Positions 1 through 64,000 of a stretch of 64,000 nt of DNA are shown one piece after another; position 1 is the first letter of the stretch; every line of letters starts with the position of its first letter. The position numbers were made by a program, and so were the translations under genes. The notes beneath the pieces are model-generated. The model worked only from the letters and a program-made list of their open reading frames with translations. It ran no database searches and was not told the DNA's origin. The stretch comes from an uncultured Alphaproteobacteria bacterium (GTDB lineage Bacteria > Pseudomonadota > Alphaproteobacteria > Rhodospirillales > Rhodospirillaceae), in the NCBI GenBank assembly GCA_902575965.1, contig CACGTM010000002.1:62001-126000 (forward strand). Direction: 5' to 3'.

Positions 1-684
1 ATGGATGGTGATCTTCAAAATGACCCAAATGACATAAAAATCCTTTTAGATGCAATAGATGAAGGCTATGAAGTTGCATCAGGATGGAGAAAAAATAGGA
101 AAGATGTTTTTTGGACAAAGGTACTCCCTTCTAGAATAGCGAACTGGCTCATTTCATGGATTTCTGGCGTAAAACTAAAAGACTATGGTTGCACTCTCAA
201 AGCCTATAAAAAAAGCGTTCTTGGAGGATTTCGTCTTTATGGTGAAATGCATCGTTTTGTTCCAATCTATGCAGACTGGCAAGGTGCAAGGATCAAGGAA
301 GTTGAGGTAAACCATCGGCCACGTATAAATGGAAAGTCTAATTATGGCCTTAGAAGAATTTTTAAGGTTTTATTAGACCTACTAGTTGTAAAATTCCTTA
401 CCCAATATGATGGCAAACCAATTTATATGTTTGGAATAGCCGGTTTTAGTTTTTTTACTATTTCTTTTTTTGCAGGTGTATGGGCAGTATATCTGAAATT
501 TTTTGATAACACGCCATTTATTTCGACACCCCTTCCTTTACTATTTACATTAGGTTTTATAACTGGGGTTATTTGTATCTTGATGGGACTCCTTGCTGAA
601 GTTCTGATTAGAATCTACTATGAATCTTTAAATAAAAAACAGTACATAATAGATGATGAGCATAAAAAGAAAGGTGCCTTATGA
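1..684 (+). CDS. DPM1-type family 2 glycosyltransferase, 5'-truncated by the window edge
   Basis: Membrane-associated glycosyltransferase that probably moves a sugar from a nucleotide donor to a polyprenyl-phosphate or glycan acceptor at the inner membrane. The visible part opens on DGDLQNDP, the donor/metal-binding acidic motif that normally lies about 90 residues into a GT2 domain. The first ATG is therefore almost certainly internal and the N-terminal third lies outside the window. Residues about 141-167 and 177-207 form two hydrophobic segments, as in DPM1/ArnC/GtrB-like enzymes with a C-terminal membrane pair. Its stop overlaps a tiny ATG-led reading frame and is followed within about 30 bases by an asparagine-synthase-type gene, so both belong to one glycan cluster. 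The exact sugar and acceptor cannot be told. Confidence 0.85.
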   Translation: MDGDLQNDPNDIKILLDAIDEGYEVASGWRKNRKDVFWTKVLPSRIANWLISWISGVKLKDYGCTLKAYKKSVLGGFRLYGEMHRFVPIYADWQGARIKEVEVNHRPRINGKSNYGLRRIFKVLLDLLVVKFLTQYDGKPIYMFGIAGFSFFTISFFAGVWAVYLKFFDNTPFISTPLPLLFTLGFITGVICILMGLLAEVLIRIYYESLNKKQYIIDDEHKKKGAL

Positions 685-713
685 AACTAACTTCAAATAT
701 TTCTGAAATATAG
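681..713 (+). CDS. possible 10-codon leader or micro-ORF between the glycosyltransferase and amidotransferase genes
   Basis: An ATG overlaps the preceding stop as ATGA and opens a 10-codon frame, MKLTSNISEI, ending two bases before the next gene's ATG. An AAAGGTG stretch upstream could serve as a ribosome-binding site. It may only pass ribosomes from one gene to the next, or be the start of a gene lost by deletion. No function is implied and it may be chance. Confidence 0.25.
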   Translation: MKLTSNISEI

Positions 714-715
714 AT

Positions 716-2569
716 ATGTGTGGCTTAACAGGGTTTATTGGCTCTGGTGATGAAAAAGTTCTTCAGCACATGACTGGGCTATTAACACACAGAGGGCCTG
801 ATAGCTCTGGTTACTACATTGATGATGTAAATAAAATATTCATTGGACATCGTCGTCTAGAGGTTATTGATGTTTTAAACGGTTCTCAACCTATGCTAGA
901 CGAAAAAAAAGATATTTGTGTAGTTTATAATGGTGAAATTTATAATCATAAAAAATTAAGAAAAGAACTAGAGTCTTTTGGACATAGATTTAAAACAAGT
1001 CATTCAGATACAGAAGTAATTCTTCATGGCTGGAAGCACTGGGGTAAGAGAATTTTAGAAAAAATTGATGGCATGTTTTCCATAGCTATATATGATAAGA
1101 AGCAGCAAACCTTTTTTTTAGCCAGGGATAGGTTTGGTGAAAAGCCATTGTATTATTCTAAAAAAAGAAACACACTTGCATTTAGCTCAGAAATTAAACC
1201 ATTGCTTGAACATCCTGAATATAAACAGGCATCCTTTTCATCAATTGCATTACAAAAGTATTTTGCGCATGGATTCTTTCCTTCTCCTCATACTCCTTTT
1301 TCTGAGGTATATAAACTTCCGCCTGGCCATCTTCTAAAAGTTGATTTAAGAGACTTGTCCATTGAGCTAAGTCATTATTGGAAATTTGAAATATGCTACG
1401 ACAATGATAAGGATTTCAAAGAAAATGATTTAATAGAAGAGTTAGAAGCACTTCTGTTTAGGTCTGTATCTGATCGCTTAGAGTCTGATGTACCCCTAGG
1501 ATTATTTCTCTCAGGCGGGATTGACTCGAGTTCTATTCTTGCATGTGCCTCTTTAAAATCAAGCGAGAAAAAAATAAAGACGTTCTCAATTGGCTTTTTA
1601 GATAAAAGCTATGATGAAACTAAATATGCTATTCAAGTTGCAGAACATTTTCAAACAGATCATAAAATTAAATATTGCGATATTAATTACCAAAGAAACG
1701 AAATCATTGATCTTTTATCAAACCTTGACGAACCAATAGGCGACCCTTCTATTTACCCTACATATCAACTTTGTAAACTTGCAAAGGAAGAGACAACTGT
1801 AGTTCTCTCTGGTGATGGAGGGGACGAACTATTTGCAGGCTATGATCCATTTAAAGTCTTAAGATATGCTGAAATTTATAACAGAATAGTGCCAAATGTC
1901 TTACATGCTGGGATACAAAAATTTACTAATTTATTGCCTATTTCAGACAAAAATATGAGTTTAGACTTTATTTTGAGAAGAGGTTTTAGAAGCCTAAAAA
2001 AGTCTAAATCTCTGTGGAATCCTCTTTGGCATGCACCATTTGTTGAAAACGACATTGCAGATTTGTTTAATCAGGATGTTAAAACAGAAGAGCTATTTAG
2101 CGAGGTTTTAAAAACATGGGAAGAAAATAAAAAACTGAACATTATTGACCAGACACTTTTATTTTATACACGTTTTTATTTACCTGAGAATATATTGATG
2201 AAAACTGATCGCTCCAGCATGAAGCTTGGACTTGAAGTAAGAAGCCCGTTCTTATCTAAAGATATTGCAGATTTTGCGCAAAAATTACCATCTCACTTTA
2301 AAATAAGGAATGGTATAACAAAATGGATATTAAAGAAAGCAATGAGCAAACATCTTCCCAATAATATATTACATAGAAAAAAGAAAGGATTTGGCATACC
2401 CGTTTCAAAATGGCTAAGGACTCTTCCAATGCCCAATAATAAGATTAATGAAATTAATACGAATATGCTTAATCAAAAGTGGCTAAAACATAAGAGCAGA
2501 GAAATCGACGAAAGAGGTGCACTTTGGTGCTGGTTAGCTTTATCACAAACATACCAGGGTAAAATATGA
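716..2569 (+). CDS. asnB: asparagine synthase (glutamine-hydrolysing)-type amidotransferase
   Basis: Two-domain amidotransferase. An N-terminal class II glutaminase releases ammonia, and a C-terminal ATP-pyrophosphatase domain activates a carboxylate for amidation. The start is fixed by MCG, since Cys2 is the glutaminase nucleophile. RGPDSSG and YNGEIYN are typical glutaminase motifs, and SGGIDSS near residue 265 is the PPi loop. The 617-residue length matches the AsnB family. It sits among glycosyltransferase and methyltransferase genes and overlaps the next gene by ATGA. In such settings AsnB homologues such as WbpS of O-antigen clusters are thought to amidate sugar acids, so the substrate may be a uronic acid and not aspartate. 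The family call is firm; the substrate is inference. Confidence 0.9.
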   Translation: MCGLTGFIGSGDEKVLQHMTGLLTHRGPDSSGYYIDDVNKIFIGHRRLEVIDVLNGSQPMLDEKKDICVVYNGEIYNHKKLRKELESFGHRFKTSHSDTEVILHGWKHWGKRILEKIDGMFSIAIYDKKQQTFFLARDRFGEKPLYYSKKRNTLAFSSEIKPLLEHPEYKQASFSSIALQKYFAHGFFPSPHTPFSEVYKLPPGHLLKVDLRDLSIELSHYWKFEICYDNDKDFKENDLIEELEALLFRSVSDRLESDVPLGLFLSGGIDSSSILACASLKSSEKKIKTFSIGFLDKSYDETKYAIQVAEHFQTDHKIKYCDINYQRNEIIDLLSNLDEPIGDPSIYPTYQLCKLAKEETTVVLSGDGGDELFAGYDPFKVLRYAEIYNRIVPNVLHAGIQKFTNLLPISDKNMSLDFILRRGFRSLKKSKSLWNPLWHAPFVENDIADLFNQDVKTEELFSEVLKTWEENKKLNIIDQTLLFYTRFYLPENILMKTDRSSMKLGLEVRSPFLSKDIADFAQKLPSHFKIRNGITKWILKKAMSKHLPNNILHRKKKGFGIPVSKWLRTLPMPNNKINEINTNMLNQKWLKHKSREIDERGALWCWLALSQTYQGKI

Positions 2570-3462
2570 GCTTATCAAAAAAAATATCTTCTGGTTTTTG
2601 CTATGTCTCAGAAGATGTTTTTAATCTTGTAAAAAACACACAGGGTGAATACTTTAAAAAAATACAAGGCCTTTCACCCGTTGAGTTTGCTATGGACACT
2701 TTAAATCCAATCAGGGCAACAGAATCTGCCAAAATACTAAAGCGTTATACTCCCATCAAGAAAATGAAAGTGCTTGAAATTGGTTCCGGTTGTGGAGTTA
2801 CACATGTTTCCTGGACAAAATTATTTGACATTAATGGTTTTGCAGTAGAACCAGAAGGTGAAGGCTTCAGCAATTCTGCATTAGTTGCCAGAAAACTTCT
2901 AAAAGAAAATGGATTGAACCCTAATAAAATTATTAATGCAAGGGGAGAGGAACTTCCTTTCGATGATAACATGTTTGATATAGTCTATTCATCAAATGTT
3001 TTAGAGCACGTATCAAATCCCAAAAAAGTAATAACTGAGGCCATAAGAGTGGTGAAAAAAAACGGAATAGTACAAATAGTGTGTCCTAATTATCTGTCAT
3101 ACTTTGATGGACATTACGGTGCATTTCATCCCCCAATTTTTTCTAATAAATTTTTTTGCTGGTGGATGAAAAATATTTATAAAAAAAATCCTGACTTTGC
3201 AAAAACTATTAGAACAGAAATCAATCCAATATGGTCATTAAAACAAATTAAAGCACTACCTAACGCAAGACTTCTCGGGCTTGGCGAAAACATATTTTTT
3301 GAAAGAATGATAAGTGGAGATGTTAGTGAACTCAATGGGTTAAAGAATTTAAGCAGCATTGTTAATATTATAAAAAAAATTAAACTTGATAAAACTTTAG
3401 CAAGATTCATTATAATGATTAAGGGATGGACACCACTCATAATAAGCATAAAAAAAGTTTAA
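2566..3462 (+). CDS. class I SAM-dependent methyltransferase
   Basis: Putative small-molecule or sugar methyltransferase. LEIGSGCGVTH near residue 70 is the glycine-rich SAM-binding motif I, and SSNVLEHVSNP further on fits motif IV with the conserved LEHV. The rest resembles Methyltransf_11 proteins of glycan clusters. Its ATG overlaps the asnB stop (ATGA), so the two are translationally coupled. Its own TAA shares the palindrome TTAA with the stop of the convergent flippase-like gene. The acceptor is unknown; a sugar hydroxyl or carboxyl is likely from context. Confidence 0.8.
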   Translation: MSLSKKISSGFCYVSEDVFNLVKNTQGEYFKKIQGLSPVEFAMDTLNPIRATESAKILKRYTPIKKMKVLEIGSGCGVTHVSWTKLFDINGFAVEPEGEGFSNSALVARKLLKENGLNPNKIINARGEELPFDDNMFDIVYSSNVLEHVSNPKKVITEAIRVVKKNGIVQIVCPNYLSYFDGHYGAFHPPIFSNKFFCWWMKNIYKKNPDFAKTIRTEINPIWSLKQIKALPNARLLGLGENIFFERMISGDVSELNGLKNLSSIVNIIKKIKLDKTLARFIIMIKGWTPLIISIKKV

Positions 3463-4358
3463 GTTCTGTAATTTAATAAATTCAAGATAAAGCCAATCAA
3501 GGCGCCAATAAGAGTCAAAAAAAGAAGTAATATTGATAATAAAAAAGCTTTCAATGATGATACCCCAAAAAAACCTAGTAACGTAATCAGTGTTAGCTCT
3601 CTTATACCTATACCTGCGAGTGATACAGGCAAAATAAGAATAATTGATAGAAGTCCAGTAACGGAGAACCAGCAAAATAGACTTATTTCAATTCCTATAG
3701 AATGTCCGAGGCTCCTAACAATTATAACTGACAAAATCTGGAAACAAAAACCTAGGATTATAGATAGTAATATGTTCTTAAGAGATAGGTTTTTTGAATA
3801 TAAAAATCTTCTATTAATTCTAATATTTACAAATATTCTTTCTACAAAACGGAATAATGTACCTGAGAAGAAAACAAACGGTGTTAGAAAGGCTAAAAAG
3901 ACTAGTGACAAAAATATAAAAATATAAGAAATCTCTTCAGGCATCAGGAGAAGGCCTAAAACCGTTAAGATAGTAAGAGAAAAAAGGCCTGTTATTTTAT
4001 CAAAAAAAACAATTGATATAATTTCTCCAATATTATCATTTGGGCGTATTAAATTATAAGCCTTAATAACATCACCAAATATTTGTCCAGGGAGTGCCGT
4101 TCCATAAAATAAAGATATAAATGTAAATCTAGTAATTTCACTTAAGGACCTATCTTTAATAATAATTTTTAATTTTACTGCATTCATTAAATGAGCAAAA
4201 ATATATAATACGACCGGAAATAAAAGCTCAATTAGATTTAATTTTTTTACATTTTCAAAAAGCTGTTTAGTGTCAATCTGATTAAAAAGATAAATTAAAA
4301 CCAAAAGACTAAAAACTACTTTAAAAATATATATGCTAAAATTATAAAATTTATGCAT
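3459..4358 (-). CDS. lysylphosphatidylglycerol synthase/flippase-like integral membrane protein (YbhN/AglD family)
   Basis: Polytopic inner-membrane protein of 299 residues with about seven or eight hydrophobic segments. Landmarks such as YGTALPGQIFGDVIKAY and LPVSLAGIGIRE match the conserved loops of the LPG_synthase_TM (UPF0104) family. Members include the membrane half of MprF and archaeal AglD, tied to lipid flipping or glycolipid handling; there is no cytosolic aminoacyl-transferase domain here. It is the only minus-strand gene in the glycan block, between a methyltransferase and a glycosyltransferase, so a role with lipid-linked sugars is likely. Function is inferred from family and context only. 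Confidence 0.75.
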   Translation of the reverse strand: MHKFYNFSIYIFKVVFSLLVLIYLFNQIDTKQLFENVKKLNLIELLFPVVLYIFAHLMNAVKLKIIIKDRSLSEITRFTFISLFYGTALPGQIFGDVIKAYNLIRPNDNIGEIISIVFFDKITGLFSLTILTVLGLLLMPEEISYIFIFLSLVFLAFLTPFVFFSGTLFRFVERIFVNIRINRRFLYSKNLSLKNILLSIILGFCFQILSVIIVRSLGHSIGIEISLFCWFSVTGLLSIILILPVSLAGIGIRELTLITLLGFFGVSSLKAFLLSILLLFLTLIGALIGFILNLLNYRT

Positions 4359-4457
4359 ATAACATATACCTCTTTATTAAAATCTGTTTATACTCTGAGA
4401 TTAAATAGCAAACAATAATTCTATTAATGAATATAGCTTAATTAAAAATAAAGAAAT

Positions 4458-5618
4458 ATGACAAAGAAAAAATTTCTATTGATTAATTATGAGTATCCAC
4501 CGCTTGGGGGCGGAGGTGGTAATGCTACTTATTCGATTGCTAAAGAGCTGGCAAATAATGGAGCAAGTGTTACAGTATTAACATCCAGCTATAAAGGTAT
4601 AGCGAAGTATGAGAAAAAGGGAAATATTCAGGTAATAAGGATATGGGGCGGACGTAGAAAATTAGAAAAATGCAGTATATTTGAGATGCTGTTATTCTTG
4701 TGCAATGGTCTTTTAAAATCCAAAGATATTTCAAAAGAAATTAAACCAAATGCATGTTTAATTTTCTTTTCGCTTCCAACTGGTCCTATTGGCTGGTGGA
4801 TAAAAAAAAGTCTTGGTATCCCTTATATTGTGTCCCTTCAAGGGGGCGATGTCCCTGGCTTTATGAATAAAGAGCTCCATATTTATCACCTCCTAACAGG
4901 TTTTATTACTCGAAATGTCTGGAAAAAAGCAGAATTTGTTGTTGCAAATTCAGAAGGTCTTGCAAAACTCGCTAGAGAATTTATGCAATCTGCCAACCAT
5001 AAAGTGATTCCTGCAGGCGTTGATTCACAAGTTTTTAGCCCAATAGATAAATCTAATGTAAAATCTAAAGTGAAATTACTTTTTGTTGGAAGATTGGTTT
5101 ATCAAAAGGGATTGGATATTTTATTTGATGCATTGATAAAAATTAAAGATAAGAATTTATGGTATTTAAATATTGTAGGGGATGGACCACTCAAAAAAGA
5201 GCTTATTAAAAAAGCAAAAGAGCTTCACCTTGATAAAAACATACATTTTCATGGGTGGAAAAACCGAGAACAACTTTTACGATTTTATAAAAATAATGAC
5301 ATCTTTCTTCTTCCTTCTAGAGATGAAGGAATGCCAAATGTAATGTTAGAAGCTATGGCTTCAGGGCTCGCAATAATAGGCACAAAAGTTTCAGGGTTAG
5401 AAGAGGTTATTATTAATGATAATAATGGACTTCTAGTAGAGAAAGAAAATCCGCATGAACTTTATGAAGCAATAGACAGTCTTATTAGAAATAAAAATAT
5501 TGTATCAGAATTAGGTAATAATGCTTCCTCTTTCGTTAAAAAAAATTATAGCTGGAGAAGTGTAGCCCAGTCCTATATGTATTTGCTAGAACATGTGTCA
5601 GAGAAGACAAATGAATAA
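4458..5618 (+). CDS. family 4 (group 1) glycosyltransferase
   Basis: Cytosolic or membrane-peripheral retaining glycosyltransferase with a GT-B fold. The N-terminal domain carries a glycine-rich acceptor-side loop, PPLGGGGGNATYSIAKEL. The C-terminal donor domain shows LLFVGRLVYQKGLDIL, then VVGDGPL-like and DIFLLPSRDEGMPNVMLEAMASGLA, the E-x7-E-type nucleotide-sugar site. Its 386 residues are normal for the family. The downstream methyltransferase starts inside its last codons, so the two are co-transcribed. The transferred sugar cannot be deduced. Confidence 0.88.
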   Translation: MTKKKFLLINYEYPPLGGGGGNATYSIAKELANNGASVTVLTSSYKGIAKYEKKGNIQVIRIWGGRRKLEKCSIFEMLLFLCNGLLKSKDISKEIKPNACLIFFSLPTGPIGWWIKKSLGIPYIVSLQGGDVPGFMNKELHIYHLLTGFITRNVWKKAEFVVANSEGLAKLAREFMQSANHKVIPAGVDSQVFSPIDKSNVKSKVKLLFVGRLVYQKGLDILFDALIKIKDKNLWYLNIVGDGPLKKELIKKAKELHLDKNIHFHGWKNREQLLRFYKNNDIFLLPSRDEGMPNVMLEAMASGLAIIGTKVSGLEEVIINDNNGLLVEKENPHELYEAIDSLIRNKNIVSELGNNASSFVKKNYSWRSVAQSYMYLLEHVSEKTNE

Positions 5619-6321
5619 AGAAATTTATGAGACCTTATGGGAAACTGGGTGGGAAGATGCGCGTCATTATGGTCCCATTGCAAGACATAGTCGAAGGATT
5701 ATTAATGAAATGATTAAAGATTTGAATATTGCCTCAGTACTTGATGTTGGTTGTGGAGAATGTTCACTATTAAACACAATTTTCCAGAATCATTGTCCTT
5801 CATCAATATCAGGAATTGACATTTCTAATAAAGCATTAAAAATCTGTCAAAATTTATTTCCTAATGGCTCTTTTTACAAATTAGATATAACAAAAGACAA
5901 ACTAGAAGAAAACTTCGACTTAATTATTTCAGCTGACGTCATAGAGCATCTTGATAATGATCAAGCCGCGATAAAAAATATGTCAGCCATGCTTAACCCA
6001 TCTGGGAGATTAATTATATCCACTTTGTTAGGTGAAATGCGTGAAGTTGAGAGACAGGTGGGACACCTAAGAAATTATAGTAAAAAGGATTTATTAAAAA
6101 AAATAAACAATGCAGGATTACAAATTGAACATGTGACAACTTGGGGCTGGCCATTTTTTTCCCCTTTTTATAGAAACTTACTAAATTTAATAGGCAATAA
6201 AGGTACCATGGGTAAATTTGGACTAATCAGAAAAATGATTTGTAACATTCTTTACTATATATTCTACTTTAATTCATCAAGTAAAGGGGACTATATATTC
6301 ATAAGAGCTAAGCGAATATAG
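5611..6321 (+). CDS. class I SAM-dependent methyltransferase of the glycan cluster
   Basis: Methyltransferase with motif I VLDVGCGECSLLN and the downstream DLIISADVIEHLDND acidic motif, followed by the typical RNYSKKDLLKKI segment of Methyltransf_11/UbiG-like enzymes. The track begins at 5593, but the ATG at 5611 is preferred. It gives an 8-base overlap with the glycosyltransferase stop, has GAGAAGA upstream, and removes six basic residues not expected in the family. Context points to sugar or glycolipid methylation. The C-terminus has a hydrophobic patch (NILYYIFYF) that could touch the membrane. Confidence 0.75.
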   Translation: MNKEIYETLWETGWEDARHYGPIARHSRRIINEMIKDLNIASVLDVGCGECSLLNTIFQNHCPSSISGIDISNKALKICQNLFPNGSFYKLDITKDKLEENFDLIISADVIEHLDNDQAAIKNMSAMLNPSGRLIISTLLGEMREVERQVGHLRNYSKKDLLKKINNAGLQIEHVTTWGWPFFSPFYRNLLNLIGNKGTMGKFGLIRKMICNILYYIFYFNSSSKGDYIFIRAKRI

Positions 6322-6331
6322 TAAATACGAT

Positions 6332-7627
6332 CTATACTTTTTGCAGTAAGGCTACAAAAAAACCATCAACGCCACCAAAACTCTCCCAAAAAGACGGAAG
6401 CACTCGTATTGTTCCTTTACTGTCAACCCATGAACTTTCAAAATCATCAGTTTTATGTTTGATAGGGAGCAATGACATATTGTACTCCTTTGTTAATGTA
6501 TCAATAAGATATTCGCCTTCCTTTTTTAAAATTGAGCAATTTGAGTAAAGAAGATAGCCTCCGGGTTTAACATAATCATAACCCTTCAAAATCATTTTTT
6601 TCTGTAACTCTATCAATTGAAATATATCTTTATTAGATTTTATGTATGGAATATCTGGATGTCTTCTAATAGTCCCAGTCGAAGAACACGGGGCGTCAAT
6701 CAGCACTGCATCGAATCTATCTTCTGCTTCCCATTTCAAAAAATTATTAATTATTATCTTTGAAGATAAAGACAATCTTTTCAGGTTTTGTTTTAAAATT
6801 TTAGTTCTTTCTGGAGAAATATCAATTGAAGTGACGTCAAAACCTAAGGACAATAACTGAGATGTCTTACCACCCGGCGCCGCACAAACATCAAGAACAC
6901 TTGCAGAACTTTTTAAAAATCTTGATAATAGTTTTACAGGGACTGCAGCAGCGGCATCTTGAATCCACCAAAGACCTTTTTTATACCCCGGAAGCTTTGT
7001 TACTATTCCTTGGTTTTTAACCCTAACACTCCCACCTGGAAGCATAATACCATCAACTTCAGATAAAAATGTTTTAATCATTGAATTATGCTTGAAGGTT
7101 AAGTCTAAATCTGGCTCAGACAAATGAGCCATAGCAATTTTTTCTGCCTCAATAACCCCATAATCATTTATAATGTGTTCACTCAACCATTGAGGTGTGT
7201 TAATTAATAAATTTGTTTCTTCTGAAAGAATATTTTTCTCGTCTCGAATGACTGATCTTAGAACAGAGTTAATAAAGCCGCTCACTCCAGAACAACCAAG
7301 TCTTTTAGACAATTCCACTGAAGTATTTACAGCAGCATAATGTGGGGTTCGTAAAAACAAAATTTGCGCTATACCAATTCTTAAGATATCTTCAACTATC
7401 TTTGACGGTTTTCTGCCTACATATCTAACAAGTATATCGTCAATCTGCCCCAGATGTCTAATTGTAGCCATGGTTAAAAGCTTAACAAAGGCTTTATCTG
7501 AATGCATAAAGCCTTTAGTATAAAGATCAAAAATATCCCTTAAGAAGACTTTTTGCCTTATGGTCTTTGTAAATAATTTATGTACAGCTAATCTTGTATT
7601 TAAATTTTGAATGGAACTTTTCCTCAT
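6332..7627 (-). CDS. rsmB: 16S rRNA (cytosine-5)-methyltransferase RsmB/NOP family
   Basis: Adds a methyl group to C5 of a cytidine in 16S rRNA (C967 in E. coli). The first 140 or so residues form a NusB-like RNA-binding domain. The catalytic half shows DVCAAPGGKTSQLL (SAM motif I), DAPCSSTGTIRRHPDI (the PC motif) and SNCSILKKEGE, which carries the second catalytic cysteine. Length 431 is typical for RsmB. It is monocistronic, convergent with the glycan block and divergent from the flavoprotein gene. Confidence 0.92.
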   Translation of the reverse strand: MRKSSIQNLNTRLAVHKLFTKTIRQKVFLRDIFDLYTKGFMHSDKAFVKLLTMATIRHLGQIDDILVRYVGRKPSKIVEDILRIGIAQILFLRTPHYAAVNTSVELSKRLGCSGVSGFINSVLRSVIRDEKNILSEETNLLINTPQWLSEHIINDYGVIEAEKIAMAHLSEPDLDLTFKHNSMIKTFLSEVDGIMLPGGSVRVKNQGIVTKLPGYKKGLWWIQDAAAAVPVKLLSRFLKSSASVLDVCAAPGGKTSQLLSLGFDVTSIDISPERTKILKQNLKRLSLSSKIIINNFLKWEAEDRFDAVLIDAPCSSTGTIRRHPDIPYIKSNKDIFQLIELQKKMILKGYDYVKPGGYLLYSNCSILKKEGEYLIDTLTKEYNMSLLPIKHKTDDFESSWVDSKGTIRVLPSFWESFGGVDGFFVALLQKV

Positions 7628-7726
7628 ATGTATGATAGAAGTGAATAGTAAAATAATAATTCATAGTTATAAATTATATTTACAATGTGGTGAATAGATT
7701 AAGTATTCAATTAGAGTGGTTTCGAA

Positions 7727-9241
7727 ATGTCAAATAGCTTCAATCTTATAATCATTGGCGCTGGTACTGCAGGTATCCCTGCCGCAATTTTTGCATCAGG
7801 TAGAACAAACAGAATATTAGTGGTTGATGCGGCCCCAAAAATTGGAGGAACACTGCATTTAAGCTCTGGCCAAATGAGTGCGGCAGGGACAAAATTACAA
7901 GAAAGAAAAGGTATAAAAGACTCTCCTAAGTTACATCTTGAAGATATTATAAGAATCTCTAAAGGAACAGCTAATTATGAACTTGCAAAACTTGCAGTTT
8001 ATAATGCATCCGATACATTAGACTGGCTAGAAGACCTTGGCTTTACTCCACTTAAAGATCATCCTGTTAAAGGACAGGCCCATGAACCTTATAGTGTAAA
8101 TAGATATGTCTGGGCAAATGAACTTGGTCTGTCTATTTTAAAAACAATTAATCAACCATTTGAAAAAGCAATAAATGACGAAAAGGTAGATCTACAATTA
8201 AATACCAGGGTTACTAAAATTTTGACTAGTAGCTCAGCAGATATAGAGGGTGTTGAGGTAATAAACGCATCTGGAGATACAAAAAAATTTTTTTCAAGTA
8301 AAATAATCATAGCTTCGGGAGGTTATGTGGCAAACGCAAAAATGTATAGTCGTTTTTCGGGCCACCCCGCATACGGAAAACATAGCTATCCGTATTGTTT
8401 AGGAGATAGTATATCCCTCGGCGAAAATCTAAATGCACAAACCTGGGGTAAAGAAAATTATCTTACAAGCTTTGGTGTTATAATGAACTCATATGATGTC
8501 CCAAGCACAGTAAGATTGAGACAAATTCATTGGCCAGAAAGGCGTATGCCTTGGGAAATTTATGTAAACAAGGAAGGTAAGCGCTTTATTAGAGAAGATG
8601 AACCAAGCGTGGATAAAAGAGAACATTCAATACTCAATCAAGCTGATCTGCGTCATTGGATAATTTTTGACACAGAAATATTAGAAAATTCTCCATCTAT
8701 CTTTAAAGACTTCTCAAAAGAAGACACTAAACAAGCGGCTAAAAATAATGAACCAATGTTTTATATGGCTGATGATATAGTTTCATTATCAGCTAAAGCT
8801 GGAATAAATGGAGAAAATCTTAAGGTAACTATAGAGGATTACAATAGGGCTCAGTCAGATGGAAAAGATATTTTTAAAAGAATACATATGCCAAAAAAAA
8901 TAGAAAAGCCTCCATACTATGCAATCAGATCCCAGGCAATGTCAGTTTCCAGTAGTGTTGGCTTAAGGGTTAATAGTAGCCTAGAAGTAATTAATAATAA
9001 TATGGAACCAATAAAAGGGCTGTATGCTGCAGGGGAAGCCATAGGTCAAGGCGCCCTTATGGGAAGTTCATTTTGTGGTGGAATGCTTGTTACACCTGCA
9101 CTTACTTTTGGAAGGTTATTAGGAGAAAAAATTATACCGCTAAACCCTATAAGCAATACATCTGAAGTTAATGGACCAGAGGGTCTAGAACCAACCCGTT
9201 TTGGAGACTGGGAAAAAAATGGAAGATGTAGTGATTTCTAG
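7727..9241 (+). CDS. FAD-dependent oxidoreductase of the fumarate reductase/tricarballylate dehydrogenase type
   Basis: Soluble flavoprotein of 504 residues. [13 protein letters not shown] near residue 9 is the Rossmann dinucleotide motif for FAD, and [22 protein letters not shown] near the C-terminus is the FAD-binding end motif of the FAD_binding_2 family. This family includes fumarate reductase, KshD/3-ketosteroid dehydrogenase and TcuA. No signal peptide, heme-binding CXXCH or flavinylation module is seen. The substrate cannot be named. Its TAG stop lies in the palindrome CTAG shared with the stop of the convergent acs gene, so no separate terminator exists between them. Confidence 0.8.
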
Positions 9242-11190
9242 ATATTAATTACTTCTCTACTATTAATTATCAATTCCTCAACTACATCTGGATCAGCTAA
9301 AGTTGAAGTATCACCTATAGTATTAATATCATTTTCGGCTATCTTTCTTAAAATTCTTCGCATTATTTTTCCTGATCTTGTTTTTGGTAGTGAAGGGGCC
9401 CACTGCAAGTAGTCGGGTTTTGCTATTGATCCGATATCTTTTTTTACCCACTGAATAAGTTCATTTATAAGCTTATTCGACGGCTTTTCTCCCTCCATCA
9501 ATGTAACAAAGGCATATATACCTTGTCCTTTTATTTCGTGAGGAAATCCAACTACGGCAGCTTCTGCAACAGACACATGGGAAACAAGCGAACTTTCAAT
9601 TTCTGCTGTACCCATCCTATGCCCCGAAACATTAAGAACATCATCTACCCTCCCTGTAATCCAGTAATATCCATCTTTATCTCTTCTACATCCATCCCCG
9701 GTAAAATATAATCCAGGATATTGAGAAAAATATGTGTCGATAAACCTTTGATGGTCTCCGAATACAGTTCTCATTTGACCTGGCCAAGAATTCTTAATAC
9801 ATAAATACCCTTCGGCTTCTCCTTTTAGCTCTTTTCCCATTGAGTCCACTACAATTGGCTCAACACCAAAAAAAGGTAATGTAGCTGAACCTGGCTTTAG
9901 TTCCATGCAACCAGGAAGTGGAGAGATCATAATCCCTCCCGTTTCAGTTTGCCACCAAGTATCAACAATGGGACATCGCTCACCACCAATAACCTTATAA
10001 TACCAACTCCATGCCTCTGGATTAATTGGCTCTCCAACTGAGCCAAGTAACTTTAATGACTTTCTGCTTGTCTTCTCAACAGGTTCACTCCCGTCACGCA
10101 TCAATGACCTTATAGCCGTTGGCGCTGTATAAAATATTTCAACATTGTGTTTGTCAACTATTTCCCAAAAACGACTTGAAGTTGGATAATTAGGAACACC
10201 CTCAAACATCAATGTTTGAGCCCCATTGGCTAAAGGCCCATAGACGATATACGTATGGCCTGTAATCCAACCAACATCTGCTGTACACCAGTAAACAGCC
10301 CTATTAAAATAATCAAAGACAAACTTATGAGTCATTGCAGCGTAAACCATGTAACCACCGGTTGTATGAAGTACGCCCTTTGGCTTTCCTGTTGAACCTG
10401 AAGTGTATAGAATAAAAAGCGGGTCTTCTGCTCTCATTTCTTCATAAGGGCACCATTCAGACTCGTCTTTGATAATATCATGATAAAAAACATCTCTATT
10501 TTTTATCATGCTTGTTTGTGTTGGAGTGTGATTAACTACGATTACTTTGTCTACACATGAACAATGTTCAAGGGCAAGATCTACATTATATTTGAGAGGA
10601 GTTTTTTTTCCACCTCTAACGCCCTCGTTAGCAGTAATGATAATTTTAGCGTTACAGTCATTGATTCTATTCGCCAATGATTGGGGAGAAAAACCTCCAA
10701 AAACAACTGAATGGACCAAGCCAAGCCTTGCACACGCAAGCATTACAACAGCAGACTCTATTATCATTGGTAAGTATATACAAACTCTATCGCCTTTACT
10801 AAGCCCTAGAGCTTTTAATGCGTTCGAAAACTTACAAACCTCAGAATGAAGCTGTCTATAAGTTACTGATTTGGACTCATTCGGGTTATCTGACTCCCAT
10901 ATTATTGCAGTTTGGTCACCTAATGCATCAAGATGCCTATCAAGACAATTATAAGATGCATTAAGTGTCCCATCCTCAAACCATCGAATTGATAAATTAT
11001 CTTTTTCAAAAGAAGAATTATTCACAAGTGAATAGTCTTTTATCCAGTCGATAATTTTTCCATTTTCACCCCAGAATAATTTTGGGTTACGAATAGATTC
11101 TTCATACATCTCTTTATATTCATGAAAGTCAATTGGAGAATCTTTTTTCCATAAAACTTTTTTAATTAAATTTTTCTTTTCATTCATCAC
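9238..11190 (-). CDS. acs: acetate--CoA ligase (AMP-forming)
   Basis: Activates acetate to acetyl-CoA through acetyl-AMP in the cytosol. The AMP-binding loop [12 protein letters not shown] lies near residue 260. WWQTETGG near 411 and the acetate-pocket region are typical of acetyl-CoA synthetase, and [10 protein letters not shown] near 605 carries the catalytic lysine that Pat-type acetylases modify in other bacteria. The 650 residues are the standard Acs length. The start codon overlaps the yciI stop by four bases, so it is translated from a yciI-acs transcript, probably also with gpsA. Propionate as an alternative substrate cannot be excluded. Confidence 0.95.
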
Positions 11191-11489
11191 TCAGAGCTTT
11201 TTGTTTGTTTCAAAGGCAGTATATTTTTTGTTAACCTAATAATAACATTTTCAAAAAGATTATTTTTAAAGTAAGGCTCTTGATTTATCCATTCTCTAGC
11301 CTGTTCACAATCACTGAAATTTAAGATATACAAGCTTCCCTTAAAAGTCTCTCCATCATCATGAAGCAATGGACCAACGAATGTGCCATCAGGTAAATTT
11401 TGCTTAAGCCATTCAAGGTGTTCTGGCCTAGTTCTTAGACGAAGGTCTAAACTATCTGACTTATCTATACATATTATGGCAACTGGCAT
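11187..11489 (-). CDS. YciI family protein
   Basis: Small cytosolic protein with the ferredoxin-like YciI fold. The conserved [11 protein letters not shown] segment and the acidic GPLLHDDGE turn are family hallmarks; a His-Asp pair in this family has been proposed as catalytic, but the physiological reaction is unknown. Its 100 residues match the usual size. It lies between gpsA and acs with a 4-base overlap into acs. The gpsA-yciI pairing recurs in Alphaproteobacteria, which supports the identification. Confidence 0.85.
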
Positions 11490-11518
11490 GATGTTTCCTT
11501 AATAATTCAATATATCAA

Positions 11519-12511
11519 TTAATCTAATTCTTTTCTAATGGGCCGCTCTACAATATCTTTAATTGCCAAGTCAATTGGCTTTAATTGATTTATAACTTTA
11601 TCAACTTCAAAGCATATAGGCATTTCAATATTTAATGATGATGCGAGTGATACCAAAGCGGAGGATGTGAAAACGCCCTCAGCCACTGAAACTCTTTTAG
11701 ACAATATGTCACTATGAGGAATACCTTTACCTATGGCTACGCCAAGCGAATAATTTCGTGATTGCGATGAAGTTGCTGTTAATAATAAATCACCTAGTCC
11801 AGATAACCCATTCAATGTTTTATATTCTCCCCCAAGAGCAACTGCTAAACGTATAACTTCGGCAAGCCCTCTTGTTATTAATGAAGCCCTTGCATTATCT
11901 CCCATATTACGCCCCTCCAGCATCCCACATGCGATGGCAAGAACATTCTTAACAGCACCCCCAATAGCGACGCCAATTAAATCTGATGATAAATATGGTC
12001 GAAAATAATTAGTAGCAATTGCTTTAGAAACTATATGACCTTGCTCTAGGTCTTCGCATGCTAATGTTACTGCTGTAGGGAGGCCTTCTGCAACTTCAGA
12101 AGCAAAAGTTGGACCAGACATTATCATCACAGAAGACTGAGGTATACATTCAGAGAGTATGTTGTTCATTAATGCATTAGTACCTTGTTCTATACCTTTT
12201 GAGCAAATTATCACAGGAATATTTGGTAATAGATATTGCTTTAACTTTTTGCATGTCTTTCTAAAATGCTGAGCTGGTACTACAATAAATATCATATCGG
12301 CCGGTAGCAATTCTGATAATTCGTTTGTTGCCGTAATTCTTGTATCTAATTTTATGTTAGGTAAAAAAATATGGTTTTTAGATTCATTATTGATGCTATC
12401 TACAACTTCCCGCTCTCTAGCCCATATGACAACATTATTTCCACCCCTAATAGCTTGCATTGCTAAAGATGTGCCCCACGCACCCGCACCAACTATCCCT
12501 ACTTTATGCAT
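11519..12511 (-). CDS. gpsA: glycerol-3-phosphate dehydrogenase [NAD(P)+]
   Basis: Reduces dihydroxyacetone phosphate to sn-glycerol-3-phosphate for phospholipid synthesis. VGIVGAGAWGTSLA at the N-terminus is the NAD(P) Rossmann motif. GAVKNVLAIACGM carries the conserved active-site lysine, and GLSGLGDLLLTATSSQSRNY is the C-terminal signature. Length 330 is normal. The gene is divergent from the epimerase-like gene across a 137-base AT-rich gap that must hold promoters for both. In many Alphaproteobacteria gpsA follows tsaD directly; here the epimerase gene separates them. Confidence 0.95.
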   Translation of the reverse strand: MHKVGIVGAGAWGTSLAMQAIRGGNNVVIWAREREVVDSINNESKNHIFLPNIKLDTRITATNELSELLPADMIFIVVPAQHFRKTCKKLKQYLLPNIPVIICSKGIEQGTNALMNNILSECIPQSSVMIMSGPTFASEVAEGLPTAVTLACEDLEQGHIVSKAIATNYFRPYLSSDLIGVAIGGAVKNVLAIACGMLEGRNMGDNARASLITRGLAEVIRLAVALGGEYKTLNGLSGLGDLLLTATSSQSRNYSLGVAIGKGIPHSDILSKRVSVAEGVFTSSALVSLASSLNIEMPICFEVDKVINQLKPIDLAIKDIVERPIRKELD

Positions 12512-12648
12512 AAAACCTCTGTATTCAGTAATTCTTAATAATATTTAATAATGTAAAATTTTATATAAACAATATAATTTCATTAGTTATAATGTTCGTA
12601 AACATAAAAATTATAGAATTAACTTTGTAATCAAGGAGTGTATTTTAA

Positions 12649-13623
12649 ATGTCAATTATAATCACCGGATCAGCGGGTTTTATCGGCTTTCATACTGCAA
12701 AAAGGCTAATAAAGTCTGGTGAACAAGTGATTGGACTAGACAACTTTAGTAATTACTATGATACAGCACTCAAAGAAGCCAGATGGAAGATGCTTGAGGA
12801 AAGCTCTAATTTTACTGGCATTAGGTCTGATATCTCTAACTTGAATAGCATCAAAGATATTTTTTCAAAGTATAAACCAAGTATTGTGATTCACATGGCT
12901 GCACAAGCAGGAGTAAGAAAAGGTTATAAAAACCCACAAATGTATACATCAAGTAACTTGGTGGGAATGCTCAATATTCTAGACTGCTGCAGAGCAGCAA
13001 ATGCTGATCAACTTATTTTTACCTCTTCTAGTGCAGTATATGGAATTAGTGAGAAGCTTCCATTTTCAGAAAAAGATGGAACAAGCATGCCACTATCCAT
13101 TTATGCTGCAACAAAACAATCCAATGAAGCAATGGCATATTCATTTTCAAATCTATATTCAATTCCTATTACAACACTAAGATTATTCACGGTTTATGGG
13201 CCCTGGGGTAGGCCCGATATGGCAATATACAATTTCATATCGTCAATACTGAATGAAAAAGAAATTTTATTATATGATGAAGGTAAAATGAAAAGAGATT
13301 TTACCTTTATAGATGATACCATTGAAGGAATAATTAAATCTATGAATGCTAATACACAGACACAAAGTCTATCACCCCCTTACAATGTATTTAATATTGG
13401 AGCAGGTAGGCCAATTAGAATTATAGATTTGATAGAAATTATTGAAAAAGAGCTAAATAAAAAAGCGAAGCTGAAGTTTGAGAAATCACATTTTGGTGAA
13501 ATGAAATCCACATGGAGTGATATAACAAAAATAAGGAACCAAACATCCTATATTCCTAAGACTTCACTAGAAGATGGTATTAAAATATTCGTGAAATGGT
13601 TTAAAGAATATTACCAGGTATAA
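12649..13623 (+). CDS. NAD-dependent epimerase, probable UDP-glucuronate 4-epimerase
   Basis: Extended short-chain dehydrogenase of 324 residues. GSAGFIGFHTAKRL at the start is the NAD-binding motif, YAATK near residue 152 is the catalytic YxxxK, and TVYGPWGRPDMA is typical of the UDP-glucuronate 4-epimerase (LspL/Cap1J/GAE) subgroup. The expected product is UDP-galacturonate for lipopolysaccharide or capsule. AAGGAG precedes the ATG. It lies on the plus strand between the minus-strand gpsA and tsaD, suggesting later insertion into that array. UDP-glucose 4-epimerase is a less likely alternative. Confidence 0.82.
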   Translation: MSIIITGSAGFIGFHTAKRLIKSGEQVIGLDNFSNYYDTALKEARWKMLEESSNFTGIRSDISNLNSIKDIFSKYKPSIVIHMAAQAGVRKGYKNPQMYTSSNLVGMLNILDCCRAANADQLIFTSSSAVYGISEKLPFSEKDGTSMPLSIYAATKQSNEAMAYSFSNLYSIPITTLRLFTVYGPWGRPDMAIYNFISSILNEKEILLYDEGKMKRDFTFIDDTIEGIIKSMNANTQTQSLSPPYNVFNIGAGRPIRIIDLIEIIEKELNKKAKLKFEKSHFGEMKSTWSDITKIRNQTSYIPKTSLEDGIKIFVKWFKEYYQV

Positions 13624-13627
13624 AAAT

Positions 13628-14665
13628 TTATATTTGTTTATTATTTTTTATTTTGTCTAACGGCCACCTTGGCTTAGGCTTGAATGACAGAGGGTCACTC
13701 AATCCAAGTCTATACCTTTCCAACCCAGCCCAAGCGACCATAATCCCGTTATCAGTACATAACTCAACTGGCGGTACATAAAAATCCATTTTCTTTGATA
13801 AAATAATTTTATTAAGACTAGATCTTAATAATTCATTAGAAGCAACTCCGCCCGATAAAACTAAAGACTTGATCGACTGTGATTCGTTAGAGACCAGAAA
13901 ATTTTTGGTTCTTTCTATCAGGTGGTTGATTATAGCCTCTTGAGTTGAAGCTGCTAAATCTTTTAAATCTTGCTCAGATGCACCTTTTTCCTGAATATAA
14001 TTAATCGTGTTTTTTACTTCTGTTTTCAGACCAGAAAATGAAAAATCACATCCTCCCCTTTTTTTTAGTGGCTTAGGAAAAGAAAACCTTTGAGAATCTC
14101 CAAGTTTCGCAAATTCCTGAATAGAGGGCCCACCAGGCATTTCCAAATTCAACATTTGAGCAACTTTATCAAAACATTCCCCTGCCGCGTCATCAAGTGA
14201 ATTACCTATACACTTGTACTTGCCAACCCCTTCGACAATAAGTAATTGGCAATGTCCACCAGAAACTAAGAGCAACAAGAAAGGGAATTCTATGGTGTTT
14301 GTAAATCTGACTGTTAATGCGTGGGCTTCTAGATGATTAACCGCTATAAAAGGCTTACTAAACATTGAGGCAAGCGTTTTAGCTGTCATTACCCCCACAA
14401 TCAAGCCTCCAATAAGGCCCGGGCCTGCAGTTGCGGCAAATACATCAATCTGCTTCAAATCAACATTTGCTTCATCTAATGACTGTAATATAAGTCTATC
14501 GATATGCTCTAAATGTGCCCTTGCTGCAATTTCAGGAACTATACCACCATAGGGTTGGTGTGCTTCAAACTGGGAGATCAGTTTATGTGATAAAACATTT
14601 CTATTGTCATCTACAATAGCAACAGCTGACTCATCACAACTAGTTTCTATCCCTAATGCTAACAT
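13628..14665 (-). CDS. tsaD: tRNA N6-adenosine threonylcarbamoyltransferase
   Basis: Transfers the threonylcarbamoyl group to A37 of ANN-decoding tRNAs, together with TsaB (encoded at 16867-17526) and TsaE. GIETSCDESAVAI is the ASKHA nucleotide-binding start. HLEAHAL near residue 108 holds the two metal-binding histidines, and GPGLIGGL and LVLSGGVASNELLR are further family motifs. Length 345 is standard. It is divergent from the Mic60-like gene, with a 98-base gap. Confidence 0.95.
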   Translation of the reverse strand: MLALGIETSCDESAVAIVDDNRNVLSHKLISQFEAHQPYGGIVPEIAARAHLEHIDRLILQSLDEANVDLKQIDVFAATAGPGLIGGLIVGVMTAKTLASMFSKPFIAVNHLEAHALTVRFTNTIEFPFLLLLVSGGHCQLLIVEGVGKYKCIGNSLDDAAGECFDKVAQMLNLEMPGGPSIQEFAKLGDSQRFSFPKPLKKRGGCDFSFSGLKTEVKNTINYIQEKGASEQDLKDLAASTQEAIINHLIERTKNFLVSNESQSIKSLVLSGGVASNELLRSSLNKIILSKKMDFYVPPVELCTDNGIMVAWAGLERYRLGLSDPLSFKPKPRWPLDKIKNNKQI

Positions 14666-14763
14666 TATTTATCCTTTAGTGTTAAAACTGAGACTAGTTT
14701 TTATTATTCTATATAAATAAATTAATTATGGAATACTTGAATATATAAGTTAAAATAACACCC

Positions 14764-15768
14764 ATGTTAAAGCAAAAAAAATTTCTAATAATTATATTAA
14801 TGCCAATTCTTTTAGTAATTATTTGGTTTACAAACCCTCTCTCATTAAAAGATCGCTCCATTAAATTAATACAAGAATTAAATATCATTTCAGCTGTAAA
14901 TAATACATTGATAGAAGAGGATAAAAGTACATTTGATGACAAACCATCAAAGATCAAATCCCACAATTCCGTAATTAAGGAAGAATCAACTGAAAAAAAG
15001 GGAGGTAATTACCAAAATAAAAATACTTATATCGAAAAACTTGAACCCCAAAAAAAAGATTTTTCAATACATGTGGAAAAAAAGGGAAACAATAATATAG
15101 CTCAAGACGTCTCCTCCGTTTCAGACGTAAAGTCAAATAATAAAATCTATGACGTTGAGTCGCCATCTCTTAAGGGAGAACGGTTCATAGAAAAAGACAC
15201 TTTAACTCAAAGTAATATGATAAAAGTGATTCAAGAAAAGAGCTTATATATCTCTATTTTATTATGCATTGTTGAAATAGAAAAATCTTTGGTGCTTGGT
15301 CATCCATATGTTGGTCAAATAGATTTATTACGGGAACTTCTAAAAGAATCAGATGGTCTTAACATTAATTTAGCTCCACTAATAAAAGGTGCAAAAAATG
15401 GGATGCCCTCAAGAATTAATCTATATAATGAATTTCAGTTAATAAGATTAAAAACTTTATCTCTTCCAACTGAAGAGGTAAAAAATATGAATTTTCTTGA
15501 TCGAGCCTATAGTAAAATATCATCTTTAATATTAGTAACAAAGAATCCTGACAATAAGGAAAATAAATTAAGAGCTATATTAAATGAAATAGAAGAAGCA
15601 GTTACCGCCTTTAATATTAATAATATCCTTAATCAATACAACAAACTCAGCAATATCAATAAAGAAATTATGAATGACTGGATAGAAAAGATAAAAATGT
15701 TACAGGACGCACAATTAATATTATTAGATATGAAAAAGAGCACTATTAAAAATTTAGCTGCTAATTAG
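14764..15768 (+). CDS. Mic60/mitofilin-like inner-membrane protein (COG4223 type), shortened
   Basis: Inner-membrane protein whose periplasmic part probably shapes the membrane, as proposed for alphaproteobacterial Mic60. One N-terminal transmembrane helix spans about residues 8-24. A low-complexity Lys/Glu/Asn/Ser-rich linker follows to about 150. The last 170 residues read like the mitofilin signature domain: a GHPY...LRELL helix, then LAPLIKGAKNGMPSRINLYNEF, then ISSLILVTK and a terminal helix pair with DWIEKIKMLQDAQLILLDM. The family usually has a longer coiled-coil middle, which is not obvious here; 334 residues is short. Its place next to tsaD and before a HemY-like gene is the standard neighbourhood, but hemC and hemD are missing from it. 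The identification rests on pattern and synteny. Confidence 0.7.
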   Translation: MLKQKKFLIIILMPILLVIIWFTNPLSLKDRSIKLIQELNIISAVNNTLIEEDKSTFDDKPSKIKSHNSVIKEESTEKKGGNYQNKNTYIEKLEPQKKDFSIHVEKKGNNNIAQDVSSVSDVKSNNKIYDVESPSLKGERFIEKDTLTQSNMIKVIQEKSLYISILLCIVEIEKSLVLGHPYVGQIDLLRELLKESDGLNINLAPLIKGAKNGMPSRINLYNEFQLIRLKTLSLPTEEVKNMNFLDRAYSKISSLILVTKNPDNKENKLRAILNEIEEAVTAFNINNILNQYNKLSNINKEIMNDWIEKIKMLQDAQLILLDMKKSTIKNLAAN

Positions 15769-15781
15769 GACAATACTTTCA

Positions 15782-16192
15782 ATGATAAAAAAAACTCTTC
15801 TTATTATTTTAATGGCAATTATTACAACAATACTATTCATCTTATTCACAGATATAAATAATAATTTAATTTTAAACTGGGGCGATTGGGAGGTATTAAC
15901 ATCCTTAACTGCTTTAGTATTAATATTCCTGACTTATACACTTTTATTAGTTCTTCTTATATATTTATACTCATCCCTAATCAGGGTTAAAGAAAAGCGT
16001 ATATTATCAAAAAAAATAAAAAATTTGAGTAATAGTATTGATATTTTAAATGATTTATCATTCGATATTTCAAAAAATCAATTAGATAAATCAGATGAAA
16101 AAATTAGGAAATTAAGAACTCACCTTGGAAACAGAGAAATTGTAAGTCTGATAGAAGAGATTGTAGATTACCGAAAGTCTGAAGCGGAATGA
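15782..16192 (+). CDS. HemY-like N-terminal domain membrane protein, much shortened
   Basis: Small protein of 136 residues with two hydrophobic segments, about residues 4-24 and 38-63. Between and after them the order matches the HemY_N domain: a short LNWGDWEV strand, a long second helix, a basic KEKRILSKKIK patch and a final helical region. Full HemY proteins continue with several hundred residues of TPR helices, absent here. The next gene on the other strand overlaps its end by 25 bases. It lies 13 bases after the Mic60-like gene, as HemY does in Alphaproteobacteria. Either a functional mini-HemY or a decayed remnant; sequence similarity is modest. Confidence 0.55.
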   Translation: MIKKTLLIILMAIITTILFILFTDINNNLILNWGDWEVLTSLTALVLIFLTYTLLLVLLIYLYSSLIRVKEKRILSKKIKNLSNSIDILNDLSFDISKNQLDKSDEKIRKLRTHLGNREIVSLIEEIVDYRKSEAE

Positions 16193-16782
16193 TTATCTCT
16201 TAGTTTTTCTGCACAAAGAATATCCTCTTCACACATCATTGGTTTTTTGAGATCTTTATTGCTAAGCAAACCATAATTGTCTCTAGCATTAAATAGTTGA
16301 TAGTGCCACCACTCGTTTTTATAAAAATCCCATCCCGCTAAAGTCATAATACCTAAAAGCAATAACCTGTTACTTTGCGCTAGGCTGCTTATTTCATAGC
16401 TCCCATGATGAGACTTTTGGGTAAAAGAGTCAAAGTCCGTACCCATATCCACTTCATTTCCATCTTTACCAATCAACGTTAAGTCAATTGCTACTCCGCG
16501 TGAATGTGGAGACCCCTTCCTCGGGTCAGTTAAAAAATCCGGATTGGGATCTTCCTCCCACAATAACCATTGGGCTTCTGAAGGCCTGAATGCATCAAAT
16601 ATTTTTATTTTATAACCAAGCTTATTCGCAATATTTTTTGCTTTATCAAATTTTTCTTTTGCATCAATGTGAAGAAAACATAAACCTTTTGAATAAATTT
16701 TTTTTCCAGTAAAGTTTCTCTTCGAGGCATAGACGATATCTAACTCGACACCGGACTCTTCAGATGTTATTTCTACAAGCAT
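16168..16782 (-). CDS. ddpX: D-alanyl-D-alanine dipeptidase (VanX/DdpX family, peptidase M15D)
   Basis: Zinc dipeptidase expected to hydrolyse D-Ala-D-Ala in the cytoplasm. SPHSRGVAIDLTL supplies the HxxxxxxD zinc ligands, and NEWWHYQLF supplies the catalytic glutamate and third zinc histidine. The KIFDAFRP and SHHGSYEISS segments also fit VanX/DdpX. There is no signal peptide and the 204 residues match the family. No resistance ligase or VanH-like gene is near, so recycling or catabolism of peptidoglycan dipeptide is more likely than glycopeptide resistance. The 3' end overlaps the HemY-like gene by 25 bases. Confidence 0.88.
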   Translation of the reverse strand: MLVEITSEESGVELDIVYASKRNFTGKKIYSKGLCFLHIDAKEKFDKAKNIANKLGYKIKIFDAFRPSEAQWLLWEEDPNPDFLTDPRKGSPHSRGVAIDLTLIGKDGNEVDMGTDFDSFTQKSHHGSYEISSLAQSNRLLLLGIMTLAGWDFYKNEWWHYQLFNARDNYGLLSNKDLKKPMMCEEDILCAEKLRDNHSASDFR

Positions 16783-16866
16783 ACTATTTAAATCTTTCTT
16801 TTTATCCTCGCACTTAGGACGACTAGTATTTTACAAATCCAAATTAATTAAATTAAGAAAACTTAT

Positions 16867-17526
16867 ATGATTACCCTTAGCTTTGATACATCAATGTCAG
16901 CTTGTTCAGCAGCAATACATAAAGATAGTAAAAGAATTTCTGGATTTTATAAAGAAATTAAACATGGACAATCTGAGTTAATTATTCCTGCTATTCAACA
17001 AATGTTTGATAATTTGAGCATAAAATATTCTGATATAGATAAATTAGGGGTCACAGTAGGGCCTGGTTCTTTTACTGGGATAAGAGTTGCTGTTGCAACT
17101 GCTCGGGCTATAAAACTAGCTACGAATATAGAATGTATTAGCTTTACAACGACGAGCGTTATAGCAAGAGAAGCAGTAGCTGGAAGAAATGAGAAACGAA
17201 AGCCAATTGCAGCTATAGTCGATGCGAGAAGAGAAGAGATATTTTTTCAACGGTTTAATGAATCAGGCTTGCCCATAGAACAACCCTCATGCATATTACC
17301 TATTGATGCCTCTAAAAAGATTAATGAAATAGAATACTTTCTAATTGGCGATCAAGTAGAAAAAGTTATCCCACACTTAAAATATTCGCCTGAGTATAAA
17401 AGAATTATTTCACCAAGCATGGATATATTGAACGAAATGATTGTTGATCACAATTCCCCAAGGGTTGATCTAAAGCCAACATATATAAGACCGCCTGATG
17501 TAAAAATAAGAACAAGAAAACCTTAG
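16867..17526 (+). CDS. tsaB: tRNA threonylcarbamoyladenosine biosynthesis protein TsaB
   Basis: Non-catalytic ASKHA partner that dimerises with TsaD for tRNA t6A synthesis. ITLSFDTSMSACSAAI begins the fold and GPGSFTGIRVAVATAR near residue 65 is the family signature. The 219 residues are typical. It opens the long plus-strand housekeeping run and is followed within 25 bases by rimI, the usual tsaB-rimI pair. Confidence 0.93.
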   Translation: MITLSFDTSMSACSAAIHKDSKRISGFYKEIKHGQSELIIPAIQQMFDNLSIKYSDIDKLGVTVGPGSFTGIRVAVATARAIKLATNIECISFTTTSVIAREAVAGRNEKRKPIAAIVDARREEIFFQRFNESGLPIEQPSCILPIDASKKINEIEYFLIGDQVEKVIPHLKYSPEYKRIISPSMDILNEMIVDHNSPRVDLKPTYIRPPDVKIRTRKP

Positions 17527-17550
17527 AAATAAGAGATTATCAAGGGGACT

Positions 17551-17997
17551 ATGGCTAATAATATCAAAATATCCACCAACAAACATGCACCTCAGGCAAT
17601 GTGTATTATTCATAAAAGATGCTTTGATAGATTTTGGAACGAGAGTTATTTTAGGTCACTTTTACATAATAACAATTATAAAATTTTTACAGCTTCAGAT
17701 AAAAATTTGGTTGGTTTTTTAGTTATTCTAGCAGTAAAAGACTTTGCTGAGATTATAACACTAGCAATTAATCCAGAAAAAAGAAGATTAGGAATTGCAT
17801 CAAAACTACTTAAAGAGGCCATTAAATGGCTTTCCCACAATCAATTCTCTCAATTAACTCTTGAAGTATCAGATGAAAATTTTCCTGCACAAGAATTGTA
17901 CAAAAGCCTTGGGTTTTCTGAGGCAGGAAGAAGGAAAGATTACTATAATTTAAATGGGAAACTAATTGATGGTTTAGTTTATTTTAGGAAAATATAA
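17551..17997 (+). CDS. rimI: ribosomal protein S18 alanine N-acetyltransferase, GNAT family
   Basis: Acetyl-CoA-dependent N-terminal acetyltransferase of 148 residues. NPEKRRLGIASKLLKEAI is the acetyl-CoA pyrophosphate-binding motif A (Q/RxxGxG/A), and LEVSDENFPAQELYKSLGFSEAGRRKDYY is the RimI C-terminal signature. AAGGGGAC precedes the ATG. Pairing with tsaB supports the RimI name over other GNAT enzymes, though the protein target is inferred from family. Confidence 0.88.
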   Translation: MANNIKISTNKHAPQAMCIIHKRCFDRFWNESYFRSLLHNNNYKIFTASDKNLVGFLVILAVKDFAEIITLAINPEKRRLGIASKLLKEAIKWLSHNQFSQLTLEVSDENFPAQELYKSLGFSEAGRRKDYYNLNGKLIDGLVYFRKI

Positions 17998-18131
17998 ATA
18001 AAACCAAAATAAAGTACTTAAAATTACTTCGGACAACTTCTAAAGTAGCCCAAATAGTGTTAAGTTTATTTAATGAAATTTTATTTGTTTTGTTCAACGT
18101 ATGATAAAAGTTAATTAAAACTAGTGGTAAA

Positions 18132-18563
18132 ATGAAAGATAAAGTATCTAAAATTGAAGAACGTTGCCTGACAATGGGAATTAAGATGACCGGACAACGT
18201 AAAATAATTGCCAAGGTCCTGTCAGACTCGACAGATCATCCAGATGTTGAGCTACTTCTTAAGAGAGCCACACGTATTGATCCTAAGATCAGCATTGCCA
18301 CAATTTATAGAACTATGCGCTTATTTGAGGAAAATGATATCGTCGAAAGACATGAATTTGGTGATGGAAGGTCTCGTTATGAAGAAACCCCAAGGTACCA
18401 CCATGATCATATTATTGATGTCAGCTCTGGAAAAGTAATTGAGTTTCAAAATGATGAAATAGAAAAACTCCAGAAACAAATCGTCGAAGAAAAAGGCTAT
18501 AACTTAGTCGATCATAAACTTGAGCTATATGTAACGCCAAAAGAAAATAAAAACTCACAATAA
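18132..18563 (+). CDS. fur: Fur family metal-responsive transcriptional repressor (Fur/Mur type)
   Basis: DNA-binding metalloregulator. An N-terminal winged helix, TGQRKIIAKVL through ISIATIYRTMRLFEE, contains the recognition helix. The C-terminal dimerisation domain keeps the histidine-rich metal site YHHDHIIDVSSGKVIEF. The CxxC structural zinc pair of E. coli Fur is absent, as in many alphaproteobacterial Fur/Mur proteins that sense manganese or iron. Length 143 is typical. It stands after a 134-base gap that could hold its own promoter and leads into plsC and miaB, the common alphaproteobacterial order. Confidence 0.9.
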   Translation: MKDKVSKIEERCLTMGIKMTGQRKIIAKVLSDSTDHPDVELLLKRATRIDPKISIATIYRTMRLFEENDIVERHEFGDGRSRYEETPRYHHDHIIDVSSGKVIEFQNDEIEKLQKQIVEEKGYNLVDHKLELYVTPKENKNSQ

Positions 18564-18583
18564 TTTTATTTAATAATAAAAAA

Positions 18584-19375
18584 ATGCAGTCATTTTTAAT
18601 TTGCAATCTCATAGCTATCAAAAGAATAATCCTCACCGCAACGATTACTTTGGCTTTAATACCTTTCATATCCATCTTAAAGCTTTTAAATGTAAGATAT
18701 GGAAAAATCAAATGCCTTTATATGCGGTCTATTTGTAAAATTATTGGCGTTAAAATAGTTGTACATGGAAAACTATCAAAATTAAGACCGCTCCTTATAG
18801 CAAGTAATCATCTATCATACATTGACATTCTCGCATATGGATCTATTGCTCCAATAGAATTTGTTTCAAAAAAAGAAGTCTCTGGATGGCCATTTATTGG
18901 TATTTTAGCAAAACTAGCTGATACAGTTTTTATTGATCGAAGTAGATCAAAGTCCCTAGAGTCAAGAAAAAAAATGGATAATAAGCTTAATGAGGGTAAT
19001 GTACTTTTATTTTTCCCTGAAGCCACATCAAATGATGGTATAAATATTTTACCTTTTAAAAGTTCACTTTTTGACGTTGTTAAAAGTAATACACCTAATA
19101 ATATTACACTTCAGCCAGCGGCAATAGCATTCACTAAAATCAATAATTTACCAATCGGTAATGGATGGAAGTCCCTCTTTGCATGGTATGGTAATATAGG
19201 GTTCATTGAACACTTATGGAAATTTTTAAAATTAGGACACGCAACAGTAGAAATTAACCTTTTAGAACCTATAATAGATGGACAAAATATGAATCGGAAA
19301 TTATTAAAAGAAATTACAGAAAAAGAAGTAAAACAAGGAATGTCTAATATTTTATCCGGAATAAAAACTAAATGA
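18584..19375 (+). CDS. plsC: 1-acyl-sn-glycerol-3-phosphate acyltransferase
   Basis: Membrane-bound acyltransferase making phosphatidate from lysophosphatidate. An N-terminal hydrophobic segment (about residues 13-30) anchors it. SNHLSYIDILAYG is the HX4D catalytic block I, and LLFFPEATSNDG is the EGT-like block III, here with EAT in place of EGT. At 263 residues it is of normal length. The fur-plsC-miaB order is conserved in Alphaproteobacteria; an ornithine-lipid acyltransferase (OlsA) is an alternative. Confidence 0.85.
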   Translation: MQSFLICNLIAIKRIILTATITLALIPFISILKLLNVRYGKIKCLYMRSICKIIGVKIVVHGKLSKLRPLLIASNHLSYIDILAYGSIAPIEFVSKKEVSGWPFIGILAKLADTVFIDRSRSKSLESRKKMDNKLNEGNVLLFFPEATSNDGINILPFKSSLFDVVKSNTPNNITLQPAAIAFTKINNLPIGNGWKSLFAWYGNIGFIEHLWKFLKLGHATVEINLLEPIIDGQNMNRKLLKEITEKEVKQGMSNILSGIKTK

Positions 19376-19441
19376 AATAACTAAACCTGCCAAAAAAAAC
19401 CTTGGATAAAAGACCTCAGTGGTCTAGATTATATAAAAAAG

Positions 19442-20776
19442 ATGCTTAATAGAAAAAAAATTCATATAAAAACTTATGGCTGTCAAATGAATGTTTATGA
19501 CTCGGCAACGATGGAGTCTTTGATGGAGCCATTAGGGTATGATTCTACGAACAACTCTGAAGTTGCAGACCTAATCATACTTAATACTTGTCACATAAGA
19601 GAAAAAGCATCAGAAAAAGTTTTTTCTGAACTTGGAAGAATAAAGAAAATAAAATCTGAGAGAGCAAAAAATGGTCAAAGAACACTAATTGCTGTTAGTG
19701 GATGTGTCGCGCAAGCTGAAGGTGATTCTATTTTAAAACGGGCGCCATACGTTGATATTATTTTTGGTCCTCAAACGACTCACCTGCTTCCAGAGTTAGT
19801 TACAAAAGTAAATAGGCTCTCTACATCACAAATTGAGACAAGCTTTCCTGTAAATTCAAAGTTTGATCATTTACCAATGCCTAGATCAGAAGGACCGTCT
19901 GCATTTCTGTCGATACAAGAAGGTTGCGATAAATTTTGTACATTCTGTGTTGTTCCATATACAAGAGGCGAAGAATACTCTCGTCCAGCGATGAATATCT
20001 TGGATGAAGCCAAATTTCTGTCAGAAAGAGGCGTTAAAGAAATCACTCTTTTGGGACAGAATGTAAATGCTTATCATGGTGAGGCACCATTGGATCATAA
20101 GATATGGGGACTTGGCCGGCTTATAAAAGAAATTGCAGAGATTGATGGAATCAGTAGAATTAGGTACACAACATCCCACCCTAGAGACCTTTCAGATGAG
20201 ATTATAGATACACATAAATCTGTCGACAAATTAATGCCTCAGCTTCATCTACCGGTTCAATCAGGCTCGGACAGAATCCTTAAGGCCATGAATCGCAAAC
20301 ATACATCCTCAGAATATCTTCACCTAATAGATAAATTGCGTAAAGCAAGATCAGATATTGCCATATCCTCTGATTTCATTGTTGGTTTCCCCGGTGAAAC
20401 TGAACAGGATTTTAAAGAAACACTTCAACTTGTAAGAGATGTTAATTTCTCACACTCTTTTTCCTTTAAGTTTAGTATAAGGCCTGGTACTCCAGCCTCA
20501 TATTACAAAAAACACGTTCCAAATGAGACAAAATCAGAGAGGCTAAAAGAGCTACAAGACCTTCTTGATAAACAAAATTCTGACTTTAATAAAAAATTTA
20601 TAGGTAAAAAAATGACTATTCTTGTGAAAGGAAAGGGTAAAACCCATGGGCAAATGCTTGGGAGTAGTCCTTATCTTCAGCCTGTTAGAGTCGAAAATTC
20701 CTCACTTAAATTAGGAGAAACTCATATTGTTAATATAACGAAAGTTGAAGCAAATAGCTTGCTAGGAAAGTGCTAA
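19442..20776 (+). CDS. miaB: tRNA-2-methylthio-N6-dimethylallyladenosine synthase
   Basis: Radical-SAM methylthiotransferase acting on i6A37 of tRNA. The N-terminal UPF0004 domain holds three cysteines for the second iron-sulphur cluster (YGCQMN, NTCHIRE, SGCVAQ). The radical-SAM CxxxCxxC is in EGCDKFCTFCVVPYTRG near residue 160, and a C-terminal TRAM domain follows (FIGKKMTILVKGKG). All six cysteines are present and 444 residues is standard. Confidence 0.96.
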   Translation: MLNRKKIHIKTYGCQMNVYDSATMESLMEPLGYDSTNNSEVADLIILNTCHIREKASEKVFSELGRIKKIKSERAKNGQRTLIAVSGCVAQAEGDSILKRAPYVDIIFGPQTTHLLPELVTKVNRLSTSQIETSFPVNSKFDHLPMPRSEGPSAFLSIQEGCDKFCTFCVVPYTRGEEYSRPAMNILDEAKFLSERGVKEITLLGQNVNAYHGEAPLDHKIWGLGRLIKEIAEIDGISRIRYTTSHPRDLSDEIIDTHKSVDKLMPQLHLPVQSGSDRILKAMNRKHTSSEYLHLIDKLRKARSDIAISSDFIVGFPGETEQDFKETLQLVRDVNFSHSFSFKFSIRPGTPASYYKKHVPNETKSERLKELQDLLDKQNSDFNKKFIGKKMTILVKGKGKTHGQMLGSSPYLQPVRVENSSLKLGETHIVNITKVEANSLLGKC

Positions 20777-20794
20777 AGCATAAAGAGGCAAAAA

Positions 20795-21766
20795 TTGGAA
20801 AATGGCATCACACAACTATCACAAGAATTCTCAAATAATAGCTTCTTACAAAAGCTATATGGACCCAATAATCTTCACCTTGAAAAAATAGAAAACCACC
20901 TGTGTGTTAGTTTCCATACACTTGGGAATCAAATAATAATTAGAGGGGAAGAAAAAGCAGTTATAAATGCCAAAAATACCCTAGTGAATCTCTATAATTT
21001 TATCGAGACAGGCCAATCGATCGATGTAAACGACATTGAAGACATTGCTAGGCTAACCGAAAATAATAAAGGAAGGAATTTTCTAAATAACGACTTAGTC
21101 ATTAAAACAAAAAAAAAATATATTCGGCCAAAGACTATTAGACAGGCAGCATTCTTTGATGCTTTAAATCATAAACAAATTATAGTTGCGTTAGGGCCTG
21201 CCGGAACGGGAAAAACGTACATAGCTGTTGCTAAAGCTGTCGAAGCAAAGTTATCAGGAGAAGTAGAAAAAATAATTTTATCTAGACCTGCGGTAGAGGC
21301 AGGCGAAAGTCTTGGTTATTTACCAGGAGATATGCGCGATAAAATCGACCCTTATTTAAGGCCACTATATGATTCACTTTACGACATGATGCCAAGCAAT
21401 CAAGTTGTTAATCTACTTGCCTCAGGTGATATAGAAATTGCACCCCTAGCTTTCATGAGAGGAAGGACACTTTCAAATGCTTTCATAATTTTAGATGAGG
21501 CACAAAACACCACACCAATACAGATGAAAATGTTTCTTACTCGCATGGGCAAAAATTCAAAAACTGTTCTTACTGCTGACCTCAGCCAGGTTGACCTCCC
21601 AAGGGGAATTAACTCAGGGATAAAAGACGCTTTAGAGGTTCTTAAGCCAATTAATGAGGTAGGAGAAATTACAATGTCGCATAAAGACGTTATAAGGCAT
21701 AGCCTTGTGGCCAAAATTATTTCAAATTATAGTACAAGGGATAAGAAAATTAATAAAAATGACTGA
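20795..21766 (+). CDS. phoH: PhoH family ATPase (YbeZ)
   Basis: Cytosolic P-loop ATPase linked to YbeY and RNA processing. Walker A is GPAGTGKTY near residue 134, and FIILDEAQNTTP is Walker B. The N-terminal 100 residues form the KH-like part of YbeZ. The start is TTG, with AAAGAGGC nine bases upstream; no ATG fits. The gene overlaps ybeY by eight bases, the classic ybeZ-ybeY-ybeX-lnt operon. Confidence 0.93.
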   Translation: MENGITQLSQEFSNNSFLQKLYGPNNLHLEKIENHLCVSFHTLGNQIIIRGEEKAVINAKNTLVNLYNFIETGQSIDVNDIEDIARLTENNKGRNFLNNDLVIKTKKKYIRPKTIRQAAFFDALNHKQIIVALGPAGTGKTYIAVAKAVEAKLSGEVEKIILSRPAVEAGESLGYLPGDMRDKIDPYLRPLYDSLYDMMPSNQVVNLLASGDIEIAPLAFMRGRTLSNAFIILDEAQNTTPIQMKMFLTRMGKNSKTVLTADLSQVDLPRGINSGIKDALEVLKPINEVGEITMSHKDVIRHSLVAKIISNYSTRDKKINKND

Positions 21767-22277
21767 ATTTATTCTTCAACCAATAGTTAAGGTTAATAGC
21801 TTTCAGTGGATAAGTAATTTTCCTTCGTCTTCTCAAGTATGTAAGAAATCTTTAGAACTTGTTTTTCCAACCATAATAAGAAGCCTAGAAAAAGAGCATG
21901 TAATAAATAAAAATAAAAGCGGTATGCTTGAGGTAAGTATTCTCCTTACAGATAACAAAAGAATCAGAGAATTAAATAACCATTTTTTGGGCAAGAATAA
22001 ACCAACAAATGTTTTAGCCTTTCCATCTGATATATCAAATATACCTAGTGAGACGGATCTCTTAGTTGGTGATATAATACTAGCTTGGGAAACAATCCGT
22101 AATGAGGCAAGAAGTGAGAAAAAAAGTTTAAGCAGCCATGTGTCCCATCTTCTAATCCATGGATTCCTGCATCTTTTAGGATATGATCACCAATCAGATA
22201 AAACTGCAAAGGATATGGAAAATTTAGAGATTGTGTGTTTAGAGATATTAAATATAAAGAGTCCCTATCATGAGTGA
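21759..22277 (+). CDS. ybeY: endoribonuclease YbeY, 16S rRNA maturation factor
   Basis: Single-strand endoribonuclease involved in 16S rRNA 3'-end maturation and ribosome quality control. HLLIHGFLHLLGYDH near residue 130 is the invariant H3xH5xH metal site, and KPTNVLAFPSD is the second conserved block. The track extends to a TTG at 21705 inside phoH. The ATG at 21759 is chosen because it overlaps the phoH stop by eight bases and yields 172 residues, closer to the family size. Confidence 0.93.
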   Translation: MTEFILQPIVKVNSFQWISNFPSSSQVCKKSLELVFPTIIRSLEKEHVINKNKSGMLEVSILLTDNKRIRELNNHFLGKNKPTNVLAFPSDISNIPSETDLLVGDIILAWETIRNEARSEKKSLSSHVSHLLIHGFLHLLGYDHQSDKTAKDMENLEIVCLEILNIKSPYHE

Positions 22278-22285
22278 AGGTAAAC

Positions 22286-23188
22286 ATGAATCCAAATAAA
22301 AAGCCAAAAACGGAATTAAAATTCAATATTTTATCTAGATTATTTAGGCTTATTTTTTTTAGAAAAAATAGTGAACCAGACTCAGTTCGGGAAGCAATTG
22401 AAGAGCTAATTGAAGAACATCCAGAGTCACAAAGTATAATTGATGAGCAAGAACGAATACTTTTATCTAATGTTTTAAAACAAAGAAATGCATCAATTGA
22501 GCATATAATGGTCCCTAGGGCAGATATAGTAGCTACAAAAATAGAAGCACCTATAGATGAAACTGTAAAACTATTAGTAGAGCAAGGCCATTCCAGAATA
22601 CCGGTATATAGAGGAACACTAGATGATGTCGTTGGTATGGTGCATATCAAAGACCTGACAGGTCTTATTCTAGACAAAAATATTTCTGATAAAGATACTA
22701 TTTACCTCTCGAAGGTAATGAGAAGGGTTATTTTTTCGGCACCAAGTACGAGGGTTTTGGATCTACTGCTAGAAATGAGGATTAAAAGAACTCATATGGC
22801 TGTTGTTGTTGACGAGCATGGAGGAATAGATGGCTTAGTCACAATCGAGGACCTAGTGGAGCAAATAATTGGAGATATTGCTGATGAACATGATGATGAA
22901 AGCGAGCCCGAAATCATAAGAAAAAGTGATGGGACAATTTTAGCAGACGCCAGAGTAACTCTAGATGAATTTTCAAGTCAATTTGGTGATAATTTTTCAC
23001 CTGAAGAAAAAAATGAGCTGGATACTTTAGGGGGGGTCCTATTTAGACTTTGTGGAAGAGTGCCTAATATAGGTGAATTAATAACAAGCACAAATGGTTC
23101 TGAATTTGAAGTAATTGAAGCAGACCCAAGAAGAATCAGAAAGTTAAGGATTAGAAATCTCTCAGCAAAAAAAGAAAAAAAAGATTAA
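22286..23188 (+). CDS. corC: CorC/HlyC-type CBS domain protein (YbeX)
   Basis: Cytosolic CBS-pair protein with a C-terminal CorC_HlyC (transporter-associated) domain. The first CBS domain begins at IMVPRADIVATK and includes GHSRIPVYRGTLDDVVGMVHIKDL; the second contains HMAVVVDEHGGIDGLVTIEDLVEQIIGDI. Relatives affect magnesium/cobalt homeostasis and, as YbeX, ribosome metabolism. ATG 22286 with GAAGG six bases upstream is preferred over the GTG at 22274. The TAA stop abuts the lnt ATG. Confidence 0.9.
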   Translation: MNPNKKPKTELKFNILSRLFRLIFFRKNSEPDSVREAIEELIEEHPESQSIIDEQERILLSNVLKQRNASIEHIMVPRADIVATKIEAPIDETVKLLVEQGHSRIPVYRGTLDDVVGMVHIKDLTGLILDKNISDKDTIYLSKVMRRVIFSAPSTRVLDLLLEMRIKRTHMAVVVDEHGGIDGLVTIEDLVEQIIGDIADEHDDESEPEIIRKSDGTILADARVTLDEFSSQFGDNFSPEEKNELDTLGGVLFRLCGRVPNIGELITSTNGSEFEVIEADPRRIRKLRIRNLSAKKEKKD

Positions 23189-24781
23189 ATGGCTTTTAAC
23201 ATAATTAAAAAGAGTATAACGCCTAATTTAATAACACAACTTTTCCTTTCTTTTTTCATAGGGAGTCTTTCAGTCCTAGCCATGCCTCCTTGGGGAGTAA
23301 TTTGGATAGTATGGTTTACGATTCCGTCATTCATTTTTCTTCTTGATTTTTCAAAAAGCTATAAAAGTGCCTTTTTTACTGCATGGTTTTTTGGGCTTGG
23401 TTATTTTGGGTTTAGTTTCTTTTGGATAACAAATGCATTTTATGTTGATGAAGAAATGTATGGTTTAATTGCAATTCCTTCAGTTTTAATCCTATCAGCA
23501 GGTTTTGCAGTTTACATAGCAATTATAGGCGTTTTTCTATACTCCTATCAGGTAGTTATATTAAAAAAGACTAATAACTCCCATGAAAGTGAAAATAAAT
23601 TAATTATTTCTTTATACAAACTGATTTTTTTTGCATCACTTTGGGCACTCATAGAATGGTTAAGAGGTTGGGCTTTTACAGGCTTTCCATGGAATCCCAT
23701 TGGTAGTATTTGGGCGAATATAACATATACATCTCAGTCAGTAAGTGTATTAGGAATATATGGTCTTTCACTTATTACAATCCTATCTGCTGCAAGTCCT
23801 TATTTATTTTTCCAAAAAAATGAGGCCAGCTCAATATCCAAACTTTTGTTAATTATTTCCTGCAATCTGCCTCTAGTTGCATTTAGCCTATGGGGTGCTA
23901 TTAGATTATATAATGTTGACGTTCAGTACGTTGATAATGTTAATTTTCGTCTAGTCCAACCAAACATTTCTCAAAAAGAGAAATGGGACCCTCAATTACG
24001 GAGAGAGCATATTGAAAAACTGATAAAAATGAGCAACAAGGATAACGATAAAATTACTCATTTGATATGGCCAGAAGCAGCTGTTACTTATGCATTAAAT
24101 AAAAATAAATTGTTGTTAGATTATATTCTACACTCAATTCCAAATAACACTAAACTTATAACAGGCTCACCAAGAATTGAAACTGGTCATAATACAAATT
24201 ACAATAGTCTTTATTTAATTAATAATGATGGAATTGAGCATGTTTACGACAAAGTGCATCTTGTTCCATTTGGTGAATATACACCCTCATTTGTTAATTT
24301 TTTTGGCCTTAATGGTCTTATTTATACCACAGGGGCGGGTTTTAAATCTGGCAAACATAGACTTCCCATTGTAACTAATAATTTACCATCATTTATGCCG
24401 ATAATATGTTATGAAGTAATTTTCTCTGGGGGTTTATTTGAGGTTAAGCACAATCCTTCATGGTTGCTTAATATCACAAATGATGCATGGTTTGGAAAAT
24501 CAAGTGGGCCTTACCAACACTTCGCAAACGTTAGGATGAGGTCTATTGAGCATGGCCTTCCATCAGTCCGGGTCGCAAACTCAGGGATTACAGCTGTTAT
24601 AGATGGTTATGGAAGAATCATTAAAAAAATTGATATGGACATTGATGGTACAATTGACACTGGCCTTCCTCATAAACTTTCTTCAACCTTATTTAATTAT
24701 TATAGACACTCATTATTTCTAGTCATATCACTATTATTAATTTTATCCGTTATAAGGTTTATAAAATATAAAAAATTATAG
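23189..24781 (+). CDS. lnt: apolipoprotein N-acyltransferase
   Basis: Polytopic inner-membrane enzyme adding the third acyl chain to lipoproteins. Roughly seven N-terminal membrane segments (residues about 20-235) precede a periplasmic nitrilase domain. Catalytic residues are visible: Glu in HLIWPEAAVTY (about 295), Lys in DKVHLVPFGEYTP (about 354) and Cys in IICYEVIF (about 406). A last helix lies near the C-terminus. At 530 residues it is complete. It starts on the base after the corC stop, so it is tightly coupled. Confidence 0.94.
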   Translation: MAFNIIKKSITPNLITQLFLSFFIGSLSVLAMPPWGVIWIVWFTIPSFIFLLDFSKSYKSAFFTAWFFGLGYFGFSFFWITNAFYVDEEMYGLIAIPSVLILSAGFAVYIAIIGVFLYSYQVVILKKTNNSHESENKLIISLYKLIFFASLWALIEWLRGWAFTGFPWNPIGSIWANITYTSQSVSVLGIYGLSLITILSAASPYLFFQKNEASSISKLLLIISCNLPLVAFSLWGAIRLYNVDVQYVDNVNFRLVQPNISQKEKWDPQLRREHIEKLIKMSNKDNDKITHLIWPEAAVTYALNKNKLLLDYILHSIPNNTKLITGSPRIETGHNTNYNSLYLINNDGIEHVYDKVHLVPFGEYTPSFVNFFGLNGLIYTTGAGFKSGKHRLPIVTNNLPSFMPIICYEVIFSGGLFEVKHNPSWLLNITNDAWFGKSSGPYQHFANVRMRSIEHGLPSVRVANSGITAVIDGYGRIIKKIDMDIDGTIDTGLPHKLSSTLFNYYRHSLFLVISLLLILSVIRFIKYKKL

Positions 24782-24887
24782 TGTATTGACTTTAGAAGTA
24801 TTTTTTAGGTTATTTTATATTGAATATAATCTTGATCTATGAATACTGCAAATGACTGTTAATTTAAAATAGGATTAGGAGATACCT

Positions 24888-26048
24888 GTGACACTGTCCA
24901 ATTATATTTTTACAAGCGAATCAGTATCTGAAGGCCATCCAGATAAGGTCAGTGATAGAATATCTGATGAAATAGTTGATCTTTTTTTAAAACATGACTC
25001 TCAGTCAAGGGTAGCTGTAGAAACTCTTTGCACAACAAATAGGATCGTTCTTGCAGGGGAAGTGCGCGGCCCCAAAGAAGTTACAAATGAGATTATTGAA
25101 CAAACCGCAAGGAAAGCTGTAAAAGATATAGGTTATGAACAAGAAGGCTTTCATTGGGAAAATTTAGACATTGAATGTCATATTCATTCTCAGTCATCAG
25201 ATATAGCTATTGGTGTTGATGCGTCTGGAAATAAAGACGAAGGTGCAGGTGATCAGGGGATAATGTTCGGCTATGCAGTTAATGAAACACCTCAACTCAT
25301 GCCAGCCCCAATTGTTTACGCTCATAAGATACTTGAGTCACTTGCAAAAGCAAGGCATTCAGGACAAGCACCTTTTCTAGGACCTGACTCCAAAAGTCAG
25401 GTAAGCTTGGAATATGTAGATGGAAAACCCAAAACTGCAGAATCAGTTGTAGTTTCTACTCAACACCAGGATGGCGTTGAACAAAATCAGATTAGGGAAT
25501 TTGTTAAAACCCATGTTGAGAAAACACTTCCCAGTGATTGGATGTGTAAAGATAGCAATTTTTTTGTAAACCCAACTGGAAGATTTGTAATAGGTGGACC
25601 AGATGGTGATTGCGGATTAACAGGAAGAAAAATAATAGTTGATACTTATGGCGGTGCAGCCCCTCATGGTGGCGGAGCCTTTTCTGGAAAAGATCCCACC
25701 AAAGTTGACCGTTCAGCTGCATACGCTGCAAGATATATTGCAAAAAATATAGTGGCGGCAAAAATAGCTGACAGATGCCTCATTCAACTTTCATATGCTA
25801 TTGGAGTGTCTCGTCCATTATCTGTTTATATTGATACATATGGAACTGGTGAGGTAGATGAAGACAAATTATCGAAAACTATACAGGAGTTAATAGACCT
25901 TAGCCCCAGGGGGATTAGAAATCATTTAGACTTAAATCGACCAATATACTCACCTACGGCTGCATATGGGCATTTTGGAAGAAGCGCTGAAGAAGGATTC
26001 TCCTGGGAAAAAACTGATCTTGTGGATCAACTTCTATCTACCTTTTGA
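24888..26048 (+). CDS. metK: S-adenosylmethionine synthetase
   Basis: Makes SAM from methionine and ATP, supplying the many methyltransferases in this window. [27 protein letters not shown] and [19 protein letters not shown] are the family signatures with the metal and phosphate ligands. Start is GTG at 24888 with AGGAG seven bases before. The 386 residues are normal. The 106-base upstream gap shows no SAM-II/SAM-V riboswitch core that I can recognise. In many Alphaproteobacteria an XRE regulator sits between lnt and metK; here it is absent. Confidence 0.96.
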
Positions 26049-26068
26049 CCTATCAAGGGGATACTTAT

Positions 26069-26743
26069 TTGATTTACGGAAGAAGAAGAGGAAAGGGAAA
26101 GAGAAATAAAAACCTTGAAATTATTAAATCGCAACTTCCCAAACACTCAATAAATTTACAAAATATTTCTAGAGCCTCAGACTTAAAGTCATATTTTTCT
26201 AATAGGGTAGAAGAAGTTTGGCTAGAAATTGGCTTCGGCTCCGGTGAGCATTTAACCTCAGTCTCAGAAGCTCACCCCAAAGTTGGGTTTTTAGGGATTG
26301 AAGTTTATGAAGATGGTATAGCAAAAACTTTAAAGCAGATCTCTAAATTAGGTATTTCGAATATAAAATTAATAAATGAAGACGCAAATAATATTATTTT
26401 TCTCTTACCGCCTAAAAGTATTACCAAAATTTTTTTATTATTTCCTGACCCATGGCCTAAAAAAAGGCATGCAAAGAGGAGATTCGTTAATACTGAAAAC
26501 CTTAACCAATTGGCAAGGATCATGCATAGTGGCGGTGAACTTTTATTTGCAACTGACCACAATGACTATCTTAGTTGGTCACTAGAACAATTCATGAGTA
26601 CAACTTTATTCAAAAGCGAGAATTTGGACCAAAATTCATGGAAAAATCAACCAAATGGTTGGTTTTCAACGCGTTATGAACAAAAGGCGATTGAGGCAGG
26701 AAGAAGCCCAAAATACCTAAAATTCCTTAAGAATGATATTTAA
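26069..26743 (+). CDS. trmB: tRNA (guanine-N7-)-methyltransferase
   Basis: SAM-dependent enzyme making m7G46 in tRNA. EIGFGSGEHL is the SAM motif and LFPDPWPKKRHAKRRF the strongly conserved catalytic/tRNA-binding motif. The track starts at TTG 26045, overlapping metK. TTG 26069 is favoured because AAGGGG lies eight bases upstream and translation then begins at IYGRRRGKG, where alphaproteobacterial TrmB proteins start to be conserved. Either way initiation is from TTG. Confidence 0.9.
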   Translation: MIYGRRRGKGKRNKNLEIIKSQLPKHSINLQNISRASDLKSYFSNRVEEVWLEIGFGSGEHLTSVSEAHPKVGFLGIEVYEDGIAKTLKQISKLGISNIKLINEDANNIIFLLPPKSITKIFLLFPDPWPKKRHAKRRFVNTENLNQLARIMHSGGELLFATDHNDYLSWSLEQFMSTTLFKSENLDQNSWKNQPNGWFSTRYEQKAIEAGRSPKYLKFLKNDI

Positions 26744-26808
26744 ATCTTGCTAACATCTTAAAATAACACTATACGATTAATAGTTTCACATTTTTGGTAA
26801 GTTTTAGG

Positions 26809-26833
26809 AGTGGGCCTTGAGCCCACTTTTTTT
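26809..26833 (+). terminator. rho-independent hairpin upstream of rimP (possible attenuator)
   Basis: AGTGGGC, a five-base loop CTTGA, then GCCCACT and a run of seven T's form a strong intrinsic terminator. It is the most GC-rich hairpin in the window. It could end the trmB transcript, or act as a leader attenuator of the rimP-nusA-infB operon, as known for the rimP leader of gammaproteobacteria, since it sits about 45 bases before rimP. Confidence 0.8.
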
Positions 26834-26877
26834 GTAATGGGTAATAGTTTGATACGAACTTGACGGAAAATTTAATT

Positions 26878-27336
26878 ATGGAAAGACTCCAAGCTTTAGA
26901 AAATGAAGTAAGACCAATCCTTCAGGAATTTAATTACGACATTGTTAGAGCTGCCGTCATAAATGAAAGCGATAATATAATTTTGCAAATAATGATAGAT
27001 AAATTAGACTTTAAAGAAGTAAGTGTAAATGATTGTGCGTTTATAAGTAAGAAACTCTCTGTTTTATTTGATTATAAACCACCTCTAAAAGGGGCATATC
27101 GACTAGAAGTAAGTTCTCCCGGAACAGAAAGACCTTTAACTCGCTTCAGTGACTTCGAAATCTTCTCAGGAAGCATGGTAAATATTAAGGTAAGAAACGC
27201 GATAGATAATAAAAAAAATTTTAGTGGTGTACTTAAGGGTATTACAGAAAATAAAGAAGTTACAATCATTAGCAAAAAAAAAGAAATCAAATTACTTCTT
27301 GAGAACATCATCAAAGCTAATTTAGTTTTTAACTGA
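26878..27336 (+). CDS. rimP: ribosome maturation factor RimP
   Basis: Cytosolic factor for 30S subunit maturation. The N-terminal domain (MERLQALENEVRPILQEFNYDIVRA) and the core LEVSSPGTERPLTRFSDFEIFSG are RimP signatures, and the C-terminal SH3-like domain completes the protein. ATG 26878, preceded by GACGGAAAAT, is preferred to the TTG at 26860 used by the track, which has no obvious ribosome-binding site. First gene of the rimP-nusA-infB operon. Confidence 0.93.
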   Translation: MERLQALENEVRPILQEFNYDIVRAAVINESDNIILQIMIDKLDFKEVSVNDCAFISKKLSVLFDYKPPLKGAYRLEVSSPGTERPLTRFSDFEIFSGSMVNIKVRNAIDNKKNFSGVLKGITENKEVTIISKKKEIKLLLENIIKANLVFN

Positions 27337-27377
27337 ATATAGATAAAGTTTTTTAATAATAATTAAGGGTAAAAATT

Positions 27378-28934
27378 ATGTCAGAAGACATAGCGATGAA
27401 TAGGCCAGAACTTATCCAGGTTGTAGATAATGTTGCAAGAGATAAGGCTATTGAGAGAGAAGAAGTATTTATGATTATGGAACAAGCAATACAAAAGGCA
27501 GGAAGGTCAAAATATGGACAAGAAAAAGATATTAGAGCCAGTATTGACAGAAAAACGGGTGAAATACGTTTAGCAAGATATTTAGAAGTGGTTGATGACA
27601 CTGGAATAATTGAAGATGAAAATACACAAATTTATCTAAAGAATGCAATAAAAAAACAAAAGGAGTTGGCTGTTGGGGAATTTTTAATTGATCCGTTGCC
27701 TCCTATTGATTTTGGAAGAATATCTTCGCAAATGGCAAAACAAGTAATTGTTCAAAGAGTTAGAGAAGCTGAAAGAGCCAGACAATATGAAGAATACAAA
27801 AGTAGAGCCGGTGAAATCGTAAATGGCCAAGTTAAAAGAGTTGAATTTGGCAATGTAGTTGTTGACCTTGGCAGGGCAGAAGCCATACTAAGACGTGATG
27901 AACTTATCCCGAGAGAGCATTTTAAAACTGGCGATAGAGTAAGAGCTTACATACTTGATGTTAGGGAAGAATTAAGAGGTCCTCAAATCTTTCTTTCTAG
28001 GACGTGTCCAGAATTTATGGGTATGCTTTTTTCACAGGAAGTACCTGAAATCTATGATGGAATTATTGATATTAAGGGTGTAGCTCGAGACCCTGGAAGT
28101 AGGGCAAAGATTGCTGTAATTTCTAAAGATAACTCCATTGACCCTGTAGGAGCCTGCGTTGGTATGCGAGGCAGTAGAGTTCAAGCTGTTGTAAATGAGC
28201 TTCAAGGAGAAAAAATTGATATTATTCAGTGGAATGATGATCCTGCAACATTTGTAGTAAACGCTCTAGCTCCGGCAGAAGTTTCAAAAGTAGTTTTAGA
28301 TGAGGACTCAGGAAGAATAGAAGTTGTTGTACCTGACGATCAATTGTCTCTTGCAATTGGCAGAAGAGGTCAAAACGTTAGGTTGGCCTCTCAATTGACT
28401 GGATGGGTAATAGATATTTTAACTGAAGATCAAGAGAGTGCTAGAAGGCAAGAAGAATTTCATACCAGAAGCCAAAATTTTATAGAGTCCCTTGATGTTG
28501 ATGAGGTAATAGCTCACCTTCTTGTTACAGAGGGGTTTACTTCTATCGAAGAAGTTGCGTTTGTCCCAAATGAAGAATTAATATCTATAGAAGGTTTTGA
28601 TGAGGAAATTGCGGCAGAATTAAAAGCAAGATCTCAAGCGTATCTAGACGAAGAGAGGACTAAATTAAACGAAAAACTATCAAAGCTTGATATTTCTGAT
28701 GACCTTAAAAATGCGCAAATTAACTATTTAGATATTAATCTAATAATTAGATTAGGGGAAAATGGCGTAAAAACATTGGACGATCTAGCAGATCTTGCAT
28801 CAGATGAACTTTTAGAGATTATTAATTCTGATAAGATTTCTCTTGATCATGCGAATGAAATAATAATGAAGGCAAGAGAACATTGGTTTGAAGAAGAGGA
28901 AGAGCACAACTCAGAAATACCCAAAAAAGATTAA
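27378..28934 (+). CDS. nusA: transcription termination/antitermination protein NusA
   Basis: RNA-polymerase-binding elongation factor. Order of domains: N-terminal polymerase-binding region (1-130), S1 (about 140-205, GEIVNGQVKRVEFGNVVVDLG), KH1 with DPVGACVGMRGSRVQAVVNEL, KH2 with LAIGRRGQNVRLASQLTGW, then two C-terminal helix-hairpin-helix/acidic repeats and a strongly acidic tail. Length 518 is typical for Alphaproteobacteria. The ylxR gene usually found next is not present in the 130-base gap before infB. Confidence 0.96.
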   Translation: MSEDIAMNRPELIQVVDNVARDKAIEREEVFMIMEQAIQKAGRSKYGQEKDIRASIDRKTGEIRLARYLEVVDDTGIIEDENTQIYLKNAIKKQKELAVGEFLIDPLPPIDFGRISSQMAKQVIVQRVREAERARQYEEYKSRAGEIVNGQVKRVEFGNVVVDLGRAEAILRRDELIPREHFKTGDRVRAYILDVREELRGPQIFLSRTCPEFMGMLFSQEVPEIYDGIIDIKGVARDPGSRAKIAVISKDNSIDPVGACVGMRGSRVQAVVNELQGEKIDIIQWNDDPATFVVNALAPAEVSKVVLDEDSGRIEVVVPDDQLSLAIGRRGQNVRLASQLTGWVIDILTEDQESARRQEEFHTRSQNFIESLDVDEVIAHLLVTEGFTSIEEVAFVPNEELISIEGFDEEIAAELKARSQAYLDEERTKLNEKLSKLDISDDLKNAQINYLDINLIIRLGENGVKTLDDLADLASDELLEIINSDKISLDHANEIIMKAREHWFEEEEEHNSEIPKKD

Positions 28935-29064
28935 AAAATTTATGTTAAATTAAAATCTTAACACTAAATTTGTTATATTCCCTTGAAATTAAAGGTTAGA
29001 ATATAGAAGATAAAAAGAGAAAAATGTTATAAGTTGTTATCTAAATAAAACTGAACAGGCTGTT

Positions 29065-31602
29065 ATGTCAAAGGAAGCAAAAAAACCTTTGTCCCTATCT
29101 AAGGGCAAACTAGAACTAAAGAAAACTGTTGAGACAGGTCAAGTTAGACAGACTTTCTCTCATGGCAGAAGCAAAGTTGTTCAAGTTGAGCGGAAAAGAA
29201 AACGGCAATTTGAAATCGGTGCCGATGGAAAAATTCAGGAAGTTAGCTCAAAAGCTGCTGGTCAAATTAGTAATCCTCTCAAAAATATTCAACCAGATAT
29301 AAATCAAGAAAAAGTTCGTAATGAAGAAACTGCACAAAGAATCAGAGTCCTTCAGCAAGCAACACAAGAACAAGAAGAAGCCAAAAAGGTTTCAGAGGAC
29401 ACCTCTAAAAATCTAGCTCCTAGCTCAGAAGAGATAAAAGAAGAGATCAACAATGAAACTAATAATGATTTAGAAATAAAGGCCGACAACTCTAAGAAAG
29501 AAATTTCTTCTGATCAAAAGCCCATTGATCAAATTATTTCGCCAACAGAACTTACTAAAGAAACAAAAGATTCAAAAAATACTAATGTTAAAGACAAAAC
29601 TAAAAATTATGTTGAAGATGAAGATGATGAGATAAAAGGAAGAAAACAAAACAAGCTTTCCCCTAAGCCCTCTCTATCTCCAAGAACTGAGAAGAGAAGA
29701 AGAACTGGCAAGCTAACAATCTCAGCGGCCCTTGAAGGAGAAGAGGATCAAGAAAGAGGAAGGTCTATTGCGGCCCTTAGGCGAGCTAGAGAAAAAGAAC
29801 GTAGAAAAATAATTCAACAAAACTCTTCTGGAGCGACAGAAAAAATAATTCGTGAGGTTACCCTCCCTGAATCAATTACCGTTCAAGAATTATCAAATAG
29901 GATGGCAGAAAGGTCTGGCAATGTCATTAAAACTTTAATGAATATGGGTGTTATCGCCAAAACTCACGAAATATTAGACGCTGATACCGCTGAGCTTGTT
30001 GCTCAAGAGTTTGGTCATAAAGTAAAACGTGTTAAAGATGATGATATACTGGAGGGTTTATCTTTTGATAGTAATTCAGATTCAGCTGTTAAAGAGCCTA
30101 GGCCACCAATCGTAACGATAATGGGCCATGTCGATCATGGTAAAACCTCACTCTTGGATGCTCTAAGGGAAACCAATATTGCATCTGGGGAAGCAGGAGG
30201 TATTACTCAGCACATTGGGGCGTACCAGATTAGAAATCAGAGTAACTCAAAAATTACCTTTATTGATACACCAGGACATGAAGCGTTTACTTCAATGCGT
30301 GCGAGGGGGGCAAAAATAACAGATATAGTTATTTTAGTTGTAGCTGCAGATGACGGCATTATGCCTCAAACAATTGAAGCAATTAAACACACTCAAGCTG
30401 CGAAGGTTCCCTTCATTATTGCAATTAATAAAATAGATAAACCCGATTCAAATACTACTAAAATTAAGCAAGACCTTCTTAATCATGAGATTGTTGTTGA
30501 GGAAATGGGCGGCGAGACTCTTTGTGTTGAAGTTTCTGCATCTAAAAAAACTAATCTAAAAGGTTTGGTTGAGGCAATCCAACTACAGGCAGAACTTCTA
30601 GACCTTAAGGCACCAAAAGAATGTAATGCGGAAGGTATAGTGATTGAATCCAAAGTAGAAAAAGGGAAGGGGTCAGTTTCAACTATATTAGTCAAAAGAG
30701 GTACTCTTAAGACTGGAGATATATTTGTGGCTGGTGCTGAATGGGGAAGAGTCAGGGCTTTAGTTAACGACCAAGGTGTGAAAGTAAAATCAGCACAGCC
30801 ATCGTCACCCGTAGAAGTTCAGGGTTTTAGTGGGACTCCTCAGGCAGGAGATGAGTTTATTGTTACTCAAGACGAAACTAAGGCAAAAGAAGTTGCAGAA
30901 TTCAGGGCTAGAAAAATAAAAAATCAATCTTCAATACCCGCCTCCAGTAATATGGAGCAAATGTTCGCAAAAATAAGTGAAGGAGAAACTGAAAAAGTTC
31001 CTCTATTAATTAAAGCAGATGCTCATGGTTCCGCCGAAGCAATCAGATCAGCATTAGAAAAAATTAAATCAGAAAAAATAGGCATAAATATTATACACTG
31101 CGCTGTAGGGCCTATTAATGAGTCAGACATAACACTCGCAATGGCTTCCAATGCGCTGATTATTGGTTTTAATGTACGTGCAAACAGGCAAGCAAAAGAA
31201 AATGCTGATAAAGACAATATTGAAGTTAGATATTATTCGATCATATATAACCTAGCAGATGATGTTAAGAATCTACTTCTTGGAAGGTTAAAGCCTCAAT
31301 ATAAAGAGAATTTTCTTGGTTATGCCGAAATTCTTGAGGTCTTTTATATCTCAAAAACTGGAAAAGTTGCAGGATGTAAGGTTACAGAAGGTATTATTAA
31401 AAAAGGTTGTAAGGTAAGATTACTTCGAGATGATGTGGTAATTCATGAAGGTGATCTATCACAACTAAAAAGATTCAAAGATGAAGTTAAAGAGGTCAGA
31501 GACGGAAATGAATGTGGAGCTGCCTTTTTAAATTATCAAGACTTACAAGTTAAAGATAGAATTGAATGTTTTGAACTAGAACAAATTGACTCTAAATTGT
31601 AA
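29065..31602 (+). CDS. infB: translation initiation factor IF-2
   Basis: GTPase that places initiator tRNA on the 30S subunit. A long lysine/glutamate-rich linker fills residues 60-260 and contains RRARRKE-like basic blocks. The G domain starts near 350 with [30 protein letters not shown] and NKIDKP. Domains II-IV follow to the C-terminus, including the fMet-tRNA-binding end. The N-terminal IF2_N element ([26 protein letters not shown]-like) is near 270-300. The 845 residues match alphaproteobacterial IF-2. Confidence 0.97.
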
Positions 31603-31643
31603 ATTAAAATTAATTTATCTTTAAAAATTAAATAGGTTTTGAA

Positions 31644-32033
31644 ATGAAAAAACGTTTACCGCGTGTACCTTCAAAGCGGCAAATACGTGTTGGGGAAATG
31701 TTGCGCCACACGATTGCAAGTATTTTAGAAAAGCACACTTTAATAAATGATAATTTAAAAGATGTATCGATAATAATTACTGAGGTTGATGCAAGCCCAG
31801 ATCTAAAAAATGCTAAAGTTTACACAACCCGTCTTGGTGGAGGAGATATGGATTTAGTTATAGATGGCCTTAATAAGATAAAATCTTTTTTAAGAAGAGA
31901 AATTGCTAAAAACATTCACTTAAAATTTACTCCGGAGCTGAAATTTTATGAAGACAAGACATTTGATGAGGCGAACCGTATTAATGAGCTTTTAAATCGA
32001 CCTGAAGTTTTAAGAGACCTAGAAAAAAAATAA
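31644..32033 (+). CDS. rbfA: 30S ribosome-binding factor RbfA
   Basis: Cold-adaptation and 16S-maturation factor with a type II KH fold. SKRQIRVGEMLRHTIASIL at the start, ITEVDASPDLKNAKVYTT in the middle and LKFTPELKFYEDKTFDEANRINELL at the end are RbfA hallmarks. 129 residues. It follows infB in the canonical order. Confidence 0.95.
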   Translation: MKKRLPRVPSKRQIRVGEMLRHTIASILEKHTLINDNLKDVSIIITEVDASPDLKNAKVYTTRLGGGDMDLVIDGLNKIKSFLRREIAKNIHLKFTPELKFYEDKTFDEANRINELLNRPEVLRDLEKK

Positions 32034-32052
32034 AAAATGGAAGATAAAAAAT

Positions 32053-32970
32053 TTGATTAGAACAATCAAAGACGGATGGCTCGTTGCAGACAAACCAAAG
32101 GATGTTACATCAGCAAAAGTAGTCTCAAAAATAAGAAAATTTCTAGATTTATCCAAAGTAGGTCATGCAGGAACTCTAGACCCTATCGCCACAGGAATTT
32201 TACCGATTGCGTTAGGTAATGGTACTAAGACTATTCAATTTCTTCAGAATCAAGTAAAAACTTATTTATTTGAAATAACTTGGGGAATATCGACAGATAC
32301 TGATGATCATGAAGGAAAAATAATTGCTCGTTCATCAAAAATCCCCTCATCAACAGAAATAAGAACTTGCTTAAAGAAATTTATTGGTGAGATAAAACAA
32401 GTACCACCAAAGTTTTCTGCTATTAAAGTAAACGGCAAAAGGGCTTATGAATTAGCTAGAAAAGGTGAATGCCCATCCCTTGCACCAAGAATTATAAAAA
32501 TTCTTCGATTCGAACATATTGAAGAAAATGACTCAGAAAGGTCTAGTTCTTTCATAGTTACTTGCGGCAAAGGAACATATATTCGCTCATTAGCAAGGGA
32601 TTTAGCAACCCAACTAAGTACCTTTGGCTATGTTTCCTCACTCAGGAGAACAGCTTATGGGCCATTTAGTGAAAAAATGGCGATTTCACTGGATAAAATT
32701 ATCTCCTTAGGGCATAAAGCGAAATGTTATAAATATGTATATCCTATTTCAATTGTGCTGGACGACATCCCGGCAGTTGAAATTAACAGTGGACAGGCTG
32801 ATTGTATAGCTCATGGGCAATCCGTCTCTATATATGATCTTAATGAAAGTTCAGAAAATACTGTTTTGTCTGAAGAAAAAGTAGTGAAGGTCATGCATAA
32901 AGACAATGTTATTGCTTTAGCAAAACTAGATAAAAGCAATCTAAAGCCTTTCCGCGTATTAAAACGCTAA
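32053..32970 (+). CDS. truB: tRNA pseudouridine(55) synthase
   Basis: Converts U55 of tRNA to pseudouridine. GHAGTLDPIATGILPIALG near residue 37 contains the catalytic aspartate. The FSAIKVNGKRAYELARKG and GTYIRSLARDLA blocks and a C-terminal PUA-like region complete it. Initiation is from TTG with GGAAGA nine bases upstream; the nearby ATG at 32037 opens an unrelated 7-codon frame. 305 residues, standard length. Confidence 0.95.
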   Translation: MIRTIKDGWLVADKPKDVTSAKVVSKIRKFLDLSKVGHAGTLDPIATGILPIALGNGTKTIQFLQNQVKTYLFEITWGISTDTDDHEGKIIARSSKIPSSTEIRTCLKKFIGEIKQVPPKFSAIKVNGKRAYELARKGECPSLAPRIIKILRFEHIEENDSERSSSFIVTCGKGTYIRSLARDLATQLSTFGYVSSLRRTAYGPFSEKMAISLDKIISLGHKAKCYKYVYPISIVLDDIPAVEINSGQADCIAHGQSVSIYDLNESSENTVLSEEKVVKVMHKDNVIALAKLDKSNLKPFRVLKR

Positions 32971-32991
32971 ATTAAATAAAAGGAGAGATTG

Positions 32992-33261
32992 ATGTCGATT
33001 ACCCCAGAGAAGAAGCAGGAATTAATTAAAAACTATTCCAAAAATGATAGTGATACTGGCTCACCAGAGGTTCAAGTTGCAATACTTAGTGAAAGGATCA
33101 AAAATTTAACAGAGCACCTTAAAGTTCACATCCATGATAATCACTCAAGAAGGGGGCTTCTTATGATGGTTGGTCAAAGAAGAAGAATGCTTGATTATCT
33201 AAGTAGCAAATCAAGAGAGCGTTACGAAGGTATTATTAAAAGCCTTGGTTTAAGAAAGTAA
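32992..33261 (+). CDS. rpsO: 30S ribosomal protein S15
   Basis: Primary 16S rRNA-binding protein. The sequence from [13 protein letters not shown] to the [18 protein letters not shown] helix and the terminal [12 protein letters not shown] is S15 throughout. The track adds one residue from TTG 32989; ATG 32992, five bases after AGGAGA, gives the usual 89-residue protein. The rpsO-pnp pairing is conserved and in other bacteria is post-transcriptionally controlled. Confidence 0.97.
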
Positions 33262-33430
33262 CATCAAACCCTCATTTAATGAAATAAGAACAACCATATA
33301 AGGCAAATAAATTAGCTATATATAAATCCATTTTTACTTATTAAATTGTAGATACTAAATTTAATATAATGATTTATAAGTTTATTATTATCGTCCAAAG
33401 GCTAAATGCCAAGGAGAGGAAAAGTTTATA

Positions 33431-35542
33431 ATGTCAATGTTTGAAATACATAAAAAAGCGATAGAATGGGGTGGAAAAACCTTAACTATTGAAACAGGAA
33501 AAGTAGCAAGACAAGCTAATGGTGCGGTCGTAGTAACATATGGAGAGACCTCAGTGCTATGCACTGCAGTTGGTGAAAAAAAGGCAAAAGAAGGCGTTAA
33601 TTTCTTCCCCTTGACTGTTAATTATCAAGAAAAAGCTTTTGCTGCTGGAAAAATTCCTGGAGGATTTTTTAAAAGAGAAGGAAGACCATCAGAAAAAGAA
33701 ACTCTTGTTTCCAGGCTTATTGATAGACCAATAAGACCACTCTTTCATGAAAGATACAAAAATGAAACTCAGGTTATATGCACTGTGTTATCACATGATC
33801 TCGAAAATGATCCAGATATTATTTCTATAATTGGCGCATCAGCAGCGCTGACGATATCAGGAATTCCGTTTCTTGGTCCTCTTGGCGCTGCACGTGTCGG
33901 GTATATAAAAGATAGTTTTGTATTAAACCCATCAATGGAACAGTTGGAAGAGTCAGAATTAGACTTAGTTGTAGCTGGCACTGAAGAGGGTGTCCTAATG
34001 GTCGAAAGTCAAGCTAATCAGCTATCTGAAGAAATAATGCTTGAGTCTGTAAATTTTGGGCACCAGCAAATGAGACCCGTTATTAATGCAATTATTGAGC
34101 TTGCAGAATTATGTGCTAAGGAACCCTTTGAATTAGATGAACCTCCTGAAGAATATAATATTGTTGAGGAAAAATTATCTAGGTTTGCTGATGAGTTTAA
34201 AAACGCTTATAAAATAAATGTAAAACAGGAACGCCAACAGGCTATAAGTGAAATCAAATCTAAAGCAATTGATACTCTAGATGATAATGAAACTGAAGTT
34301 TCTATTGCTGATTCCGTCCTTAAGAATATGGAAAAAGATATAGTTAGAAAATCAATACTTGAAACAGGAAAGAGAATTGATGAAAGATCTACTAGTGATG
34401 TTCGCCCCATTGAAGTAGAAGTAGGCCTCTTGGCTCGAGCACACGGCTCAGCTTTATTTACAAGAGGTGAGACACAAGCGTTAGTTACAACAACGCTTGG
34501 TACAGGTCAAGATGAACAAATCATTGATGCACTTGAAGGTGAATATAGAGAAAACTTTATGCTTCACTATAACTTTCCTCCATATTCTGTGGGAGAAGCA
34601 GGTCGAATGGGAGGAACAGGAAGAAGAGAGATTGGTCATGGAAAACTCGCATGGAGGGCGTTAAAGCCACTATTACCATCAAAGGATAACTTTCCATATA
34701 CCGTGAGAGTTGTATCAGAAATTACAGAATCTAATGGCTCATCTTCCATGGCTACTGTTTGTGGTGCGTCTCTAGCACTAATGGACGCTGGAGTGCCCAT
34801 ACAGAATCCAGTTGCAGGAATAGCAATGGGCCTCATCAAAGATGGGGATGATTTTGCAGTTCTGTCAGACATATTAGGTGATGAGGACCATCTTGGGGAT
34901 ATGGACTTTAAAGTTGCAGGAACTGAGTTTGGAATTACTTCCTTACAAATGGACATAAAAATCACTTCTATAACAAGTGAGATAATGAAAATTGCCCTTA
35001 ATCAGGCAAAAGGTGGAAGGCAACATATATTAAATGAAATGAAGTCTGGAATTTCTACTCCAAGGGAAAATGTATCTGGAAATGCTCCACGTATCACTAC
35101 AATAAACATACCAAAAGATAAAATTAGAGATGTAATAGGTACAGGTGGTAAATCAATTAGAGAAATTCAAGAAGAAACTGGATGCAAAATTGATATTGAA
35201 GATGATGGTACAGTAAATGTAGCCTCTTCAAGCCAAGAAGCAACAGATGATGCAGTTAAACGCATAAAAGATATTATTGCTGAACCAGAGGTTGGTCTAA
35301 TTTACACAGGAAAAGTAGTAAAGATTATGGATTTTGGTGCATTTGTTAATTTTCTTGGAAAGCGAGATGGTTTAGTTCATATTTCAGAAATTGCAGAAAA
35401 TAGAATTGAAAAAGTTACTGATGTTCTTTCTGAGGGAAACCTTGTTAAGGTTAAATGTCTAGCTATAGATGACAGGGGAAAAGTCAAACTATCCATGAAA
35501 AAAGTTAATCAAGAGACTGGTGAAGAAATAATAAAAAATTAA
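33431..35542 (+). CDS. pnp: polyribonucleotide nucleotidyltransferase (PNPase)
   Basis: Phosphorolytic 3'-5' exoribonuclease and degradosome component. Two RNase PH domains (about 1-230 and 310-545), the latter with [18 protein letters not shown] and the conserved aspartates of [18 protein letters not shown], precede a KH domain ([18 protein letters not shown], about 563) and a C-terminal S1 domain ending near 690. Length 703 is normal. AAGGAGAGG lies about 11 bases before the ATG. The 169-base gap after rpsO contains a TATAAT box but no well-spaced -35. Confidence 0.97.
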
Positions 35543-35583
35543 TTTTTTAAATTATATTTTATTTTTTCTCTTCTTATGTGCTT

Positions 35584-36372
35584 TCATATATTTTCCGCCC
35601 TAGGCATACCCATAATGTGGTAACCACCATCAACCACAATAATTTCGCCTGATGTAAATTTACCAGAGTCTGAGATTAAATATACTGCGGTTCCTCCCAC
35701 TGCCTCAAGGCTTGCATTAGACCCAAGTGGTGAGTTACGTTCTGTAAATTTATATGTATTTCTAGCACCTCCAACAGCGGCACCAGCCAAGGTCCTCATA
35801 GGGCCTGGAGAAATGGCGTTAACACGAATATTATCTGGACCAAGATCAGCTGCAAGATATCTAGTTGCTGACTCTAATCCTGCTTTTGCAACCCCCATTA
35901 CATTGTAAAAAGGTGATACTCTATTAGAGCCCTGAAACGTGAGAGAAATAAGACAACCTCCTTTATCTTTCATTAAAGGGTGCGCCCTCCTTGCAACTTC
36001 AATAAATGAATACGTAGAAATATTAAGAGTATTTAAAAAATTTTTCCTAGAGGTGTCTAAAAACCTACCAGTTAACTCAGATTTTTCTGAATAGGCAATC
36101 GCATGAACTAGAAAATCTATGTTGTCCCATTTTTTTGACAAACCATCAAAACATTTGTCTAGGGTAACATCATCTGTAACATCTACTTCAAAAATAAGTT
36201 TCGACCCAATTGAGTCAGCAAGTGGTTTTAGTCGTCGTCCAAATTGTTCTCCCTGGTAACTAAATGCTAATTCTGCCCCTTGATCACTAAGTGCTTTTGC
36301 AATCCCCCAAGCTATTGATCGCTCATTAGCAACGCCCATTATTAAACCTTTTTTATTATTTAAAATACCCAT
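35584..36372 (-). CDS. fabI: enoyl-[acyl-carrier-protein] reductase (NADH)
   Basis: Final reductive step of fatty acid elongation. GVANERSIAWGIAKAL is the FabI-type NAD-binding start, and YNVMGVAKAGLE contains the Y-x6-K active site (Tyr and Lys). VDGGYHIMGMP forms the end. The 262 residues are typical. It follows fabB by 11 bases on the same strand, a two-gene operon divergent from fabA. Confidence 0.95.
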   Translation of the reverse strand: MGILNNKKGLIMGVANERSIAWGIAKALSDQGAELAFSYQGEQFGRRLKPLADSIGSKLIFEVDVTDDVTLDKCFDGLSKKWDNIDFLVHAIAYSEKSELTGRFLDTSRKNFLNTLNISTYSFIEVARRAHPLMKDKGGCLISLTFQGSNRVSPFYNVMGVAKAGLESATRYLAADLGPDNIRVNAISPGPMRTLAGAAVGGARNTYKFTERNSPLGSNASLEAVGGTAVYLISDSGKFTSGEIIVVDGGYHIMGMPRAENI

Positions 36373-36383
36373 TATCGACCTTC

Positions 36384-37616
36384 CTAAACCTCATTTAGCT
36401 TAGATATAATTAGTGAACCATTAGTTCCTCCAAAACCAAAACTATTTGTCATTACAGTATCTAACTTCACGTTTTCAATTGTAGAGGTGACAATCTCGTT
36501 TGGCTTCAGGCTAGGGTCAAGATTTTCAACATTTATGGAAGGTGCAATAAAATCATTCTCCATCATAAGAACGCAATAAATAAACTCCTGAGCACCCGCC
36601 GCCCCTTGGCTATGACCGGTCATAGATTTAGTTGAACTTATAAGAGGCATGGAACCCTCATTAAAAACGCGCCTTACAGCTTCTATTTCTCCAACATCAC
36701 CAACTGGGGTTGATGTTCCATGTGCATTTATGTAATTAATTTGCCTACCACTTTTGAGCCCTGATATTGCAAGACGCATAGCTCTCTCTCCACCCTCTCC
36801 TGACGGTGCTACCATGTCATGGCCGTCAGAGGATGCACCATAACCAGAAATTTCTGCATAAATTTTAGCACCACGATTAATCGCATGCTCTAATTCCTCA
36901 AGAACCAACATACCACTGCCTCCACTAATAACGAATCCATCTCTGTTAGCATCAAAAGCTCGTGAAGATTGGCATGGTATATGATTATATTTACTTGACA
37001 TTGCTCCCATCGCATCAAAAAGACATGAGAGTGTCCAATCAAGCTCTTCTCCTCCCCCCGCAAACATTACATCTTGCTTTCCCATCATAATTTGCTCAGC
37101 AGCATTCCCAATACAATGAAGTGAAGTTGAACATGCTGAAGTAATAGAATAGTTCAATCCTTTAATTTTAAAAGCAGTTGATAGATTCGCAGATATTGTT
37201 GATGACATACACTTAGGAACAGAAAAAGGCCCTATACGCTTTGGGGCGCCATGCTTAAGAACTAGCTGATGAGCATTTAGCATAGCTCTTGTTGAAGGTC
37301 CGCCTGATCCTGCAATAATCCCTGTTCGAGGATTAGAAACAATTTCATCACCTAGGTTAGCGTCGGCAATGGCTTGTTTAAGAGCTACATATGCGTATGC
37401 CGCCCCTTCTCCCATAAATCGTAAGGTTCTTTTTTCAATAAGTTCATTCAAGTTGATATTTATTGAGCCTGATATTTGACTTCTAAAACCATGGTCAATC
37501 ATTTGCTGATCGGACGAGATTCCAGACTTTCCTAATTTTAGACTCTTAACAACTTCATTGGTATCATTACCGATTGAAGATACAATACCAAGTCCAGTGA
37601 CCACCACTCTTCGCAT
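36384..37616 (-). CDS. fabB: 3-oxoacyl-[acyl-carrier-protein] synthase I
   Basis: Condensing enzyme needed for unsaturated fatty acid elongation with FabA. The Cys-His-His triad is visible: [11 protein letters not shown] (about 163), [11 protein letters not shown] and [32 protein letters not shown] is the family's usual N-terminus, so ATG 37616 with AGGAAAAG upstream is chosen over the TTG 24 bases earlier in the track. The pairing with fabA and the short gap to fabI support FabB over FabF. Confidence 0.95.
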
Positions 37617-37708
37617 AAAACTTTTCCTCAATATGTACAAAGTTCCATTATAAACAAGGCCAGTTTAATACCCCTTATAAGTTAGCTATGTTTTCTAATT
37701 TAACAACT

Positions 37709-37738
37709 TTGTTTTTTGTGGCAAATATATGATATGAT
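37709..37738 (+). promoter_or_regulatory. candidate sigma-70-like promoter for fabA
   Basis: In the about 225-base divergent fabB/fabA control region, TTGTTT and TATGAT are spaced by 18 bases, about 100 bases before the fabA ATG. AT-richness makes chance matches common, so this is only a candidate. Confidence 0.3.
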
Positions 37739-37842
37739 ACGAATATTAAATATTATATTAAGTTAAAAATCTAGCTTATAATCAAAATATTCAGAGTTAC
37801 ATTATATTAAGCTCAGATACCTGATACATAGGAGAATTGAGT

Positions 37843-38352
37843 ATGACAGCCTTTCCTACAAGTTTTAGTTTTGAAGATCTAATTAAATGCGCAAAAGGTG
37901 AGCTCTTTGGACCAGGTAATGCTCAGTTACCAGAACCCCCTATGCTCATGATTAATCGCATTCTAGATATAAGTTCTGAAGGAGGACAACATGGTAAAGG
38001 TCATGTTATAGGTGAGTTTGATATCAACCCTGAATCGTGGTTTTTTAAATGTCACTTTCCTAATAATCCAATCATGCCAGGATGTTTAGGCCTTGACGGA
38101 TTATGGCAACTTACGGGCTTTAACCTCGGTTGGCGAGGTTGGATAGGAAGGGGCTATGCATTAGGTGTAGGGGCTGTGAAATTAACTGGAATGGTAAGGC
38201 CAGATAGAAAGTTACTAAGATACTTTGTTGATTTCACAAAAGCCATACAAACCAGACGACTTACAATGGGCGTTGCAGACGGCCGAGTTGAGGCTGACGG
38301 GGAACTCATATATGAAGTTAAAGATATGAAAGTTGCACTATCAGAGAACTAA
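37843..38352 (+). CDS. fabA: 3-hydroxydecanoyl-[acyl-carrier-protein] dehydratase/isomerase
   Basis: Introduces the cis double bond in unsaturated fatty acid synthesis. HFPNNPIMPGCLGLDGLWQL near residues 71-90 carries the active-site His and the Asp/Glu-side motif unique to FabA rather than FabZ. GELFGPGNAQLPEPPMLMINRI is the conserved N-terminus. ATG 37843 is eight bases after AGGAG; the TTG at 37837 used by the track lies within that spacing. 169 residues, standard. Confidence 0.96.
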   Translation: MTAFPTSFSFEDLIKCAKGELFGPGNAQLPEPPMLMINRILDISSEGGQHGKGHVIGEFDINPESWFFKCHFPNNPIMPGCLGLDGLWQLTGFNLGWRGWIGRGYALGVGAVKLTGMVRPDRKLLRYFVDFTKAIQTRRLTMGVADGRVEADGELIYEVKDMKVALSEN

Positions 38353-38395
38353 AATTTGTATTAAGTACTTTGTTATTTACAAACTTATAAGTGTT

Positions 38396-38968
38396 CTACC
38401 TTGTCATATGCTTAGATATAAATTTGTTTATCTCGTCAATTTCCCAACCCTTAGCTTCTAAATCTCTTCTTATATTTTTCAAATTAACATTAACATAGTT
38501 CTTTACTGTGACTGACTCATCGTTATCTCTTGAGGGAAAATCGATATTATTTAATTCCTTGGAAAAATTAATACTAAAATCATAATCAAAATCCTCACTT
38601 TTGAAAATATTGTAATAAAGAATTTGGTCAATTTCGTTTGAAGGGGTAAATGTTAATATCCTTGGCTTGTGATTATATAAATCTTCTTGTTTAATCTCAC
38701 AGCTGGAAGCTATTATTAACTCATCACCTTCTTGACAGGTTCTCGCGGCTGCACCATTTAAGATACAACACCTGGAACCTTTTTCTCCAAATACAACATA
38801 GGTAGTAAGCCTTGCACCAGAATTCTTGTTCCAAACATCTACAAATTCTGTTGGGAAGAGACCTGCTTCTTTACAGTGTTCAGGATCAAGAGTAATTGAC
38901 CCATGATAATGGAGATCTGCCCCAGTAACTCTTAACCCATGAAATTTAGCCCTCAACACCCTTACCAC
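38396..38968 (-). CDS. panD: aspartate 1-decarboxylase with a C-terminal extension
   Basis: Pyruvoyl enzyme producing beta-alanine for pantothenate and CoA. LRAKFHGLRVTGADLHYHGSITLDPE contains the active Lys8 and the Gly-Ser self-cleavage site (Ser24). FVDVWNKNSGARLTTYVVFGEKGSR and LNGAAARTCQEGDEL complete the core, which ends near residue 120. About 70 further residues, acidic then ending in a helix-like NLKNIRRDLEAKGWEIDEINKFI, have no counterpart in the E. coli protein of 126 residues. GTG start with GGAGAG upstream. No other pantothenate gene is near. Confidence 0.9.
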   Translation of the reverse strand: MVRVLRAKFHGLRVTGADLHYHGSITLDPEHCKEAGLFPTEFVDVWNKNSGARLTTYVVFGEKGSRCCILNGAAARTCQEGDELIIASSCEIKQEDLYNHKPRILTFTPSNEIDQILYYNIFKSEDFDYDFSINFSKELNNIDFPSRDNDESVTVKNYVNVNLKNIRRDLEAKGWEIDEINKFISKHMTR

Positions 38969-39122
38969 AAAGACTCTCCAAAAGTTATCTTAATAATGTT
39001 ATTAACTTAAAGGTAGTTAATGTTTGTTTTTCAAAATTATTATATATAAGCACTCAAGTTATCTATATATTTTTTTTAAAATACGTTATTATAGTTGTCT
39101 TTCATTCCTATAATATCTTATA

Positions 39123-40058
39123 TCACAATATTGACTTGAAGTACTTTATTGTTTTTTCTAATCCTTCTTCTAAACCTACCTTTGGAATCCAACCTAGTTT
39201 TTCTTTAGCGAGAGAAATATTAGGCTTACGCCTTGTTGGGTCATCAATAGGTATTTTTTTGTGAGTTATCTTTGAACTAGAACCAGTTTTTTTTATTATT
39301 AACTCCGCAAGCTCTAATATAGATAATTCAGAAGGATTACCAATGTTCACTGGCCCAGTAAAATTATTTTGGGATGACATTAAAAGAAATAATGCTTCAA
39401 CAGTGTCTGAGACATAACAAAATGACCTTGTATGAGACCCATCACCATAAATAGAAATTGGAGAACCCGTTAACGCTTGTACAATAAAGTTAGAAACAAC
39501 TCTTCCATCATTAGGTAACATCCTAGGCCCAAAAGTATTAAATATCCTTCCGATTTTAATAACTAAATTATGCTGTCTATGGTAATCAAAAAAAAGTGTT
39601 TCTGCACACCTTTTTCCCTCATCGTAACATGCTCTTGGGCCAATTGGATTAACATTACCTTGATAGGTCTCAATTTGCGGATGAACCTGCGGATCTCCAT
39701 ATACCTCACTAGTAGATGCCTGCAAAATTCTTGCATTCGTTCTTTTTGCAAGGCCTAACATATTGATAGACCCGTGAACGCTTGTCTTTGTCGTTTGTAC
39801 AGGGTCAGATTGATAATGAATTGGAGATGCAGGACATGCAAGATTATAAATTTGGTCGGTTTCAACATACAAAGGAAAAGTAATATCATGCCTCATAGCC
39901 TCAAAAATAGGTTTATCAATTAAAGCTGATAGGTTCTTTCTAGTGCCAGTAAAATAATTATCTATGCACAATACCTCAAAATTTTCTCTCACTAATTTTT
40001 CACAAAGATGAGAACCTATAAAACCTGCTCCACCTGTGACAATGACTCTTTTCAACAC
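39123..40058 (-). CDS. UDP-glucuronate decarboxylase (UDP-xylose synthase)
   Basis: Extended SDR enzyme expected to convert UDP-glucuronate to UDP-xylose. [14 protein letters not shown] is the NAD motif. [18 protein letters not shown] is highly characteristic of UXS, and YDEGKRCAE near residue 143 is the catalytic Yxxx[11 protein letters not shown] and RSFCYVSD follow. 311 residues. It draws on the same UDP-glucuronate pool as the epimerase at 12649, and both likely feed surface-glycan synthesis. The start lies after a 233-base control region shared with the SYLF gene. Confidence 0.9.
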
Positions 40059-40291
40059 TTTTCCCCTGATAAGTAATAGAATTTATCTTAAACAATCTAA
40101 TCAATTAAGACGATGATTTTATTGTATTTTGAAGTATAAGCTTAACAAGTTAATGTCCATACTTTATTCTAACCTCTAAAGTTTTCATCAGTAAATAAAT
40201 TTTATATTTACTCAGATTTTTTAGAATAATAGTATCAAACAATCAAATATAAAGGTATATCTGTTAATTAAGTCTATTTTGGAGATTGTAA

Positions 40292-41002
40292 ATGTCAAAG
40301 ATATTTGGGCTGCCGAGTATTATCTTTCTATTCCTAATTTCGTTATCTGCTCCAGCACTATCAGAGGACCCAACACGTAAAGCTAGAATTATAATCGACG
40401 AGTCAGTAGTTTCAATTGAGCGTATAAGAGAAGAAAATATGTCTACGCCAAAATTAGAAAATGCGCTCAAAAAAGCAAAAGGAGTTTTAATAATCCCATC
40501 TTATTACAAGGCAGGTATTTTTATAGGGGGAAGTTACGGTGACGGAGTATTACTTAGACGAGACAAAACTGGAGGGTTTAGTGACCCTGCTTTCTATAGA
40601 ATGACTTCTGGTTCCCTAGGCCTTCAGTTGGGTATGCAGTCCTCAGAAGTAATGTTCTTAATTCTAACCTCTAGAGGTATGCAGGCCGTTATTGACGATA
40701 AGTTTAAGTTTGGTGCAAATGTTGGAATAAGCGTTGGTCCAGCTGGAGTTGGTGTTGAGGGGGCAACTACAACAAACATTGGAAGAGACATTGTAGCTTA
40801 TTCAAGAAATGCTGGTTTATTCGCTGGAGGAGGTCTTGAAGGCAGTATAATAAGACCCCGTAAGGACTTAAATGCAGCTGTATATGGGGTTAGTAACTCA
40901 CAACCTAGTTCTATAATTTCTAAAAATAATTTAGTTTATGCGGAAAGACTAAGGAACGCTCTAACATCTCAAATTTATTATTCTTCGCCTCAGGTTAAAT
41001 AA
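40292..41002 (+). CDS. SYLF domain lipid-binding protein, secreted (YsgA/Ysc84 type)
   Basis: Probably periplasmic. Residues 1-24 form a signal peptide ending in APALSED. The rest matches the SYLF domain: KAKGVLIIPSYYKAGIFIGGSYGDGVLL, then the glycine-rich SLGLQLGMQSSEVMFLILT and VGISVGPAGVGVEGATT. SYLF proteins bind phosphoinositides in eukaryotes; the bacterial role is unclear. GGAG precedes the ATG. It converges with the LpoA-like gene with one base between stops. Confidence 0.88.
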   Translation: MSKIFGLPSIIFLFLISLSAPALSEDPTRKARIIIDESVVSIERIREENMSTPKLENALKKAKGVLIIPSYYKAGIFIGGSYGDGVLLRRDKTGGFSDPAFYRMTSGSLGLQLGMQSSEVMFLILTSRGMQAVIDDKFKFGANVGISVGPAGVGVEGATTTNIGRDIVAYSRNAGLFAGGGLEGSIIRPRKDLNAAVYGVSNSQPSSIISKNNLVYAERLRNALTSQIYYSSPQVK

Positions 41003-41003
41003 T

Positions 41004-42374
41004 CTATTTTTTTTCAAATGTTAAAGGTGCAACATCTATTATTGCTGCAGAGTTTCTTGTTACCTCAAGAATCGCAAATCCTCTCTCTGAAAGTCCTGTC
41101 TTTGTAAATCTAAATACTCCATCCACACCAGAAAAACCATTTGGTGAGAAAAAGTTTTTCTCATCAAATGGATTAATTCTGTGCGTTCTTGATAGGATTG
41201 AAGCTAGGGCAACAGCATCATAACCGTGAGTTGAAATAGCAGGAGGTTTATAACCGTATATTTCTTTAAACCTATTATAAAAATCTAGATTCTGTTTTGG
41301 CGATGGAGCCGGGTACCATCCACCAACTAATGAAGGTTCTTTTCCTAATCCAGAAATATGCCATAAAAGAGTTCCCATCAATTGAACTCTTCCAGGGTCA
41401 ACATCATAATAAGGCAAAAGCGCAGCAACCTCAGTCAAACGTCCTCCACTCTCAGGAATTAGAATAGCATCATAGGGAACATCACCAATAGTATCTAATT
41501 GTTCAAGTCTCTTAAGAGCTGCTAGGGAAATAGCATCCTCCTTATCCTTCAAGAGGTCTCTTTGTTTTTTCAATGAATTATGTCTTCGGTCGTAATCTGC
41601 AAAGCTTCTAACTACTTCATTTAAATTTGAACCACTTGGATCATAGTATGCAATTTTTGTAAGCTCAGCTCCTGCCTGCTCTATGACTTGCTGGGCAGTA
41701 TCTACTACTGTTTCGCCATATGGTGTTCCTGGAGCTAAAACAGCATAGCGAAAAATATTTTGTGAAATACCAAAGTTAATAATTCTCCTAACCTGTTCAT
41801 GAACAAGAAAACCTAAGATAAATACCCCAGGCCTTGCAACTGTAGGGTCGGTAGTAAAAGGTATCATTACAAGATTAGAGCGTCTTATATAAGTAGTAAT
41901 TGCCTTAGCAGAGCTTGAAAATACAGGTCCAAGAATTAACATTGCACCATCCAAAATTGCTTGTTCTGATGCCCTTTGAGCCCCCTCAGGCGTTCCTTCT
42001 GTATCATATGGAAGTAGCCTAAAATAATTATCAGAAATATCAAACAATGCCATAGTGGCTGAGGACAATATACTTTGACCAATGTTCGCAGATGGGCCAC
42101 TTAAAGGTAGCAATATTGCAACATTAACTATTTTTTTAGTATTATTATTTCCACCCTCTTCATGATTAACAGTAAAGCGCGGAAAGGAGTCTTGTCTGGT
42201 TTTCCTAGGTTCATCAACAAATTGATTATCAGAACCTAGTAAACCAATTTCACTGTTGTTTTGGATTTTTACATCTTTTAAATCATCAGTTATACGTGTT
42301 ACAGTATCTGTAGAACAAGAACTCAAAATTATATTTAAAAATAAAACCAATGGCAAAAAAAGCCAAAACCTCAT
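41004..42374 (-). CDS. LpoA-like penicillin-binding protein activator lipoprotein
   Basis: Outer-membrane-directed lipoprotein with a type I periplasmic-binding fold (Peripla_BP_6/COG3107). The signal peptide ends in the lipobox IILSSCSTD near residue 20. VNVAILLPLSGPSANIGQSIL begins the binding domain, and the second lobe contains YDAILIPESGGRLTEVAALLPYY. In Alphaproteobacteria this gene lies divergent to rsmI, as here, and is thought to help peptidoglycan synthases. The first codons overlap the longest rsmI frame by 25 bases. The N-terminal TPR half of gammaproteobacterial LpoA is absent. Confidence 0.85.
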   Translation of the reverse strand: MRFWLFLPLVLFLNIILSSCSTDTVTRITDDLKDVKIQNNSEIGLLGSDNQFVDEPRKTRQDSFPRFTVNHEEGGNNNTKKIVNVAILLPLSGPSANIGQSILSSATMALFDISDNYFRLLPYDTEGTPEGAQRASEQAILDGAMLILGPVFSSSAKAITTYIRRSNLVMIPFTTDPTVARPGVFILGFLVHEQVRRIINFGISQNIFRYAVLAPGTPYGETVVDTAQQVIEQAGAELTKIAYYDPSGSNLNEVVRSFADYDRRHNSLKKQRDLLKDKEDAISLAALKRLEQLDTIGDVPYDAILIPESGGRLTEVAALLPYYDVDPGRVQLMGTLLWHISGLGKEPSLVGGWYPAPSPKQNLDFYNRFKEIYGYKPPAISTHGYDAVALASILSRTHRINPFDEKNFFSPNGFSGVDGVFRFTKTGLSERGFAILEVTRNSAAIIDVAPLTFEKK

Positions 42375-43351
42375 CGAAACCTCCTTCTAGTTCGAGTATG
42401 GAAAAGACGCAAAATAAAAAACATACAAAGTATGCTAATGTTGAGTCTATTATAAGCCAACTTCCCGGTCTATCTAAAATAAGTATAAACCAAAAATTTG
42501 ATCCCGCGCTTTACATTATTTCTACACCAATAGGTAATTTAATGGATATTTCATTAAGAAGTCTAGCGATTCTAAACGAAGCGGATCTTATTGCAGCTGA
42601 GGACACAAGAGTAACACGTAAATTGCTAAGTTATTTTGAAATTAAAACCTCAATGATATCCTATAATGATAATAGCACTGCAAATGTTCGAAAAAAAATA
42701 GTTAAACTGATTTCAGAAAATAAACTAGTTGCACTTGTTAGTGACGCAGGAACGCCTCTTATTTCTGACCCAGGATTCAAATTAGTCAAAGAATGTATTA
42801 GAATGGACTTGAAAGTCGTTTCCGTTCCAGGGCCAACTGCATTCATTTCAGCACTAGTTTCATCAGGAATAGAACCATCACCAGTAACTTTTATTGGTTT
42901 TTTACCATCAAAAAAAAATCCACGTAATAAAAAATTACATGAGTTGTCAAAAATGAATTCAACTATTGTTATATTTATATCTGGACGGAATTTAGTATCT
43001 ACTATGGAAGAAATGTTTAATATATTTGGTGAAAGAACAATTTGTGTTGCACGTGAGTTAACAAAAATTCATGAGGAGGTATTCCGTGGCAAGTTGTCAA
43101 AGTATATAATGAATAATAAAAATAATTCTACTATTAAAGGTGAGATAACTCTTATAGTTTCAAGGGGGAGTGATTCTAGCATTACTGATAATATTGATCA
43201 CCTAGACAACAAAATAAAAAAAGAGCTAAAAAGTAACTCTTTGAAGAAGACGGTTGATATTATAAAAGCAACTACAGACCTTCCCAAAAAGGTCATTTAT
43301 AACCGAGCGCTGGAATTAAAAAAGAGATTCTATGATGAAGAAGATATTTAA
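42350..43351 (+). CDS. rsmI: 16S rRNA (cytidine(1402)-2'-O)-methyltransferase
   Basis: Ribose methyltransferase of the tetrapyrrole-methylase fold. STPIGNLMDISLRSL, AEDTRVTRKLL, SDAGTPLISDPG and VPGPTAFISALVSSGI are all RsmI signatures. The first 50 residues are low-complexity Lys/Ser/Thr-rich and precede the normal protein start. An in-frame ATG at 42398 would remove the 25-base overlap with the divergent lipoprotein gene, but neither ATG has a clear ribosome-binding site. The yraN gene that often follows is absent. Confidence 0.94.
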   Translation: MAKKAKTSSKPPSSSSMEKTQNKKHTKYANVESIISQLPGLSKISINQKFDPALYIISTPIGNLMDISLRSLAILNEADLIAAEDTRVTRKLLSYFEIKTSMISYNDNSTANVRKKIVKLISENKLVALVSDAGTPLISDPGFKLVKECIRMDLKVVSVPGPTAFISALVSSGIEPSPVTFIGFLPSKKNPRNKKLHELSKMNSTIVIFISGRNLVSTMEEMFNIFGERTICVARELTKIHEEVFRGKLSKYIMNNKNNSTIKGEITLIVSRGSDSSITDNIDHLDNKIKKELKSNSLKKTVDIIKATTDLPKKVIYNRALELKKRFYDEEDI

Positions 43352-43916
43352 ATTTAATCTTCTAATTTTTATTAACGTTATCCTTAACGCCTGCGCACCA
43401 ACACCTGCAAATTTTTTAATGGGAACAGGTGTTGCAATAGCAGTAAAGACAGAAGAACAAAAGATTATACAAAACAACTCCAAAGATAAAATAAATGAAC
43501 TCAAAATTACTAGAGAGCTTATCAATAAAAATAAAATTTCTTTTTCTGATCTCAATATTACTTCATTAGAAAATAATATTACAATTGATGGTAACTTAAA
43601 TAATATCTCAGATTACCTTGAAGTACTAAATACAATATGGCTTCAAACTGAAATAAAGAGCGTTCAGAGTAAAGTATTTATTTATAATGATAATAGAGAT
43701 AGTTCTATATCAGATCAGTTATTACTTAGGTTATCAGAGGACCCAATTATAAATGAGAGGAATTATTCGATAGTAGCAATAAATAATGATATTTATTTAA
43801 TTGGCAGACCATTTTCGTCTATAGAAGAGTCGAATGCTATAAAACATGCTGCCTCAATCGGAATTAATTATAACATACACACAAATTTTTATTATAATAA
43901 GAATCAATTAAATTAA
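43332..43916 (+). CDS. BON-domain-like lipoprotein
   Basis: Short envelope lipoprotein. The signal peptide ends in the lipobox VILNACAPT near residue 21. Two alpha-beta repeats (about 55-125 and 130-190) resemble BON domains of OsmY/DolP-type proteins: a DLNITSLENNITIDGNL strand pair then a helix, and a second YSIVAINNDIYLIGRP. It overlaps rsmI by 20 bases and is followed by gshB, the usual alphaproteobacterial rsmI-(yraN)-BON-gshB order. Function is probably outer-membrane maintenance; BON similarity is weak by eye. Confidence 0.65.
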   Translation: MMKKIFKFNLLIFINVILNACAPTPANFLMGTGVAIAVKTEEQKIIQNNSKDKINELKITRELINKNKISFSDLNITSLENNITIDGNLNNISDYLEVLNTIWLQTEIKSVQSKVFIYNDNRDSSISDQLLLRLSEDPIINERNYSIVAINNDIYLIGRPFSSIEESNAIKHAASIGINYNIHTNFYYNKNQLN

Positions 43917-43923
43917 TGAAAGA

Positions 43924-44868
43924 ATGAAGATGAGTTTATCAGTCGCAATACAAATGGATCCCCTTGAAAACATCGATTTAGAAGCAGACTCAACCTATTT
44001 GATTGCCTTAGAGGCAAAAAAAAGAAACCATAAACTCTATCATTATACTCCTTCGTCCCTTTCACTTCGAGATGGAAAACTATATGCAAAAGCAAATTTT
44101 CTACTCATTAACCATAATGAAAAAAAAAATATTTTGTTAGGAGAAGAAACTCATATAAATCTTGAAGATATGGATATTGTTCTAATGAGGCAGGATCCAC
44201 CTTTTGATATGTCCTATATTACAGCAACCTACTTACTAGAAAAAATCTCTAGCAAAACACTTATAATTAACGACCCAGAAGGGGTAAGGAACTCGCCGGA
44301 GAAATTACTTGTAACAGCTTTTAAGGATTATGTTCCACCCACATTAATATCATCTGATTTGAGTGAAATTAATAGTTTCAAAAAATTATATCAGGACGTA
44401 ATTGTCAAACCACTTTATGGCAATGGCGGTTCTGGGGTTTTTCATTTATCTCCTCATGATGAAAATCTATCATCTTTAATCGAATTATTCACATCCTATT
44501 CTCGAGAACCCTTGATTGTTCAAAAGTATATACCTGAAGTTCGATCAGGAGATAAAAGGATAATATTAATAGATGGAGAACCTGTAGGTGCAATAAATAG
44601 AGTTCCTGCTAAAGGTGAAGCCAGATCAAATATGCATGTAGGTGGTAGGGCGGAAAAAACAGAATTAAATGAAGTCGACAGGTCAATTTGTCATTCGATT
44701 GGAGATGTATTAAGAGATAGAGGCCTCTTTTTTACAGGCATTGATGTAATAGGAAATTTTCTAACTGAGATTAATGTTACGTCACCGACAGGTATACAAG
44801 AGATTAATCGTTTTGATAATACACAAATCGAAAAAATATTTTGGAAAGAACTAGAGAAAAAAATTTAA
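43924..44868 (+). CDS. gshB: glutathione synthetase
   Basis: ATP-grasp ligase joining gamma-glutamylcysteine and glycine. VAIQMDPLENI starts the family-specific N-terminal domain. DPPFDMSYITATYLLE, NDPEGVRNSPEKLL and VKPLYGNGGSGVF are substrate and ATP-loop motifs, and the C-terminal FLTEINVTSPTGIQEI is highly conserved. 314 residues. ATG 43930 is an alternative start two codons in. gshA is not in the window. Confidence 0.95.
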   Translation: MKMSLSVAIQMDPLENIDLEADSTYLIALEAKKRNHKLYHYTPSSLSLRDGKLYAKANFLLINHNEKKNILLGEETHINLEDMDIVLMRQDPPFDMSYITATYLLEKISSKTLIINDPEGVRNSPEKLLVTAFKDYVPPTLISSDLSEINSFKKLYQDVIVKPLYGNGGSGVFHLSPHDENLSSLIELFTSYSREPLIVQKYIPEVRSGDKRIILIDGEPVGAINRVPAKGEARSNMHVGGRAEKTELNEVDRSICHSIGDVLRDRGLFFTGIDVIGNFLTEINVTSPTGIQEINRFDNTQIEKIFWKELEKKI

Positions 44869-44882
44869 TAAATACTATTTAT

Positions 44883-45257
44883 TCACGGTAGTATAGAACC
44901 TAATTTTCTTCCTCCTACTATATGAAAATGGAGATGTGGTACTTCTTGAGAAGAATCAGGGCCTGAATTAGAGATTATTCTATATCCAGTATCATTTATC
45001 CCTTTAATTTTAGTTATTTGTGATATCGCCCTAATAAAAGCAACTATTTCTTTATCAGAGGCATTTTCCGAGAAATCAGTCATAGAAGTATATTTGCCTT
45101 TTGGTATAAGAAGTGCATGTACCGGGCTCTGGGGATTAATATCTTCAAATGCTAATACATATTCATTTTCGTAAATTGTATTATTTGGTATCTCTCCACT
45201 TAATATTTTTGAGAAAATATTTTCATTTTTGTATACTGACAAAATTCTTACTTTCAA
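44883..45257 (-). CDS. hinT: HIT family nucleotide hydrolase (HinT-like)
   Basis: Purine-nucleoside phosphoramidase-type histidine-triad protein. HLHFHIVGGRKLGSI contains the HxHxHxx catalytic triad, and NIFSKILSGEIPNNTIYENEYVLAFEDINPQSPVHALLIPK is the HinT core. The frame starts at TTG 45257; TTG 45242 would also fit the usual N-terminus. It is the last gene of the his operon, three bases after hisE, a position common in Alphaproteobacteria. Confidence 0.92.
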   Translation of the reverse strand: MKVRILSVYKNENIFSKILSGEIPNNTIYENEYVLAFEDINPQSPVHALLIPKGKYTSMTDFSENASDKEIVAFIRAISQITKIKGINDTGYRIISNSGPDSSQEVPHLHFHIVGGRKLGSILP

Positions 45258-45259
45258 AT

Positions 45260-45601
45260 CTAATTTGTTTTGTTGTCTTTTGAATGGAAACGTTCCTCTA
45301 AAATCTTATATACATCTTGCGGTTTTAAATCACGTGCAGCCAATAAAACTATGAGCATATATATTAAGTCAGCAGCCTCATTTAATAGTTCCTCATCACT
45401 CTGAGATACTGCTGCTAATGCTGTCTCTACGCCTTCCTCTCCAACCTTCTGTGCAATCCTTCTTATCCCTTGTAAGAAAAGACTTGCAGTATAAGAATCT
45501 TCAGGACTGGAATCTTTTCTAGACATTACAACAGAATATATCTTTTCTATAATATCAGAAGTTAAAACTTGCTTATCTTTATTCATTTTTATACCAATCA
45601 T
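45260..45601 (-). CDS. hisE: phosphoribosyl-ATP pyrophosphatase
   Basis: Second step of histidine synthesis, converting PR-ATP to PR-AMP. The MazG-like all-alpha fold is shown by SYTASLFLQGIRRIAQKVGEEGVETALAA and the acidic NEAADLIYHLIV-type block (NEAADLIYMLIV). 113 residues, stand-alone HisE rather than the HisIE fusion. HisI must be encoded elsewhere. An ATG five codons in is an alternative start. Confidence 0.93.
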   Translation of the reverse strand: MIGIKMNKDKQVLTSDIIEKIYSVVMSRKDSSPEDSYTASLFLQGIRRIAQKVGEEGVETALAAVSQSDEELLNEAADLIYMLIVLLAARDLKPQDVYKILEERFHSKDNKTN

Positions 45602-45613
45602 AATATTTGTTAT

Positions 45614-46372
45614 TCATAGCCTAATAGGAACCCCAGCGTTTTTAAGATACTGTTTCACTTCAGAGATAGTGTATTTTCCAAAGTGAAAAATTGAGGCTGC
45701 CAAAACCGCAGATGCATGCCCATCCATGATACCTTCAAGCATATGCTCTGGCCCTCCTACTCCACCTGAAGCAACTACTGGCACTGAAACCGCATCTGAA
45801 ACTAACCTAGTAAGATTAATATCATATCCATCATTAGTACCATCGCGATCCATGGATGTAAGTAATATTTCTCCAGCACCATAAGACTCCATCTGTTCTG
45901 CCCATTGAATTGCTTCAATCCCAGTTGATTTTCTGCCTCCATGAGTAAATATCTCATACCTGTTTGCAGATACCTTTTTTGGGTCCACTGCTACTACTAT
46001 GCACTGGCTCCCAAATTTTTCAGCAGCTTGTTTTACAAAGAGTGGATTATCAACAGCTGCTGTATTAATAGAAACTTTGTCAGCACCTGAAAGTAGGAGT
46101 TTCCTTATGTCTTCAATACTTCTAACACCGCCACCGACTGTAAGTGGCATAAAACAATTTTCTGCTGTCTTTGATACCACATCAAAAAGTATCTCACGTC
46201 GTTCGCTACTCGCTGTAATATCTAAAAAACAAAGTTCATCTGCACCAGATTTATCGTAAAACTTGGCCTGCTCAAGTGGGTCACCCGCATCCCTTAAATC
46301 TATAAAATTAATACCCTTTACCACACGACCATTTTTGACATCTAGGCATGGTATTATTCTAATTGTCAGCAT
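45614..46372 (-). CDS. hisF: imidazole glycerol phosphate synthase subunit HisF
   Basis: Cyclase half of the HisH-HisF enzyme making imidazole glycerol phosphate and [21 protein letters not shown] holds the catalytic Asp near residue 11, and [14 protein letters not shown] the second catalytic Asp near 130. The TIM-barrel phosphate loops GGGVRS and [12 protein letters not shown] are intact. It overlaps hisA by seven bases. Confidence 0.97.
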
Positions 46373-47127
46373 TTGTTACCTAGGAAATTTTTAATCATAT
46401 TTATATCTAATCTTCCATCATAAAGAGCCCTGCCAATAATTAGGCCTTTAATATTCGATGACTTTTTAGCTTCCCTTACAACCAGTGCCAAATCATCCAT
46501 ACTTCCAACCCCACCAGAAATGATTAATGGTATTTTTACAATGCTTGAGAGGTTTGCAGATGCCTCAATATTAGGTCCGCTCAGAAGACCATCTCTTGAT
46601 ATATCTGTATGAATTATAGCTGAGACCCCAGAGTCCTCGAATTTTTTTGCTAAATCTAAGTCTTTAATTTTTGATTGCTTTGCCCATCCTTCAACTGCAA
46701 CAAAACCATCTCTTGAGTCTATACCTACGGCAATCCTATCAGGAAATAATCTACACGCCTGTTTCACGAGACTCGGATTATTCAATGCTATAGTTCCTAA
46801 AACTACTCTTTGAATACCTGCCTCAACCCACTTTCCAATGTTATCTATATCTCTTATACCACCTCCAAGCTGAATAGGCAGGTCCGTATTTTTGACTATA
46901 GTTTTGATTATATCGGTATTATGAGACCTTCCAGCAAAAGCGCCGTCTAAATCAACGACATGTATCCACCCAAACCCTGTATTTTCGAAAAACTTTGCTT
47001 GAGACAAAGGATCATCGTTATATACTGTTTTCTTTTTTAGATCACCTTGTATCAGCCTGACGCATTTTCCATCCTTAAGATCTATAGCTGGATATATAAC
47101 AAAGTCATTCAATTTTAAGGCTTCCAT
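46366..47127 (-). CDS. hisA: phosphoribosylformimino-5-aminoimidazole carboxamide ribotide isomerase
   Basis: TIM-barrel Amadori isomerase. [19 protein letters not shown] contains the catalytic Asp and the HisA start motif, and [15 protein letters not shown] holds the second catalytic Asp. The phosphate-binding GGGIRD and [11 protein letters not shown] loops are present. The ATG lies 13 bases inside hisH, so the two are coupled. Confidence 0.97.
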
Positions 47128-47771
47128 TTCAAAAAATTAGATAAAAATTTTAATCCTAGGAGTTGGCTTTTTTCAGGATGGAATTGTGTCCCTAACATAT
47201 TTTCTTTTTCAACTATAGCAACCAGGCTCTGGTGATAATCAACCGTCGCCAAAACATTATCCTCAAAGTCGCAAAGAAAATGAAAACTATGTACAAAATA
47301 AAAATAACGTTCATTGGTAATCCCATCAAATAGAAAATGCGACTTGTTTGGGCATATTTGGTTCCAACCCATATGCGGTATTTTTGGCTTTGCCAAAGTT
47401 TCATGTTTCATTAGACCTGGCTCGATTGGGACTACTTGGCCTGGTATCCAGTTTAACCCATTAGTCTTACCATTTTCTAATCCAACGGTTGACATTAATT
47501 GCATACCAACACAAATACCAAGAAAAGGTCTACTTTTCCTCCTAACAGTTTCCTCTAAAGCATCCCTTAAACCCTTTACAGACTCCAGTCCTTTTTTACA
47601 ATCAGAGTAGGTACCAACGCCCGGTAGAATTACTTTATCTGATTTTTTAACATCATTAGAGTCGTTTGAGACAACTATATTAATATTCTTTAAATCTTCT
47701 TTGGCTTTTCCCAGAGAAGTATACAACGATTTTAGATTACCTGAACCAAAATCAACAATAACAACTTGCAT
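47115..47771 (-). CDS. hisH: imidazole glycerol phosphate synthase glutaminase subunit HisH
   Basis: Class I glutamine amidotransferase feeding ammonia to HisF. LGICVGMQLM has the nucleophilic Cys and GTQFHPEKSQ the His-Glu pair. VIVDFGSGNLKSL is the usual N-terminus. 218 residues. It lies between hisB and hisA. Confidence 0.97.
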   Translation of the reverse strand: MQVVIVDFGSGNLKSLYTSLGKAKEDLKNINIVVSNDSNDVKKSDKVILPGVGTYSDCKKGLESVKGLRDALEETVRRKSRPFLGICVGMQLMSTVGLENGKTNGLNWIPGQVVPIEPGLMKHETLAKPKIPHMGWNQICPNKSHFLFDGITNERYFYFVHSFHFLCDFEDNVLATVDYHQSLVAIVEKENMLGTQFHPEKSQLLGLKFLSNFLKWKP

Positions 47772-47791
47772 ATTTTGAACCTATTAAGATG

Positions 47792-48385
47792 TCACAGCTT
47801 TCCTTTTGTTGATGGTATTTCATCTAATTTTCTCTCATCTAGTTCAACCGCATCCCTTAATGAACGAGCCAAACCTTTAAAACATGACTCGATAATATGA
47901 TGATTATTTTCACCATAATGATTCCAGACATGTAATGTAACTCCAAGTGACTGTGCGAAAGCTTGAAACCACTCTTTAAACAATTCAGTATCCATTTCAC
48001 CTAGTTTTGGTTTTGAAAAATTAACATTCCAAATTAAGTATGGACGATTAGATAAATCAAGCGAGACTTGAGAAAGAGTTTCATCCATGGGAATTGAAGA
48101 GGTCCCATATCTCCTTATACCTCTTCTTTCACCTAGAGCCTTGGAAATTGCTTCCCCCAGACAAATTCCTGTGTCTTCGGTTGTATGATGAAAATCTATA
48201 TGGAGATCACCCTTTGCATGTAGATTAATATCTATAAGACTGTGGCGAGATAATTGCTCTACCATGTGATCTAAGAAACCAATACCCGTTGAAATATTAT
48301 AAATGCCTTTCCCATCAATATTTATTTCAGCCTCTATTGATGTTTCTTTAGTTTTACGTAAAACTTTAGCTATTCTATTATTCAT
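47792..48385 (-). CDS. hisB: imidazoleglycerol-phosphate dehydratase
   Basis: Manganese enzyme of histidine synthesis. [14 protein letters not shown] and [16 protein letters not shown] give the histidine-rich metal sites, and [20 protein letters not shown] the third. 197 residues, monofunctional, without the phosphatase domain of E. coli HisB. It is the first gene of the hisBHAFE-hinT operon; its promoter must lie in the 202-base gap shared with the XRE gene. Confidence 0.97.
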
Positions 48386-48515
48386 ATCTTAGCCTTTAGC
48401 AGAATTAAAAAATATATTCACTTATTTGGCAATTTAATAGCACTTTATTAGAGTTAATCTAATAGTTTCTTCAAAAAAATTACCCAAGGAAATACTTTCA
48501 TTTCATATTAGATCT

Positions 48516-48545
48516 ATACTACACGATCTGATAATTATGTAGTAT
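48516..48545. repeat. 8-bp inverted repeat, candidate operator in the hisB/XRE divergent region
   Basis: ATACTACA and TGTAGTAT form a perfect 8-base inverted repeat with a 14-base spacer, about 40 bases before the XRE start. The half-site distance of about two helical turns fits a dimeric helix-turn-helix repressor such as the neighbouring XRE protein. No experimental support. Confidence 0.45.
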
Positions 48546-48587
48546 GTTTAAATTTAATGAAATTTATAAGGGTGAAATAATTCAAAA

Positions 48588-49055
48588 TTGAGTGACTTTA
48601 ATGCAAATATTGACAGAAATTTGAAAGTTGAGGCTTCAAAACAACCAGACCCTGTTGACATTCATGTTGGTAAAAGAATTAAACTCCGAAGAACCATGCT
48701 TAAAGTAAGCCAGGACCAGCTAGCGAATGAAATTGGAGTAACTTTTCAGCAAATACAAAAATACGAAAGTGGGCATAATCGTGTTAGCGCCTCTCGTCTT
48801 TTTGATATATCTATCTTCCTTAGCTGCCATATCTCATACTTTTTTGAAGATTTTGAGATCAATTCAAGATTAAAACAGAACAAAAATATTTATAGTGATA
48901 ATGACACGAGTCATAAGCAAAAAACCCCGACTGACCCAATGCTAAAAACAGAAACTTTGGAGATTGTAAGAGCTTATTGGAAGCTTCCATCTGATGATTT
49001 AAGGAAATCAATAAGAAATTTACTCATTAGTCTATCAAAAAGGGAGAGTAATTAA
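48588..49055 (+). CDS. XRE family transcriptional regulator
   Basis: Helix-turn-helix regulator of 155 residues. HTH_3 spans about residues 28-84: GKRIKLRRTMLKVSQDQLANEIGVTFQQIQKYESGHNRVSASRLF-like, with the recognition helix at VTFQQIQKYE. The C-terminal third has no known domain and ends in a helical region. This family usually sits between lnt and metK in Alphaproteobacteria; here it lies beside the his operon. Initiation appears to be TTG, with AAGGGTGA upstream but at a wide 13-base spacing. The inverted repeat upstream may be its own operator. Its stop is one base from the convergent response regulator. Confidence 0.85.
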   Translation: MSDFNANIDRNLKVEASKQPDPVDIHVGKRIKLRRTMLKVSQDQLANEIGVTFQQIQKYESGHNRVSASRLFDISIFLSCHISYFFEDFEINSRLKQNKNIYSDNDTSHKQKTPTDPMLKTETLEIVRAYWKLPSDDLRKSIRNLLISLSKRESN

Positions 49056-49056
49056 G

Positions 49057-49749
49057 CTATTTATCAATCTGGTACCCTCCCCCTGTAGTTTTAATCACTT
49101 CAAAAGATGATTCTATCTTCGAAATTTTTTTCCTTAGTCTGTATACATGCGTTTCCAATGTGTGAGTATCGATTATATTATCATATCCCCATATAACCCT
49201 CAGTAATTTATCTTTCATCACCGTTTTGCCTTTATATTTAATCAAAAGACTTAAAATGCTCGTTTCTTTTTCTGTTAAGTTGATGAATTTATTTTTATTG
49301 ATATTGTTCAGCCGTTTCAAATGTGGAACAAAACAAAACTCACCAATTATAACCGACCTATCTTCTTCTTCTCTTTGCTTGTCTAAGATAGTCCTAATTG
49401 AAAAAACTAAGTCCTCAACGTAAAAAGGCTTAACCAAGACATCATCTAAACCGCTACTTTTTTGTAAAAATTTAATCTTATCTAGGTCTTTTGAAATAAG
49501 ACCCATTGTCGGGACGTTATTAAGTAGGCTTTTATACTTACTGACGTATTCAAGCATTTTTCCATCAAAAACGTTAGAGTCAAGAATTAAAAAATGCAAA
49601 TTATTTTTTTTTATGACCTCATAACTATCTAAAACATTTTTTGCTATTAATATAATCCCAAAATCGAGAAGTTTAACTAATTGTTGCACAAAAATATCGC
49701 TTATAATTGGCTCATTAGTTACTAAAAGGAGTTTTTTTTCTTGGGCCAT
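49057..49749 (-). CDS. OmpR-type response regulator with a divergent receiver domain
   Basis: Receiver (residues about 5-120) plus winged-helix DNA-binding domain (about 135-228). The phosphoacceptor Asp is present in FLILDSNVFDG and the Lys in DVLVKPFY, but the acidic pair near the N-terminus reads TNEP and not the usual DDD/DDE, so Mg2+ binding may be weak. The output domain shows HTLETHVYRLRKKI and TTGGGYQI, typical of Trans_reg_C. No histidine kinase is adjacent. It may act without phosphorylation or serve a kinase encoded elsewhere; its targets are unknown. Confidence 0.85.
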   Translation of the reverse strand: MAQEKKLLLVTNEPIISDIFVQQLVKLLDFGIILIAKNVLDSYEVIKKNNLHFLILDSNVFDGKMLEYVSKYKSLLNNVPTMGLISKDLDKIKFLQKSSGLDDVLVKPFYVEDLVFSIRTILDKQREEEDRSVIIGEFCFVPHLKRLNNINKNKFINLTEKETSILSLLIKYKGKTVMKDKLLRVIWGYDNIIDTHTLETHVYRLRKKISKIESSFEVIKTTGGGYQIDK

Positions 49750-49903
49750 TATAATTATCCAAAAAATTATGAATTTAAGTTATAGTTAAGTATATTAAAT
49801 CTCTTTATTTCCCTAATAAAATCGTTGTTTCTTTTTTTAGAAGAATATTTTATTAAACATTCTTCCTTTCTTTCAAGAAAATAATAGTTTAAAGACCAGT
49901 AAT

Positions 49904-51034
49904 ATGAACAATAATGATATTTCAATGCTCCAAATTTTAGATAATAATCCCCTTTTGAAAGTTGATAGAGCCATTTCAGAAATTAGAAGAGGCATGCCTG
50001 TACTAATTGAATCCGATGAATGTAGTAGACTTTCAATTGCATCTGAAACATTAAAAGTTGAAACACTTGACTTTTTAACAGATGAATGTCCCAAAAACAC
50101 AGCTCCTTATCTTACAATTACGCATAATAGAAGTGTTAATGTTGGAATATCTTCTCAGGAGAAGCGAGCTGTCTCAATAAAGATAACCCAAAATCTAAAT
50201 AAAGAACATATCTTTGAATTTATAGGTTTAAAAAAACAAAGTGAAACCAAAACTATATCCATTGATACAAAAGTATTTACTAATGACATATCAATAGATG
50301 CCTCGATTGAGTTATGTAAGATTTCTAAATTATTACCTTCATCAATATCGACGGTGATTGATAAGAAACGCGCTGAGTTTTGGAAGATTAATAATAAAAT
50401 TATGTCAATAACAACTAAAGAAATTTTTGATTATAATTTAAACCAAGCTCTTTCACTTAATATTGTTTCAGAGGCTTTTGTACCTCTAAAGTCATGCGAA
50501 AACACAAAGATTTTAGTCTTCCGTCCTGTCAATGGAGGTTTGGAACATTTAGCTATATTAATTAATTTTGAAAATAAGGAACCTGTGTTAACTAGAATAC
50601 ATTCAGAGTGCTATACTGGTGATCTAATTGGGTCATTAAAGTGTGATTGTGGCGACCAGCTCCGCGGGGCTATTTCTACAATAGCCAATTCTGGTGGAGG
50701 TTTGTTAATTTACCTTGCTCAAGAAGGCAGGGGAATTGGCCTTGTTAATAAGCTCAGAGCGTATGAGATGCAAGGAGGCGGTAAAGATACTGTGGATGCA
50801 AATGAGAGTTTAGGTTTTAAAGATGATGAGAGGGACTACTTACCTGCAATTCAAATTTTAAAAAAACTTAATATAAAAAAAGTACGTTTATTAACTAATA
50901 ACCCTAATAAAGTGAAGTCTCTAAACGATCATGGGATACACGTTGATGAGAGACTTACTCACTCCTTCCCTACTAATCAACATAATTGGTCTTATCTTGA
51001 TACAAAATCAAAAAAACTAGGACATCTTTTATAA
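49904..51034 (+). CDS. ribA: GTP cyclohydrolase II with an N-terminal RibB-like remnant
   Basis: First step of riboflavin synthesis from GTP. The C-terminal half shows the zinc ligands in SECYTGDLIGSLKCDCGDQL (about 236-249), the catalytic LAQEGRGIGLVNKLRAYEMQ and a terminal TNNPNKV. The N-terminal 170 residues resemble a degenerate DHBP-synthase domain (VDRAISEIRRGMPVLI) lacking clear RibB active-site motifs, as in many alphaproteobacterial RibA proteins of about 370 residues. The stop abuts the L,D-transpeptidase ATG. No FMN riboswitch motif is seen upstream. Confidence 0.9.
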   Translation: MNNNDISMLQILDNNPLLKVDRAISEIRRGMPVLIESDECSRLSIASETLKVETLDFLTDECPKNTAPYLTITHNRSVNVGISSQEKRAVSIKITQNLNKEHIFEFIGLKKQSETKTISIDTKVFTNDISIDASIELCKISKLLPSSISTVIDKKRAEFWKINNKIMSITTKEIFDYNLNQALSLNIVSEAFVPLKSCENTKILVFRPVNGGLEHLAILINFENKEPVLTRIHSECYTGDLIGSLKCDCGDQLRGAISTIANSGGGLLIYLAQEGRGIGLVNKLRAYEMQGGGKDTVDANESLGFKDDERDYLPAIQILKKLNIKKVRLLTNNPNKVKSLNDHGIHVDERLTHSFPTNQHNWSYLDTKSKKLGHLL

Positions 51035-51592
51035 ATGTCATTTGATTACAATAATTCTAAAACATTAAATGAAATAAAGATTGTACAAGAAACTAAAAGC
51101 GAAGGAACGCTTTATTTTGAAGATTTAATAATTAAATGTACATTAGGAAGAAATGGAATAAAAAAAAATAAAATCGAAGGAGATGGCAGTACGCCTGCGG
51201 GGCTTTTTCATTTACGAGAAATATTTTACAGACAGGATAAAGTTACTATCCCATTTTCAAATTTAAAAACGAATATAATAAAAAAAAATTATGGCTGGTG
51301 CGATGAGCCAAGTGACACAAACTATAATAAAAAAGTTATACTTCCCTATCATTGTTCTACAGAGAGTTTATGGAGAAACGATGATAGATATGACATAGTA
51401 ATTGTATTAGGACACAATGACGAACCAGTTGTATCTGGTATGGGTAGTGCTATATTTATTCATGTTACAAATTCTTTACAAAAGCCTACAGAAGGGTGTA
51501 TCGCTGTAAAAAAAGTTGATTTAATCGATATCATTAATAAGTCTGATAAAAATACTTTATGTAATATAGCTTATATGGGTATTAATTCTTAA
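51035..51592 (+). CDS. L,D-transpeptidase (YkuD family)
   Basis: Peptidoglycan cross-linking or lipoprotein-tethering cysteine enzyme. The catalytic motif lies at IFIHVTNSLQKPTEGCIAV with Cys near residue 155; DGSTPAGLFHLREIFYR is the substrate-side block of this alphaproteobacterial subgroup. No clear signal peptide is visible in the 185 residues, so export is uncertain. It starts on the base after ribA, a recurrent pairing in the class, and shares its TTAA stop palindrome with the convergent yggS. Confidence 0.86.
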   Translation: MSFDYNNSKTLNEIKIVQETKSEGTLYFEDLIIKCTLGRNGIKKNKIEGDGSTPAGLFHLREIFYRQDKVTIPFSNLKTNIIKKNYGWCDEPSDTNYNKKVILPYHCSTESLWRNDDRYDIVIVLGHNDEPVVSGMGSAIFIHVTNSLQKPTEGCIAVKKVDLIDIINKSDKNTLCNIAYMGINS

Positions 51593-52263
51593 TATCTTTT
51601 TCCAAAAATACCTTCACCCACCCTGATGTGAGTGGCTCCTTGTTTTATTCCTTCTATATAGTCAGCTGTCATCCCCATACTCAATAATTTGATGTTGTTC
51701 ATACTTGCAAGAGATTTAAGAAGATAAAAATGTTTCTTCGGAGGTTCATTCTTTGGAGGGAGACACATTAAACCAATGATATTAAGTTTATAGTCACTGA
51801 TACATAAATTATAAAACTCTTTTACTTCGGTTGGCTTTATTCCTGACTTCTGTCTCTCATGGCCAGTATTAACTTGAATGAAACATTTTACTTCCTTGTT
51901 TTGCTTTTTGCATTCATTTGATATTTTTGAAGCAAGTTTAATTCTATCTAATGTCTGAATATAATCAAATAAATTGACTGCTTGACTTACTTTATTACTT
52001 TGTAATGGACCAATCATATGAAGCTTAACGTCGGGTATTTTAATTTTAATATTACTCCATTTCTCGGTTGCTTCTTGAACCTGATTCTCACCAAAACACC
52101 TATGCCCAATATTCAAAAGTTGGTCTATTTTCTCTTGAGGTTGTTTTTTTGAAACTGCAATTAATTCTATTTTTCTTTCAAAGGAGCTTTCTGATATAGT
52201 TTGATGAATATTTTTTATAATATCTATATATCTGTCATGAATTTTCATATACTTCTTTTTCAC
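51589..52263 (-). CDS. yggS: YggS family pyridoxal phosphate homeostasis protein
   Basis: PLP-binding TIM-barrel protein (PLPBP/PROSC). The PLP lysine is in IELIAVSKKQP near residue 34. FGENQVQEATEKW, MIGPLQSNKV and LSMGMTADYIEGIKQGATHIRVGEGIFG are the family signatures. 224 residues. It balances free PLP and amino acid pools in other bacteria. Confidence 0.95.
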   Translation of the reverse strand: MKKKYMKIHDRYIDIIKNIHQTISESSFERKIELIAVSKKQPQEKIDQLLNIGHRCFGENQVQEATEKWSNIKIKIPDVKLHMIGPLQSNKVSQAVNLFDYIQTLDRIKLASKISNECKKQNKEVKCFIQVNTGHERQKSGIKPTEVKEFYNLCISDYKLNIIGLMCLPPKNEPPKKHFYLLKSLASMNNIKLLSMGMTADYIEGIKQGATHIRVGEGIFGKRY

Positions 52264-52302
52264 TGATTATTAATCAAAATAAAATAAAAAAATGATACAT
52301 TA

Positions 52303-52959
52303 ATGCTTATAAATAGAAACAAAAAAATTCCTCGTATTATAGTTTTTACAGATGATAAATGTATTTTAAGTCCTATTGAGCTTGCTAAAGTTATTCCAAT
52401 TAACTGGGGTATACTTATTAGAAACTATCAAGCACCTAACCGAAAGGAGCTTATATGTTCTACTGCTAAAATTTGTAAACAAAGAGGTATCTTTTTTATA
52501 ATTGCTAATGATTTAAAACTTGCTCTTTCTCTAAAAGCATCTGGTTTACACTTGTCCGAATATCATTTTTCAAGAAATATTCTTTCAACAATATTTATTC
52601 ATTCATCGAAATTACAAATTACAACGTCGGCCCATACATTCCATAAAATTACACAATCAAATCTATATAAATTCGATGCAATTTTTTTATCACCAATTTT
52701 TAAAACACAATCTCATCCTACACAAAGCGGATTAGGGATCCATCGTTTTATAGCTTTATCAAAAAAAACTTCAGTAAATACATTAGCATTAGGTGGAATA
52801 AGATTAGATGATTACAATAGACTAAGTAATTTTGGGTTGTATGGAATAGGAGGGATTAGTATTGCAAATCTACTTTCTCAAAACTTTAATCTTACACCCA
52901 AACGTGCTCCTTTTTGGGGAGCATCTATTTGCGAAACCGTTCTATCCCGGTCAAAATAA
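52303..52959 (+). CDS. ThiE/TenI-like thiamine phosphate synthase family protein
   Basis: TIM-barrel protein of the thiamine-phosphate-synthase/TenI family. IIANDLKLALSLKASGLHLSE and DAIFLSPIFKTQSHPTQSGLG correspond to the ThiE pyrophosphate and thiazole regions, and TLALGGIRLDDYNRL to the C-terminal phosphate loop. Some usual ThiE residues, such as the acidic residue after HLGQ, are not kept, so catalysis is uncertain; a TenI-like or degenerate role is possible. Its last 27 codons overlap the convergent outer-membrane gene by 82 bases. Confidence 0.7.
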   Translation: MLINRNKKIPRIIVFTDDKCILSPIELAKVIPINWGILIRNYQAPNRKELICSTAKICKQRGIFFIIANDLKLALSLKASGLHLSEYHFSRNILSTIFIHSSKLQITTSAHTFHKITQSNLYKFDAIFLSPIFKTQSHPTQSGLGIHRFIALSKKTSVNTLALGGIRLDDYNRLSNFGLYGIGGISIANLLSQNFNLTPKRAPFWGASICETVLSRSK

Positions 52960-53654
52960 AATGCGTTAGCATCAACAAAGAGGCTTGGGGAAAGATTAAT
53001 CATACCCCCTACCATCCAACGTTTACCCTCTAGATCGGTTAATTGTGGTTGCGAGAAGGCCATTTGTCTATAACTAAAGTTTAAGTCAAATACCTTTGAA
53101 CCAAAACCAAGGCCAGCTTGCCATAATACCTGAGTATCAGATAAGCTTCTCAGACTAGCGACTTCTTTATATGTGCCGCTTAAGTAAAAGCCCTCATAAT
53201 CTAAAAGGGCTCCAAAACCCTTTTCTGATACAGGCTCAATTAAGAATCTATAAGATTCGTTTTCTATTCCATTAATTGCTCCAAAGTTATTCTCTCCGGG
53301 TATTGAGTTAGCCTTAACTTTTTTTAATTCATTGAATTTTTTATTTTTTAATGAAGAATAATAATTAAATGACCCGACACCCTTTTCGTCATCGGTCTCA
53401 AGGATGACTGTTCCAAATGCAGGCAAGGTGTAGCCTATAGTTAGAGATGTTTCGCTAATGAGTTGTGAAAAGTTTTTGAATACTGAAAGAAAACTTGATA
53501 GCCTATCAGACGTTTTGGCCTTTATTTTATTTTCTTGATTATTAACAACTAGATTTTTCCAAGCGCCGCCGAAAGCCAGATCTGCCTTCAACGGAGCAGA
53601 ATTGAGAGAAACAAGAAAAAACAAAGAAAAAGTTAGTAGAAAAACTCGGAACAT
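52878..53654 (-). CDS. putative outer-membrane beta-barrel protein
   Basis: Secreted protein of about 258 residues. The signal peptide, MFRVFLLTFSLFFLVSL then an APLKA-type cleavage site, is followed by alternating-polarity strands. The final segment GARLGVRLKF ends in Phe as expected for BAM-inserted barrels. GGAG eight bases before ATG 53654 favours that start over 53666. I do not recognise a specific family. The 3' end overlaps the ThiE-like gene by 82 bases. A 223-base control region with several palindromes lies upstream. Confidence 0.6.
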   Translation of the reverse strand: MFRVFLLTFSLFFLVSLNSAPLKADLAFGGAWKNLVVNNQENKIKAKTSDRLSSFLSVFKNFSQLISETSLTIGYTLPAFGTVILETDDEKGVGSFNYYSSLKNKKFNELKKVKANSIPGENNFGAINGIENESYRFLIEPVSEKGFGALLDYEGFYLSGTYKEVASLRSLSDTQVLWQAGLGFGSKVFDLNFSYRQMAFSQPQLTDLEGKRWMVGGMINLSPSLFVDANAFYFDRDRTVSQIDAPQKGARLGVRLKF

Positions 53655-53755
53655 CAGTAACTCCATTACTTAGATTATATCCGAAAATCTGAGTGTAAAA
53701 TGAATAAGAAATGTGTATTGGTCAAGAACTTCCCTTGATGTAAAGATAAATCATA

Positions 53756-53771
53756 AAATGATGTATCATTT
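53756..53771. repeat. 16-bp palindrome upstream of the barrel gene
   Basis: AAATGAT, two bases, ATCATTT: perfect 7-base half-sites, about 105 bases before the barrel-gene start. A further pair, TCAAG...CTTGA, lies at 53722-53738. Both could be regulator-binding sites; AT-rich composition raises the chance rate. Confidence 0.35.
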
Positions 53772-53827
53772 CATCAACAAAGGTGTTTAAAACTCGTATT
53801 TGTGTGACCAAAAAGTCAGTAATATAT

Positions 53828-53845
53828 GTTTATCTAGCGATAAAC
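53828..53845. repeat. hairpin-forming inverted repeat downstream of holA
   Basis: GTTTATC-TAGC-GATAAAC forms a 7-base stem with a 4-base loop 33 bases past the holA stop. No immediate T-run follows on the minus strand, so it is at best a weak terminator or mRNA 3' stabiliser. Confidence 0.35.
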
Positions 53846-53877
53846 CACTAATTAAAAAGGGTAATACAAGCAAACAA

Positions 53878-54921
53878 TTATTTTTTCAGTTTTATTAACC
53901 TAGCTCCGGCCCCAGAAATCTGAAGAAGGGCACGCTCAACAATCTGTTTAGCTAGAATATTTTTTGTCTTAACCAATTCCTCTGTATCAGACAAAATATT
54001 TAGAGACTTGAATAAATATTCAGGAGTCCACAATTCACACTGTTGTTTAAACTCACCAGCACGTTTAAAGAAAACAGGAGGTTTGAGATTTTTGATAAGC
54101 TCATCAAGTGAATATTCATTCTTTTGAGAAACAACTGAATTTAATCGATGAAAGTGCCTAGAAGTCAAAAGTATAATTGATATAAAATTTCCTCCCTCAG
54201 CAGTTAAATGGTTGAAAATACTTTTTAGAAGGTTTTTGTTGCCAGATGCTGTGGCATATATCAGATCATCATATTCTTTTTTATCGCCCCTTCCTATACA
54301 GGAAATTACATCATCAAGAGAGATATAATTATCTTCGTCCGATATTTTGTATAAACACAATTTATCAATTTCTCTTGTTGTAATACCCCTATCGCCTCCG
54401 AGATTATCTATTAGCCAAAGAAGTGCTTCCCTACTTATTGTAAAGTTTTTATCTTTTAGATTTTCTATTATATACTTTTCTAAGGTATAGGAGGTATCCT
54501 CATAACAAGCAAAGGCAAGAAGCTTATTATTTTTTTCAAATATTTTTCTAAGAGTGGACCTAGGCCCTAAATTGCTACTTGTAAGTATAAAATAATTTTT
54601 GCTACCTTCCAGTGATGGCAGCTCCTTCAATTCTTTTGTTATACTATCATCAGCATCAAATATCCTTATTACTCTATTACTGCCTGAAAGCGATAAGGAC
54701 ATCGCCTCATCATGAAGTGTAAAGGGTTTCTCCTTTATAGTTTTAACACTTAAATCACTTAATGAGAAAGGATCTTGCCTGTTTGCCAAAATTACAGATT
54801 TAAGCTTTTCATATAACTCTGATACTTGCCCTTGGTCTGGTCCAAAAATTAATATTACATTTTTAATTTTTTTTAGATCATTCAAAAAGTTATTTATTTG
54901 AGATGAATTTACTTTTACCAT
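53878..54921 (-). CDS. holA: DNA polymerase III subunit delta
   Basis: Clamp-loader subunit that opens the beta clamp. The N-terminal domain shows VILIFGPDQGQVSELYEKL, a degenerate P-loop region. The middle and C-terminal parts, LLWLIDNLGGDRGITTREIDKLCLY and FISIILLTSRHFHRL, match the DNA_pol3_delta family. 347 residues. It directly follows lptE, the conserved alphaproteobacterial leuS-lptE-holA order. Confidence 0.92.
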   Translation of the reverse strand: MVKVNSSQINNFLNDLKKIKNVILIFGPDQGQVSELYEKLKSVILANRQDPFSLSDLSVKTIKEKPFTLHDEAMSLSLSGSNRVIRIFDADDSITKELKELPSLEGSKNYFILTSSNLGPRSTLRKIFEKNNKLLAFACYEDTSYTLEKYIIENLKDKNFTISREALLWLIDNLGGDRGITTREIDKLCLYKISDEDNYISLDDVISCIGRGDKKEYDDLIYATASGNKNLLKSIFNHLTAEGGNFISIILLTSRHFHRLNSVVSQKNEYSLDELIKNLKPPVFFKRAGEFKQQCELWTPEYLFKSLNILSDTEELVKTKNILAKQIVERALLQISGAGARLIKLKK

Positions 54922-54922
54922 T

Positions 54923-55441
54923 TTATTTTTTCAAAACAGTAGTTGAAAAATAAATTGATAAAATACTTCTTATATTTTCACTTATACGTCGTAAAGCACG
55001 GGTTTCAGCATTCCGTTGAGATGCAATAGTAGCGTATTGTTGATCAAGAATATTATAAGAAACAGTTACGGTGGTCGCATCTCTAAGCATTCTTCTAGAG
55101 CCATTCCATAAAATAATATTAGCCTTTACTATATAATTTGCCCTTGATGAGGTTGAGTCTTTTCTAATTCCAATTTCTTGAATCCTTGTTGAAATATTAA
55201 CTTGAAGATCAAACTCTTTTTTTGAACTAGGCCCTTGATTAATTCTTTCTCTTAAAAACTGCCTAAGTTCAATTCCTGATCTATCAGATATCGGTCTTAC
55301 ATCAACTTTTTGTAATAAACTTATTACACCTTTATTTTCTTCATTTACATTATAGGAATAAATTGGTTTAAAACCACAACCTTGAAAATTGAGTAAAATA
55401 ATTAAAATAAAAAATAATTTTTTCATTGAGAAAAAATACAT
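54923..55441 (-). CDS. lptE: LPS assembly lipoprotein LptE
   Basis: Outer-membrane partner of LptD in LPS insertion. The lipobox lies in LLNFQGCGFKPIY, and the GFKPIY start of the mature protein is the LptE hallmark. Later DVRPISDRSGIELRQFLRERI fits the core. The track starts at GTG 55447. ATG 55441 or ATG 55426 gives a proper signal peptide; I list 55441, with 55426 also likely because it opens MKKLFFILIILL. One base separates it from holA. Confidence 0.85.
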   Translation of the reverse strand: MYFFSMKKLFFILIILLNFQGCGFKPIYSYNVNEENKGVISLLQKVDVRPISDRSGIELRQFLRERINQGPSSKKEFDLQVNISTRIQEIGIRKDSTSSRANYIVKANIILWNGSRRMLRDATTVTVSYNILDQQYATIASQRNAETRALRRISENIRSILSIYFSTTVLKK

Positions 55442-55449
55442 AATCACTC

Positions 55450-58047
55450 TTATTTACTTATTATAATATTAATTATTTTATCAGGAACTAATATTATTTT
55501 CTTAACTTCTTTATCTCCTATTTGAGCTTTAACTGTCTTTAATGATAATGCTAATTCTTCGCATATAGCTCTAGGGGACCTTGGCTCAACTTCAATTTTT
55601 CCTCGCATTTTACCATTTACCTGGACAGGAAGAATAATTTTATCTTCAGTCAAAAAGGTTGAGTCAGAAACCGGCCACTCAACATTTGAAACTAAACCCT
55701 TGCCCCCAAGTCGAGACCATATCTCTTCGGTTATATGGGGAATAAAAGGGTTTGCTATCCTTGCGAAATACATTAATGAAAACCTCTTATAATGTACTTC
55801 TTTTTTAGAATCAGATTTGTAATTAACAATATAATTAGACAACTCCCTCATATTTGCAATACCTGTGTTGAACTTAAATCCATCTAATGCTTCGGTAACA
55901 TTTAAAATAGTTTTGTGAATAACTTTAAGTAAATCTTCTGGTATATCTTCTTCTTTCATTATCTCACAGTTCTTTGTCTTTTCAGAAACGTTATAAACTG
56001 TCCTCCATAATTTGTTTAAGTATCTCCAAGCCCCTTCAATTCCAGCATCGGTCCACTGAAGGTCTCGTTCAGGAGGAGAGTCGGATAGCATAAATAACCT
56101 TGAGGCATCTGCCCCGTATACATCTATTATTGATGCAGGATCGATTGTGTTTTTTTTTGATTTAGACATCTTCTCTTGTCTACCTACCTTAATTTTCTCT
56201 TCTCCGCATAAAGATACAATTTTCCCACTACTGTCCTTCCTAATTTCTTTAGGAGACCTCCACTTACCATCATCAGTCTGATATGTTTCATGGGTAATCA
56301 TTCCCTGGGTAAAAAGACCTTCAAAAGGTTCTTTAATGTCAAGATATCCGCAATCACTCAATGCTCTTGTAAAAAACCGTGCATATAATAAATGTAAAAC
56401 TGCATGTTCTACACCACCTATATATTGGTCAACTGGAAGCCAATTATTAATTATTTCTTTTGAGAATGGTATTTCCTGATTTTTAGAATCACAAAACCTT
56501 GCAAAGTACCATGAACTCTCAAAGAAAGTATCAAATGTATCAGTTTCCCTATTAGCTTCTTTCTTACATATAGGACACAATGTTCTTTTCCAATTTTTGT
56601 TCAGATTAAGAGGGTTTCCAGTCGTATTAAAATTGACGTCCTTTGGTAAAACAACTGGAAGTTCTTTCTCACTAACAGGGACCTCTCCACAATGATCACA
56701 ATGAATAATTGGAATTGGGCACCCCCAATACCTTTGTCTTGATACCCCCCAGTCTCTTAATCTAAATTGAGTATGTTTTTTTCCGGCTCTAATTTTTTCT
56801 AATTTTTTTATAACGGAGTTTTTTGCATCATTAGAATTAAGTCCATCAAGAAAATCTGAGTTAATGACTACTCCACTTCCATCATAAGACTTTCTGTTAG
56901 ATTTTATTTCTTTTTCAAAGAGGTCCTGCGAAGCAGAAGGGGGCATACAAACACATTTAATCGAGAGATTATATTTAACTGCAAAATCCATATCTCTTTG
57001 GTCGTGAGCTGGGCATCCAAATATTGCACCTGAACCGTAATCCATTACTACAAAGTTTGCTACATAAAGCGGAACTTTAATTTTAGAATTAAGCGGGTGC
57101 TGAGCAAAAAGATCTGTATCAAAACCTTTTTTTTCGGCTTTATCAATGCTCTCCTGAGAAGTCCCAAGACTGTTACACTCATCAATAAAATGCGTTAACT
57201 CAATATTATTCTTCGCTAATTTTATTGACAATTTATGATTAGGTGCAAGCGCGCAGAATGAGGCTCCAAATATTGTATCTGGGCGTGTTGAATAAGTTTC
57301 AATATATCCATAACTATCCTTTCCGTTACGAGATTTAATTTCCCAATTTATGAAAGCACCATCTGATTTACCAATCCAGTTGCTTTGCATTAATTTGACT
57401 TTATCTGGCCACTTATTCAACTTTTTTAAATCTTTTAAAAGGTCATCAGCATAATTAGTGATTTTAAGAAACCACTGATTGATTTCTCTCCTTTCTACAA
57501 CAGCATTTGATCTCCAACCCTTTCCATCAATTACTTGCTCATTTGCTAAAACACATTTATCTACTGGGTCCCAATTTACCCAGGAGCTTTTCCTATAAGC
57601 TAGCCCCTTTTTATAGAAATCTAGAAACATTTTCTGTTCATGAATATAGTATTTAGGGTCCGAAGTGATAATCTCCTTTTCCCAATCTAATGATAAACCA
57701 AGGGGTATGAATTGCTTTTTCATTTCGGATATATTGTTAAGGGTCCATTTTTCTGGATGCATACCCCTCTCTAAAGCTGCATTCTCCGCAGGTAAACCAA
57801 ATGCATCCCAGCCCATTGGATGAAGAACATTATACCCTTGAGATCTTCGAAATCTAGCTACAACATCACCAAGTGTGTAGTTTCTTACATGCCCCATATG
57901 AAGTCTTCCAGATGGATATGGGAACATCTCAAGTACATAATATTTTGGCTTTTTACTATATGGGTCAGATAAAAATACCTTTTCATCATTCCATCTTTTT
58001 TGCCAACGAGCCTCAACCTCTGAAAAATTATAACGCTCTGTGTCCAT
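55450..58047 (-). CDS. leuS: leucyl-tRNA synthetase
   Basis: Class Ia synthetase of 865 residues. The HIGH motif is HMGH at residues 50-53 ([15 protein letters not shown]), and [11 protein letters not shown] near 640 is the KMSKS loop. The CP1 editing domain with [17 protein letters not shown] and [25 protein letters not shown] is intact. A zinc-type CPIC...C pair is visible in the insertion (CDHCG). Overlapping spacing with lptE suggests one operon. Confidence 0.97.
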
Positions 58048-58061
58048 GTTAAATGATCTTA

Positions 58062-58589
58062 TTAGTTTTCTTCAGTTACAGCTTGCATCCTAAGTTTTCT
58101 AGCACGGGTAAGGATTGCGTCTTCAAACTCTGTTGAGACTTCTTGCCCCACAATAGAATCTCTCCAAATATCACCTTCTCTTATTTGGCGAAAAACAGAT
58201 GCTTTTATTCCATCGGCTCTAAGCAATCTTCCCAATATGTATATATTGACCTTAAATCTCTCATCTGGGCTCTCAGGAAGAGCATGCCAGTCAGAAATTA
58301 TGATCCCTCCATATGGATCAGCTGATGCAAGGGGCATAAAAGATATAGTATCTAAAGCAGCTCTCCATAAGAAAGCATTTACTGCTACTGCACCATCTGT
58401 TCCATCAGAGTCACCCTTCCCAAATCCAAGAATTGTAATTCCTGAATCCTTTGAGACAGAAAATTCGTTAGAATCGTATTCTGGTGATGTGCGGTAAGTA
58501 TCATCTACGTTATTTCCTGAACAGGATGAAAGAATAAAAATCAGACTAGAAAAAGATATAAATTTATTAATAAAAGAACTAAACTTCAT
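58062..58589 (-). CDS. DUF3576 family lipoprotein
   Basis: Envelope lipoprotein of unknown function. The signal peptide ends in the lipobox FILSSCSGN near residue 23. The conserved body [43 protein letters not shown] is the DUF3576 signature, followed by [24 protein letters not shown]. 175 residues. It precedes leuS, as in most Alphaproteobacteria. Confidence 0.9.
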
Positions 58590-58643
58590 ATAATTATGCT
58601 CCCTGGCGGATTATTTTATATAATTAAACTAAAACTACAAATT

Positions 58644-59711
58644 ATGAATTTAATTATTAACAATAAAATATTACAAATCCTCGCAATAAGTATTTCATTA
58701 ACCTTTTCTTACCATACTTATGTTAGGTCGAAACCTTTAAACTTACAAATTACTGGAAAAATTGAGGAGTATATAGCTTATCACAATTATCAAGGTGAAC
58801 TAAAAGACAAGCTAGAACCCTATTCTGTTTTTTCAGACTTTAAATTAAATGGAAGGCTTCAATTTGATAAAAAAGTTCAGGTAAATATTTGGTCAGAAAT
58901 TAGAGCAAAAAACTCATATAGAAGAAGAAAAATTAGCCCTTATTTAGGTGAAAATTATCTTGACATTAAAAATTCCAAAGGTTTGATCCATATAGGCAAA
59001 TCCTCTGGTTTTAATTATGATTTTACATTAGAGCCCCCAACACAACTAATAGAAGACGATGAGATAATTGGCATACTTTCTCCTTCAGAAACTTCAATAG
59101 ACTTAATGGATATCTTATCTTTTAGGGGGTTTACAGGAGACTCGATAAATATTGGTTATGCCACAAACGAGATAAATGGCTTTAGAGTTGGGGTTAATTT
59201 TTTTCCGGGTAAATTTAGTAATTCTAACTCTTTTTTAACTTTTCCTAAAATATATAAAAATGGATATGAAGTAACACTAAATTGGAAAAATAATATAAGG
59301 GGAAATGTATATTCTATTACTTCAGGAGTTTTTAAAAGTGATACTATACAACCGAACTCTACTAATTTTGCTTGGAATTTTAGTGCCAAATTTAAAGTGA
59401 GAAATTTTGTTTTTGGGGGTGCTAATATTTATAAAAAAAATAAAAATAGATCAACAACTCAGTTCTCTTCAATAGCTTTAAAATACAATTTCGGCGCCTT
59501 TGGGTTAGGCGGATCCCTTTTTGGTGGAAAAATAAAAAGTAAACAAATAAGTACAGTAAAGGAAAAAGTAATTCAGAAAAAAATAGAAATTTCTTATAAA
59601 ATTACAAAAGGACTAAAAACTGGAATATCTACTTTTAGAACAAAACAAATTATATCTAAAAAAAAATATGTTAACAAAGGGGTCACACTAGTTTTTATAA
59701 ATAGATTTTAG
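58644..59711 (+). CDS. porin-like outer-membrane beta-barrel protein
   Basis: Probable outer-membrane channel. From ATG 58644 a signal peptide (MNLIINNKILQILAISISLTF) leads to a strand-rich body beginning LNLQITGKIEEYIAY and ending in VTLVFINRF with terminal Phe. GLIHIGKSSGFNYDF resembles the constriction-loop start of Gram-negative porins (Porin_4). The track's ATG 58596 adds 16 residues that spoil the signal peptide. Basic residues are frequent (lysine-rich strands), as in AT-rich genomes. The solute is unknown. Confidence 0.65.
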   Translation: MNLIINNKILQILAISISLTFSYHTYVRSKPLNLQITGKIEEYIAYHNYQGELKDKLEPYSVFSDFKLNGRLQFDKKVQVNIWSEIRAKNSYRRRKISPYLGENYLDIKNSKGLIHIGKSSGFNYDFTLEPPTQLIEDDEIIGILSPSETSIDLMDILSFRGFTGDSINIGYATNEINGFRVGVNFFPGKFSNSNSFLTFPKIYKNGYEVTLNWKNNIRGNVYSITSGVFKSDTIQPNSTNFAWNFSAKFKVRNFVFGGANIYKKNKNRSTTQFSSIALKYNFGAFGLGGSLFGGKIKSKQISTVKEKVIQKKIEISYKITKGLKTGISTFRTKQIISKKKYVNKGVTLVFINRF

Positions 59712-59724
59712 TAAAATAGAATAC

Positions 59725-60663
59725 ATGGATATTACTGATAAAATAAATTCAATAAATAAAAGAATAAGTTTACCAGTATTTGTTGCACCGATGTATTTAG
59801 TTACCAGTACAGAATTAGTCATATCTGCCTGGAAATCAGGTGTAATAGGAGTTTTACCAACAAGTAATGCCAAGACCTTAACTGAATTAGAAGTTTGGTT
59901 TAAAGATATTACATCCGCTATTAATAATTATTCTAACCAAAAACCAATTTCCTCTCCTCCTTGGGCAGTAAACATAATAGTTCATTCATCTTCTAAAAGG
60001 TTTGAGGATGATATGAAACTTATAGAAGATTACAAACCTGAAATTGTAATTACTGCTTTAGGCTCCCCAGCAAGAGTTACCAAACAAGTACATGATTATG
60101 GTGGAATAGTATTTGCAGATGTGAGCTCTGTCGATTACGCAAAAAAAGCTATTAAGGCTGGAGCAGATGGTCTGGTTCTAGTTGCTGCGGGTGCTGGTGG
60201 ACATACAGGCTCGTTAACTGGTTTTACTTTTGTCCCTGCTGTTCGTTCATTTTTTAATGGTCCAATAATTTTAGGTGGAGGTATCATGAATGGGGCTGGG
60301 ATAAGAGCATCAAAAATCCTAGGAGCGGATTTTGTATATATGGGAACCAAGTTTATAGCAACTGAAGAGAGTCTAGCCTCCCGAGACTATAAAAAAATGA
60401 TAATAGATTCCAATGAAGCTGATATTATAACCTCAGAATATTTTACAGGTGTTTCAGCAAATTTCTTGACCAAATCTATTATAAAGGAGGGTATTGATCC
60501 TATGAGTATAAATATATCTAATAAAAAAAAGTTTAATAGTTCTGCAAAATCAAAGGCATGGGTTGATGTATGGTCTGCAGGACAAGGAATAAGAAATATC
60601 AGTGAGATACAAACTGTTAATAATGTTATCCGCCAACTTAAAGATGAGTATGAAAACTCATAA
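59725..60663 (+). CDS. nitronate monooxygenase family protein
   Basis: FMN-dependent TIM-barrel enzyme of the NMO/2-nitropropane dioxygenase family. PVFVAPMYLVTS starts the barrel, GADGLVLVAAGAGGHTGSLTGFTFV is the FMN and catalytic-His region (GGHxG), and PIILGGGIMNGAGI and GADFVYMGTKFIATEES are phosphate-binding signatures. 312 residues. The substrate may be nitronate or an enoyl-type compound. It converges with parB with two bases between stops. Confidence 0.88.
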   Translation: MDITDKINSINKRISLPVFVAPMYLVTSTELVISAWKSGVIGVLPTSNAKTLTELEVWFKDITSAINNYSNQKPISSPPWAVNIIVHSSSKRFEDDMKLIEDYKPEIVITALGSPARVTKQVHDYGGIVFADVSSVDYAKKAIKAGADGLVLVAAGAGGHTGSLTGFTFVPAVRSFFNGPIILGGGIMNGAGIRASKILGADFVYMGTKFIATEESLASRDYKKMIIDSNEADIITSEYFTGVSANFLTKSIIKEGIDPMSINISNKKKFNSSAKSKAWVDVWSAGQGIRNISEIQTVNNVIRQLKDEYENS

Positions 60664-60665
60664 GT

Positions 60666-61571
60666 TTATTTATTAAAACTTTTTTTTAATACTTTTGTGA
60701 CCAACTCATCTAACTGCTCTAAGTCTGAATAGTAAAATGTTAGGCTTCCTCCTTTACCATCAAATTGAATGTTAACTTTTAAACCCAGTGTATCTTGAAG
60801 TTGCTTTTCAATAGCTATGGTATTTACATCTTTTTTATTTTTTTCAATATGAATGGTGTTGCCTATACTATTATTCTTTGCAATCATTTGTTCTACTGCT
60901 CTGACTGATAGTCCTTTAGCAATAATTATTTTTGCAATGCTTAATGAGTTCTTTGCGCCAAGTAACGCCCTCGCATGACCCATTGATATTTTACCATCTT
61001 CTAAATATTTTTTTATTTGGGATGGTAGGTTTAACAACCTTAATAGGTTAGCTATATGTGAACGACTCTTACTAACCAAGTTGGCTATATCATTTTGGCT
61101 ATGCCCGAACTGGTCAATTAGTTTTTTAAAACCTTCAGCCTCTTCTATAGGGGTAAGATCAGATCTTTGAAGATTTTCAATTAGTGCTACCTCAAGAACT
61201 TCAGTATCTGATAAATTTTTTACCACTACAGGAATTTCATGTATCTTAGCGATTTGAGACGCTCTCCACCTTCTCTCACCTGCAATAATCTCATAATTGC
61301 CCGCATCACCTTCTCTTACTAATATAGGCTGAAGTAAACCACGCTCCTTTATTGACGAGGCAAGCTCGGTTATTTTTGTATCATTAAAGTATTTTCTCGG
61401 TTGTAAAGAAGAGGGATAAATTTTTTCAATTGGTAGAGTATTAAAAGCTTTGGGCTTAGAATCACTGTCAACTGATATAGATAGATTTTGCAAACTTAAG
61501 TCATTAGTCCCATCATTAAAGAGGGCATCTAAGCCTTTTCCAAGACTATTTTTTGATTTTTTATTTGCCAT
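60666..61571 (-). CDS. parB: chromosome-partitioning protein ParB
   Basis: CTP-dependent DNA clamp that binds parS and spreads. The N-terminal CTPase domain includes IIAGERRWRASQIAKI with the GERR box, preceded by QPILVREG. The HTH parS-reader is QNDIANLVSKSRSHIANLLRLLNLP. The C-terminal dimerisation segment ends in FYYSDLEQLDELV. 301 residues. It follows parA with two bases between genes. Its likely sites are the two parS motifs in rsmG. Confidence 0.96.
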   Translation of the reverse strand: MANKKSKNSLGKGLDALFNDGTNDLSLQNLSISVDSDSKPKAFNTLPIEKIYPSSLQPRKYFNDTKITELASSIKERGLLQPILVREGDAGNYEIIAGERRWRASQIAKIHEIPVVVKNLSDTEVLEVALIENLQRSDLTPIEEAEGFKKLIDQFGHSQNDIANLVSKSRSHIANLLRLLNLPSQIKKYLEDGKISMGHARALLGAKNSLSIAKIIIAKGLSVRAVEQMIAKNNSIGNTIHIEKNKKDVNTIAIEKQLQDTLGLKVNIQFDGKGGSLTFYYSDLEQLDELVTKVLKKSFNK

Positions 61572-61573
61572 GA

Positions 61574-62353
61574 TTAAATTACTTTTTCTCTTTTTAAAAC
61601 TTCACTAGCAAGGTTTAAATAAGATTTTGCACCCCTAGATTGTAAATCATATATTAATACAGGCTTTCCGTGTGAAGGGGCTTCTGAAATTGTTACATTT
61701 CTGGGTATTACAGTCTTATAAACCTTTGCACCGAAAAATTTTCTTACATCTTTTTCTACCATTTCTGAAAGCTTATTTCTTTTATCAGCCATTGTAAGAA
61801 CAATACCCTGAATTTCTAATAAATTATTATAACTGTTTTTAATTCTTTCTATTGTTTTCACTAGTTGGCTAAGCCCCTCAAGAGCTAAAAATTCAACCTG
61901 CAAGGGCACTAAAATACCACCCGAAGCGACTAATGCATTCAATGTTAAAAGTCCTAAGGATGGAGGACAGTCAATTAAAATAAAATCATAGTTAATTGAT
62001 TCTCTTGTAAGGCTTTTTTTCAAGCAAAATTCTCTCTCATCAACATCAATAAGTTCAAGCTCCGCTCCTGCTAAATCAATTCCTGAAGGCAAAATATCTA
62101 AATTAGGAACAGAAGTATTTTTTATTACATCTAAGATGCTTAGTTGGCCAATTAACATCTGATAAATGTTAATTTCTCTCTGGTTTGAGGGTATACCCAT
62201 ACTGGTGGAAGCATTTCCTTGAGGATCTAAATCGATAAGTAATACTTTTTTACCAACTGCAGCTAATGCCGTTCCAAGATTTACAGCTGTAGTAGTTTTT
62301 CCAACGCCACCTTTTTGGTTTGAGATGGATATTATTCTTAATCCTTTTGACAT
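61574..62353 (-). CDS. parA: chromosome-partitioning ATPase ParA (Soj)
   Basis: Deviant-Walker ATPase that drives ParB-parS segregation. SNQKGGVGKTTTAVNLGTAL holds the deviant Walker A with both lysines. DLDPQGNASTSMG and ILIDCPPSLGLLTLNAL are switch and Walker B regions. 259 residues, of the short chromosomal class. It starts one base after the rsmG stop. Confidence 0.97.
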   Translation of the reverse strand: MSKGLRIISISNQKGGVGKTTTAVNLGTALAAVGKKVLLIDLDPQGNASTSMGIPSNQREINIYQMLIGQLSILDVIKNTSVPNLDILPSGIDLAGAELELIDVDEREFCLKKSLTRESINYDFILIDCPPSLGLLTLNALVASGGILVPLQVEFLALEGLSQLVKTIERIKNSYNNLLEIQGIVLTMADKRNKLSEMVEKDVRKFFGAKVYKTVIPRNVTISEAPSHGKPVLIYDLQSRGAKSYLNLASEVLKREKVI

Positions 62354-63031
62354 TCATCTACCTATAAATTTGGCTTCTCTTACTTCAATTATTCTAGAAG
62401 TTGGATTTGTTAAGCTTTTATATGTCTTAAAGTGAATTATCCATTTTTTTCTAGCTTCTTCTAATTCTATATTAAATTTATCTCCTTTAAAATAAAGCTG
62501 AAGAGTTTCTTTTCCTACGAATTTTCTTGATAATTCGAGTAACCTATTTAATGGAGCAAGTGCTCTTGCAGTTACAATATCTACTTTAAATGGCTCCAAT
62601 TCCTCAATCCTTGAATGATGAACTACAGCATTTAAACTTAGCGCCTTTATTACATATTTTAAAAAATTTGCTTTCTTTCCAACTGACTCAACTAAATGTA
62701 CTTCAGGAGAACCTATAATAGATAGTATAATACCTGGGAAACCTGCCCCGGCCCCCATATCAATTACAACTTTTGATTTCAATGATACAAAATTTACAAG
62801 TTGAGCAGTATCAGCAATATGCCTCCACCAAATGTTTTTTATTGTAGCTTTTGATATTAAATTTATATCTTTATTCCAAGTTATAAGAATTTTCTCAAAT
62901 TCCTTAAGCTTAGAAATTGCCGACTCCGTTGTGGAAAAAATTCTATGAAATTCACTACTTGTGAAAGATTCTTTTTTCACGTGAAACATTTTTTCCTCAA
63001 AGTTAGGATTGTTGTGTTTCACGTGAAACAT
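62354..63031 (-). CDS. rsmG: 16S rRNA (guanine(527)-N7)-methyltransferase
   Basis: SAM-dependent rRNA methyltransferase (GidB). VIDMGAGAGFPGIILSI is the SAM motif, and VTARALAPLNRLLEL and the FYKGD-like block YFKGDKF are typical. The N-terminus [20 protein letters not shown] is a near-duplicate repeat because both MFHVK stretches are encoded by parS sites. ATG 63031 overlaps the mnmG stop as TAATG; ATG 62989 is also possible. 225 residues from the first ATG. Confidence 0.95.
   Translation of the reverse strand: MFHVKHNNPNFEEKMFHVKKESFTSSEFHRIFSTTESAISKLKEFEKILITWNKDINLISKATIKNIWWRHIADTAQLVNFVSLKSKVVIDMGAGAGFPGIILSIIGSPEVHLVESVGKKANFLKYVIKALSLNAVVHHSRIEELEPFKVDIVTARALAPLNRLLELSRKFVGKETLQLYFKGDKFNIELEEARKKWIIHFKTYKSLTNPTSRIIEVREAKFIGR
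62973..62988. other. parS: parS site (one mismatch), ParB-binding centromere
   Basis: TTTTTCACGTGAAACA matches the 16-base consensus TGTTTCACGTGAAACA at 15 positions and keeps the palindromic core TTTCACGTGAAA. It lies within rsmG codons encoding the second MFHVKK. Its centre is 42 bases, or four helical turns, from the perfect site. Confidence 0.85.
63015..63030. other. parS: perfect parS site, ParB-binding centromere
   Basis: TGTTTCACGTGAAACA is an exact match to the universal bacterial parS palindrome. It supplies the start codon region of rsmG (MFHVKH), a few hundred bases upstream of parA-parB. This marks the origin-proximal chromosome region. Confidence 0.95.
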
Positions 63032-64000
63032 TAAACTATATTTTTTAAGTTAATATGTCTTTTAAGAGGTTTTTTAACGTGTCTTAATAATGCTGTAAGA
63101 GCTGCAGGTGTAATACCAGGTATCCTTGATGCCGCACCAATTGTTCTTGGTTGCAAATATGACAGTTTTTGCAAAACCTCTGAGGACAGACCCCCAACAC
63201 TTGAGTAATCTAGAGATACAGGTAAGGTTAGAGACTCATCTCTTTTAAAAGCCCTAATATCGGCGTCCTGCCTTTCAATGTAGCCCTTATATCGCTCATG
63301 TATTTCAACTTGCTCAAGTATGGAATCGTCAATTTTACAAACCTCAGGCCATAATTTTTTTACTCCCTTTAGCCCAATTCCTTTATGTGCAAGGAGGTTT
63401 TTGGCTGATCTTTTCACACCATCTTGATTAATTCTAAACCCATTTAATTTCAGTTTAGAAGGTGAAATTTCAAGTCCTTTGAGTAATAACAATGCTGATT
63501 CAAGGTCAGAAAGTTTTTGATTATGTTTATTTTCTCTAAAGCTGCCCACACATCCCAATGAAACACCTTTATTTGTAAGCCTTAAGTCTGCATTATCTGC
63601 CCTAAGCTTGAGTCTATATTCTGCCCTTGATGTAAACATTCGATAGGGCTCTTTTGTACCTTTTGTTGTTAGATCATCAATCATAACACCAATAAATGCT
63701 TCCGACCTGTCTATTATCTTGGTATCACAATCACCTGCCAAACGAGCGGCATTCAAACCAGCTATCAACCCCTGTGCAGCTGCTTCCTCGTATCCTGTCG
63801 TTCCATTAATTTGACCTGCAAAAAATAAGCATTTGATTTTTTTTGTCTCGAGCGTTGCATATAATTCCCTTGGATCTACAAAATCGTATTCTATTGCATA
63901 TCCTGGTTGAAGAATTTTTACCACCTCTAGACCAGGTATGGTCTTCATCATTGCTTCCTGTATTTCTATTGGAAGACTAGTTGATATTCCGTTTGGATAA
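63031..64000 (-). CDS. mnmG: tRNA uridine 5-carboxymethylaminomethyl modification enzyme MnmG, 5' part outside the window
   Basis: FAD-binding half of the MnmE-MnmG wobble-uridine modification complex. The frame stays open to the window end: the codons beyond the track's ATG read [10 protein letters not shown], a conserved MnmG segment, so the ATG at 63951 is internal. The visible half holds [42 protein letters not shown] and the tRNA-binding C-terminal helices ending in [13 protein letters not shown]. About 320 of the usual 620 residues are here. Its stop overlaps the rsmG start (TAATG). Confidence 0.96.

Follow-up and report, generated by a model that had tools for sequence, protein, structure and literature searches.

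The 64,000-nucleotide stretch of alphaproteobacterial DNA analysed here (the window) carries a Mic60-like protein directly followed by a HemY protein cut to its N-terminal, two-transmembrane domain (HemY_N). We consider it probable that in this genus an inner-membrane and periplasmic Mic60-HemY_N core outlived its cytoplasmic parts and acts as bacterial Mic60 does. The basis of this reading is orthology by synteny, domain content, the nested and derived position of the genus, purifying selection and the recurrence of short HemY proteins. The window (G000:C2) belongs to a MAG of 1.37 Mb that is 58% complete. The nearest genome, that of the congener G001, is 81% complete, and the evidence within the window genus comes from these two species.

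The mitochondrial crista organiser descends from bacterial Mic60. We know of no explanation for the position of Mic60 in a heme operon together with HemY. Among the papers searched, none paired Mic60 with HemY or HemD; an earlier description of the fusion or of the truncated HemY described below is possible. Alphaproteobacterial Mic60 deforms membranes, and its loss lowers growth where intracytoplasmic membranes are required (reviewed in PMC12136173).

Gene order around tsaD

The locus contains the following features, given by window position:

13628-14665, minus strand: tsaD, the divergent flanking anchor (84% identity to the congener and 57% to the sister genera, in the same place)
14764-15768, plus strand: Mic60-like protein of 334 aa, unfused and without a HemD domain (window-excluded profile, family-profile PDB match, synteny)
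14785-14841, plus strand: single transmembrane helix of the Mic60-like protein, residues 8-26 (hydropathy; AlphaFold helix 2-23)
14929-15201, plus strand: low-confidence and presumably disordered linker, residues ~56-146 (pLDDT <50 for residues 51-146; 31% identity)
15208-15765, plus strand: all-helical C-terminal mitofilin domain, residues 149-334 (profile match 154-333; pLDDT mostly >90)
15782-16192, plus strand: HemY N-terminal domain only, 136 aa, without a TPR tail (PF07219, alignment, profiles)
15863-15904, plus strand: predicted periplasmic beta hairpin between the HemY transmembrane helices, residues 28-41 (AlphaFold strands 28-33 and 36-41; invariant columns)
16168-16782, minus strand: convergent flanking gene, which by homology we take to be D-Ala-D-Ala-dipeptidase-like (a neighbour kept in 20+ relatives)

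The gene order gpsA-epimerase-tsaD, two intervening genes, dipeptidase-tsaB-rimI-fur is common to the window, the congener and the sister genera. In the sister genera the first intervening gene encodes HEM4 and mitofilin domains and the second HemY_N and TPRs. The first-pass annotation had described two open reading frames of 334 and 136 residues divergent from tsaD and held that they were retained as a pair; both are present, and the congener has the same gene pair in the same slot and order, with 333 and 136 aa. Identity between the two species was 47% for the Mic60-like protein, 76% for HemY, 84% for tsaD and 66-91% for the neighbours. This synteny ruled out a chance arrangement of the pair. 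The HemY stop codon (16192) lies within the 3' end of the dipeptidase-like gene, and the same 136 aa are found in the second species, which excludes a frameshift hiding a longer HemY. An Rfam scan of the window gave no matches.

Identification of the Mic60-like protein

Residues 154-333 of the 334-aa protein matched a mitofilin profile built, with the window excluded, on the C-terminal parts of eight syntenic relatives, at an E-value of 3.4e-12 (profile positions 38-218 of 231), and the 333-aa protein of the congener matched the same profile at 7e-11. The profile of the family alignment (A3, the window plus 22 relatives) had PDB entry 7pv1, a MIC60 fused to MIC19, as its sole significant match (E 7.4e-9), a match that the relatives may drive. 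Scanned directly against Pfam and NCBIfam, the window protein had no Mitofilin (PF09731) match, nor did the congener protein against Pfam, so that the Mic60 identity rests on the profiles of relatives. Among the four fusion proteins of relatives that were tested against PF09731, three scored above the curated cut-off and the fourth (L085) reached an E-value of 1e-4. On these comparisons the 334-aa protein was confirmed as a divergent Mic60, as its mitofilin-like C-terminus had suggested in the first-pass annotation.

Kyte-Doolittle analysis showed one strong transmembrane segment (residues 8-26). The AlphaFold model consisted of the transmembrane helix, a helix at residues 26-55, a low-confidence stretch at 51-146 and a confident helical domain at 149-333. 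Identity to the congener followed these regions, with 64% in the N-terminal transmembrane region, 31% in residues 26-148 and 55% in residues 149-334. The protein shares with other alphaproteobacterial Mic60 (PF09731) the N-terminal transmembrane helix, the C-terminal mitofilin domain and the position adjoining HemY and divergent from tsaD. It differs in that it is undetected by Pfam alone and in that the model shows no long coiled coil between the transmembrane helix and the mitofilin domain, the low-confidence linker apparently taking its place. Foldseek searches with the model gave no match in the PDB at E <= 0.001 and nothing significant in BFVD; the sole solved MIC60 found was a short MIC60-MIC19 chimera, and this chimeric structure together with the partly disordered model is perhaps the cause of the blank.

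HemY is cut to its N-terminal domain

Sequence and profile comparisons likewise confirmed the earlier suggestion that the 136-aa protein corresponds to the N-terminal, two-transmembrane domain of HemY. Its direct match to PF07219 (HemY_N), with an E-value of 2.5e-4, fell short of the curated cut-off. Residues 1-126 matched a HemY profile from which the window had been left out (E 2e-5, Z=1000), and an iterated profile that included the window scored the protein at 85 bits. Kyte-Doolittle analysis showed two strong transmembrane segments (residues 5-23 and 42-60), and AlphaFold modelled a transmembrane helix, a beta hairpin, a second transmembrane segment continuing into a long helix, and a helical hairpin. 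A Foldseek search of the PDB with this model found nothing significant. The order of these elements, the position directly after Mic60 and residues W33, T40 and S41, which do not vary across the family, are shared with HemY/HemY_N (PF07219; TIGR00540). The alignment with 416-aa relatives stops just past HemY_N, where the TPR array of the relatives begins; this C-terminal array is absent from the window protein, which has 136 aa against 412-462 aa in the sister genera.

Both membrane proteins had been proposed to be pared down. This applies to HemY, which lost its TPR tail, but not to Mic60: the Mic60 slot of small alphaproteobacterial genomes often holds an unfused protein of 262-350 aa, and a Mic60 of 334 aa is therefore not remarkably short.

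Origin of the reduced pair

In the sister genera, the slot between tsaD and the dipeptidase gene is occupied by a HemD::Mic60 fusion followed by a TPR-bearing HemY. The fusions (for example L128, L149, L144 and L154) sit in the same slot and have an orthologous mitofilin domain; unlike the window protein, they measure 636-1481 aa and carry an N-terminal uroporphyrinogen-III synthase domain. Fusions of 1155-1481 aa were seen in close relatives (L095, L096, L097, L099, L100, L113, L124, L130, L131 and others), and in these long forms several hundred residues separate HemD from the single transmembrane helix.

In a tree of TsaD, the window pair grouped with four fusion-bearing relatives with full-length HemY (support 100/98). 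A first tree, in which other AT-rich lineages were drawn to the window pair on long branches, was rebuilt excluding them. Because the pair nests with these relatives, the reduced state is a derived one: the window genus, placed within the fusion clade, has since shed the HemD half and HemY's TPR tail. Of the ~30 loci arranged in this way, those of the window genus alone are without both; in a few others (L140, L142, L160) the HemD part lies on a separate or broken frame.

The ancestral order assumed in the first-pass annotation, tsaD divergent from hemC-hemD-Mic60-HemY, is borne out more widely, since 38 of 61 related genomes have hemC no more than ~3 kb from HemY, but the immediate ancestor had the fusion and HemY. 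In the window's own clade, hemC is found on a different contig or at a distance of hundreds of kb from the slot. Neither hemC nor hemD adjoins the pair, as had been noted; however, since the immediate ancestor had HemD::Mic60 with hemC already elsewhere, what was lost at this step was the HemD half of the fusion.

Short HemY proteins in other lineages

In the surveys of the order and the class, HemY nearly always had ~350-650 aa; short exceptions were counted away from contig ends. In f51 (G085, a single contig of 1.41 Mb that is 99% complete, and G275), HemY has 143 aa, and tsaD is followed divergently by a 263/265-aa protein and HemY_N, with no adjacent hemC or hemD. In f94, HemY is short (129 aa in G128, at most 221 aa in G226) and hemC-hemD-Mic60 are retained. 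A short HemY of 262 aa was also present in f154 (G225). Short HemY thus recurs independently, in at least two unrelated lineages (f51 and f94) besides the window genus. As f94 retains hemC-hemD, loss of the HemY tail does not strictly go together with hem-gene loss.

The f51 pair (L200, L201) belongs to a lineage unrelated to the window genus and resembles the window pair in layout, in a HemY cut to HemY_N and in the absence of adjacent hemC and hemD. Its 263-aa protein would be Mic60 by position and architecture, with weak support from sequence: hhalign gave E-values of 0.012-0.033 (Prob 1.5-3.5), hmmsearch scored it at 7.5 bits, where shuffled sequences reached at most 4.1, and the protein joined only in an iterated search limited to HemY-upstream proteins, in which coiled-coil drift is possible.

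The Mic60-slot proteins of f94 (L202, 7794-9302; L203, 6447-7766), which adjoin hemC-hemD and the short HemY, have a Cro/YdaS-like helix-turn-helix at the N-terminus, which presumably faces the cytoplasm, with matches below the Pfam cut-offs (PF14549, E 1.7e-4 in L203; PF15943, E 0.0027 in L202).

Heme-synthesis genes

None of hemB, hemC, hemD and hemE was recovered from either G000 or G001; G001 retains the ferrochelatase gene hemH (L193, contig 73) and COX1. Given the completeness of 58% and 81%, any one independent gene would be missed in both genomes ~8% of the time. Loss of hemB, hemC, hemD and hemE from the window genus is likely, with MAG incompleteness weakening the absences.

The genomes of g2 and g5 encode the enzymes at another site, as hemC-hemD-hemB. 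A second, divergent hemC-hemD-hemB set was found at L195, L196 and L197 (G002, G005, G024), and the HemD domain persists at the tsaD locus in spite of it; in g2 and g5 the fused HemD is possibly redundant. At L195, in G002, the set adjoins what we take, from reading the sequences, to be ALAS and sulfate-assimilation/siroheme genes. The 99% complete G002 gave no URO-D (hemE) match, though hemB, hemC, hemD and ferrochelatase are present.

Selection and alternative explanations

Genome streamlining could have left the pair as a degenerating remnant with little function, nearing loss in a small AT-rich genome. The divergence of Mic60 (47% identity to the congener against 84% for tsaD) fits this, as do the 46 of 241 class genomes without a HemY_N match at E <= 0.001. 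However, the frames, lengths and order were kept in two species whose synonymous divergence exceeds one (dS >1), and the identical short HemY is fixed in both. Nei-Gojobori dN/dS values against the congener were ~0.33 for Mic60 and ~0.11 for HemY, the latter resembling tsaB; both genes are therefore maintained by purifying selection rather than being debris. A pseudogene reading was ruled out by these values and the conserved lengths, and we regard degeneration towards loss as unlikely.

A continued part in tetrapyrrole metabolism, with the core handling a porphyrin intermediate or heme and the enzymes located elsewhere or replaced by uptake, would accord with the ferrochelatase and COX1 of the congener, though hemB-E were not found there, and with the family names, under which HemY was historically annotated as heme-associated. 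Against it, the parts that were lost, the HemD domain and the TPR tail, are those most likely to touch the enzymes, and such a role seems to us rather improbable. That an unrelated single-transmembrane protein took over the Mic60 slot would agree with the missing Pfam Mitofilin match in window and congener and with the blank Foldseek search, but hardly with a window-excluded profile match covering most of the mitofilin domain, the perfect synteny and the same placement of the transmembrane helix; we consider a replacement very improbable.

A proposed membrane core without its cytoplasmic parts

We favor the survival of a Mic60-HemY_N core, in which the pair is the ortholog of the HemD::Mic60 fusion and full-length HemY of the sister genera with two modules removed: HemD, which precedes the transmembrane helix of Mic60, and the TPR array, which follows the second transmembrane helix of HemY. 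A positive-inside reading, with charges assessed by eye, would give the Mic60 N-terminus and the HemY C-terminus a cytoplasmic location and put the mitofilin domain and the HemY hairpin in the periplasm. On this charge-based topology both lost modules would be cytoplasmic and the kept ones, the transmembrane helix and mitofilin domain of Mic60 and TM1, beta hairpin, TM2 and helical stalk of HemY, membranous or periplasmic. The kept core may, like other bacterial Mic60, curve the membrane or take part in envelope contact; HemY_N would be the partner physically paired with Mic60. The lost parts may have been cytoplasmic adaptors that once coupled the complex to tetrapyrrole enzymes since moved or lost in the lineage. 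Membrane shaping, already proposed in the first-pass annotation as the retained role, is plausible for the pair on grounds of homology.

A broader version of this reading is tentative, and we hold it to be possible rather than probable: that a minimal Mic60-HemY_N module, separable from heme synthesis, arose at least twice (in the window genus and f51), with HemY_N alone a third time (in f94), which would show that the core of HemY is a two-transmembrane partner of Mic60 and that HemD and the TPRs are detachable cytoplasmic adaptors.

Lineages that shed all cytoplasmic heme-linked and TPR parts yet keep the pair are natural deletion experiments, from which HemY_N emerges as the domain that probably partners Mic60. 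At 334 and 136 aa, the two proteins are small candidates for reconstitution. Together, the data suggest that in this marine alphaproteobacterial genus the membrane-embedded core serves a function in its own right.
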